Assembly: GCA_903881565.1 (NCBI GenBank) | Contig: CAIRTR010000057.1 | Span: 1 to 36,803, forward strand | Source of the DNA: Oligoflexia bacterium | Lineage (GTDB): Bacteria > Bdellovibrionota > UBA1018 | Reading direction: 5' to 3' | DNA: 36,803 bases | Shown here: one piece after another, positions 1 to 36,803 of the stretch | How positions within the stretch are numbered: the first letter of the stretch is position 1 | Layout of the letters: every line of letters starts with the position of its first letter | Position numbers and translations under genes: made by a program | The notes under the pieces: generated by a model | The model's database searches: none | Seen by the model: only the letters and a program-made list of their open reading frames with translations | What the model was told of the DNA's origin: nothing

Positions 1-117
1 CTTACTATTACCCACAGATTTTGAACCGATTTGCCGATGCACATCCTGCCGAGAGGTCAAAAAGGCGTTTCCACCCGCGCCAAATGGTTATGATCCCTGG
101 CTCACCGTCGCCTTTTC
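1..117 (-). repeat. Left inverted repeat of the IS element
   Basis: Positions 1-117 are the exact reverse complement of 1883-1999. Identity stops abruptly at 118 (c here, t expected from 1882). The minus strand therefore carries a second copy of the transposase C-terminal codons without the rest of the gene. Only 29 bp separate it from the stop codon of the DUF6788 gene. Confidence 0.9.
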
Positions 118-146
118 CCACCAAGTCGGATGAAGACCGACGAGGC

Positions 147-452
147 TCATTGTTTCGGTATTTGAGCTGAGTTTACCCAAGGTGCGTCCGAAATCGCCAT
201 TTTTAGAACGTCATCTATTCTCTTTTTGAAGCTATTGTAGCTGTGAATTCGCTTCCTACATTCAAGAGCAACTTCTTTGCTGATAGTTTTTGTTGTTCGT
301 TTTCCATCAATAAAGCCGGTCCATCTATAATAGGTTCCATGTAGTTTTGGCTTTTTTGACCAACAAATACACGACTTTTTCCCACATCTGCTTTTCGCAG
401 TAGATACACTTCCCGGCAATATTGGCTCTGTTATTTGAATTGTTATTTTCAT
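147..452 (-). CDS. DUF6788-like small protein carried by the IS element
   Basis: The gene encodes a 101-aa basic protein. It carries the family pattern GSVS...RCGKKSCIC...HGTYYRWTG followed by GKR and a conserved C-terminal helix region. From family knowledge, this matches the small DUF6788 proteins often found beside transposases and integrases; their function is not established. The CxKxxCxC cluster could bind a metal (inference). The gene is divergent from the transposase with an 80-bp gap that must contain both promoters. AAGGA lies immediately before the ATG and AGGAGA about 12 bases upstream. It ends 29 bp inside the left inverted repeat, so it is most likely an accessory gene of the element and not a host gene. 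Confidence 0.6.
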   Translation of the reverse strand: MKITIQITEPILPGSVSTAKSRCGKKSCICWSKKPKLHGTYYRWTGFIDGKRTTKTISKEVALECRKRIHSYNSFKKRIDDVLKMAISDAPWVNSAQIPKQ

Positions 453-531
453 TCCTTGCTATTTCTCCTGATGTAATCATACATTAGGATCTTTTAAATA
501 TCAACTGCCATTTTTGGAAAAATGAAAATTT

Positions 532-1992
532 ATGACAACTACTCGCCACGCCGGAAACTTAGGGAAAGACTGGGCTGCTAATGAATTTGGAGAATCTGAA
601 TTCGGTGATTCTCGGCTAAACGTTAGATTAGTGAATCTGGCTAATAGCTTTATAGAGTCGCCGCAGAGTCCAATTAATCAAAGTTGTAAATTCTGGCATG
701 AGAGTAAGGCCGCGTATCGCTTTTTTAAAAATGATAAAGTAACCGCCAAAAGAATTTTGGCGCCGCATATTCGACAAACCGTTATGCGTGCTGCGCAGGA
801 CCCCACTGTTTTGGTCATTCAGGATACCAGTTACATTTCTTATGCAGGACATAGAAAGACTAAAGGCCTGGGAATAATTCGCAGCGAATATCAAGGGGCG
901 GCCCAGGGGCTTGTCATGCACACATCGTTTGCCGTCAATTCGGAGGGAATCCCGCTGGGAATTGTGGATCAAAATATCTTCTCACGACAGCTTATGTCAA
1001 AAGCAAAAAAGGCTTTGCGAAAAAAGAGTGGCGGAACCCGACTGCTGTTGGAAGAAAAGGAGAGTATCCGTTGGCTAAATGGAGTTCGAAATACGGTCGA
1101 TGCGTTTCGCGATTCAAAGACCAAAGTGGTTACCGTCTGCGATCGAGAGGGGGATTTTTACGACCTTTACAAGTTTTCTCAAGAGATCAATACTTCGGTC
1201 CTCATTCGTGCTTCAAGTGACCGTAGAATCAATAAGTCTGTTCGCCGATCCAGACTTCCTGAGGATAAACTTTGGGGGCTTTTATCGAGACAGCCTTGCC
1301 AAGGAAAAATCGTTTTAGAACTTCCGCCAAAAGCAGATCGACAGGCGAGGGCTGCACACTTAGAGATTCGTTTTTCACCTCTAACAATGAATCCACCCAC
1401 AAACTACTACTTCCAGGTAAACAACGGCAAGAAAAAGACTTATCCGAAATTAAACGCAATCTACGTCAAAGAAGTTGGCGCACCAAAAGGTGAAGCCCCA
1501 CTTGAGTGGATGCTATTGACTGATCTGGAAGTGACAAATATTCATCAGGCCTTGGAAAAAATCAAATGGTACACGTACAGATGGAGAATTGAGATTTTTC
1601 ACAAAATTCTTAAATCTGGCTTACATGTTGAAAAATGCAGATTAAATACCGCCGATCGCCTTAAACGGTATTTAACGCTAATGAGCGTTATCGCCTGGAG
1701 ATTGTATTGGATAACGCTGATCAATAGAGCCACCCCAAAAATGCCGTGCACATGTCTCATTACAGAAAGGCAATGGAAACTCCTTTATCTGCAGATCCAT
1801 AAAAACCGCACACTTCCGAAAACAACGCCCAGTATTCGCGAAGTCACTCGTTGGATCGCTCAATTAGGCGGATTTCTAGCCAGAAAAGGCGACGGTGAGC
1901 CAGGGATCATAACCATTTGGCGCGGGTGGAAACGCCTTTTTGACCTCTCGGCAGGATGTGCATCGGCAAATCGGTTCAAAATCTGTGGGTAA
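532..1992 (+). CDS. IS4-family (IS50/Tn5-type) DDE transposase
   Basis: The protein has 486 aa, close to the 476 aa of Tn5 transposase, and probably catalyses cut-and-paste transposition of the surrounding element. The N-terminal DNA-binding part has the LGDSRLNxRL-like block (GDSRLNVRLVNLA, about 25-37) and the AYRFF motif (61-65). The DDE catalytic residues are visible as D98 (IQDTSYISY), D204 (VCDREGDFYDLY) and E354. E354 lies in a perfect YREK signature, Y347-R350-E354-K361. The C-terminal dimerisation part ends in GGFLARKGDGEPG and WRGWKRL, typical of the family. The last 36 or so codons lie inside the right inverted repeat. No frameshift is visible, so it looks active. Confidence 0.95.
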   Translation: MTTTRHAGNLGKDWAANEFGESEFGDSRLNVRLVNLANSFIESPQSPINQSCKFWHESKAAYRFFKNDKVTAKRILAPHIRQTVMRAAQDPTVLVIQDTSYISYAGHRKTKGLGIIRSEYQGAAQGLVMHTSFAVNSEGIPLGIVDQNIFSRQLMSKAKKALRKKSGGTRLLLEEKESIRWLNGVRNTVDAFRDSKTKVVTVCDREGDFYDLYKFSQEINTSVLIRASSDRRINKSVRRSRLPEDKLWGLLSRQPCQGKIVLELPPKADRQARAAHLEIRFSPLTMNPPTNYYFQVNNGKKKTYPKLNAIYVKEVGAPKGEAPLEWMLLTDLEVTNIHQALEKIKWYTYRWRIEIFHKILKSGLHVEKCRLNTADRLKRYLTLMSVIAWRLYWITLINRATPKMPCTCLITERQWKLLYLQIHKNRTLPKTTPSIREVTRWIAQLGGFLARKGDGEPGIITIWRGWKRLFDLSAGCASANRFKICG

Positions 1993-1999
1993 TAGTAAG
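1883..1999 (+). repeat. Right inverted repeat of the IS element
   Basis: This is the exact inverted copy of 1-117. It contains the final transposase codons (from about G in KGDGEPG), the stop codon (1990-1992) and 7 further bases. Because the coding sequence is conserved across the transposase family, the right copy is the likely source and the left copy the duplicate (inference). Confidence 0.9.
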
Positions 2000-2131
2000 G
2001 TGGAGTGGGGCAGGGATCTTGTGGGCGTTGGGAAGTATTTTCTGAAAAACGAATACGACGCGATTCATGTCCTGACGTTGAATAACTGGCCCGAAGTTAG
2101 TTTGCAGGAAGCTCGGGCGGGGCCGGGCTAA
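2000..2131 (+). other. Possible 3' remnant of an ORF interrupted by the IS
   Basis: Immediately after the right repeat an open frame runs 43 codons to a TAA (2129-2131). Its composition is protein-like, including KYFLKNEYDAIHVLTLNNWP. It has no start or ribosome binding site of its own. It could be the tail of a gene broken by the insertion, or chance. No homologue is recognised. The remaining 2132-2242 shows nothing beyond the AGGGA ribosome binding site of the next gene. Confidence 0.2.
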
Positions 2132-2242
2132 GGTCGGCGGGCGCGTGAATTAAGCCAGGTCTTTTTGCCTTAAGTGTCAAAAATATACCGCTGGCGAAAG
2201 CCTTTAAAAGTGGAATAATTGAAGCAGGTGAGGGAATAAACA

Positions 2243-3217
2243 ATGCTGTCCGCGGTGCTGCTTTTGACGTTATTGGGAGGAGATGCACGTGCTGAAGTTC
2301 TCAATTCAGCTTTGTGCAATGGGAAGGCTATTGATCTCAAAGTGAAGTGGGATGCGACCCTGGAAGACCTCCAGGCCTTCTCAAAGGTTCAGGAAGGAAA
2401 ACAGCAGCAACTTCTGAAGTCGATTGGGGGGCGGGTGTCGTCGAGTTCGCTTCAGAAACTCAAGGACGCGAAAATACAATTTGAAACAGAATTTAAAAAC
2501 AAGATTCCGGATGGTCCGGGCTCCAAGCCCAAGGCGCAGATGGATGTTCTGCATCGCGCGAGATTTGTCAGGGAAACATCAGGGCCTTGGCTCTCTGAAG
2601 TTCACAAAGAAGTGGCAGCAAAGGGTTTGCCTCAAAACTTCGCGCAGTGTGCTGCAGGTGGAACAGGAAAGTGGGATACGGTTGAGGGTGGCATTGGCTG
2701 CAATCTGACGTTTCCCGCCTTTCAGGATATTGGCTCAGAAAAGTCGACACGAAAGCAGCGCTCCGCCCGCCTTATGACCTCGCTTAGCCTTCGACAGTCC
2801 CTCGATGATGGCAGTGTCGAGATCGTAACGTGTGACTTCGATTTCATTAGAATAAAAGGGGACCCGAACAATCGGGCGGCCACGGTCGAGGTTTGCAGCG
2901 CGCTTGTGCCGGGCGAAGCGCGTCCGCAAGTGCGACGGACTTTTGCATTGCATGCCCTGGATGCGCCTTTTTTAGGAGATGACGGCTGGGAGTTTGACGG
3001 GAGCGAAAGTGGCATTGAGAAAAGGCGTGAAATTCAGGCGAAATATGTGCGGGCCGGTCTGGAGAGTGCGGGTTGCACGAGTTCCGAAAAAAGCCCATCT
3101 CCTGATTTGATCCCCGGGGCGAGTCGGACTTCGGAAAAGCCTGCTGACGTTGCGCCGAGCGAGCCAAAGAGTGCGCCTGCGGGGTCGAAAGATTCTGGCA
3201 GCGAAAAAGCCTATTAG
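2243..3217 (+). CDS. Exported protein of unknown function
   Basis: This is a 324-aa protein with a short hydrophobic N-terminus ending ARA-E (about residue 17), read as a Sec signal peptide. It lacks the usual positively charged start. An in-frame TAA lies six bases upstream and AGGGA sits 7 bases before the ATG, so this start is well fixed. The middle contains several cysteines (ALCNG, QCAAG, IGCNL, VTCDF, EVCSA, AGCTS). The last 50 residues are a low-complexity Ser/Pro/Ala/Lys tail. No domain is recognised. It overlaps the convergent methyltransferase gene by 4 bp at the stop codons. A periplasmic or secreted location is likely; no function is proposed. Confidence 0.75.
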   Translation: MLSAVLLLTLLGGDARAEVLNSALCNGKAIDLKVKWDATLEDLQAFSKVQEGKQQQLLKSIGGRVSSSSLQKLKDAKIQFETEFKNKIPDGPGSKPKAQMDVLHRARFVRETSGPWLSEVHKEVAAKGLPQNFAQCAAGGTGKWDTVEGGIGCNLTFPAFQDIGSEKSTRKQRSARLMTSLSLRQSLDDGSVEIVTCDFDFIRIKGDPNNRAATVEVCSALVPGEARPQVRRTFALHALDAPFLGDDGWEFDGSESGIEKRREIQAKYVRAGLESAGCTSSEKSPSPDLIPGASRTSEKPADVAPSEPKSAPAGSKDSGSEKAY

Positions 3218-4002
3218 CGTTTCTCCACCACCAAGGTCTGATGCCACGACGAGGGCGTATAGGGTTCGCCGCCTAGCATTCCCCATTTTCCGATCACGCG
3301 CATGCCTACTTTTGCAAACTCACGCCCAAAGTCTTGGGGGGAATAAACATTTTGGCCAAAATCGAAGCGCTTGCTCACGCCCTTCTTGGGATCGATGAGA
3401 ATCCATCTCGCGGTGATGCGTTTTTTTACAGAGTCATAACTGGCTTGATCCAAAAAGAATCGCCCACGGCTGAGTTCAAGCCAGTGTTGTCTGGGGCCTG
3501 CGGCAAAGACCTTGCGTACCCCGGGTTCATTTAAGGTGTTGATGATGAGTTTGCCGCCGGGTTTAAGGACGCGGGCGATCTCGCGGATGACTCGAAGATC
3601 GTCGGAGCGCTTGTCAAAATAGCCAAAGGCGTTCCAAAGATTCAAGACGAGATCGAAGCTTTGCGCAGGGATCTCTCGCTTGTAACTTCGCATATCCGCA
3701 AGCACGAACTCCGGCCGCAGAGGACGGGGGAGCGCCCGTGCGAGGCTTCGAAACTGTTTTTCGTAAAGAGTGGAGTAATCCAAGCCCGTCACTTTATAGC
3801 CGTGCAAGGCCAGCTCCCGGCAATGCCGGCCTTGTCCACAGGCGAGATCCAAAATCCGCGCGCCGGGTGCGGGTTTGACTGCGGAGAGGATGGTTTGGAT
3901 TTCATCTTGAGTCTTGTTGTTTTGCCAGCCGAAGATCACTGCGGTGAGCTCAGGATCAAGGTAAAGGGATTGCCACCAGGGCGTGCGTGATTTTGTGGGC
4001 AT
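3214..4002 (-). CDS. Class I SAM-dependent methyltransferase
   Basis: The protein is about 262 aa with a Rossmann-type methyltransferase core. Motif I is ILDLACGQGRHC (E/DxGxGxG-like SAM binding), followed by the acidic end of strand 2 in VTGLDYS. FVLADMR and FDLVLNLWNAFGYF follow as motifs II-III, then VLKPGGKLIINTL. This resembles the Methyltransf_11/25 families; the substrate cannot be read from sequence. Start choice: a GTG at 4017 overlaps the upstream gene by 13 bp, while the ATG at 4002 lies just past that gene's stop and is preferred. It is the last gene of a probable three-gene minus-strand operon with the papain-like protein and the 418-aa exported protein. Confidence 0.85.
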   Translation of the reverse strand: MPTKSRTPWWQSLYLDPELTAVIFGWQNNKTQDEIQTILSAVKPAPGARILDLACGQGRHCRELALHGYKVTGLDYSTLYEKQFRSLARALPRPLRPEFVLADMRSYKREIPAQSFDLVLNLWNAFGYFDKRSDDLRVIREIARVLKPGGKLIINTLNEPGVRKVFAAGPRQHWLELSRGRFFLDQASYDSVKKRITARWILIDPKKGVSKRFDFGQNVYSPQDFGREFAKVGMRVIGKWGMLGGEPYTPSSWHQTLVVEKR

Positions 4003-4004
4003 GA

Positions 4005-5126
4005 CTATGGGATCCACGCGAGCTTAAGCAGATTATCCCCAATGCGTTTGCGGTCAACCCACACCTGCCCGTTTTCGCATTGTTTGGGATCATAGTAGGA
4101 ATCACAAGTGGGACCCGCGGCATTGCGAATGAGGAACTGGCACGAGCCATCGGGGGCTTTGCGCCGGCCGATGATGACGGAGGCGTGAAGGTTACAGTTT
4201 AAGTCATAATCGAAGTCGCCGGTAAAGATCGACTTTTCGCGGTTCTTTTGAAACAAAATAGAAGCGCAGTAGGTGATACCGATGGGTTGCGGATTTTTGG
4301 TGCTGAGCCGCTCATGGATCAGATGAATAAAATGCTCAGAGGCTTTTTCCCCCGGAAAGCGCGCGAGAACTTCGTCGGCGTCAAGATGCTCAGGCGCTGG
4401 AAGGTTTGACAGTGGGGTGGTGTGATTTTTACAGGCAAGATCGATCACCTCTTTGAGAAAAGGGCTGACGCTCCGGGATCTGAGTGCCGCTTTAAGTTGG
4501 CGAACAATCGTTTTATTGCTGGAACTCAAGGTCTCAAGAACAGGGAATTTACATAAAATCAGATCCGCGACTTCATCGGTATTTTCGCCAGGTGCCCGAA
4601 GTTTCGAGGAGGCAGTAGGGCGGGCTTGACCGTAGGCGTAGAGATTCTTTAATTCCTGTATGGCCGAATTGAGCTCTTCGCTCCCGGGCAGTTTTTGAAT
4701 TGCTTCATAGCTGCACGATCCGGCTCTTCGGCCGGCTCCAATGGCCATCCAAATCATGCCGCCCTCAAGGGGCGAGATGTGGTTTTTCGTTCGAAACTCG
4801 TTATTATACACTCCGTCTTGGGTGGCTAGCGCCAGGGGCGAGGTTAATTGCTTGGGTTGTTTTGTGTCGTGTGAAAAACGGTAAGCGTCGATCATTTGGG
4901 CCGCAGCGTAGGCAAAGCAAAGCGGAGTGTTTCCCTGATTCAGGACCGGCATTTTTGAGAATTCCATGGGTCCGCCTGGGGCGTCCAGACGAACCGCGGA
5001 GCAATCGTCTTGGGACGCCGCGGACGCAGGGGCTGCAGGGGGGGCTGCCAAGCAAGGTGCGGAATAAATTCCGGCAAGCAGGCTGAGGGTGTAGGCGCTC
5101 AAGAGTTGGGGGATGAGCCTTTTCAT
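4005..5126 (-). CDS. Secreted papain-like (C1-type) cysteine peptidase homologue
   Basis: This is a 373-aa protein with a Sec signal peptide (about residues 1-28, cleavage near CLA-AP). The papain-type active-site arrangement is visible. Q64-G65 comes six residues before C70 in NQGNTPLCFAYAAA (oxyanion-hole Gln and nucleophile Cys). H314 is in LHASVIIG, and N335 is in FLIRNAAG. This order and spacing fit the C1 peptidase fold. Many extra cysteines suggest disulfides outside the cytoplasm. All catalytic residues are present, so activity is plausible (inference). It lies 6 bp downstream of the 418-aa exported protein and directly before the methyltransferase, consistent with one transcript. The substrate is unknown. 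Confidence 0.75.
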   Translation of the reverse strand: MKRLIPQLLSAYTLSLLAGIYSAPCLAAPPAAPASAASQDDCSAVRLDAPGGPMEFSKMPVLNQGNTPLCFAYAAAQMIDAYRFSHDTKQPKQLTSPLALATQDGVYNNEFRTKNHISPLEGGMIWMAIGAGRRAGSCSYEAIQKLPGSEELNSAIQELKNLYAYGQARPTASSKLRAPGENTDEVADLILCKFPVLETLSSSNKTIVRQLKAALRSRSVSPFLKEVIDLACKNHTTPLSNLPAPEHLDADEVLARFPGEKASEHFIHLIHERLSTKNPQPIGITYCASILFQKNREKSIFTGDFDYDLNCNLHASVIIGRRKAPDGSCQFLIRNAAGPTCDSYYDPKQCENGQVWVDRKRIGDNLLKLAWIP

Positions 5127-5132
5127 TTTAGC

Positions 5133-6389
5133 TTATCTCCCTGGCGCGGCGGTGGTTTTCTCAGCGGCCTTCGCTTGGGCGTGCTCGGTGTTTGTTGGTT
5201 TTTCAGACGCCGAGTTTTGGACGAGTCGGCTGAGCATTCGGCAGGCGTCGGGGTTCTCGCCCAATTTTGATTTTTCTTTTGTCTTACCGTCAATCACATT
5301 GAAGAGGTGTTGCGCCTGGGTCCGGAGTCGCGCCTCGTTGGCAGGCGTGAGACGATCTTTGTTCTTGGCGAGAAACTCTGTGAGTTTTCGAGCTTGAGTC
5401 AACGCCTGGCCTTGAAGAAGAAGGTTGCGGATTGCCGAATGGGTCTCTTTGATTTCGCTATCGGGCATCGTGTCTTGATTCTGGGCGAGCCATTGTTGTT
5501 TTTCGCAGGCCTGTCTCACAGGTTCTCTTTGAGAAGGGACGATCACTAATCCGTGAAAAAATACACCGAATTGGGGCGATCGAAAAGTCATTACAAATAA
5601 CCCGTCTCCGAGAGGAGCGAATCGGGCGTCTCCGGTGACTCCTCCGTCCCTATAACTTGCGTCTCCGGTGTTGGATTCGGTCAGTTTGAACGTATTCATT
5701 TTCTTCGGAACGAGTTCGTAGGTTCGGCTATCCTTTGAATAGTCCGAGTTTCCCTGGATCATAATCGTTTTGGTATCGGCGGCGTAAAGATTAAGGCGGT
5801 TGTGCCACTCCTTGGTTTTTTCATTGAATCCGCATGATACCGGTAGATGCGGCTCAATACGTGAAGAAGCTGGATTTAGTGGAAAAGCAATGAGTTCTGA
5901 AAAATCCACAGGGTGGGGATTCTTATCATAAGCTCGAGCCAAGGCCTTGATCACTTCAATGTCTTTGACGTCTTTAGGACATTGGTGGGTGGTCGCAAAA
6001 TCCTTGGTCACTTCACGGGTGAGTTTTGCCTCCGGTTGAGCTTGCGCTGCGAGCTGCTCGGGAGTGAGGTATTTTTCGCATTCAGGCAAAGTGGGGGAGC
6101 CAGGCTTAAAGGAGAGTTTGCACATGCAAGCAGTCCATCCCTCCATATCGCCTTTGTCAGTAAACTCATCGCACTCGAATTTTGCAGGAGTGTGGGCGCC
6201 TTCGATATAGGTGTAGCTGGGGCGATGAATTTCTCCTTCGATTAATTGCTCACTAAAATCATAAAATTTTGAAATGTCGGGGCCTTTGGATTTACCTTTC
6301 GCACTCGCGGGGGTTGCGCCTGCGAGCATGATGGAAAACAAGAGTACGCCCATTAGCAGTGATCTAGAGCTGAAATGTATGGTTCTCAT
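5133..6389 (-). CDS. Exported protein of unknown function, first gene of a three-gene operon
   Basis: The protein is about 418 aa with a clear signal peptide (hydrophobic SLLMGVLLFSIMLAGA then ASA-KG). Two in-frame ATGs exist. AGGAG is one base from the first (6395) but seven from the second (6389), so 6389 is chosen. The mature part has paired cysteines (FECDEF, TACMCK, PECEKY, HQCPKD, SCGFN, RQACEK, DACRML), suggesting an oxidised periplasmic or surface protein. The C-terminal third is helical and charged. No family is recognised. It precedes the papain-like gene by only 6 bp. The region upstream (6390-6610) shows no gene and no convincing promoter. Confidence 0.75.
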   Translation of the reverse strand: MRTIHFSSRSLLMGVLLFSIMLAGATPASAKGKSKGPDISKFYDFSEQLIEGEIHRPSYTYIEGAHTPAKFECDEFTDKGDMEGWTACMCKLSFKPGSPTLPECEKYLTPEQLAAQAQPEAKLTREVTKDFATTHQCPKDVKDIEVIKALARAYDKNPHPVDFSELIAFPLNPASSRIEPHLPVSCGFNEKTKEWHNRLNLYAADTKTIMIQGNSDYSKDSRTYELVPKKMNTFKLTESNTGDASYRDGGVTGDARFAPLGDGLFVMTFRSPQFGVFFHGLVIVPSQREPVRQACEKQQWLAQNQDTMPDSEIKETHSAIRNLLLQGQALTQARKLTEFLAKNKDRLTPANEARLRTQAQHLFNVIDGKTKEKSKLGENPDACRMLSRLVQNSASEKPTNTEHAQAKAAEKTTAAPGR

Positions 6390-6610
6390 GGTCATGCTCC
6401 TATGGTCTTAGTTAGAGCAAGTTCCGTGCAAATGGGGGCTGAAAAATCGGGTTCCGCGGCCGAATTTATTTACCAACGAGAACCTGGCGTTAGCGGGTCC
6501 CGGTTGGATTTTTGGGGAGGGTCGTTTTCGACACACGGAAAAACGCGTTGGTTCGGCGCTGTCTAGGTTTTTGGCGAATTAGGGTTGGCTAGGCAGATCT
6601 CGGTGTGGGT

Positions 6611-7400
6611 TCACTCTTTCAAATATCGATTCATCATCAATGCCTCTCCATGGGTAAGGATCGCGGCATGAAGGTTGTGGCTGCTTGCCGCCCAAAGAAA
6701 AATCCTGAATATGGTGGACTTCAAGGAGATGCGAAGATCCACACTGGACTCCCGTTTTTTCATTAACGTAAGTACATTTGCCCTGATCACGTTTCCAAAC
6801 CGATCGTCGTATAGCTTGAGGAATATATCTATTTTTTGGTGGCGCTGGTTCTGACTCCGCCGGCGGAGTGGCTACTTGAGATTTCTTCGTGGCTTCGGGC
6901 TTTTTCTCAGGGTCGAGTTTCTTGAGTAGCGGTAAATCGGATTTCGGTTTGAGTTGCCGAAATCGGGCGTGATTGTTCCTGTCTTTCAGGAGTGGGAGCA
7001 AGCCCCGCGAGCATCTTGTCACACTCGCGGCGAGATTTTCCGAGAGTTTCTTGAACGACGGTCTTCTTTTGGTCTTGGCTATACGATTTGGATTTCTCCT
7101 CTTTTTTGAAGAAATGCTGAAGCGCACTTGCATTAGACAAGCTAAGCGCGCCGCTCTTTAGGGCCGTCTCGAGCTCGGGCAAATCTTTGAGTAGCCTCAT
7201 GGCTGAGATCCTTCGATCGATACTGGCTTCGCAATAGCCCAATCCCCGCCGGACATAATCAAAAAGGGAGCTAAATCCTTGTTCGGAATACAGGCGCCTG
7301 CGCTCCACTTCGCGAAGATGCCACAAGAGTTCGGTGGTGAGTTCGCGCTCGCGGGTGACGAGGAGGCGCGTTTGATTGAGAAGCTCAGAATCAGAAGCAT
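6611..7400 (-). pseudogene. Decayed HNH endonuclease (paralogue of the gene at 31585-32523)
   Basis: The pieces lie in more than one frame. The N-terminal part (readable to 7326 and beyond as LLNQTRLLVTRERELTTELL then WHLREVERRRLY) matches the start of the intact paralogue in order and helical pattern. The only well-placed ATG (7400, with AGAAGGG upstream) is one frame off. The middle jumps frame near 6920-6950 and the usual spacer is missing. The HNH part CTYVNEKTGVQCGS, EVHHIQDFSLGG is in the second frame. The expected final SSHNLHAAILTHGEALMM is found in yet another frame, ending at the TGA at 6611. At least two deletions or frameshifts are needed, so no active enzyme is expected. A single sequencing error would not explain it. 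Confidence 0.75.
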
Positions 7401-7587
7401 GAAAATTCGACCCTTCTGATACGCGCGAGGATGCGCAAGGGGTCGAGTGGTGGGCGATGTCGTGTGTTTAGGGCCTGTTTTAGGCGGGTTTCAAAGGTGA
7501 ATGTGGCGAAGGGCGTTTTTGGCGTCAAGGGGAAACTTCAATTTCTTTCGAAACCTCCCTACACTTAATCCAAAGAGGATCCCCGTT

Positions 7588-7726
7588 ATGAAAATGCACC
7601 TTACTGTTTTGGCTTTAGTGCTTTGTGGCGCGTGCGCCGCAGCCTTCGGGAGTGAAGCAGAGTAATCAATTGCAGATCGTCCGCGACGGTGAGGCGAGCG
7701 AAACGCCGAATAACCTGGTCCAGTAA
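7588..7726 (+). pseudogene. Short secreted peptide ORF, probably frameshifted
   Basis: An ATG at 7588 with AGAGGA upstream starts a 25-codon ORF (stop 7663-7665). It encodes a typical signal peptide (LTVLALVLCGACAAAFG). After GAAGCA, shifting one base gives a further open stretch encoding SNQLQIVRDGEASETPNNLV to a TAA at 7724-7726. The two parts together look like a 46-residue exported peptide with one extra base. It could equally be the remnant 5' end of a longer lost gene. Nothing is recognised in it. The stretch 7401-7587 contains no gene. Confidence 0.35.
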
Positions 7727-7733
7727 ATCAGGA

Positions 7734-8177
7734 CTACTTCAAAACGTATCTGCAGTTCGTCAGCTTCTCGATTCCGTCAATCGTCGATCGCGAAACGTAA
7801 GTCAACCAATTATCAAAGCGAGAGATGCGCGTGTTTTCAACGACGCGATGGCCGGGACCGTAAAGCATCGTGCTTGAATAGCGATAGTTGTAGATGAGCT
7901 CAAAGTCTTCAGCGGCAGAGTCTTTCCCTTTATTGATGTGTTCGAAAACTTTTGATTCGCGCGCTTTGCTCTGGGACTCATCGAAAAATGAGAAATCCAA
8001 GACCGTCTCGCCATTGCGATCGGCGGCTTCAACGTTTAGGGAAGAGGGGCAGTTCACGTTCGTAGCGCCTTCAAGCGCGTACTCGCCTGCGAAGTGAGAA
8101 GGCGTGGCTGCAAAAGCCGAAAAAGATCCCAGGGTGAGTGCACAGACAAGTGCAAGACGGGTGAGGGTAGAAATCAT
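7734..8177 (-). CDS. Small secreted protein of unknown function
   Basis: The protein has 147 aa when started at the ATG at 8177, which has a strong TAAGGAG six bases upstream. A longer frame to 8264 has no such signal and is rejected. Residues 1-23 form a Sec signal peptide (LALVCALTLGSFSAFA-AT). The mature domain of about 124 aa starts HFAGEYALEG and has just two cysteines (NVNCPSS, LTNCRYVLK), which could form one disulfide linking its ends. This looks like a small beta-rich periplasmic domain, but no family is recognised. It ends 8 bp from the broken peptide ORF on the other strand. Confidence 0.7.
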   Translation of the reverse strand: MISTLTRLALVCALTLGSFSAFAATPSHFAGEYALEGATNVNCPSSLNVEAADRNGETVLDFSFFDESQSKARESKVFEHINKGKDSAAEDFELIYNYRYSSTMLYGPGHRVVENTRISRFDNWLTYVSRSTIDGIEKLTNCRYVLK

Positions 8178-8248
8178 GTTTAACTCCTTAAGTTTTGGGC
8201 CTTCTATACATGAAATGGAGGGAGGTTTGGGAGAAAATACCGGAGTTC

Positions 8249-8340
8249 CCACTGAGTTTCTCAAACAGCGAAGTTAAGTGTCTACCCTCCGGTAGGGTGG
8301 GGATGTAACTTCGCGATCTGAGAAGTTCCGTGCGTAGTGG
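8249..8340. other. Extended dyad structure (candidate structured RNA or palindromic element)
   Basis: A nested hairpin is visible by eye. 8249-8253 (ccact) pairs with 8336-8340. 8254-8263 pairs with 8319-8328, with two G-U pairs. The perfect 9-bp gcgaagtta (8268-8276) pairs with taacttcgc (8306-8314). A terminal accct/agggt stem (8284-8288/8294-8298) has a 5-base loop. It lies upstream of the promoter at 8384 and beyond the start of the minus-strand gene at 8177, so it is not clearly in either leader. Function unknown. Confidence 0.5.
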
Positions 8341-8383
8341 CAGTTCGGCGCCACGCGTACGGCAAAAGTACTTCTCTTTACTG

Positions 8384-8412
8384 TTGACGCGCCGCACCTA
8401 AGAAGGTATACC
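8384..8412 (+). promoter_or_regulatory. Sigma70-type promoter for the 8435 gene
   Basis: TTGACG (8384-8389) and TATACC (8407-8412) are separated by exactly 17 bp. Transcription would begin near 8419, giving a leader of about 15 bases that contains GAGGTG just before the ATG at 8435. Confidence 0.7.
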
Positions 8413-8434
8413 CCACCTCACAATGAGGTGTCCT

Positions 8435-8830
8435 ATGAAAACCAAGTTTTTAGGTTTTGCGCTCGCAGTGTTTTGCATGATTTCAGCAGTGGCTCCCGCG
8501 ATGGCGTCTGAAGAGCCCTCGCCTTTTTACCCCGGCCAGGTTCAGCTTTGCGGAGCCAATCTTGATCAAAGTGGTGAAGGAGTGGCGTATGAAATGCTCA
8601 TAAATTTCACAGAAGATCTTGAAGGCACTCGATCCACCTGCAAGGTGGCCTACTACTACGGCTTTGAGTACGGCAGCACCACGGGACACCGCGGAATGTT
8701 CTCCCTTGTCCCCCAATCCACAAAAGGCCTTAAGTGTTCAGTAGTTTCAAAGGGAATGACGCGACAAATGTCGGTGGCTGATTCTAAAGGCTCCGCACTC
8801 GTTAGCGGCTGCAAAGTCGAAATTAAGTAG
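8435..8830 (+). CDS. Small secreted cysteine-containing protein of unknown function
   Basis: The protein has 131 aa. The start at 8435 is chosen over the in-frame ATG at 8423 because GAGGTG lies just upstream and because the promoter at 8384-8412 would place the transcript start too near 8423. Residues 1-24 are a signal peptide (FLGFALAVFCMISAVAPAMA-SE). The mature part has four cysteines (LCGAN, STCKV, LKCSVV, SGCKV), enough for two disulfides. It is similar in style, though not visibly in sequence, to the small secreted protein encoded divergently at 7734-8177. No known domain is recognised. A periplasmic or extracellular location is likely. Confidence 0.7.
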   Translation: MKTKFLGFALAVFCMISAVAPAMASEEPSPFYPGQVQLCGANLDQSGEGVAYEMLINFTEDLEGTRSTCKVAYYYGFEYGSTTGHRGMFSLVPQSTKGLKCSVVSKGMTRQMSVADSKGSALVSGCKVEIK

Positions 8831-8892
8831 TTTCCGACTTTTTTTTGACTTCTTAAGGCCAATCGAAGATTCTTCTTCACGGGGGATTCTTC

Positions 8893-10010
8893 ATGAATAA
8901 GCTCAGCCTTGCCTTTATTTACACCGCTTTCGCGGTTCTTACTGCTTACCCCTGTCATGCTGACAACGCCCAGGCTTTAACTCACGCCCAAGGCCTCGCC
9001 ACCCCTTCATCGCCAAAAACCCGGTCTCCAAAATGAAATGGGATTGGGGTCCCGCCGTTTTCCTGTACGGCTTAAGCCGATTTGCAGAGCAGGACGCAAT
9101 CAAGCGAGACGCTTGGGTTTCAGAGATCGACTCCTACCAAAAACTTTGGGCGCTAAAGGGATTGCCCGCGGTGGATTGGAGTGATGAGTGCGCGTCGGCG
9201 CTGAGCGCCCTTTGGCTTAATGATAAAATGGGGATCTCTACCGGAATCGGTTCCGCCGCAACCGTTGCACAGTATGTGAGAACGGCGCCTCGAAACAAAT
9301 TAGGAGCCCTGGATCACCTAGGCCATCAGTCGCTCATCTCCAAGATTTTTCCAGACGCGATGTGGGTCGATTCACTCATGATGTACGCCGTGTTTGCGGC
9401 GCAGTGGGGCGTGTCGCAAGGTGATGCGGAGCTGCTTGATTTTGGCGCGCGCCAGCCGCTGATTTTTGCGTCTGTTTTGAGAGACACGAAGACGGGTCTT
9501 TTTCATCACGCTTGGAACGTCAAAAAAGATCGCCTCTTTCCCAAAAACGCGGGCTATTGGCTCCGCGGCAACGCCTGGGTTTTGGCGTCCCTCATTGAGA
9601 TCCTCGAAGTGTTGCCCGAGTCGCACGCTTTGTATGTGCCGCTTAAAGAGCTTTTCGTGTCGACTGCCCAGGCAGTCGCTCAATATCAAATGCCGTGCGG
9701 GCTCTGGGACACGGTGATTGCGCGGCCAGGGTATGCGTATCCCGAAACCTCGGGGTCCGCGATCGTGGCCTATGCGTTTGCGAAGGGGGTTCGGTTGGGA
9801 TTTCTAGACCGTTCTTTTAGCGCGAGGGCGGATAAGGCGTTTCGGGGTGTTTCAAATTATCTGACGCCTGAGAAGGATGGGTTTTCGATGAGCGGAATTT
9901 CGTGGTTCACGATTCCGTTTCAGGACTGGGAGTATCGGTTGGTTCCGTTGATCAAGAATTTGCCATACGGCATCGGTGGCTTTTTGCTCGCGGCTTCTGA
10001 ACAAAAATAA
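8893..10010 (+). pseudogene. GH88/GH105-type unsaturated glucuronyl/rhamnogalacturonyl hydrolase, frameshifted near 9000
   Basis: An ATG at 8893 (GGGGGA seven bases upstream) starts a signal peptide ending HA-DN; its frame stops at the TGA around 9034. The enzyme domain is in the next frame. It is open from HPFIAKNPVSK before the ATG at 9033 and continues for 325 aa with MKWDWGPAVFLYGL, WVDSLMMYAVF, HHAW, YWLRGNAWVLASL, ETSGSAIVAYA and a final YGIGGFLLAASE. These are hallmarks of the GH88/GH105 six-hairpin fold, which removes unsaturated sugars left by polysaccharide lyases. The 9033 ATG has no ribosome binding site. A single base change near the cccc tract at 9001-9004 would restore one exported enzyme. 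It is either a pseudogene or an indel error. Confidence 0.75.
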
Positions 10011-10016
10011 ATAAAG

Positions 10017-10054
10017 AAGGGGACCCCCGTTCTTTGCAGAACAGAGATCCCCTT
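10017..10054 (-). terminator. Probable intrinsic terminator of the 10075 gene
   Basis: Outer arms AAGGGGA (10017-10023) and TCCCCTT (10048-10054) enclose an inner GTTCT/AGAAC stem (10029-10033/10038-10042) with a TTGC loop. On the minus strand the stem is followed by a T-rich stretch (TTCTTTATTTATTTTT). It lies between convergent genes and probably ends the minus-strand lipoprotein transcript. Confidence 0.6.
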
Positions 10055-10074
10055 ACGAAGGGAGAGAGAGCTTT

Positions 10075-10770
10075 CTAGAAGAACAGCTTGTATCCGCTTT
10101 GCGAGTTGTTCATGTACAGGTAGACGTGTCCACCGTAGATCGTGTTGTAATAATGGCCTAGATCAAGCGCGATTCCGCTGATGCAAACCTGCTGAGCGGG
10201 ATTCACCGGCAAGGTTGGTTGAGGCAGATACCCTTGGTTGCCATACCCATACTGGGTCGCTGCACCACCATATTGATACATGATATCAGCTTGAGTCTGA
10301 GGGCTGATCGCCACAAAACCCGTTGCATTCGCAAGCGCAGGGGCTTGCAAGGCAGATTGGTTTCCATAGTTTCCGGTGTAGCCAATCGTAGGAACGGGTG
10401 GAACTGCGGCTGATTGAACTGGAGTAATGTTGATACTCACCGTTCCGTCCACGCCTGTTCGCTGATAAGGTCCGCCGGTGGGGGATCCGCCGATCATGAC
10501 TTGGCCGTAGGGCTGGGTCATTCCCGGAACGTTTCCGCCTTCGATGTTCACAGAGCTAAAATAGATATTTGTCGCTGTGAATGAAATTTGTGCATTAATG
10601 GGAACGCAAGCCGTTGGAAGCGGCGTTAGAGCGCCCGGAATCGGTGCGACGGGGCCCGTGGCGCCAGGCGCAGGATTAGCGTTTGGGTCTGCTTTTCCGC
10701 AGCCCGTACTGACCAAGAGACTGGCAAGAACCAGTATCGGGGTCCAATATCTTTTGTTTACGTGTTTCAT
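10075..10770 (-). CDS. Putative lipoprotein of unknown function
   Basis: This is a 231-aa protein with a lipoprotein-type signal: basic start MKHVNKRYW, hydrophobic PILVLASLLV, then STGC with Cys24 as the likely lipidated residue. A Pro/Ala/Gly linker (KADPNANPAPGATGPVAPIP) follows. The mature domain is rich in Gly, Tyr, Gln, Asn and Pro, with repeated YG and YGN units, ending in a likely beta-structured YGGHVYLYMNNSQSG segment. No family is recognised. The GGAGGAG just before the start codon is a strong ribosome binding site. The 214-bp region upstream (10771-10984) holds a purine-rich leader with a TGCAGC/GCTGCA stem (10823-10828/10835-10840) and no gene. The protein is likely anchored to the outer membrane. 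Confidence 0.75.
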   Translation of the reverse strand: MKHVNKRYWTPILVLASLLVSTGCGKADPNANPAPGATGPVAPIPGALTPLPTACVPINAQISFTATNIYFSSVNIEGGNVPGMTQPYGQVMIGGSPTGGPYQRTGVDGTVSINITPVQSAAVPPVPTIGYTGNYGNQSALQAPALANATGFVAISPQTQADIMYQYGGAATQYGYGNQGYLPQPTLPVNPAQQVCISGIALDLGHYYNTIYGGHVYLYMNNSQSGYKLFF

Positions 10771-10984
10771 ATCTCCTCCACTCTTTCTCTCTTCGTTTGC
10801 TCTTCTTGTTTGCTTACTCTCATGCAGCGCAATTGCTGCACTCTCTCTGTAACGGTTAAAAGCAAGTGGGATGCCAGGTGCGTCAAAATGGACATATGAT
10901 TTTGATTATTATCAAGATATTGATTTAATTGAGCTTATTTTGGTAGATCGGACGATCCGGGGAGCGCCTTCGGCGGACTCTCTG

Positions 10985-11890
10985 TCAATGAACTTTACAT
11001 CTGCTTAGTAAAGAGCTGGCAAAAGGGGTCCCGCGAGTCGTTCGAAACTCCTCAATCGCAGTCGCAATGGACAGGGCAATGGACTTGCGTCCCGAGACGG
11101 AGAGCACTCTTTGGCGGTCCCTGGGGTTCCCCATAAAGCCGGCCTCTACCAAAACGCTGGGCATATCAGCCCCTAAGAGCACATAAAACAAGGCTTGGCG
11201 GACTCCGCGGTCTTTCGCGCCTTGATCCCTCGCCGAAACGATGTGCACGAGGCGACCTTGAATCGAGCAGGCGAGGCGCTTGCTTTCAGGCAAGTTCGCA
11301 TCAAGCCTCAGATCCTTTAATATCAGGGCAACGTCCGTACCCTTGGGGGCGGAGTCGTTCTCATCAGCGGGATTGGTTTTCGCCAGCACCGGGTTTTCGG
11401 AGTTCTCGAGATAGGCGAGGCGTTTGGAGGTGGCATCGGTGGCGTTGTTAAGGATGTAGGTTTCGATTCCTGAGGCTTCACTCTCATGCCTTATGGGCGT
11501 GGCGTTGAGGTGAATCGAGACAAACACATCCGCACCCAGTTTATTGGCCATAGCCGTGCGGTTGGTGAGGGTCATGTCTTCGTCTTTAGTTCGAGTGAGG
11601 GTGACGAGGAGTCCTTTGGTGCGTAACTGTCGTGCGGTCTCTTGAGCGAGCAGCAGCGCGAGGTCCTTTTCAGACGTGCGCTTGGCGCCTTCTTTATGAA
11701 TAGCGCCGAAGTCCGTGCCCCCATGTCCGGGGTCCAAGACCACCACGAATGATTTTTTTGGGGTTTTTGCGGGAGCGGCTGAAGCCGGGCTTGGGGTCTG
11801 TGAAATCAATATGAGGCTTATTGCCAGATAAACCAGTTGCCTTATCCCATTTGATAATGCGATGGGATACTTTCGATGTTCACTCTCCAT
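10985..11890 (-). CDS. N-acetylmuramoyl-L-alanine amidase (Amidase_3)
   Basis: The enzyme cleaves the amide between MurNAc and the stem peptide of peptidoglycan; it acts in the periplasm and usually serves cell separation. With the ATG at 11890 the protein is 301 aa: a signal peptide (about residues 1-38, ending ASA-AP), then a single Amidase_3 domain. The zinc ligands and catalytic acid are visible as H56 (LDPGHGGTD), E74 (SEKDLAL), H127 (VSIHLNA) and E249 (VLVEAGFMGN). No AMIN or LysM targeting domain is present. The frame stays open to 12103, but those codons run through the divergent dusC gene, so that longer start is rejected. The gene overlaps the 5' end of dusC by 15 bp. Confidence 0.9.
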   Translation of the reverse strand: MESEHRKYPIALSNGIRQLVYLAISLILISQTPSPASAAPAKTPKKSFVVVLDPGHGGTDFGAIHKEGAKRTSEKDLALLLAQETARQLRTKGLLVTLTRTKDEDMTLTNRTAMANKLGADVFVSIHLNATPIRHESEASGIETYILNNATDATSKRLAYLENSENPVLAKTNPADENDSAPKGTDVALILKDLRLDANLPESKRLACSIQGRLVHIVSARDQGAKDRGVRQALFYVLLGADMPSVLVEAGFMGNPRDRQRVLSVSGRKSIALSIATAIEEFRTTRGTPFASSLLSRCKVH

Positions 11891-12865
11891 AAAGACAAAC
11901 CTACCTTTATCCTGGCACCTATGGAAGGTGTTTTTGATGCCCCGATGCGGGCGGTGATTGCTGAAGTGGGCGGGTTTGATTTTGCGGTTTCGGAGTTTAT
12001 CCGAGTCAGCGCGCAGGCGATTCGTGGCAAAACAATACTTGAATACGTTCCTGAGCTCTCGGGTGTGCCGCTTGGGCGCGTGGCGCTGCCGGTTCAAGTT
12101 CAACTCCTGGGGTGCGATCCTGAGCGACTTGCTGAAACTGCGATCGAAGCCTGCGTGGTCGGTGCTCGTGCCATTGACTTAAATTTTGGTTGCCCCTCGC
12201 CCACGGTTAATCGCCATAGTGGGGGGGCTGCGGTTTTGAAAGAACCTCTCCTTATAAGGAAGATTGTAGAGCAGGTCAGGCGCGCGGTGCCTGAGCAAAT
12301 ACCGGTGTCGGCCAAGATTCGCTTGGGTTGGGAATCTTCTGATGAAGTTGCGGATGTCGCCCAAGCCGCAGGAGATGGGGGTGCCAGTTGGCTCGTGGTG
12401 CACGCGCGCACTCGAGCGCAGATGTATAAACGGGGCGTGAATTGGGACGCCGTTCGCAGGGCGGCTTCGGTTGTTCGGGTTCCCGTCATCGCCAATGGCG
12501 ATATTTTTCGGGTCGAGGATTTTGAGGAGTCGCGCTTGCTGAGTGGCTGTGCGCATTTTATGTTGGGCCGCGGGGTTTTGCGTGACCCTCTTCTCGCTTT
12601 GCGATGCAAGCAGCCTGTCGCGGATCCTTTGACGGTTTCGCCGCTTGGGGCGATGCTCTCGACGATTGCACGCTTCATAGAGCTTATGAGTCCGCGTGCG
12701 ATTAATTCCGGCTATGTCCCTTGCCGCATCAAACAGTGGGTGAAGTTTGTTCGTCTGATTGATGTGGAATTTATTCCTCGTGATCTCATGACCGCCGTGG
12801 GACGAGCCAAAGAGTCGCGCGAATTATTGGATTTGCTGGGGTCTTATGTTGAAGCTCAACGCTGA
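11876..12865 (+). CDS. dusC: tRNA-dihydrouridine synthase, DusC-like
   Basis: This flavoenzyme reduces a specific uridine in the tRNA D-loop to dihydrouridine using NADPH. The 329-aa protein has a TIM-barrel start (ILAPMEGVFDAP, 12-23) and VQVQLLGCDPE. The catalytic cysteine is C106 in DLNFGCPSPTVN. SAKIRLGW, VVHARTRAQ, VIANGDI and the phosphate-binding MLGRGVLRDP follow. APMEG, SEFIRV and RIKQWVKFVR match the DusC subgroup (U16 in Escherichia coli) better than DusA or DusB; this is from memory of those proteins. It overlaps mutY by 20 bp and probably forms an operon with it. The ribosome binding site is weak. The start falls inside the divergent amidase gene. Confidence 0.88.
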   Translation: MFTLHKDKPTFILAPMEGVFDAPMRAVIAEVGGFDFAVSEFIRVSAQAIRGKTILEYVPELSGVPLGRVALPVQVQLLGCDPERLAETAIEACVVGARAIDLNFGCPSPTVNRHSGGAAVLKEPLLIRKIVEQVRRAVPEQIPVSAKIRLGWESSDEVADVAQAAGDGGASWLVVHARTRAQMYKRGVNWDAVRRAASVVRVPVIANGDIFRVEDFEESRLLSGCAHFMLGRGVLRDPLLALRCKQPVADPLTVSPLGAMLSTIARFIELMSPRAINSGYVPCRIKQWVKFVRLIDVEFIPRDLMTAVGRAKESRELLDLLGSYVEAQR

Positions 12866-13907
12866 GTTGCCGCGTGCGCTGGGGCTTTGGTTTTCGCACC
12901 ACGCGCGTTACATGCCTTGGCGTGCCGAGCCTACCGCTTATCGCGTATGGGTTTCGGAGATCATGCTGCAGCAAACGCAAGTGGTGACGGTGATCCCTTA
13001 TTTTGAGCGCTTTTTGAAAAGGTTTCCTTCAGTCGAAAAACTAGCGCGCGCGGATGAAGAAGACGTGCTCTCGATGTGGTCGGGGTTGGGGTATTATTCA
13101 AGGGCCCGCAATCTTCACAAGGCTGCGCGTGTGATCGCGGAGAGCGGGATGCCCACGACGCGAACTGAGTGGCTAGAGTTGCCGGGAGTGGGTGAGTACA
13201 CGGCAGGTGCGGTTTGTTCGATAGCTTTAAATTTGGTGGAACCTATTTTGGATGGCAATGTTGAGCGCGTGCTTTCGCGCTTTCATCGTGTAGGTGTGGG
13301 GAAAAAGGGATTGGCGGGTTTTAAGCTGAGGCTTTGGGGGCTTTCACGGCAGTGGGTCGAGGTGGGAGCTGCGGCGGGTGTGGAGCCTCGGGCTCTCAAT
13401 CAAGCATTGATGGAATTGGGCGCGTTGGTGTGTGAACCTCGAGCTCCGCGTTGTGCGTCTTGTCCACTTCGGGCGAGTTGCGGGGCGTTTCGGGCGGGAG
13501 TTGTGGATCGATTTCCTCCGGTGGTGAAACGAGCAAAAGTGATTGATGTTTCTGAGACCGTCCATTTGTTTTTTTGTGAGGGTCGCGTCTTGGTCCAGAA
13601 ACGCGAGAAGGGCCAGTGGCGCGCGGGGCTCTGGGATTTGCCTTTAGCCGTGCCTTCGTGGGTGAAGAAGTTGCGGCCGCAAAGTGCGGGCGAGGAGATC
13701 CACACCCAACATATCGTGACTCATCATCGGATTAAGCGTACGACCCGGGTTTGGAAGCTTGCACGTGCGTCGGGGCCCGCGCCTGCGGGGTATGCGTGGG
13801 TTACTCCTTTGAAGCCCGAGCTTGCGACGGGCGCGGCGTTTGGCAAATGTGTGCGCAAGGCGCTTGCGACGCTGTCTTTAAAAGGCGGTCCAAAACTCGT
13901 TAGTTAA
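12846..13907 (+). CDS. mutY: A/G-specific adenine DNA glycosylase MutY
   Basis: MutY removes adenine mispaired with 8-oxoguanine in base-excision repair. The 353-aa protein, of usual length, has the helix-hairpin-helix LPGVGEYTAGAV (about 112-123). The catalytic residues are E38 (SEIMLQQTQV) and D136 (ILDGNVERV). A 4Fe-4S cluster loop is spaced C196-x6-C203-x2-C206-x5-C212. The C-terminal NUDIX-like 8-oxoG recognition domain begins near residue 230 (TVHLFFCEGRVLVQKRE). The start overlaps dusC by 20 bp, implying translational coupling. The last three codons and stop (13896-13907) lie inside the left 34-bp inverted repeat of the following XRE cassette, so the very C-terminus may have been altered by that element. 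Confidence 0.95.
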   Translation: MLKLNAELPRALGLWFSHHARYMPWRAEPTAYRVWVSEIMLQQTQVVTVIPYFERFLKRFPSVEKLARADEEDVLSMWSGLGYYSRARNLHKAARVIAESGMPTTRTEWLELPGVGEYTAGAVCSIALNLVEPILDGNVERVLSRFHRVGVGKKGLAGFKLRLWGLSRQWVEVGAAAGVEPRALNQALMELGALVCEPRAPRCASCPLRASCGAFRAGVVDRFPPVVKRAKVIDVSETVHLFFCEGRVLVQKREKGQWRAGLWDLPLAVPSWVKKLRPQSAGEEIHTQHIVTHHRIKRTTRVWKLARASGPAPAGYAWVTPLKPELATGAAFGKCVRKALATLSLKGGPKLVS

Positions 13908-13928
13908 TTGGTGGAATAGAGTGGAAAT
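13895..13928 (+). repeat. Left 34-bp inverted repeat flanking the XRE gene
   Basis: It matches the reverse complement of 14427-14460 at 32 of 34 positions (differences at 13899 and 13920). It overlaps the mutY stop and lies 32 bp before the XRE start codon. It contains GGTGGAA and AGTGGAA spaced one helical turn (10 bp) apart, which looks like a protein-binding site. Confidence 0.85.
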
Positions 13929-13960
13929 GTGAGGGCGCACTTTTTGCTAAGCGAGCGCCT

Positions 13961-14455
13961 ATGCAGAACACAAAAGCAAATCGCTACCCGGGTCCCAAGA
14001 TCTTGATTTCGCGCTCTGGAGATATGAAGCGAACGATGATTGAGCTGGTAAATCATATGGTCAACGTTCGAATCACCATCACCTCGAAGTTGTCGCCTCG
14101 CCATCGCCGAACATTTGCCTTACATTTCCTCAGGTTGTTTCGTCCTTGGGTCGAAAGACATTTCCGGGCGTCTCTGGTGCATGAGGCGCGTATCATTGAT
14201 TTTCGGAAAAGTGAGGAACGAGGACTTCCACTTTTTAAGAGCGCAAGATGTGGGGATGCGCTTCAACGGGGGTATGAAATTCGGATGCGTCGTCTTGATC
14301 TAGGATGGACGATTCGAGATCTTGCGAAAGCTTCGGGGGTTAATTATTCTCATATTGGAGCCTTGGAGCGAGGTTTGTACAAGCCGCGAGCTCTTACGGT
14401 TGAGAAGTTAAGAAAGGCCTTGGGGGATTTCCACCCTATTCCACCAATTAACTAA
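13961..14455 (+). CDS. XRE-type helix-turn-helix protein inside an inverted-repeat cassette
   Basis: The 164-aa protein is strongly basic. Residues about 104-155 form a Cro/C1-type HTH: GYEIRMRRLDLGWTIRDLAK, then ASGVNYSHIGALERG, with a recognition helix followed by LTVEKLRKAL. The first 100 residues (IELVNHMVNVRITIT, RTFALHFLRLFRPWVERHF) are not recognised and may be a separate DNA- or RNA-binding or oligomerisation part. Upstream of the ATG at 13961 there is only weak purine content; an alternative ATG at 14024 has GGAG but only two bases of spacing. The last codons and stop are encoded within the right inverted repeat. The protein may bind the GGTGGAA repeats that flank its own gene (inference). 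It could be a regulator, or the DNA-binding protein of a minimal mobile cassette. Confidence 0.65.
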   Translation: MQNTKANRYPGPKILISRSGDMKRTMIELVNHMVNVRITITSKLSPRHRRTFALHFLRLFRPWVERHFRASLVHEARIIDFRKSEERGLPLFKSARCGDALQRGYEIRMRRLDLGWTIRDLAKASGVNYSHIGALERGLYKPRALTVEKLRKALGDFHPIPPIN

Positions 14456-14460
14456 TGAGT
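14427..14460 (-). repeat. Right 34-bp inverted repeat flanking the XRE gene
   Basis: This is the inverted copy of 13895-13928 with two mismatches. It carries two perfect TTCCACC units 10 bp apart and the XRE stop codon. Identity ends sharply on the inner side at 14427. No convincing target-site duplication is seen outside the pair. Confidence 0.85.
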
Positions 14461-14506
14461 CTCTAAGTGTCTTTCGAAACAAGGCTGCGCAAACACACTT
14501 AGAGAC
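14459..14506. terminator. Perfect 12-bp stem hairpin between convergent genes
   Basis: GTCTCTAAGTGT (14459-14470) pairs perfectly with ACACTTAGAGAC (14495-14506), with a 24-base loop. It begins at the outer edge of the right inverted repeat and includes the stop codon of the minus-strand 138-aa gene. There is no T-run on either side, so it may be a factor-assisted bidirectional terminator or the end of a further element. Confidence 0.5.
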
Positions 14507-14915
14507 AATTGTAGTTGATGAATTTCACTAAGGTCTTGGCAGCCTTTGAAGTGTTGCGGGCGTTCTGGCCACCGGAAAGCAGAAGTGTGACTAGGGTGTA
14601 GTGCTCGCGACCTTGAAGAATACCTTCGAAGGAATCAACGCCTCCACCGATGGGAGCGGGAAAACGTTTCACCTTGCCCAGCGACGCTTTTTCGAGAAGC
14701 TCGATGGCAGTTTGTGCATTTGGGACATCCGTCGTCCAAGAGATTTGCTTGATCACGGGAACTGATCTGACGCTGCGACCGGTCGTGTCTTGAACCAAAT
14801 GATCTCTGAAGATATCGCAGCTATGAACAACACGATATTGAGGCGCAACGGATCCATTGTTTGAGCTAAAGGAAAGCAAGGGTGTTTCGCCAGCCATCGC
14901 TAAATTGAATTTCAT
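14499..14915 (-). CDS. Protein of unknown function (138 aa)
   Basis: This is a 138-aa protein with no signal peptide, no membrane segment and no recognised domain. CGGAG about six bases before the ATG supports the start. Visible features are a mid-region TTDVPNAQTAIELLEKASLG, a glycine-rich PAPIGGGVDSFEGIL, and a C-terminal YTLVTLLLSGGQNARNTSKA. The mixed alpha/beta pattern suggests a folded cytoplasmic protein. It stands alone between the XRE cassette and truC, and its 3' end lies in the 12-bp-stem hairpin. The 79 bp between it and truC shows nothing notable. No function is proposed. Confidence 0.6.
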   Translation of the reverse strand: MKFNLAMAGETPLLSFSSNNGSVAPQYRVVHSCDIFRDHLVQDTTGRSVRSVPVIKQISWTTDVPNAQTAIELLEKASLGKVKRFPAPIGGGVDSFEGILQGREHYTLVTLLLSGGQNARNTSKAAKTLVKFINYNCL

Positions 14916-14994
14916 AAATACTCCGTAAATGTTCCCATTTTTAGTGGGGTTAAGTGACTTAATGCGCCATCAGTAGAAAAACTAATACCTGAAA

Positions 14995-15705
14995 TCAATA
15001 GCGAGTAGGGCAAACGCCGAAGAGATCAAAAACCTTGTGCCATTTTCCGCTCCAGCGGGATTCCAGGTGAAGCACGGCACCTGAATGGGGGTGTGTAATT
15101 GCTAGGCGATGCGCCTTAAGCATTAATGAAGCAAGCTTCAACTCGTTCCGGAAAAAGCGATTGTGCTCACCGTTGCCATGAACTGAGTCGCCAAGAAGTG
15201 GGTGGCCCCCTCTCGCAAAGTGTCGCCTGATCTGATGATAGCGCCCGGTATGAGGGGCGACCTCAACGAGAGAGTAGCGCGCTGTTTCGTATTTGCCGAT
15301 GGCAGTGGGAAGTTCAATACGGGCAAGGCTTTGAAAGCTTGTTTGGGCCTCTAAGTCCTTTTCGTCATCCTTCATGGAGCGAAGTGGATGATCAAAGCAA
15401 CCTTCGTCATCTACCCAACCTCGCACCACGCAGTAATAAGTTTTGCGCGCAGTGCGCGCCTGAAACTGCGCCGCTACGGCCTTTGCGGCCTCGGGGGTGA
15501 GCGCAAAAACCACCACGCCTGAAGTGGCCACATCAATACGATGCACGGGATAGAGGTAGGTCTGGATTTGATCTCTTAGAATCGCGAGGCAATTAACGTG
15601 CTTTGAAATCCGACTTTGCTCATCTTCGGGCGGATGCACGTGAAAGCCCGAAGGCTTGTCGATGGCGACGAGCGCTTCATCCTGAAAAAGAATTCGAAGC
15701 GACAT
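14995..15705 (-). CDS. truC: tRNA pseudouridine synthase, TruC-like (RluA family)
   Basis: The enzyme isomerises a uridine to pseudouridine in RNA; TruC acts on U65 of tRNA. The 236-aa protein is a single RluA-type catalytic domain without an S4 domain. D58 in the RluA motif PVHRIDVATSG is the catalytic aspartate. YYCVVRGW, HTGRYHQIRRHFARGGHPLLGD, with HGNGEHNRFF following, closely resembles TruC (HQIRRHFAHLRHPIIGDT...HGD in E. coli, from memory). The start overlaps the 3' end of mutS by 29 bp, so it is the last gene of a tldD-tldE-mutS-truC run. Another RluA-family target cannot be excluded. Confidence 0.88.
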   Translation of the reverse strand: MSLRILFQDEALVAIDKPSGFHVHPPEDEQSRISKHVNCLAILRDQIQTYLYPVHRIDVATSGVVVFALTPEAAKAVAAQFQARTARKTYYCVVRGWVDDEGCFDHPLRSMKDDEKDLEAQTSFQSLARIELPTAIGKYETARYSLVEVAPHTGRYHQIRRHFARGGHPLLGDSVHGNGEHNRFFRNELKLASLMLKAHRLAITHPHSGAVLHLESRWSGKWHKVFDLFGVCPTRY

Positions 15706-18385
15706 TCCGAGAAATTTCCTGAAGCCTTGCGATAAAATTCAGCGCTGCAATGGGGGTGAGTGTGTTGATGTCGGTTTCGCCAAGTTCTTGAAGGACAGGG
15801 TGAAGGACAGGGTGAACATCGGGTGGTGCCACATCGGCAACGAGCTCTGTTGGCATTTCGGGGGCAGCTAGAGTGGGCGCCGCTGAGGGCGCGAGGGAAA
15901 AGAGTGACATTTGTCCGACAAAAGGAGCGTCATCCTCTGAGCGTGCGGCTGCCTTTTTTTCCAATTCCTCGAGGACTTTCCAGGCTTTTTTGATCACCGG
16001 CTTAGGGAGGCCCGCAAGGTTGGCGACATGAATCCCGAAGCTTTCGTTTGTAGGACCTTCTTTGAGTTTGTATAAGAAGCGCAGCTTGCCGCCGGCGCCT
16101 GTTTCAACGGCCATGTGCATGTTGCCCAACCTTGGTAAGGTTCCTACTAACCGGGTGAGTTCGTGATAATGCGTGGCAAAGAGGGTGCGCGCTTTGATTT
16201 GGATTGCGATCCATTCGAGGGCGGCCCAGGCGACGCTGATTCCGTCGTAGGTGCTGGTGCCGCGACCGATTTCGTCCAAAATAATGAGCGAGCGCTCATC
16301 GGCGTAATGCAGAATGTGGGCAAGCTCGGTCATCTCGACCATGAACGTGCTTTGTCCCCGTGCGATGGCGTCGTGGGCGCCGATGCGGGTGTAGATCGAG
16401 GACACCAACCCGAAACGTGCTTCACGTGCAGGCACGGGAGCGCCGATTTGGCCCAAAATCACGATGAGCGCGGTTTGGCGCATGATCGTGGATTTACCAC
16501 CCATGTTGGGGCCCGTGATGACAAGCGCCGTGCGATTAACACTTGCGTCTTGTGAGAGGTGGAGATCGTTGGGAACCATTCCGCCTTCGAGAAGTGGGTG
16601 ACGGCCACCGTCGATATGAAGATCCATTGTGTCGTTTATAACGGGAAAAGACCAGCCCGGTTCATGCGCAAGTTTTGAAAGCGAGCACAATGAATCGAGT
16701 TCCCCAAGCAGTCGGGCGGCTTCCATGATGGAGGGGGTGGCGGTGCGGATTTCACTTAAGATCTCCAAGAATAGTTCGGCCTCGAGAGCTTTTTGGCGCG
16801 AAGAGGAACTTAAGATTTCGTTCTCAAATGTTTTGAGCTCTTCGGTGAAGAAGCGCTCCGCACCCACCATGGTCTGCTTGCGCATATAATGAGCAGGGAC
16901 GTTAGCCAGATGTGTTTGCGTGATTTCGATGTAATAGCCGAAAACGCGGTTGTAGCGGACCTTAAGCGAGGAGATGCCCGTGGCTTTTCGTTCGCGCGCT
17001 TCTAAATCGACCAGGAACTGTTGTCCATTTTCGGATAACGAAATCAGGCGATCGAGTTCGGCGTGGAAGCCGGTCTTAAAAATTCCGCCATCACGAGTGG
17101 AGATCGGGGCCTCTTCTTTTTGGGCGTTGACGATGCGTGAGGCAAGCGCCGAGAGCGCGGTGTGGGCGCGCGTGAGAGCCACGCAAGTTTCAAGAAGAAG
17201 TGCAGGCTTGAATTTCTCAAGAAGTGTTGCGGTCTCGGCGAGGGCCTGAAGAGAGACGCCGAGTGCGAGCGTGTCTCGGGGATTGGCTAGCCCCGTGCTC
17301 ACGCGTGCGCAGATGCGCTCTAAATCGTAGACGGTGGCAAGTTTCGCTGAGAGCGAATCAAGGGATGAGGGCGCGTCGGCTAGAGCTGCGATCGCTTCTT
17401 GTCTGCTTTGAATGGCTGGAACCGAATTCAAAGGAGAGAGAAGCCATCGTTTGAGTTGGCGCGCGCCTAGAGCGCAGCGAGTTTGATTGATGCGTGAGAA
17501 AAGATTGGGTTGCGGGGCTTGTGATTGGGTGGGGAGCAGATCCAGGTGCTGAACTGTTTTTGGGCCAAGTTTAAGCGAGCGGGGCTTGTGAAGGGCCGTG
17601 GGGATTCGGAGATGGGCCAAGCGCTCAAGTTTTTGCGTTCGGAGTGTGTAGGTGAGAAGCACGCCTAAAGCCAGTGCTTCAGCCGATTCAGGAAAAAAGG
17701 CCGAAAGTTCAGAAACTTCATAGTGGCGCTTGAGCAGCACTTGCGCTTGTTCTTCGACAAGATAGTTAGCAGGCATCTCTTCGACGAGAAACCCGGAGTT
17801 TGAGATCTTCGAGGCTTCAACCCCCATGAGTAAAAGATGCGCAATCGGAAGGTTGGGGAGTTCGTCTAATGCGTTTTCAAGCGTTGTTGGAATTCCTACT
17901 AACGCTTCGCCGGTTGAAGCATCTAGGCAAGCTAAGGAGTAAAGCGGGGGTTTGGCGTGAGCAGCGGGAGCGATGACAGCCAAGTAATTTGTTTCAGAGC
18001 CCTCAGCATCAAACTGAACGCCGGGAGTGAAGATGCGGACGATCTCGCGCTTCACAAGCGTTTTGCCTTGGCCGGGTTCTTCGGTCTGTTCGCCGATGGC
18101 GACTTTTTTACCCAAGCGTAGGAGTTTTTGGATGTAGGGCTGCGCGCTATGATGGGGAAACCCGCACATGGGCATGGGGTTGGGTTTGTTCTTGTCGCGA
18201 GAGGTGAGGGTGATTTCTAAAAGTTTTGAAGCTTCAACGGCGTCGTCCCCAAACATTTCGTAGAAGTCGCCCATGCGGAAAAAAAGCAAGGCGTCTCCAA
18301 CTTGGGATTGTGCTTGGGATTTAAGCTCCCAATATTGCTTCATTAAGGGGGTGTCTTCGGCTGTTGTGGAGGGCGGCGCGCTCAT
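15677..18385 (-). CDS. mutS: DNA mismatch repair protein MutS
   Basis: MutS binds base mismatches and small loops as a dimer and recruits MutL in an ATP-dependent step. The 902-aa protein has the mismatch-contacting Phe-x-Glu, F41-Y42-E43 in MGDFYEMFGDD, which marks the MutS1 subfamily. The connector, lever and clamp domains follow. The ABC-type ATPase has Walker A GPNMGGKS (625-632), the STFMVEM signature, Walker B with LIILDEIGRGTSTYDG, and the FATHYHEL switch histidine. The C-terminal tail (MSLFSL, then a Pro/Ala linker and a final helix) resembles the tetramerisation region. It lies 45 bp after tldE and overlaps truC by 29 bp. Confidence 0.97.
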   Translation of the reverse strand: MSAPPSTTAEDTPLMKQYWELKSQAQSQVGDALLFFRMGDFYEMFGDDAVEASKLLEITLTSRDKNKPNPMPMCGFPHHSAQPYIQKLLRLGKKVAIGEQTEEPGQGKTLVKREIVRIFTPGVQFDAEGSETNYLAVIAPAAHAKPPLYSLACLDASTGEALVGIPTTLENALDELPNLPIAHLLLMGVEASKISNSGFLVEEMPANYLVEEQAQVLLKRHYEVSELSAFFPESAEALALGVLLTYTLRTQKLERLAHLRIPTALHKPRSLKLGPKTVQHLDLLPTQSQAPQPNLFSRINQTRCALGARQLKRWLLSPLNSVPAIQSRQEAIAALADAPSSLDSLSAKLATVYDLERICARVSTGLANPRDTLALGVSLQALAETATLLEKFKPALLLETCVALTRAHTALSALASRIVNAQKEEAPISTRDGGIFKTGFHAELDRLISLSENGQQFLVDLEARERKATGISSLKVRYNRVFGYYIEITQTHLANVPAHYMRKQTMVGAERFFTEELKTFENEILSSSSRQKALEAELFLEILSEIRTATPSIMEAARLLGELDSLCSLSKLAHEPGWSFPVINDTMDLHIDGGRHPLLEGGMVPNDLHLSQDASVNRTALVITGPNMGGKSTIMRQTALIVILGQIGAPVPAREARFGLVSSIYTRIGAHDAIARGQSTFMVEMTELAHILHYADERSLIILDEIGRGTSTYDGISVAWAALEWIAIQIKARTLFATHYHELTRLVGTLPRLGNMHMAVETGAGGKLRFLYKLKEGPTNESFGIHVANLAGLPKPVIKKAWKVLEELEKKAAARSEDDAPFVGQMSLFSLAPSAAPTLAAPEMPTELVADVAPPDVHPVLHPVLQELGETDINTLTPIAALNFIARLQEISRNVASNSFSG

Positions 18386-18430
18386 GATTGCGCTAAGGGT
18401 TAACCCGAGATCCTAAACTTCGGCAAGTCT

Positions 18431-19816
18431 TTAAAGCGTAAACTTGAACTCGCTCAGTATCGCCCCTGGAGCATGAGTCGAGCCCAGCGCGCGCATGTGG
18501 TAGGTCCCTGTTTCTGCAAGCGTTTGTGTGGAGTCCGTGAAGTCCTCAAGGGCTTGGCCAAAGATCGAAAAAATCGTGTCATCAAAACGCATGTTCTCGA
18601 TCGGGGCGATGATTTCGCCGTTTTCGACTTTGAAGCAGGCGTAGCGGGTCATTCCGGTGATGCGGCCGCCGCTTTGATCGCTCCAATTAAGGTAATGGAG
18701 GTTCGAGAGGTAAACCCCTGTGCCTAGGCGTTTGAGAATGTCGGCTTCGCGCAGCGTTCCCGGCAAAACGTGAGGCGCGCGCAACCCTTCGTTTGATGAC
18801 GCGCCATTTGCGGCGACTTTGTATTCAATGGCCGTTCGTTGATTGATCAGCGTGTTTGCGAGTTCTCCGCCCTGGATTAGAGGCAAGGATTCAGGGGCTA
18901 AATCGCCTTCGGTATTGAAACGAGGCACTTCACCGGCTGAAAAATCTTCGACTAAATTGAATTTGCCCGAAAACTTTTTCGAGCCATCGCGAAGCAGTCG
19001 TAAAGGACTATCGCCTTGTCGGATAGCGGCTTCTCCGACGCAGCCCCAGGAGAACATTCCGATGAGGTCGGCGATGCAGGCAGGTGAGAGATAGGCGCGA
19101 ATCGGACCTGCGCTTAGTTTGATCGCAGGTTTCAAGAGCAGTTCAAGTTTGGTTTGAGCTGCTTCGAGATTGGCACGGTAATCTTCGCTCTTCCATTTTG
19201 TGCCGGCATAGGTGCTTTTTACGGCGCGTTGGCCTGAGGTATAGAGGGAGTAGTCGAAACTAAACGTTTCGGTCTTAAACCAATGCAAAAGTCCTGCGGA
19301 ATTAGCCATCCCGCGCACCACCGGGCCTGCGGCGTAGATCCCTACTAAATCGACACCTGGTTTGAGCGGAGATATTAGCTCGTCCACGACATGAGTCGAA
19401 TGAAGGAGCTCACCTTTTGTTTCTACCAGGCTTGACGGTTTCATGACCGGCAGTTCCGCGTAGGCATCTACGGGAAGCGTCGGTACTTCTTTTCTCAATT
19501 GCTCAAGCGCCATCAGCGCGCGTTTGCGGTCGAGATCCTTCTCTCCGGTGAGTGTGAGCGTCGAAACCCCTTTATGTAATCCTCCTGAGGAATCTTTTGT
19601 AACGAGAGTTAACTCAAGCGATGCGTCTTCAACGACTCCGGTTTGGCGTACCTTAGCCCCCCCTTGGGCGCCATTAATTCGCACAAATTGTGATGACTCG
19701 CCCGTGAGGCCCAAAAGCAGATGCTCGCCGCTGTTTACGGGGTCCAACTCATCAAAGAGTTCGCGAGAGAGAAGTGCAAAATAATGTTTTTCCAGAATCA
19801 GTAATTGCGCGCTCAT
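18431..19816 (-). CDS. tldE: TldE/PmbA-family subunit of the TldD/TldE protease
   Basis: The 461-aa protein is the non-catalytic partner of TldD; in Escherichia coli the TldD/E heterodimer completes maturation of some peptides (microcin B17) and degrades CcdA. It lacks the HExxxH metal motif present in the neighbour. It retains the family beta-barrel features, including GIYAAGPVVRGMANSAGLLH, the conserved LSPACIADLIGMFSWG segment and the C-terminal GSTHAPGAIL block. The start ATG overlaps the tldD stop by 4 bp, so the two are translationally coupled and made in equal amounts. The assignment rests on domain order and the tldD context and is firm at family level. Confidence 0.9.
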   Translation of the reverse strand: MSAQLLILEKHYFALLSRELFDELDPVNSGEHLLLGLTGESSQFVRINGAQGGAKVRQTGVVEDASLELTLVTKDSSGGLHKGVSTLTLTGEKDLDRKRALMALEQLRKEVPTLPVDAYAELPVMKPSSLVETKGELLHSTHVVDELISPLKPGVDLVGIYAAGPVVRGMANSAGLLHWFKTETFSFDYSLYTSGQRAVKSTYAGTKWKSEDYRANLEAAQTKLELLLKPAIKLSAGPIRAYLSPACIADLIGMFSWGCVGEAAIRQGDSPLRLLRDGSKKFSGKFNLVEDFSAGEVPRFNTEGDLAPESLPLIQGGELANTLINQRTAIEYKVAANGASSNEGLRAPHVLPGTLREADILKRLGTGVYLSNLHYLNWSDQSGGRITGMTRYACFKVENGEIIAPIENMRFDDTIFSIFGQALEDFTDSTQTLAETGTYHMRALGSTHAPGAILSEFKFTL

Positions 19817-21264
19817 GAGTTGGCTCCTCCAAAAACTTCGATATTATCAAATAGACAAACGGGCGAGGCATGCCCCACTCGGATGATTTGATTGGGCTCC
19901 CCTTTGCCGCAATTAGGCGTGCCGTAGACTCCAAAAGTTGCATCATTGCCGACGCGGCTAAGTGAGTTCCAAAACGGAACGCTGATGCCCCGATAATTGG
20001 GGTCGCGTAGCGTCTTTGTGACCTTGCCGTTTTCGATGAGTTTCGCGTATTCGCAACCAAACTGAAACTTGTTTCTGAAGTCATCAATGGACCAGGAACG
20101 ATTGGATTCCATGAGAACACCGTGCTCAATCGAAGAGATGATTTCTTCTAAAGAGCTTGTGCCCGGTTCTAGATTGAGATTGGCCATGCGATCAATCGGG
20201 GCTCGGTTCCACATGCTGGAGCGGAAATTAGCCACACCGGGTAAGCCTAAGCGCGCTTGGCTCTCCATACCTCCGAGTCCGCGCAGGAGCTTTCCCTCTT
20301 TGATCAGAAACTCTTTTTTCGCAGCCGCGCCGCTGTCATCAAACGCATAAGATGCAAATTCATGCGGAATTGTGGGATCAAAGGTGATGTTCATGTGTTT
20401 GGATCCGTATTGAAGAGTTCCAAAATCGGAGGGCTTTACAAAAGACCAACCCGCATAGTTTCGCTCATCGCCTAAGATGCGATCCAACTCCAGGGCGTGA
20501 CCGATGCTTTCGTGAATCTGAAGCATCATTTGATCGGGCATGATCACGAGCGAGGTCTTTTCAGAAGGACAGGGAGTCGCGCTCAATAATTCAATCGCTT
20601 GGTCCGCTACCTTGTCGACCCGTTCCCAAAGATCAGGGGTGTCTAAGTACTCCCAACCGCCTTGGAAACTGCGCCCGCGCATTCCGCCATCACTGCGTTT
20701 TTGAACGAGCGATCCCTCTTGAGCGGTGGCTTCAAAATCCATCGTGATGAAATTGAATTTTTGAGTCGCATCCGTTCCATTGGAGCCGCGCAGGGTGACT
20801 TGGGTTTCGACGTTTTGCACGAAGCTGGTGGCGCGAATGATTTTCGGGGATTTTTTGATGCGCTCGGTGATGCGCACGAGAAGGCCGGCGAGATCGCTTG
20901 CAGATTTCTCAGAGAATATGCGGCGAATCTGGGTCGAATAGGCCGTGTTAATGCGGGGGCGTTGGGCGGGTGTGAAGGGATGGATTTTGAACTTGGAGGC
21001 GATCAAGGCCTGTTCATAGGCCTTCTGAGTTGCTTGGGTTACTGCTTCACGAGTCCGGTTTGGGGTGGCCGCATAGGCAAACTGGCCCTCAATCAAAACC
21101 TCAACCATCATCCCATGGGATTGCCAGATCTCGTTGGCTTCGGGCTTGCCGTCGCGCGCGGACCTCACGGTAGAAGTTTCGCAGACTTCCCGAAAGCCAA
21201 TATACTGTGCCTTTGAAAAGTCAGGGTTTTTTATCAGTTCTTCAGGTCGCAGGGAGTTGTCCAT
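19813..21264 (-). CDS. tldD: Metalloprotease TldD
   Basis: TldD is the catalytic subunit of the TldD/TldE protease. The 483-aa protein has the zinc-binding H251-E252-x3-H256 in QIHESIGHALELDRILGDE. The probable third ligand is C452 in YGTPNCGKGEPNQ. EASYAFDDSGAAAKKEFLI-type sequences and the GTSSLEEIISSIEHGVLME block are typical of the family. No ribosome binding site is visible before the ATG, and TATAAA lies 8 bases upstream on this strand, so a leaderless transcript is possible (inference). It heads the operon tldD-tldE-mutS-truC and is divergent from the GH3-family gene with a 35-bp gap. Confidence 0.92.
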   Translation of the reverse strand: MDNSLRPEELIKNPDFSKAQYIGFREVCETSTVRSARDGKPEANEIWQSHGMMVEVLIEGQFAYAATPNRTREAVTQATQKAYEQALIASKFKIHPFTPAQRPRINTAYSTQIRRIFSEKSASDLAGLLVRITERIKKSPKIIRATSFVQNVETQVTLRGSNGTDATQKFNFITMDFEATAQEGSLVQKRSDGGMRGRSFQGGWEYLDTPDLWERVDKVADQAIELLSATPCPSEKTSLVIMPDQMMLQIHESIGHALELDRILGDERNYAGWSFVKPSDFGTLQYGSKHMNITFDPTIPHEFASYAFDDSGAAAKKEFLIKEGKLLRGLGGMESQARLGLPGVANFRSSMWNRAPIDRMANLNLEPGTSSLEEIISSIEHGVLMESNRSWSIDDFRNKFQFGCEYAKLIENGKVTKTLRDPNYRGISVPFWNSLSRVGNDATFGVYGTPNCGKGEPNQIIRVGHASPVCLFDNIEVFGGANS

Positions 21265-21299
21265 AGTTAAGTTTATAGCGGGAAAAGAGGCGGTATGCT

Positions 21300-22823
21300 A
21301 TGGGGTTTTCCACTATGTTTTCAAAATTTACGCTTCCCTTTGCTCAGTCCTACTTTGCGCATCTTGCTAGTCGTCTAGAGCGAGCAAGTTTTTACCCGCA
21401 AGTGGCCAAAGCCGCGCAGGCTCAAACTTTATCGAGGCTTGTCGCAAGTCTTGGGGGAAGCGAAGTTGGGCAGCGCTTTGGATTGGCCGCAGTTCGCAAT
21501 ACGGAAGACGCAAGAGGGCTTCCCTATACGGATTCGAAGACGTTGAGCTCATATTTCAAGAAGGTCTACAAAATGGGGGCTGAGGGTTCGGGGGTCTTTG
21601 GGCGCTCCCGTGTTTTAGCTTTTGGGCAGACTTCGGGTACGACCTCAGAACCCAAACGTGTGCCCCTGACTCGTGAGTATATGGCGTCCTATCGCCGTTC
21701 GTCGGTTCTGATGACGGCCTTGTTTTTTCATCACACGGGACGGTGGGAGAGTCTGTTTTCAGGAAAACGTCTGATCCTTGGCGCGCGCCCCGTGGTTGAG
21801 CGCACGGCGGATGGCTTGCCGGTGGGATATGTCTCTGGGATCATGGCGACCAAAGTGCCCTTGTTTTTGAGGACTCGTTTTCTACCAAAACCATCGGTGT
21901 TGGATATTCCGGAGTGGGATGAGAAGTTTGAGCGAATCTTGGATCAATGCGAGCGCGAAGATGTGCAGATGATCGCAGGCATCCCGCTTTTGGTGGGCGC
22001 GTTTTCCGAGCGCGCGCTTGCTCGTTATAAAGTGAAGACGTTAGTGGAGCGCTGGCCTAATCTTGGGGCTCTGGTGTTTGGCGGCGTGACCTTATCGTCG
22101 CGCGGGAAAAATGAATTTGCCCGGATGTGGGGCGTGGATCCCTACTTTTTAGAGCTCTACGCCGCAACCGAAGGGCAGTTTGGACACACTTTTCATAAGG
22201 ATTGGCCCGGAATGGTCTTTAATCCGTTTGAGAATTTTTATCAGTTCTTGGAAGTAGGGGCAGATGGCGAACCAGCGCGCGGGCCGTACTTACAGATGCA
22301 TGAGCTTGAAAAAGGAAAACGCTACGTGTTTTTCGTGACGACGCCTGGCGGGCTCGTGAATTATCGGATGGGGGATGTCGTTGAGATTCTCTCGGATGCT
22401 CCCATTTGTTTTCGCGTGGTGGGACGCGAGACTGAAGAGTTGTCGGTGGCAGGCGAGAAAATTACGACGGACCAATTGGAAAAAGTGTTGGTTGATCTTG
22501 GCGGCGCCGTTGATGATTGCGCGATTTGGATTGAAGAAGGTAACCCCAATGGCTTGGTTTGGGGAGTTTCGGTGAAGAGTGGCGCAGCCGTTGCCGGCGT
22601 GGAGTTGGCGCAGCAATTGGATCAGGCGCTTTGTACGCACAATGACGTTTATCGGGAACTCCGGGTGGATGATTTTGGGTATAAGGGATCTCGTGTCGTG
22701 GTCATTGAAAAGGCCGTGTTTCAGCGGTTTCGCGACAAGCACCTGGATCGCGGGCAGTTCAAGGGCCGCAGGCTTTATCGTGCGCAGGAGGCATTTGAGC
22801 GCGATTATGAGGTCCGGGTTTGA
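21300..22823 (+). CDS. GH3-family acyl-adenylating enzyme
   Basis: Plant GH3 proteins adenylate carboxylic-acid hormones and conjugate them to amino acids. Bacterial members have unknown substrates. The 507-aa protein has the ATP-binding motif I SGTTSEPKRVPLT (112-124), motif II YAATEGQFG, and motif III YRMGDVVEI followed by FRVVGRETEELSVAGEKIT, where the C-terminal lid domain begins. These three motifs in order are diagnostic of the GH3 superfamily of ANL-like enzymes. A likely role is amide or ester formation between an acyl acid and an amino compound (inference). AGAGG is nine bases before the ATG at 21300; a second in-frame ATG at 21315 is possible. Confidence 0.88.
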   Translation: MGFSTMFSKFTLPFAQSYFAHLASRLERASFYPQVAKAAQAQTLSRLVASLGGSEVGQRFGLAAVRNTEDARGLPYTDSKTLSSYFKKVYKMGAEGSGVFGRSRVLAFGQTSGTTSEPKRVPLTREYMASYRRSSVLMTALFFHHTGRWESLFSGKRLILGARPVVERTADGLPVGYVSGIMATKVPLFLRTRFLPKPSVLDIPEWDEKFERILDQCEREDVQMIAGIPLLVGAFSERALARYKVKTLVERWPNLGALVFGGVTLSSRGKNEFARMWGVDPYFLELYAATEGQFGHTFHKDWPGMVFNPFENFYQFLEVGADGEPARGPYLQMHELEKGKRYVFFVTTPGGLVNYRMGDVVEILSDAPICFRVVGRETEELSVAGEKITTDQLEKVLVDLGGAVDDCAIWIEEGNPNGLVWGVSVKSGAAVAGVELAQQLDQALCTHNDVYRELRVDDFGYKGSRVVVIEKAVFQRFRDKHLDRGQFKGRRLYRAQEAFERDYEVRV

Positions 22824-22848
22824 GGGCTGGGGCCCCCTGACTGTTTTT
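22824..22848 (+). terminator. Weak terminator candidate after the GH3 gene
   Basis: GGGC (22824-22827) pairs with GCCC (22832-22835) around a TGGG loop. A run of five T begins at 22844. The short stem and the offset T-run make this only a candidate. Confidence 0.35.
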
Positions 22849-22852
22849 AAGT

Positions 22853-22900
22853 GTACTTCATAATGGTCTTGACCAATTTAAAGTACAGTGTAAAATGGTC
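22853..22900 (+). promoter_or_regulatory. Promoter with nested operator-like dyads for the DUF4143 gene
   Basis: TTGACC (22869-22874) and TAAAAT (22891-22896) are 16 bp apart and place the transcript start at or next to the ATG at 22903, so the mRNA may be leaderless. The -35 lies inside the palindrome TGGTCTTGACCA (22864-22875). This is nested in GTACTT/AAGTAC arms (22853-22858/22881-22886). A third TGGTC half-site follows at 22896-22900. This arrangement suggests tight repression by a dimeric regulator. Confidence 0.6.
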
Positions 22901-22902
22901 GT

Positions 22903-24006
22903 ATGCGCTATCTCGCTCCTTGGATCCAAAAGGATCTCGAAAAAAAGATGGTTTTTCTCTCCGGCCCGCGCCAATGCGGCAAAACTACCCTTGCGCTTTC
23001 ACTTCTAAAAAGTACCAATGGCTTAGGCAAATCCTTTAATTGGGACCGTGACCGAGATCGAAAGGCACTCCTCAAAGAGCAGTGGACGGATGAAGATCGG
23101 TTGTTAATCTTCGACGAAATTCATAAATTCAAACGCTGGAAAAATTGGGTCAAGGGCATTTACGACACTGAAAAAGAGAAGCATTCAATCTTGGTTACGG
23201 GGAGTGCTCGACTTGATGTTTATCACCACTGGAGATTGCATCCCTTTAGTCTCCATGAATCCTCTGCTAATCTCACCAAAGCGGAGGTGTTCGAACGGCT
23301 GATGCGCGTAGGGGGGTTTCCAGAACCATTTTTGGATGGATCCGAAAGAACGGCGCGGCGCTGGCGATCCGAGCGTCAGGATCATATTCTCAGAGAAGAC
23401 CTCAGGGATATTGAGCAAGTACGGGACATTCAAACTATGGGTCTGCTTCTGGATTTACTGAAAACCCGCGTGGGTGGACCTATCGTTGTCTCTAACCTTG
23501 CGGAAGATCTTCAGGTCGCTCCAGCCACTGTTTCAAAATGGATCGAGATGCTGGAGCGAATGTATGTGATTTTTACTGTACGTCCTTACACGCGAAACAT
23601 AGCGCGGGCGATTCAGAAACCGCCGAAGATCTATTTTTTCGACACGGGCGACGTCGAAGGGGATGAGGGGGCTCGATTTGAGAATTTGGTCGCTACGCAC
23701 CTTCTTAAGAAGATCCATTACCTTAACGATCGAGAGGGTGAACGTTATGAACTGCAATATATTCGCGACAAAGAGAAGCGCGAAGTCGACTTTATCATTA
23801 CCCGCAGTCACGGCATCGAGGCTCTCATTGAAGTCAAGTGGTCGGATTCTAGTCCGTCACGATCCCTTATTCACTTTGCGGAAAAGCTTGCGCCCTCGCA
23901 GACGATTCAACTCGTTGGAACGCTTGAAGAGGGCTTCACTAAGAATCGGTTGCAGATTCAGTCCCCCTTCACTTCGCCTTGGCTGAATGAACTCGAGCGT
24001 TTGTAG
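22903..24006 (+). CDS. DUF4143-family AAA ATPase, with a likely internal deletion
   Basis: The 367-aa protein is a P-loop ATPase of the AAA_14/DUF4143 type, whose role is poorly known. Walker A is GPRQCGKTT (21-29), Walker B LLIFDEIHK (67-75), and the sensor region VTGSARLDVY (98-107). A winged-helix-like segment follows (NLAEDLQVAPATVSKWIEML). The C-terminal DUF4143 domain has a PD-(D/E)xK-like core (EVDFII, then ALIEVKW). In relatives I recall, a segment with GDSL and GRY lies between SARLDVY and the HHWRLHPFSL block; here the two are joined directly, implying an in-frame loss of about 11 residues. This may impair the ATPase. The gene has its own promoter and operator and no upstream partner. 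Confidence 0.85.
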   Translation: MRYLAPWIQKDLEKKMVFLSGPRQCGKTTLALSLLKSTNGLGKSFNWDRDRDRKALLKEQWTDEDRLLIFDEIHKFKRWKNWVKGIYDTEKEKHSILVTGSARLDVYHHWRLHPFSLHESSANLTKAEVFERLMRVGGFPEPFLDGSERTARRWRSERQDHILREDLRDIEQVRDIQTMGLLLDLLKTRVGGPIVVSNLAEDLQVAPATVSKWIEMLERMYVIFTVRPYTRNIARAIQKPPKIYFFDTGDVEGDEGARFENLVATHLLKKIHYLNDREGERYELQYIRDKEKREVDFIITRSHGIEALIEVKWSDSSPSRSLIHFAEKLAPSQTIQLVGTLEEGFTKNRLQIQSPFTSPWLNELERL

Positions 24007-24071
24007 TGGTAGAGCAGGCCGTTGATGATGGGTTTGCGCCCAGCAGTCTTACGATTATCGAGGAAAGGTGA
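24006..24071 (+). CDS. Possible tiny coupled ORF (21 aa)
   Basis: A GTG overlapping the ATPase stop (TAGTG) opens a 21-codon frame ending in TGA at 24069-24071. The sequence includes AVDDGFAPSSLTIIEER. It overlaps the next tiny ORF as TGATG. The tight overlaps suggest translational coupling, or that this is debris of an older gene. Nothing is recognised in it. Confidence 0.2.
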   Translation: MVEQAVDDGFAPSSLTIIEER

Positions 24072-24148
24072 TGTGGGACACGTTCAAGAAGGTTCTTGAT
24101 AAAGAGATCTCGTTCTATAATGACTTCGATCAGATGACCAAACATTGA
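24071..24148 (+). CDS. Possible tiny ORF with strong ribosome binding site (25 aa)
   Basis: An ATG at 24071 is preceded by AGGAAAGG with good spacing. It encodes 25 residues rich in charged and aromatic positions (FKKVLDKEISFYNDFDQMTK), helix-like, and stops at 24146-24148, two bases from the convergent ChaN-like gene. It may be a genuine microprotein downstream of the ATPase or the start of a truncated gene. No match is recognised. Confidence 0.3.
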   Translation: MWDTFKKVLDKEISFYNDFDQMTKH

Positions 24149-24150
24149 GG

Positions 24151-25053
24151 CTATTGTCCCGACGGTTCATTGACGAAGTAGACGCTGTCGCCCAGGGGTC
24201 CATACTTGGGGTCGTTCAAGAGGTTCATCAATTCACTTTCAGAATAATCTGAAGCATCAACTAATGACACAAGATGAATGCGCGCGTTGGGCGCGCGGAC
24301 TTTAAGTCGCTCTACCGTGCCGTCAAAATAATCGGTGTGAAAACTTCCTTCGATTAGGAAACGCTTCTCTGCCGGGGCGGCCGTAGGCTCGGGGAGATCG
24401 TTTAAGAGATGATAGGCAATGACGTCATCGGTGAGGCATTGTGCGATGAAGTAGTTCTGAATTTGCTCAGGAGTCGCGTGCCCACCGCCCATGGCTTGCT
24501 CAAACCGCTCATAGTAGTTGGCATCTCCCATTGCAAAACCAGGAGGAATCAACTGTTGATCAACCGCTTCAAGTCCGCCCTTGAGAATAGGTGCTTTTTG
24601 TTCGCGCGTCAGGTTGACGCCTAAGAAGAGGCCGCCGTGCTTTTTCGTGGCTTCAAAAATAGGGGCGTAGGTCGTGGAGTTGTTGCTGCCCATGAGGCCA
24701 AACAAAAGGGCATTGACATCAATTGTGTCAGAAAAGAACTGGTGGTAGAGATCACTGATCTTGGGTTGGGAGGAGAAGTCCAAAAATTCCCAGGCCGTCA
24801 AAAATGGCGTGCCCAGTTTGAACCTGTTCATCGTTTCATCGATCAAAAGTCCCTGCGTGGTTTGAATCGAAGGGGTGTAGTGTTTTTCACCCAGTACAAT
24901 GATGTCACTTGCCGCGAGATGATCAATCAGCTCAGCGTGCGTGATCTCCTGTCCGGTCCGAGCCTGAAAAACTCGGCCATTCCAACTTTGGGCAAAACTC
25001 ATTGTACTAAACATGGAACAGCTCAGCGACGCCAACAAAAGAAGTGCTTTCAT
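24151..25053 (-). CDS. Exported ChaN-like protein (haem-binding uptake, Tiki superfamily)
   Basis: The 300-aa protein has a signal peptide (about 1-21, ending SFA-QS) without a lipobox. The core resembles the ChaN/PF04187 domain. A strand-helix start with IIVLGEKHYTPSIQTTQGLLI (GE at 55-56, H58) is followed much later by FLIEGSFHTDYFDGTVERL, matching the paired GE...H and G..H motifs of the EreA/ChaN/Tiki fold. ChaN of Campylobacter binds haem at a dimer interface. Other members of the superfamily are hydrolases or proteases, so the haem role is not assured. It follows the flavin amine oxidase gene by 43 bp on the same strand, suggesting an operon acting in the periplasm. Confidence 0.7.
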   Translation of the reverse strand: MKALLLLASLSCSMFSTMSFAQSWNGRVFQARTGQEITHAELIDHLAASDIIVLGEKHYTPSIQTTQGLLIDETMNRFKLGTPFLTAWEFLDFSSQPKISDLYHQFFSDTIDVNALLFGLMGSNNSTTYAPIFEATKKHGGLFLGVNLTREQKAPILKGGLEAVDQQLIPPGFAMGDANYYERFEQAMGGGHATPEQIQNYFIAQCLTDDVIAYHLLNDLPEPTAAPAEKRFLIEGSFHTDYFDGTVERLKVRAPNARIHLVSLVDASDYSESELMNLLNDPKYGPLGDSVYFVNEPSGQ

Positions 25054-25096
25054 GCTCTTCTTTTATCGAAGCAGGCGCCCTGTTAGCAATAAAAAT

Positions 25097-26581
25097 TTAC
25101 TTCGTATGCTCGCGAGCGACGATGTCCTTGACGACTCGCACTGCCGATTGCGCAGCGCCGTCAGAATGGGTATTTTCGGTAAAATCACCCGCAAAATAGA
25201 CTCTCCCCTCAGGACGTCGCATTAGATTTGAGAGATCATCAAATCGTGAGCGTCCCACGGGCCATGAGGCGATGGCGACCGGATGATAGCGATAAAACGT
25301 CCAGCGTTTCATGGTTTTTTTGACCCCAGGCCAAAGTTTCTCAAGCGCAGCAGTCATCTCTTCTTCAATGGCGTCAAAAGATCCTGTTCGGGCGTTAAAA
25401 CGCTCAGCCGCATCCCCGGTGACCAAGAAGTTCAAGAGCACCGCTTTTTCAGTATGCGCTGATTTGTCCGGACCATAGATCACGCCCAGCGGACCCCCGG
25501 AGAGGATCGGCAAGACACTTGAGTCGGCTTTGCCCTCGGTGGTCCAGTAACGCATGGCCTGGGGATCTAAGAGTAAATGCGCCGTAAAATAAGCGCCCCA
25601 GCCTTGCGTATCAATGGCCTTGCGGCGTTCTGCGGAAAGGGGCGGATCGAATTGAATTTCGTTTAATCGCAATAGCGGCATGGTAGTGACCACGTATTTG
25701 GCCCGATAAATGTGTTGTTTAAAGGTCGAAGTATCGGTCGCCGTGATCTCGACGGAGTCGGCCTTGGCGCGAATGTTGGTGACTTGCTTATTCAAGAGCA
25801 CATCTTTGGCCCCGATGCTTTTGGCGATAGCATTGACGACATTTTGATTGCCGCCCACGGTGTGGAAAGAGGGGGTGCCTTTTCCTGAAAAAATATGCCA
25901 CTCGGCAACTCCGTCCAGTGCGCTGATTTGGCTCCAAGAGGTCCCGTACTCGGGTTCGGTTTCGGCTTGAATGAGCGCTTGAGTTTTTTCGGAGAGACCG
26001 CTTTTCTTGTGAATCCAATCCCCAAAGGAGATCGCGATCAGCTCCTTCTTGAGCGCCGGGTCCATTTTATCGGCCTTGATTTGGGCATAATGCTCGGCCA
26101 TTTTCTCATCCCATTTTTTCAGCGCTGTGAACTCATCCGCCGTCAGGGTTGCTTTCAGAAATTCCTCATTCGTGTCTTGAGTGAAGGGATAGAGTTTGCC
26201 TTGCCAAATAAAACTGGAAAATGCGGTGGCCGAGGACTCCATCGGGACCTTCAATTCGCGAATAATTTCCAGTACAGGATTCCCTTCCCAGAACTCTTCA
26301 AGCCCGACTTCAGCCGAGGGGCCTTCGGGGTAACTGGCGGTTCGAACGCGTCCGCCGACTCGGGGGGACATCTCCAGGATCCTGGCATGAATGCCGGCTT
26401 TTTTGAGGCGGTAAGCGGTGCTTAAACCCGCGATACCTGCACCGATGACGATGACCTCAGCCTGGTCATCAAATGCTTGGGACGCGTGCGCGATTTTCGC
26501 AGGCGCTGCATGGGAGAGGCCTGAAATATTGCTTGAGACGAGAAGGCAGCACACGAGTGCGTTGAAAAAGTTCTTTGGCAT
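25097..26581 (-). CDS. Exported flavin-containing amine oxidase
   Basis: This FAD-dependent oxidoreductase of the amine oxidase (PF01593) family would oxidise an amine and release hydrogen peroxide. With the ATG at 26581 (AGGAGA seven bases upstream) the protein is 494 aa with a Sec signal peptide (LVCCLLVSSNISGLSHA-AP). Longer starts at 26602 and 26623 lack a good site. The Rossmann dinucleotide motif VIVIGAGIAGLSTAYRL (GxGxxG at 47-52) is followed by the second acidic residue and GGR in EMSPRVGGR. The FAD-binding C-terminus is RVYFAGDFTENTHSDGAAQSA. The substrate is unknown. Export of a flavoprotein through Sec without an obvious twin-arginine motif is unusual. It is probably co-transcribed with the ChaN-like gene. 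Confidence 0.85.
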   Translation of the reverse strand: MPKNFFNALVCCLLVSSNISGLSHAAPAKIAHASQAFDDQAEVIVIGAGIAGLSTAYRLKKAGIHARILEMSPRVGGRVRTASYPEGPSAEVGLEEFWEGNPVLEIIRELKVPMESSATAFSSFIWQGKLYPFTQDTNEEFLKATLTADEFTALKKWDEKMAEHYAQIKADKMDPALKKELIAISFGDWIHKKSGLSEKTQALIQAETEPEYGTSWSQISALDGVAEWHIFSGKGTPSFHTVGGNQNVVNAIAKSIGAKDVLLNKQVTNIRAKADSVEITATDTSTFKQHIYRAKYVVTTMPLLRLNEIQFDPPLSAERRKAIDTQGWGAYFTAHLLLDPQAMRYWTTEGKADSSVLPILSGGPLGVIYGPDKSAHTEKAVLLNFLVTGDAAERFNARTGSFDAIEEEMTAALEKLWPGVKKTMKRWTFYRYHPVAIASWPVGRSRFDDLSNLMRRPEGRVYFAGDFTENTHSDGAAQSAVRVVKDIVAREHTK

Positions 26582-26594
26582 TTGAGAATCTCCT

Positions 26595-26612
26595 GGTTTC
26601 ATAAAAGAAACC
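26595..26612. promoter_or_regulatory. Hairpin just upstream of the amine oxidase ribosome binding site
   Basis: GGTTTC (26595-26600) pairs with GAAACC (26607-26612) around a six-base A/T loop, directly before the AGGAGA used by the amine oxidase gene. A second small stem, GAGC/GCTC at 26636-26639/26646-26649, lies after the chemoreceptor stop and may help end that transcript. Confidence 0.35.
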
Positions 26613-26656
26613 ATAGATCCCAATTGAAAACAAGCGAGCTTTTTGGCTCTGGGGCG

Positions 26657-28603
26657 TCAGCCGAGCTTCGCCTTCATTTCTTCAATCCAATGAACGCAGG
26701 CTTCAGAAACGCGGATGTATTCTGCCCCGGGTTGCATCAATTTTTCAGCATGGGCTGTGTCGCCCTTATTAGCACAGGCAACGATCTCGCCCGCACAGCG
26801 GTGAAAAGACGCATGTTCCGTCTTCATGCTGTTGTACTCTGCGTGTATGGAGTGCTCTATGCCGGGTCCGTGAATCCACTTGCCGAGCGCGCATTTGTTA
26901 TCCGCTCCCACCACACTTGGGTCCAGGGATTGATCGCAGTGAGCGATGTATTTTGAAAGTTTCATTTTCCAATCGATGTGCGCATTGATTGCCGTATCAA
27001 AATTAATTGTCTGTTCAGCCACCGCTCCTGAGCCACCTTCAAGAGTCGAGAGCAGTTGTCCCACGACTGAGCGGAGGCCTTCGGCTTGGTTAGAGAGGGC
27101 CAGTGAGGCTTTTGCGGTTTGGGAAGACGCGCTGGAATTCAATTGATTGGATTTTTCAAGTTCATTGACGGCTTTTACGATTTCGCGCAACCCGGTATCT
27201 TGTTCGTTGGACGCCGAGGAGATCTCATTAATAAGGGTGTCCACTTTTGCGACGTTCTCGACCACTTCATCTAGAACATGTCCGGTTTTTTGAACGACAT
27301 GGACGCCTTGAGCGACTTTGTCTTTTCCTTGAGCGATGAGTTGCTGCACGCGGGCAGAGGTTTGCTGAACAATCGCTTCAACTTTTCGGATGCCTTCAGC
27401 GAGCATATCCGTAATCTCTTTAGCGGCGTTTCCACTCATTTGGGCTAGATTTCCAACCTCTTCAGCGACGACGGCAAACCCCTTGCCTTGTTCGCCGGCG
27501 CGAGCTGCTTCGACCGAGGCGTTAAAGCTCAAGAGTTTGGTCTGAAAAACGATATCGTTGATGACTTTGGTTTTCTCTCCGATTTCAGCAATCACTTTAA
27601 CAATATTGCTGATCTCTCGATTATTTGTCTCAATCTCTAGGCTGATCTCTCCGTTGCTCTTGTCGATTTCGCCAATGGCGCGCACCGTTTCTTCGACGGC
27701 TTGTTTGCCCTGTTGGGCCGCTTGCGTGCTTGCCGCCGAAACATCGCGGGATTTAGCAGCACTTTCGGCGTTGCGCGCCACCATGGCGCTGAGTTCTGCA
27801 ACGGCAGACGACGTTTCCTGAAGGGCTGCGGCTTGCTGGGTGACGCTTGAGGCAAGGGATTCAGAAGAAGCAAAAACTTCACGAGAGGCGGAGCCCACTT
27901 CATCGGCCCCTTTTTGGAGGCTGTCGGTGGTGCCCGAGAGACTCTCCGTGAGGCTTCGCGTGAAAAATTCACCGAAAACTAAGCTTAAACCCAGGCCGAT
28001 GAGGGCTAAGAGGAGCGTGATGATGTTGGCAATGCGTGAGGTTTTTTGGGCGGAGGCGACCCAGGTTTCGGCTTGTTGGTTGTGATAGTCGGTCAAGGCA
28101 TCTAAAGCTGCGGCAAATTCATGGCGGGATTTTTTGAAATCTCCGCGGTATTCGTCAGCGAATTTTTGACGATCTAAGGGGTTAGTGGATGGCGCAAGTG
28201 GTAATGCTTTATCAAAGTGTCCAGAAAGTATTTTCCATTTTTCTTGGAGTGTGGCGAAAAGTTTAACCTCTTCGTCTTCGTTTTGGACGATGGTGGCGAA
28301 TTGGGCTTCGGTTTTTTGATAGACGTCTTTGTTTTCTAGAATTTGCTTTTGAAGCTTTTCTTGCTCCTCAGGAGTGTTTCCCACGAGGGTGATTTGTAGA
28401 ACGCGCGCGTACATGTATTTGACGTTGGCATCCATGTCGCCCAACCAATCCACGGCTTTGAGATTCACTTTCGCAATATGTTCATAGCGATTTGAGACCA
28501 TCTTAAGCGAGATGGCGCCCCCCGTGCCTACGATGAAAAGAAACGCGGCTGTGAGCAGAAACATGGCTCTGAGGCGAAACTTAAGTGATTTGTGTTGTAA
28601 CAT
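26657..28603 (-). CDS. Methyl-accepting chemotaxis protein with C-terminal CZB domain
   Basis: This transmembrane chemoreceptor controls CheA kinase. The 648-aa protein has TM1 (about 13-34), a roughly 155-residue periplasmic four-helix-bundle-type sensor (35-190) and TM2 (191-212). A long coiled-coil signalling domain follows with the conserved hairpin tip [20 protein letters not shown] then [19 protein letters not shown]. No canonical HAMP domain is obvious. The end (about 530-648) is a CZB zinc-binding domain with candidate ligands H542, C571 (in CALGKW), H597 and H601 (EHASFH). CZB domains sense hypochlorite or zinc through a reactive cysteine. Response to oxidants is therefore plausible, and the peroxide-producing amine oxidase lies next to it (inference). 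Confidence 0.93.
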
Positions 28604-28681
28604 AATGCGCAGCCCTCGGGGTTGACGTTGTTGTCTTCAAAGTTTACCTGAGGCCGCGGGGATTTCAATAAAAGCTTAAGC

Positions 28682-31498
28682 TTATTTCTTCAGCGCCTGT
28701 CTCAACACAAAGGGTAAAATCCCGCCGTTTCTGAAGTACTCCACTTCATTGGGGGTGTCGATTCGGCAAAGGGTGGTGATCTCCTTCGTCTTGCCATCGG
28801 TTCCTTTTAGACGCATGGTGACCGTCGCGCCTGGGGTCAAAGCGGCAAGGCCCGAAATTTCAAAGCTCTCTTCGCCTGTGAGTCCTAGAGTCTTGCGAGA
28901 TTCGCCGGCTTGAAACTGCAAAGGCAGAATCCCCATCCCCACGAGATTGGAGCGGTGAATGCGCTCAAAGCTTTCGGCAATGACCGCTCGTATGCCCTGA
29001 AGTTTAGGCCCTTTTGCTGCCCAGTCCCGCGAGGAGCCCGTGCCATATTCTTTACCTGCAATGATTACGAGCGGGATCTTCTCTCGGATATAGATTTGCG
29101 ACGCATCAAAGATCGACATCTGCACACCGTCAGGAAGGTGACGGGTGATGCCGCCTTCAACGCCAGGCACGAGTTCGTTTTTGATTCGCACGTTGGCAAA
29201 CGTTCCTCTGGCCATGACTTCGTGGTTCCCGCGGCGTGCGCCATAGGAGTTGAAGTCTTTGGCATCCACACCCAGGCTCAGGAGGTACTTGCCCGCTGCC
29301 GAGGTTTTTCCAAACGAGCCAGCCGGAGAAATATGATCCGTTGTAATAGAATCTCCAAGCATCGCTAGCACCCGAGCGCCGGAGATGTCCGTGATCGGAG
29401 CAGGTTGCGCGGTAATGCCTTCAAAAAATGGCGGTTCCTTGATGTAGGTTGAGTCTTTGTCCCAAGCGTAAAGATCGCCGGTAGGGATCTTGATCTCTTG
29501 CCAATTCTTATCGCCCTTGAATACGTCGGCGTAGCTCTTTTTGAATTGCGCAGCTGTTACAAATTTCTCGCACGTCTCATTAATTTGATCACGCGATGGC
29601 CAGATGTCTTTGAGGTAGACCGGCTCGCCGTTGGGGTCAACGCCCACGGGATCACGAGTGAGGTTGATATTCATGTTTCCGGCGATGGCGTAAGCCACAA
29701 CCAGGGGTGGCGATGCCAGGTAGTTTGCGCGCACTTGCGTGTGCACGCGGCCTTCGAAGTTCCGATTGCCCGAGAGTACGGACGCGACAGCTAGATCGCC
29801 CTCGATAATGGCTTTTGAAATATGCTCAGGCAGGGGGCCGGAGTTGCCGATGCAAGTCGTGCAACCATAACCCGCGACATGAAAGTGCAAGCCTTCGAGA
29901 TAGCTCATCAGCCCTGATTCGGTCAGATAGTCAGTGACAGCTTTGGAGCCGGGGGCGAGAGAGGTTTTTACCCAAGGCTTCACGCTGAGTCCTCGTTGAA
30001 CCGCGTTTTTAGCAAGCAGTCCAGCGGCGATAAGCACATGGGGGTTTGAAGTGTTCGTACAGCTGGTGATGGCGGCAATGACAATGGAGCCGTGGCGAAG
30101 ATTGTAAGACGCGCCATCGGGTTGTTTAACGGCGACGGCTTTATGAAGGGCTTCGCGTGTTTGCGCTTCGGTTAAGACTTCGAGTTCCGGAGCTAGTGCT
30201 TGGGTGGGTCCGCCGTTTGCGGCCCAATCTTCGAGGGCCTTTTTGTCTTTATCTCGATCTGGTCCATTGATCTTGTCTTGCATCAAGGCGGCTAAAGACA
30301 TGCGAAACGAGAGGCGCGCGTCTTTTAGTGTCACGCGATCTTGAGGGCGTGCGGGACCCGCAAGGCAGGGTTCCACTTTTGAGAGATCAAGTTCAATCGT
30401 ATCGGAGTAGGTGGGTTCAGCTTGATCCGGAGAATACCACATGCCTTGAGCTTGAAAATAAGCTTCGATAAGGGCGATGTTTTCCGTGCGACCTGTGAGT
30501 GCGAGATAATCGGTTGTGATGCGATCCACGGGGAAAAGGCCCGCAGTTGCGCCGTATTCGGGCGCCATGTTGGCAATGGTTGCGCGATCAGCGAGCGTGA
30601 GTGCGGTGAGGCCAGGGCCGAAGAATTCGACGAATTTCCCTACAACGCCTTTTTTACGAAGCATTTGAGTGATGGTGAGGACGATGTCGGTTGCCGTGGT
30701 TCCGGCTCCTGGTTTTCCCGTGAGTTTGAATCCCACAACCGGAGGAATCAGCATCGTGCACGGCTGACCTAAAAGCGCAGCCTCGGCTTCGATTCCGCCG
30801 ACGCCCCAACCTAAGCAGCCAAGTCCGTTGACCATCGTTGTGTGCGAGTCCGTTCCGACGAGCGTGTCGGGGTAAACCCAAGTCTTGCCATCTGCTTCGC
30901 CTGGTGTTGGACCTGTCATCGCGACGTGAGCGAGAAACTCAACATTGACTTGATGAACGATCCCCGTATCGGGCGGGACCACTCTGAAATTTTTAAATGC
31001 CGATTGGCCCCATCTCAAGAACGCGTAACGCTCGCGGTTGCGATCAAATTCAAGTTCGGCGTTTTTGTGGAGTGCTTGAGATGTCCCGTATTGGTCGATT
31101 TGTACGGAGTGATCGATGACAAGATCGGCGGGCTGAAGCGGATTAATGAGGTTTGCGTTGCCGCCTAATTTTTTGAGGGCGGCTCTCATGGCCGCGAGAT
31201 CGGCAATGGCGGGCACGCCGGTGAAGTCTTGAAGCAGAACGCGGGCGGGCATGAATTGGATTTCGGCTTCTGTTTGAGATTTGGGGTTCCAGTTTAGGAG
31301 GGATTCGATGTCCTTCTTTTTAACAGCAATGCCGTCTTCGTTTCTGAGAAGGTTTTCAAGGAGGATCTTGAGCGAGAATGGCATGCGGTTAAGATCGGCT
31401 CGCGAGGAGAGCGCTCTGAGGGAATGGTAGTGGTAGGTCTTGCCTCCGACGGAGAGGGTGTTTGCGGTGCCAAAGGAGTTTAAGTTTTTGCCGGCCAT
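28682..31498 (-). CDS. acnA: Aconitate hydratase A
   Basis: The enzyme interconverts citrate and isocitrate in the TCA cycle; AcnA-type enzymes are monomeric with a 4Fe-4S cluster. The 938-aa protein has the usual order: N-terminal alpha-beta-alpha domains, with SHTTMVNGLGCLGWGVGGIEA near residues 216-236, and cluster ligands C480 (ITSCTNTSNP), C546 and C549 (GYGCTTCIGNSGPL). The swivelling domain has GSFGKTSAAGKYL and the substrate-binding KEYGTGSSRDWAAKG. It is slightly longer than the 891-aa E. coli enzyme. The start has AAGGAAGG upstream. The 87 bp between the HNH stop and this gene is its likely promoter region. A second aconitase, acnB, is only 1.8 kb away. Confidence 0.96.
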   Translation of the reverse strand: MAGKNLNSFGTANTLSVGGKTYHYHSLRALSSRADLNRMPFSLKILLENLLRNEDGIAVKKKDIESLLNWNPKSQTEAEIQFMPARVLLQDFTGVPAIADLAAMRAALKKLGGNANLINPLQPADLVIDHSVQIDQYGTSQALHKNAELEFDRNRERYAFLRWGQSAFKNFRVVPPDTGIVHQVNVEFLAHVAMTGPTPGEADGKTWVYPDTLVGTDSHTTMVNGLGCLGWGVGGIEAEAALLGQPCTMLIPPVVGFKLTGKPGAGTTATDIVLTITQMLRKKGVVGKFVEFFGPGLTALTLADRATIANMAPEYGATAGLFPVDRITTDYLALTGRTENIALIEAYFQAQGMWYSPDQAEPTYSDTIELDLSKVEPCLAGPARPQDRVTLKDARLSFRMSLAALMQDKINGPDRDKDKKALEDWAANGGPTQALAPELEVLTEAQTREALHKAVAVKQPDGASYNLRHGSIVIAAITSCTNTSNPHVLIAAGLLAKNAVQRGLSVKPWVKTSLAPGSKAVTDYLTESGLMSYLEGLHFHVAGYGCTTCIGNSGPLPEHISKAIIEGDLAVASVLSGNRNFEGRVHTQVRANYLASPPLVVAYAIAGNMNINLTRDPVGVDPNGEPVYLKDIWPSRDQINETCEKFVTAAQFKKSYADVFKGDKNWQEIKIPTGDLYAWDKDSTYIKEPPFFEGITAQPAPITDISGARVLAMLGDSITTDHISPAGSFGKTSAAGKYLLSLGVDAKDFNSYGARRGNHEVMARGTFANVRIKNELVPGVEGGITRHLPDGVQMSIFDASQIYIREKIPLVIIAGKEYGTGSSRDWAAKGPKLQGIRAVIAESFERIHRSNLVGMGILPLQFQAGESRKTLGLTGEESFEISGLAALTPGATVTMRLKGTDGKTKEITTLCRIDTPNEVEYFRNGGILPFVLRQALKK

Positions 31499-31584
31499 AG
31501 TATTAGAGTCCTTCCTTATCGGTAATCTACTTTATGCAGACGGGGGATTCTAGTGGGGAGTTTTGGGGAGGGTGCGATATAAGT

Positions 31585-32523
31585 TTATGATTGCGTCAAT
31601 TGCGGCGCTCCGAATGATGGCTCAGTTTTGCTCGCATGTGTCCAGTCATGGTGTGAAGAGCAAAGAGTTGATAGATTTTCGAGGGTATTTGGCCCACCTT
31701 CGGATATGGGGATTTTATGATGAATCTCGACCCACCGGCTTTGGTTGCAGCGTTTTCCGTTTTCAGGGGCGTAGGTGCATCGGCCTTCATCTCGGAGTCG
31801 AATCTGATGAAGGAGGTTGGCTGGAATCGGGGCTCGTTTCGGGGCGGCTTCCGCCTGACTCGAGTCAGCTTGCGGATTTTTCGCGCCATTTTGCGCGCCT
31901 AAAGTCACACCCTTTTTCGCAATTTGCCGTTTTGCCCGTCTTACGGGATCAAAGCGTTTCAAATGTTCTTGAGTCATTGTTGTAATGGTTTCTTCAAGTG
32001 AAACCGCCCTCCCGCGGGCCTGACTCAAGAGATCCTGTACGCGTCTTAGGGCGAGCATGTCCTTTTCGGCTAGGCCAACCTGCAATTTGACCCGATCTCC
32101 TGAGACATAGCTCGCACCTTCATTCACCGCAGCTTGCGGCCGAGTTTTTGCAACTTCTTTTTCAAGCTGTTTTTGGGTAAGTGTGGTGGCTTTTTCGAGC
32201 CACTCGGCTTTGTTCTGGGGAGTGAGGACCGAAGTAATTCTTCGGGCATTGGAGAGAGTCATGGCACCACTCGCGATCAACGTTTTGAGTTCGGGTACTT
32301 GGCGTGCCTTGCGCGAAACAGTGATGAGAAGGTAAGCCATGCTTTCTGAGAGTCCTAGTTCACGAACGACGTAGAGAAACAGGCTGGAATGTCCGTGCTT
32401 GAGATAGACGCGGTGACGATCGAGCTGATCGAGAATATCCAAGAGTTCGGATTCGGCCTTTTTGTAACGCGAACTGATTTCCAAGGCGCGGCTGTGGATT
32501 TGCTGGGAGAGTGTGGAGGACAT
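31585..32523 (-). CDS. HNH endonuclease domain protein, intact
   Basis: The 312-aa protein has an N-terminal helical region (1-190: SSRYKKAESELLDILDQLDR, HGHSSLFLYVVRELGLSES, SGAMTLSNARRI, RVQDLLSQARG) like the DUF222-type or related HNH families. A variable Lys/Ala linker follows, then the HNH nuclease: CTYAPENGKRC, WVEIHHKIPISEGGPNTLENLSTLCSSHH. The central HH, the N in TLENL and the final HH complete the beta-beta-alpha metal site, and C...C pairs probably bind a structural zinc. Such genes are often present in several copies per genome and their target is unknown. The paralogue at 6611-7400 is decayed. Two TTCATGAA palindromes upstream (32534-32543 and 32560-32567) could be operators. Confidence 0.85.
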   Translation of the reverse strand: MSSTLSQQIHSRALEISSRYKKAESELLDILDQLDRHRVYLKHGHSSLFLYVVRELGLSESMAYLLITVSRKARQVPELKTLIASGAMTLSNARRITSVLTPQNKAEWLEKATTLTQKQLEKEVAKTRPQAAVNEGASYVSGDRVKLQVGLAEKDMLALRRVQDLLSQARGRAVSLEETITTMTQEHLKRFDPVRRAKRQIAKKGVTLGAQNGAKNPQADSSQAEAAPKRAPIPANLLHQIRLRDEGRCTYAPENGKRCNQSRWVEIHHKIPISEGGPNTLENLSTLCSSHHDWTHASKTEPSFGAPQLTQS

Positions 32524-32641
32524 AGGCTGACCCTTTCATGAAAAAGTTTTTATGGGGTATTCATGAAAGTGCGCGGTAAAGGTAATTGAATAAAACGGTG
32601 TATCGAAAAGTCGCACTTTATACTGGAAAAGTAGGTCATTT

Positions 32642-33200
32642 ATGTCACAAACCTTACCTCTTCGCAATATTAATTTTGAAAAATCCTCTCACCAGTGTTT
32701 CAATCAATGCATGCGTTTTTCTTCCCTAGATGATCAGAATCAAGAGTGTGCCGCCGTATCTGTCGAAGACTTCGGGAGTGTTTTTTTTGCTCAATATTCA
32801 TCGACACAAAGAGCGAACGGTTTCCCTGCAAACCTGGGTTGATCCCAACGAAGATGCGCTCATTGCGCTCAAAGGATTCCTAAATGAACCCACCCTCACG
32901 CATGGGCCAGAATGTGTCCAAATAACTCACCTCAAAGACCAACCCGCCGCCTTGATTATCGCGCAAATTGAGCCCGCAACCGGGTGGTCGCGAATCACCT
33001 ACATGGGGATCATGCCTGAGTTTCGAGGCCAAGGATTAGGCAAATGGGTTCATCGTCACGGATTCAAAATGATGCGTGAGCAAGGGGGCTCACTTTATCA
33101 TGGGGGAGCGGTCTCCAGCAATGAGGGGATGATTCGGCTTTTCCAGAATCACGGATGCAAGGAGTACCGCCGAATGCAGGAGTGGGCATTTAAAATGTAA
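32642..33200 (+). pseudogene. GNAT acetyltransferase, frame broken at a T8 tract
   Basis: An ATG at 32642 opens 66 codons (to 32842). A second frame, needed for the enzyme core, continues to 33200. Switching by one base inside the run of eight T (32781-32788) joins EDFGSVF to LLNIHRHKERTVSLQTWVDP, giving one protein of about 185 aa. The acetyl-CoA binding motif A is TYMGIMPEFRGQGLGKWVHR (R/QxxGxG/A) and motif B is GAVSSNEGMIRLFQNHGCKE, typical of GNAT N-acetyltransferases of unknown substrate. The ATG at 32730 in the second frame lacks a ribosome binding site. It could be a pseudogene, a homopolymer error, or expression by slippage at the tract. A TATACT -10 lies at 32619-32624. Confidence 0.65.
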
Positions 33201-33222
33201 TCATGCGCAGGGTCATAAACTA

Positions 33223-33240
33223 AGTCGTTTTCGAACGACT
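33223..33240. terminator. Hairpin between the GNAT gene and acnB
   Basis: AGTCGTT (33223-33229) and AACGACT (33234-33240) form a perfect 7-bp stem with a stable TTCG loop. No T-run follows on the plus strand; AAAA follows, giving TTTT before the stem on the minus strand. It lies 40 bp before the acnB start, so it is either a weak terminator or a regulatory stem in the acnB leader. Confidence 0.4.
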
Positions 33241-33279
33241 AAAATGGGTGTAAATTGCATTACAAATAAGGAGCCCACA

Positions 33280-35832
33280 ATGGCGAACTTCATCGAAACG
33301 TATCAGGCCCATGAAACCGAGAGAAAAGCGCAAGGCATCCCTGCCAAGGCACTGGATCCCGCGCAGACCAAAGACCTTTGCGAGCTTTTGAAAAATCCAC
33401 CTAAGGGCCCAGAGAATAACGACGAGTTTCTCCTAAAACTTTTAAAAGACCGCGTTTCTCCGGGTGTGGATCCCGCCGCTGAAGTTAAAGCTGATTTTCT
33501 GGCGGGTATCACCCGTGGCGAAATCCAATCTCCGCTGCTCACTAAGCTCGAAGCCGTAAAAGTTCTCGGCACGATGCTGGGCGGCTATAATGTAACCCCG
33601 CTGGTTCAGGCACTCAAAAATCCAGAGCTTGCCGAAGAAGCCGCAAAAGCGCTCTCAACCACCATCTTGGTTTACGATTCATTTGACGAAGTGCTCGAAC
33701 TTTCGAAAACCAACGCTACCGCAAAAAAAGTGATGCAAGCCTGGGCTGATGCCCTCTGGTTCACGAACAAGCCGGGCGTTCCAAAAACTCTCAAACTCAA
33801 AGTGTTCAAGGTCGACGGAGAAATCAACACCGATGACTTCTCTCCCGCAGGTGATGCGTTTAGCCGTCCCGACATCCCACTTCATGCGCTAGCCATGGGA
33901 AAAACAAAGTTCCCTGACGGGCTTGCGACGATTGCGAAGTTCCGCGCTGAAGGTCACACGGTTGCTTTTGTAGGGGATGTCGTAGGCACGGGATCTTCGC
34001 GCAAATCGGCGTGCAATAGCGTGCTTTGGGCGATTGGCCAGGATATTCCATGCATCCCGAATAAGCGTCGTAATGGCGTTATTATCGGGGGCGTGATCGC
34101 ACCGATTTTTTTCAATACGGCTCAGGACTCCGGTGCGCTTCCGATTAAGACGGATGTCTCCAAAATGAAAACCGGTGACACGATCATTGTCGATTCAGAA
34201 AAAGGCGAAGTTCGGACCGAAGCGGGGCAGGTACTCTCGACCTTCAAGCTTGCGCCAAACACTTTAGCCGATGAGTTTCGCGCCGGCGGACGTATCAATC
34301 TCATTATTGGACGCGCGCTTACGGATCGCGCACGCAAGGCGATGGGACTTAAGCCTACTGAACTGTTTATTGCGCCTGTGAATCCGCAACCGAAACCGAA
34401 CCAAGGTTACTCGCTTGGACAAAAAATGGTGGGCAAAGCGTGTGGACTCCCCGGCGTTCTGCCGGGCACAGCCTGCGAACCCAAGATGACGACCGTGGGA
34501 TCTCAAGACACGACGGGCCCCATGACGGCCGACGAACTCAAAGAACTCGCTTGTCTTAAGTTTCAGGCGCCACTTTTCATGCAATCGTTTTGTCATACGG
34601 CGGCCTACCCAAAAGCTTCGGACGTTTCGATGCACAAATCTCTCCCCACTTTCATGCACAATCGTACGGGTGTTGCGCTCAAGCCAGGCGACGGCGTGAT
34701 TCATTCTTGGCTCAATCGACTGCTGACCCCAGATACTTTGGGAACGGGGGGGGATTCGCACACGCGTTTCCCAATCGGAATGTCATTCCCGGCGGGCTCT
34801 GGCCTCGTGGCGTTTGCGGGCGCACTGGGATTTATGCCGCTGGATATGCCCGAGTCCGTGCTGGTTAGGTTCAAAGGCAAATTAAATATGGGCATCACGC
34901 TCAGGGACGTTGTGAATGCGATCCCTTATTGGGCCATTAAGCAGGGCTTACTCACGGTGCCTAAGAAGGGTAAGAAGAACATTTTCAATGGCCGAATCCT
35001 CGAGATGGAAGGCCTGCCCGAGCTCTCCGTTGAGCAAGCGTTTGAACTCACTGACGCAGCAGCGGAGCGAAGCGCGGCCGCTGCGTGTATCAAGCTGTCT
35101 GAAAAAACAGTGGGGGATTATCTCAGATCCAACGCTGCTTTGATGAAGAAGATGATCAATGATGGATATCAAGACGCCAACACGCTGAAAAAACGCATTG
35201 CCGAAGTCGAAGCATGGCTCAAGAAACCTGAGTTGCTCACAGCCGATGCCAGTGCTGAATACGCGGCCGTGATCGAGATTGATCTTGCCGAAATCACCGA
35301 ACCGATCCTGGCTTGCCCAAATGATCCAGACGATGTGAAGCTTCTCTCTGATGTGGCGGGCACGCCGGTGAGTGATGTGTTCTTGGGTTCATGCATGACC
35401 AACATCGGGCACTTTCGCGCTGCGGGAACGATCTGGAAAGGGCAGAAATTTAATTCCACCGTTCGAACCTGGATTTGCCCTCCAACTCGTATGGATCAGG
35501 AACAATTAAAAGACGAAGCGATGTTCTCGGTGTTTAGTTCAATCGGGGCGCGCATTGAAGTCGCGGGTTGCTCACTTTGTATGGGCAATCAGGCGCGAGT
35601 TCCAGAGGGTGCGACAGTGTACTCGACGTCTACCCGAAACTTTGATGATCGAATGGGCAATGGCGCGAAAGTATTCTTGGGTTCAGCAGAGCTGGGTGCG
35701 GTGATTGCGACCACCGGAAAAATTCCAACGAAAGAAGAGTACTTGTCGATCTATCGCGAGAAGATCCAGCCCAATGAAGCTAAGATCTACAAGTACCTTC
35801 AATTCGATGAGATGCCGGGTTATCGGACCTAA
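33280..35832 (+). CDS. acnB: Aconitate hydratase B
   Basis: AcnB is the main TCA-cycle aconitase in many Gram-negatives and is structurally distinct from AcnA, with an N-terminal HEAT-like domain and a circularly permuted swivelling domain. The start at 33280 has AAGGAG seven bases upstream; an in-frame ATG at 33244 is rejected. The 850-aa protein (865 in E. coli) has the HEAT-like region (1-160), the swivel domain with DGEINTDDFSPAGDA and VGTGSSRKSACNSV, and the catalytic part with GGDSHTRFPIGMSFPAGSG. The cluster ligands are C705 (LGSCMTNIGHF), C764 and C767 (GCSLCMGNQARV). E. coli AcnB can bind mRNA as an apo-protein; the same is possible here. It ends 5 bp from a convergent gene. Confidence 0.96.
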   Translation: MANFIETYQAHETERKAQGIPAKALDPAQTKDLCELLKNPPKGPENNDEFLLKLLKDRVSPGVDPAAEVKADFLAGITRGEIQSPLLTKLEAVKVLGTMLGGYNVTPLVQALKNPELAEEAAKALSTTILVYDSFDEVLELSKTNATAKKVMQAWADALWFTNKPGVPKTLKLKVFKVDGEINTDDFSPAGDAFSRPDIPLHALAMGKTKFPDGLATIAKFRAEGHTVAFVGDVVGTGSSRKSACNSVLWAIGQDIPCIPNKRRNGVIIGGVIAPIFFNTAQDSGALPIKTDVSKMKTGDTIIVDSEKGEVRTEAGQVLSTFKLAPNTLADEFRAGGRINLIIGRALTDRARKAMGLKPTELFIAPVNPQPKPNQGYSLGQKMVGKACGLPGVLPGTACEPKMTTVGSQDTTGPMTADELKELACLKFQAPLFMQSFCHTAAYPKASDVSMHKSLPTFMHNRTGVALKPGDGVIHSWLNRLLTPDTLGTGGDSHTRFPIGMSFPAGSGLVAFAGALGFMPLDMPESVLVRFKGKLNMGITLRDVVNAIPYWAIKQGLLTVPKKGKKNIFNGRILEMEGLPELSVEQAFELTDAAAERSAAAACIKLSEKTVGDYLRSNAALMKKMINDGYQDANTLKKRIAEVEAWLKKPELLTADASAEYAAVIEIDLAEITEPILACPNDPDDVKLLSDVAGTPVSDVFLGSCMTNIGHFRAAGTIWKGQKFNSTVRTWICPPTRMDQEQLKDEAMFSVFSSIGARIEVAGCSLCMGNQARVPEGATVYSTSTRNFDDRMGNGAKVFLGSAELGAVIATTGKIPTKEEYLSIYREKIQPNEAKIYKYLQFDEMPGYRT

Positions 35833-35837
35833 GCCTT

Positions 35838-36803
35838 CTACTTCGATATCGTTGTTGGAAAGTCCGCTGAACTAAACGTAATGTCCGCTGCGGTTAACGG
35901 TGCAGCCGTCGTAAAGTAAGACTTGAAAGCGTCGAGGTTAGTGATGTCGGCAGCGGTCATTCCTAAGAAGGCGGGAATTTGATCCGTTGCCCAGCCGTTA
36001 TAGGTTCCAGGAGTCGTGGCACTTGTCATGAAAGCCTCGATGATATCGCTTTGAGCGGAGCAAGCAGTGTCTGCCACTTTCGCAGGGGATGCGGCATTGC
36101 TTAGGCACATCTGAGAATATTCGCCCGCATAGGCACCGAACGAAAGGCGAGCGGAGAAGTTACCCGAGACATAAGCGCCGGCCGTATCGAGGCCGCCAAT
36201 GCCGATTCCAGTTATTGTGCCATTGAGAGGAATAGGGCCGCTTTGTCCACCAGCGTTTTTAACAACAAAACGATGCGTGATGGGATTAATCAAAAGCAAA
36301 GTGGTCATAACGGTCGTAGCCCCAGTTCCGCCGCTTGTGAGGTGCACGGCGGTGATCTCGGGTTCGCCTGCGCTATTTTTTCGGACATAGGCCTGATAGA
36401 TGGTCTTGTTGGTGCCGTTGCTGGAGGTATCCATGACCGTCGCAGAATAGGTTAAGCCGTCTACGACTTTACTATAGAGATATTGTGAACCCGATTCTGT
36501 TCCCGTTCCGGCACACACGCAATCGACGGTCGAGCCAAAACTAAAGAGGAAGGGGTAGCTGCCCGCGGGAGTGTAGGTTGGCGTGTGTGCCGTGAGTTCA
36601 GATCCGCCTGCGCAAGTTGCATAGCCCTTATCCCCATTGTACGCGTCAAGTAACTTCATCGCCGCGACATCTACTGCGCCGTTGAGGGTGCCCGTCCCGA
36701 GCCCGTTTCCGAAAAAGCTTTGAATGGATGAGGCTGCCATGGGATTTAAGATGTCCGCAAGAGCGCGCATTATATTCGTGTTTCCGATGTGTCCTGCGGC
36801 ACC
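35838..36803 (-). CDS. Unknown, probably exported protein, 5' end outside the window
   Basis: The frame is open from the stop at 35838-35840 through the right edge, 11 codons past the first ATG (36770), so the true start is likely beyond the window. At least 321 residues are visible. The sequence is rich in Gly, Thr, Ala and Ser with scattered cysteines (ATCAGG, DCVCAGTG, MCLSNAA, TACSAQ) and beta-strand-like stretches (YLYSKVVDGLTYSATVMDT, GGTGATTVMTTLLLINPITH). Such composition is common in secreted or surface proteins of Gram-negatives. No domain is recognised. It converges on acnB with a 5-bp gap and no terminator between them. Confidence 0.7.
   Translation of the reverse strand, partial: GAAGHIGNTNIMRALADILNPMAASSIQSFFGNGLGTGTLNGAVDVAAMKLLDAYNGDKGYATCAGGSELTAHTPTYTPAGSYPFLFSFGSTVDCVCAGTGTESGSQYLYSKVVDGLTYSATVMDTSSNGTNKTIYQAYVRKNSAGEPEITAVHLTSGGTGATTVMTTLLLINPITHRFVVKNAGGQSGPIPLNGTITGIGIGGLDTAGAYVSGNFSARLSFGAYAGEYSQMCLSNAASPAKVADTACSAQSDIIEAFMTSATTPGTYNGWATDQIPAFLGMTAADITNLDAFKSYFTTAAPLTAADITFSSADFPTTISK

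Follow-up and report, generated by a model that had tools for sequence, protein, structure and literature searches.

In canonical REP/BIME systems, all REPs are described as having a GT(A/G)G head and a GC-rich palindrome (PMC2817692), the GT(A/G)G being located at the foot (PMC2817692, PMC3733652). The residues with which E. coli TnpA-REP reads this tag include W94, Q95, E100, H101 and R104, the role of W94 being called unclear (PMC6006769). In Pseudomonas fluorescens SBW25, two inverted short palindromic repeats and their spacer are reported to move as one unit, the REPIN, each family being tied to its own REP-associated tyrosine transposase, or RAYT (PMC3116915). TIRYTs, or TIRtrons, are in turn described as RAYT-related tyrosine transposases flanked by repeats that are unrelated to GTAG REPs and in some cases self-complementary (PMC3733652). 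According to the same account, some of these TIR repeats are dispersed and moderately abundant, several different flanking repeats occur per genome in Stenotrophomonas maltophilia and Koribacter, and many TIRs carry a GGGGWSAS motif. Most TIRYTs are placed in TnpA-Y1 subclass 2.1, which is characterised by C-terminal HTH-like extensions, and the 2018 survey of the superfamily reports no REP-like sequences beside subclass 2.1 genes (PMC6006769). Here we analyse a hairpin in a 36,803-nucleotide stretch of the genome of an Oligoflexia bacterium (the window, contig C57). Our reading, to which we assign a probability of about 0.88, is that the hairpin is a copy of a REPIN/TIR-repeat-like miniature non-autonomous element mobilised in trans by a RAYT. 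As far as the published accounts compared here describe them, the TIRYT/TIRtron class (PMC3733652) is the nearest counterpart of the element and its transposase.

The hairpin at 8249-8340 is real and far stronger than expected by chance. Folded as RNA, the + strand gave -41.3 kcal/mol, where shuffles averaged -23.7 (z -5.34), and the - strand gave -34.1 kcal/mol (z -5.28), with 0 of 200 shuffles as good in either case; relative to their own shuffles the two strands fold about equally (z about -5.3 each). The preliminary description had seen here a nested hairpin too regular for chance, with a perfect 9-bp core, and both points hold: on the + strand, GCGAAGTTA at 8268-8276 pairs in the fold with TAACTTCGC at 8306-8314. 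The borders drawn at 8249 and 8340 did not survive, as the repeated unit is the 73 bp at 8255-8327 (+ strand), for which a gap-free alignment with 15 other copies was obtained. The additional outer pairs that join 8249-8254 to 8335-8340 lie beyond this unit and are private to the window copy, because mean pairwise identity among 18 copies drops from 76% inside the element to about 25% in the flanks, as expected by chance. Immediately adjoining the repeat, at 8330-8363, another small hairpin (GCGTAGTGGC...GCCACGCGTACG) was seen by eye, which is outside the repeat family.

The 73-bp unit consists of two inverted 21-bp arms around a 31-bp centre. The left arm (8255-8275, + strand) has the family consensus AACTTCTCAAAGAGCGAAGTT and reads AGTTTCTCAAACAGCGAAGTT in the window; the right arm (8307-8327, - strand) is inverted with respect to the left one, reads AACTTCGCGATCTGAGAAGTT on the + strand and is an exact match to AACTTCGCNNTCTGAGAAGTT. 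Each arm is itself an imperfect palindrome, in which AACTTC and GAAGTT enclose 9 bases. Across 16 copies there is no variation in most of these inner 9 bases, in TTC of the outer hexamer, or in 7 of the 9 pairs of the inner helix. The centre, with a small apical hairpin CTACCCTCCGGTAGGGTGG at 8282-8300 (+ strand; columns 28-46 of alignment A1), is less conserved, with 82% of its alignment cells paired as compared to 94% in the outer helix.

The preliminary description had called the hairpin an orphan and had proposed a search for further copies in the same genome. Such copies were found when the genome (4.56 Mb, 323 contigs) was searched, many of them already with 151 bases around the hairpin. 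A covariance model built from 16 copies matched 18 distinct places at E ≤ 4.1e-11, among them the 16 copies used for its construction, and 9 weaker places up to E 1; the window copy scored 89.3 bits (E 2.6e-20), being itself part of the training set. Alignment A1 was made from 16 of these strong copies, since the other two, on contigs C260 and C146, were recognised as full copies later, and a half-copy on C130, cut by the contig end and near-identical to a copy on C275, was excluded from the alignments. All 16 aligned copies are exactly 73 bp long with zero indels, and in every one of them both arms stand at fixed spacing. Outside the listed 73-bp copies, the only arm matches with at most 2 mismatches in this genome were at C299:27114 and in the copy cut by the C130 contig end. 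In 17 of 18 copies, no more than half of the bases lie in ORFs of at least 100 aa, as compared to 13.6% of random placements (20,000, same loci). The exception, on C146, falls close to the N-terminus predicted for a long frame, which may in truth begin beyond the copy. Convergent, divergent and tandem gene pairs are adjoined alike. Intergenic copies with unrelated flanks and neighbours in mixed orientation form the pattern of an inserted DNA repeat and not of a dedicated regulator; the palindromic repeat unit, one of the options named earlier for this hairpin, was thus the right one.

In the window, the element occupies an intergenic region between two divergent genes, each for a small, presumably secreted protein. 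One of them (7734-8177, - strand) is listed as an ORF from an upstream TTG, and its ATG at 8177, as read from the sequence, is 77 bp from the element; the other (8423-8830, + strand; likely start ATG at 8435) begins 95-107 bp from it. Neither has a Pfam match. With such neighbours and a very stable fold, the hairpin might be taken for a structured RNA acting on the divergent genes, that is, a small RNA, a riboswitch-like leader or an mRNA-stabilising hairpin, and REPs of other bacteria are reported to be able to work at the RNA level (PMC3733652). The same stability is, however, found on both strands, and the comparison of copies gave the RNA reading no support. Among 16 copies, 0 of 27 named pairs were altered on both sides, 12 of the 27 never varying and hence being uninformative; where paired positions vary, pairing is not restored by compensation, and covariation scored lower (0.064) than the shuffled mean (0.082). 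A lack of compensatory change had been named beforehand, along with the lack of a transcript covering the site, as what would refute the interpretation, and the outcome for compensatory change goes against the RNA reading. No Rfam family reached its gathering score in the window; a weak match to sR55 (18.6 bits against a gathering score of 35; E 0.16) was set aside as chance. No promoter-like or terminator-like site was found near the hairpin. Since compensatory change is absent and the copies have neighbours in every orientation, with similar copies beside different genes at other places in the genome, the evidence does not support a conserved structured RNA; the small RNA and the regulatory structure on a longer transcript, both suggested at the outset, are very unlikely. 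For the two adjoining genes, the window copy is most likely without a function of its own. Explaining this hairpin, which looked like an orphan RNA, as a mobile DNA repeat keeps a false small RNA out of the annotation. Some letters of the element resemble GTTRRRY, a motif of integron attC sites; an attC-like site was considered but seems improbable, the copies being single, dispersed and linked to an HUH transposase.

That transposase was met on contig C239, where two 73-bp copies, 1,004 bp apart, bracket one open frame (5341-6276) of 312 residues as read and 291 from the likely start, its stop codon overlapping the end of one flanking copy. The protein matched the NCBIfam model REP_Tyr_transpos with E 5.7e-10 and 39 bits, below the curated cut-off of 80, and had no Pfam match at E ≤ 1. 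Its best PDB match was E. coli TnpA-REP (4ER8, E 2.4e-4), aligned over the core, and a 16-member profile of homologues likewise matched 4ER8 over the core (E 6.4e-5). Alignment A3 contains 16 of 20 homologue loci: L090 was left out as identical to L082; L086 and L089 were omitted since the motif filter gave no frame for them, and L088 since it had no upstream start codon. The NCBIfam model was matched by all 16 aligned homologues, and all of them keep the H-x-H (HUH) motif and the catalytic tyrosine. Eleven other loci of the same genome, e.g. L055-L062, gave weak matches to PF01797 (Y1_Tnp); none of them is the C239 gene or any of the three RAYTs of this genome.

A short, non-coding, dispersed and intergenic element with terminal inverted repeats could also be a MITE that goes back to a conventional DDE insertion sequence. 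Copies were, however, found to bracket just one transposase gene, which encodes a Y1/HUH enzyme, and a search with arms within 3 mismatches found no DDE transposase bracketed by them. Adjacent equal k-mers, as would mark a target-site duplication, occurred at 1 of 18 copies for k = 2 and at 0 of 18 for k = 3-9, which also speaks against a DDE origin; we regard such an origin as highly improbable. Y1 enzymes are not expected to leave a target-site duplication, and its absence agrees with such an enzyme but proves little.

The element lacks the tag by which canonical REPs are known. Of 18 copies, only one has GT[AG]G within 8 nt outside either foot, the other 17 lacking it. As a candidate internal tag, C[TC]AC at columns 28-31 was seen in 13 of 18 copies, but in neither copy beside the C239 gene, and is not claimed; CTG in the left flank (5 of 18) and T at right-flank position +2 (12 of 18) were post hoc sightings and are not claimed either. 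In the transposases, the tag-reading positions, located by ungapped spacing from the 4ER8 alignment, retain W in 16 of 16 homologues and Q in 10 of 16, while E100, H101 and R104 are kept in 0 of 16; the position of E100, counted by spacing from the tyrosine, is occupied by proline in 15 of 16. The loss of the GT[AG]G tag and the loss of the residues that would read it are mutually consistent. All 16 homologues have 148-199 residues after the tyrosine. HTH_23 was detected in 2 of 16 (best E 0.0099) and HTH_31 in 1 of 16 (E 3.1e-7), the C239 protein having neither.

The same genome encodes two further RAYT paralogues, on contigs C275 and C55, which are 60% and 59% identical to the C239 protein, respectively. 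The C275 gene is flanked by a 106-nt repeat of its own (91% identity between the two repeats) and the C55 gene by a 79-nt repeat of its own (95%). Both repeats are palindromes different from the window family, and both recur at other, dispersed places in the genome, the C275 repeat in 4 further copies (E ≤ 1.2e-9) and the C55 repeat in 2 (E ≤ 3e-14). Each of the three paralogous transposases is thus accompanied by a private palindrome family. A first palindrome finder was too strict, returning nothing for 3 of 5 transposase loci, and was replaced by repeat search and pairwise comparison. With these, paired repeats of at least 50 nt were found to flank 9 of the 20 homologue loci, the 3 from this genome included and L082 and L090 being the same sequence; 11 of 20 were without them. 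The paired flanking units are whole palindromes in direct orientation at 8 of the 9 loci, and the repeat of L085 forms only a weak hairpin (-8.4 kcal/mol).

Among 35 genomes of the taxonomic family, the window palindrome model matched 3, namely this genome, G014 and G022; only in these 3 does the identity of a transposase to the C239 protein reach 49% or more. In five others, whose homologues are more distant (31-47%), the model had no match. The transposases of G014 and G022 are flanked by paired palindromes too, which have diverged from the window family, and both genomes have palindrome matches on other contigs as well. Against model R1, the palindrome of the 60%-identical paralogue at C275 scored 17.5 bits and that of the 56%-identical G014/G022 transposases 33.7 bits; the degree of palindrome similarity is therefore no simple function of protein similarity. 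The G014 and G022 genomes are both incomplete and share 5,454 bp contigs that are identical over the 2,455 bases compared. These contigs, carrying loci L063 (G022:C130) and L064 (G014:C41), come from genomes assigned to two different genera; their identity is likely to reflect cross-binning or a very recent transfer, and one of the two genomes may be mis-binned in the shared contig. G014 also has dispersed, strongly palindromic units of its own, AACTTCGCAAAAAGTGAAG...CTTCACTTTTTGCGAAGTT, at L066 2248-2316 and L067 1751-1820, with a private sequence.

In a DNA search of 58 genomes, this one included, no relative matched below E 0.0177, and the searches brought up no genome of the same genus. 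The arm pattern had 2 matches in a wider collection of genome contigs, about the number that we estimate for chance with 19 fixed bases, and no second arm was present within 150 bases on each side of either; in viral contigs there were 0 matches. The strong invariance of the inner 9-bp arms and of the outer TTC would suit a repeated binding site for a host protein (nucleoid, chromosome-organising or recombinase), kept by selection and not spread by transposition. The distribution argues otherwise: copies occur in this genome and, diverged, in two relatives only, and are missing from the other 32 of 35 genomes of the taxonomic family; presence follows the transposase gene, and each paralogous transposase has its own palindrome. 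We give the binding-site explanation almost no weight and prefer the RAYT-mobilised element.

By analogy with REPINs and with E. coli TnpA-REP, such an element would form a long hairpin whenever it is single-stranded, as may happen on the lagging strand. The RAYT encoded at C239 would recognise the paired 21-bp arms, nick in trans with its HUH/tyrosine site, and move or copy the 73-bp unit into mostly intergenic DNA. We infer that the C239 transposase acts on these copies by a single-strand route, that the element itself transposes, and that the family still moves or did so recently. The copies share only about 76% identity with one another, too little to demonstrate recent activity.

The element resembles the REPINs of SBW25 (PMC3116915) in having two inverted short palindromic repeats and a spacer that would move as one unit, in the potential for an ssDNA hairpin, in a spacing of tens of bases with a less conserved spacer, in intergenic location and in the link of each family to its own RAYT. 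In contrast to the REPINs described there, it is present in about 20 copies and not in hundreds, its 21-bp arms are without a GT[AG]G tag, and its RAYT has a long C-terminal extension. A transposase gene between two dispersed palindromic repeats is an arrangement also reported for REP/BIME (PMC2817692), from which the present element differs by having no GT(A/G)G head at its foot. The transposases are, like the TIRYTs described in PMC3733652, flanked by repeats of dispersed families unrelated to GTAG REPs; as compared to that description, the flanking units are whole palindromes, in direct orientation at most of the loci with paired repeats of at least 50 nt. The RAYT-like proteins are among the longest, carry a C-terminal extension and have a different motif in the GTAG-reading region, as is described for subclass 2.1 (PMC6006769), to which the homologues may belong. 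Unlike the subclass 2.1 genes of that survey, the present genes are flanked by paired hairpins. The locus provides a clear example of REPIN-like palindromes that have no tag and are tied to RAYTs lacking the GTAG-reading residues. We tentatively suggest, while holding it somewhat short of an even chance, that a RAYT-like lineage without these residues reads long untagged palindromes by arm sequence, perhaps via the C-terminal extension, and that each gene duplication in one genome re-tuned the specificity, leaving three paralogues with three private, non-overlapping element populations. With three paralogues and as many private palindromes, this one genome lends itself to the study of tag-free DNA recognition. 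A literature search on RAYT together with Bdellovibrio had nothing relevant among the titles listed.

Other inverted repeats were noticed in the course of the analysis. The first 1,999 positions of the window (1-1999) contain a Tn5/IS50-like transposase gene (ORF 532-1992; Tnp_DNA_bind and Dimer_Tnp_Tn5). A perfect 117-nt inverted repeat (1-117 and 1883-1999) takes in the 3' end of this gene and may represent two inverted insertion-sequence copies or an assembly fold-back, the window starting at a contig end. At L068 (G000:C314, 1503-2341), two weak inverted palindrome copies with matching extended flanks bracket an open frame that by eye looks like a GNAT acetyltransferase and not a transposase, possibly forming a composite unit. 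Further along the window, an HTH_3 gene (13961-14455) stands between the arms of a 34-nt inverted repeat (94%) at 13895-14460, the downstream arm overlapping the 3' end of the gene.
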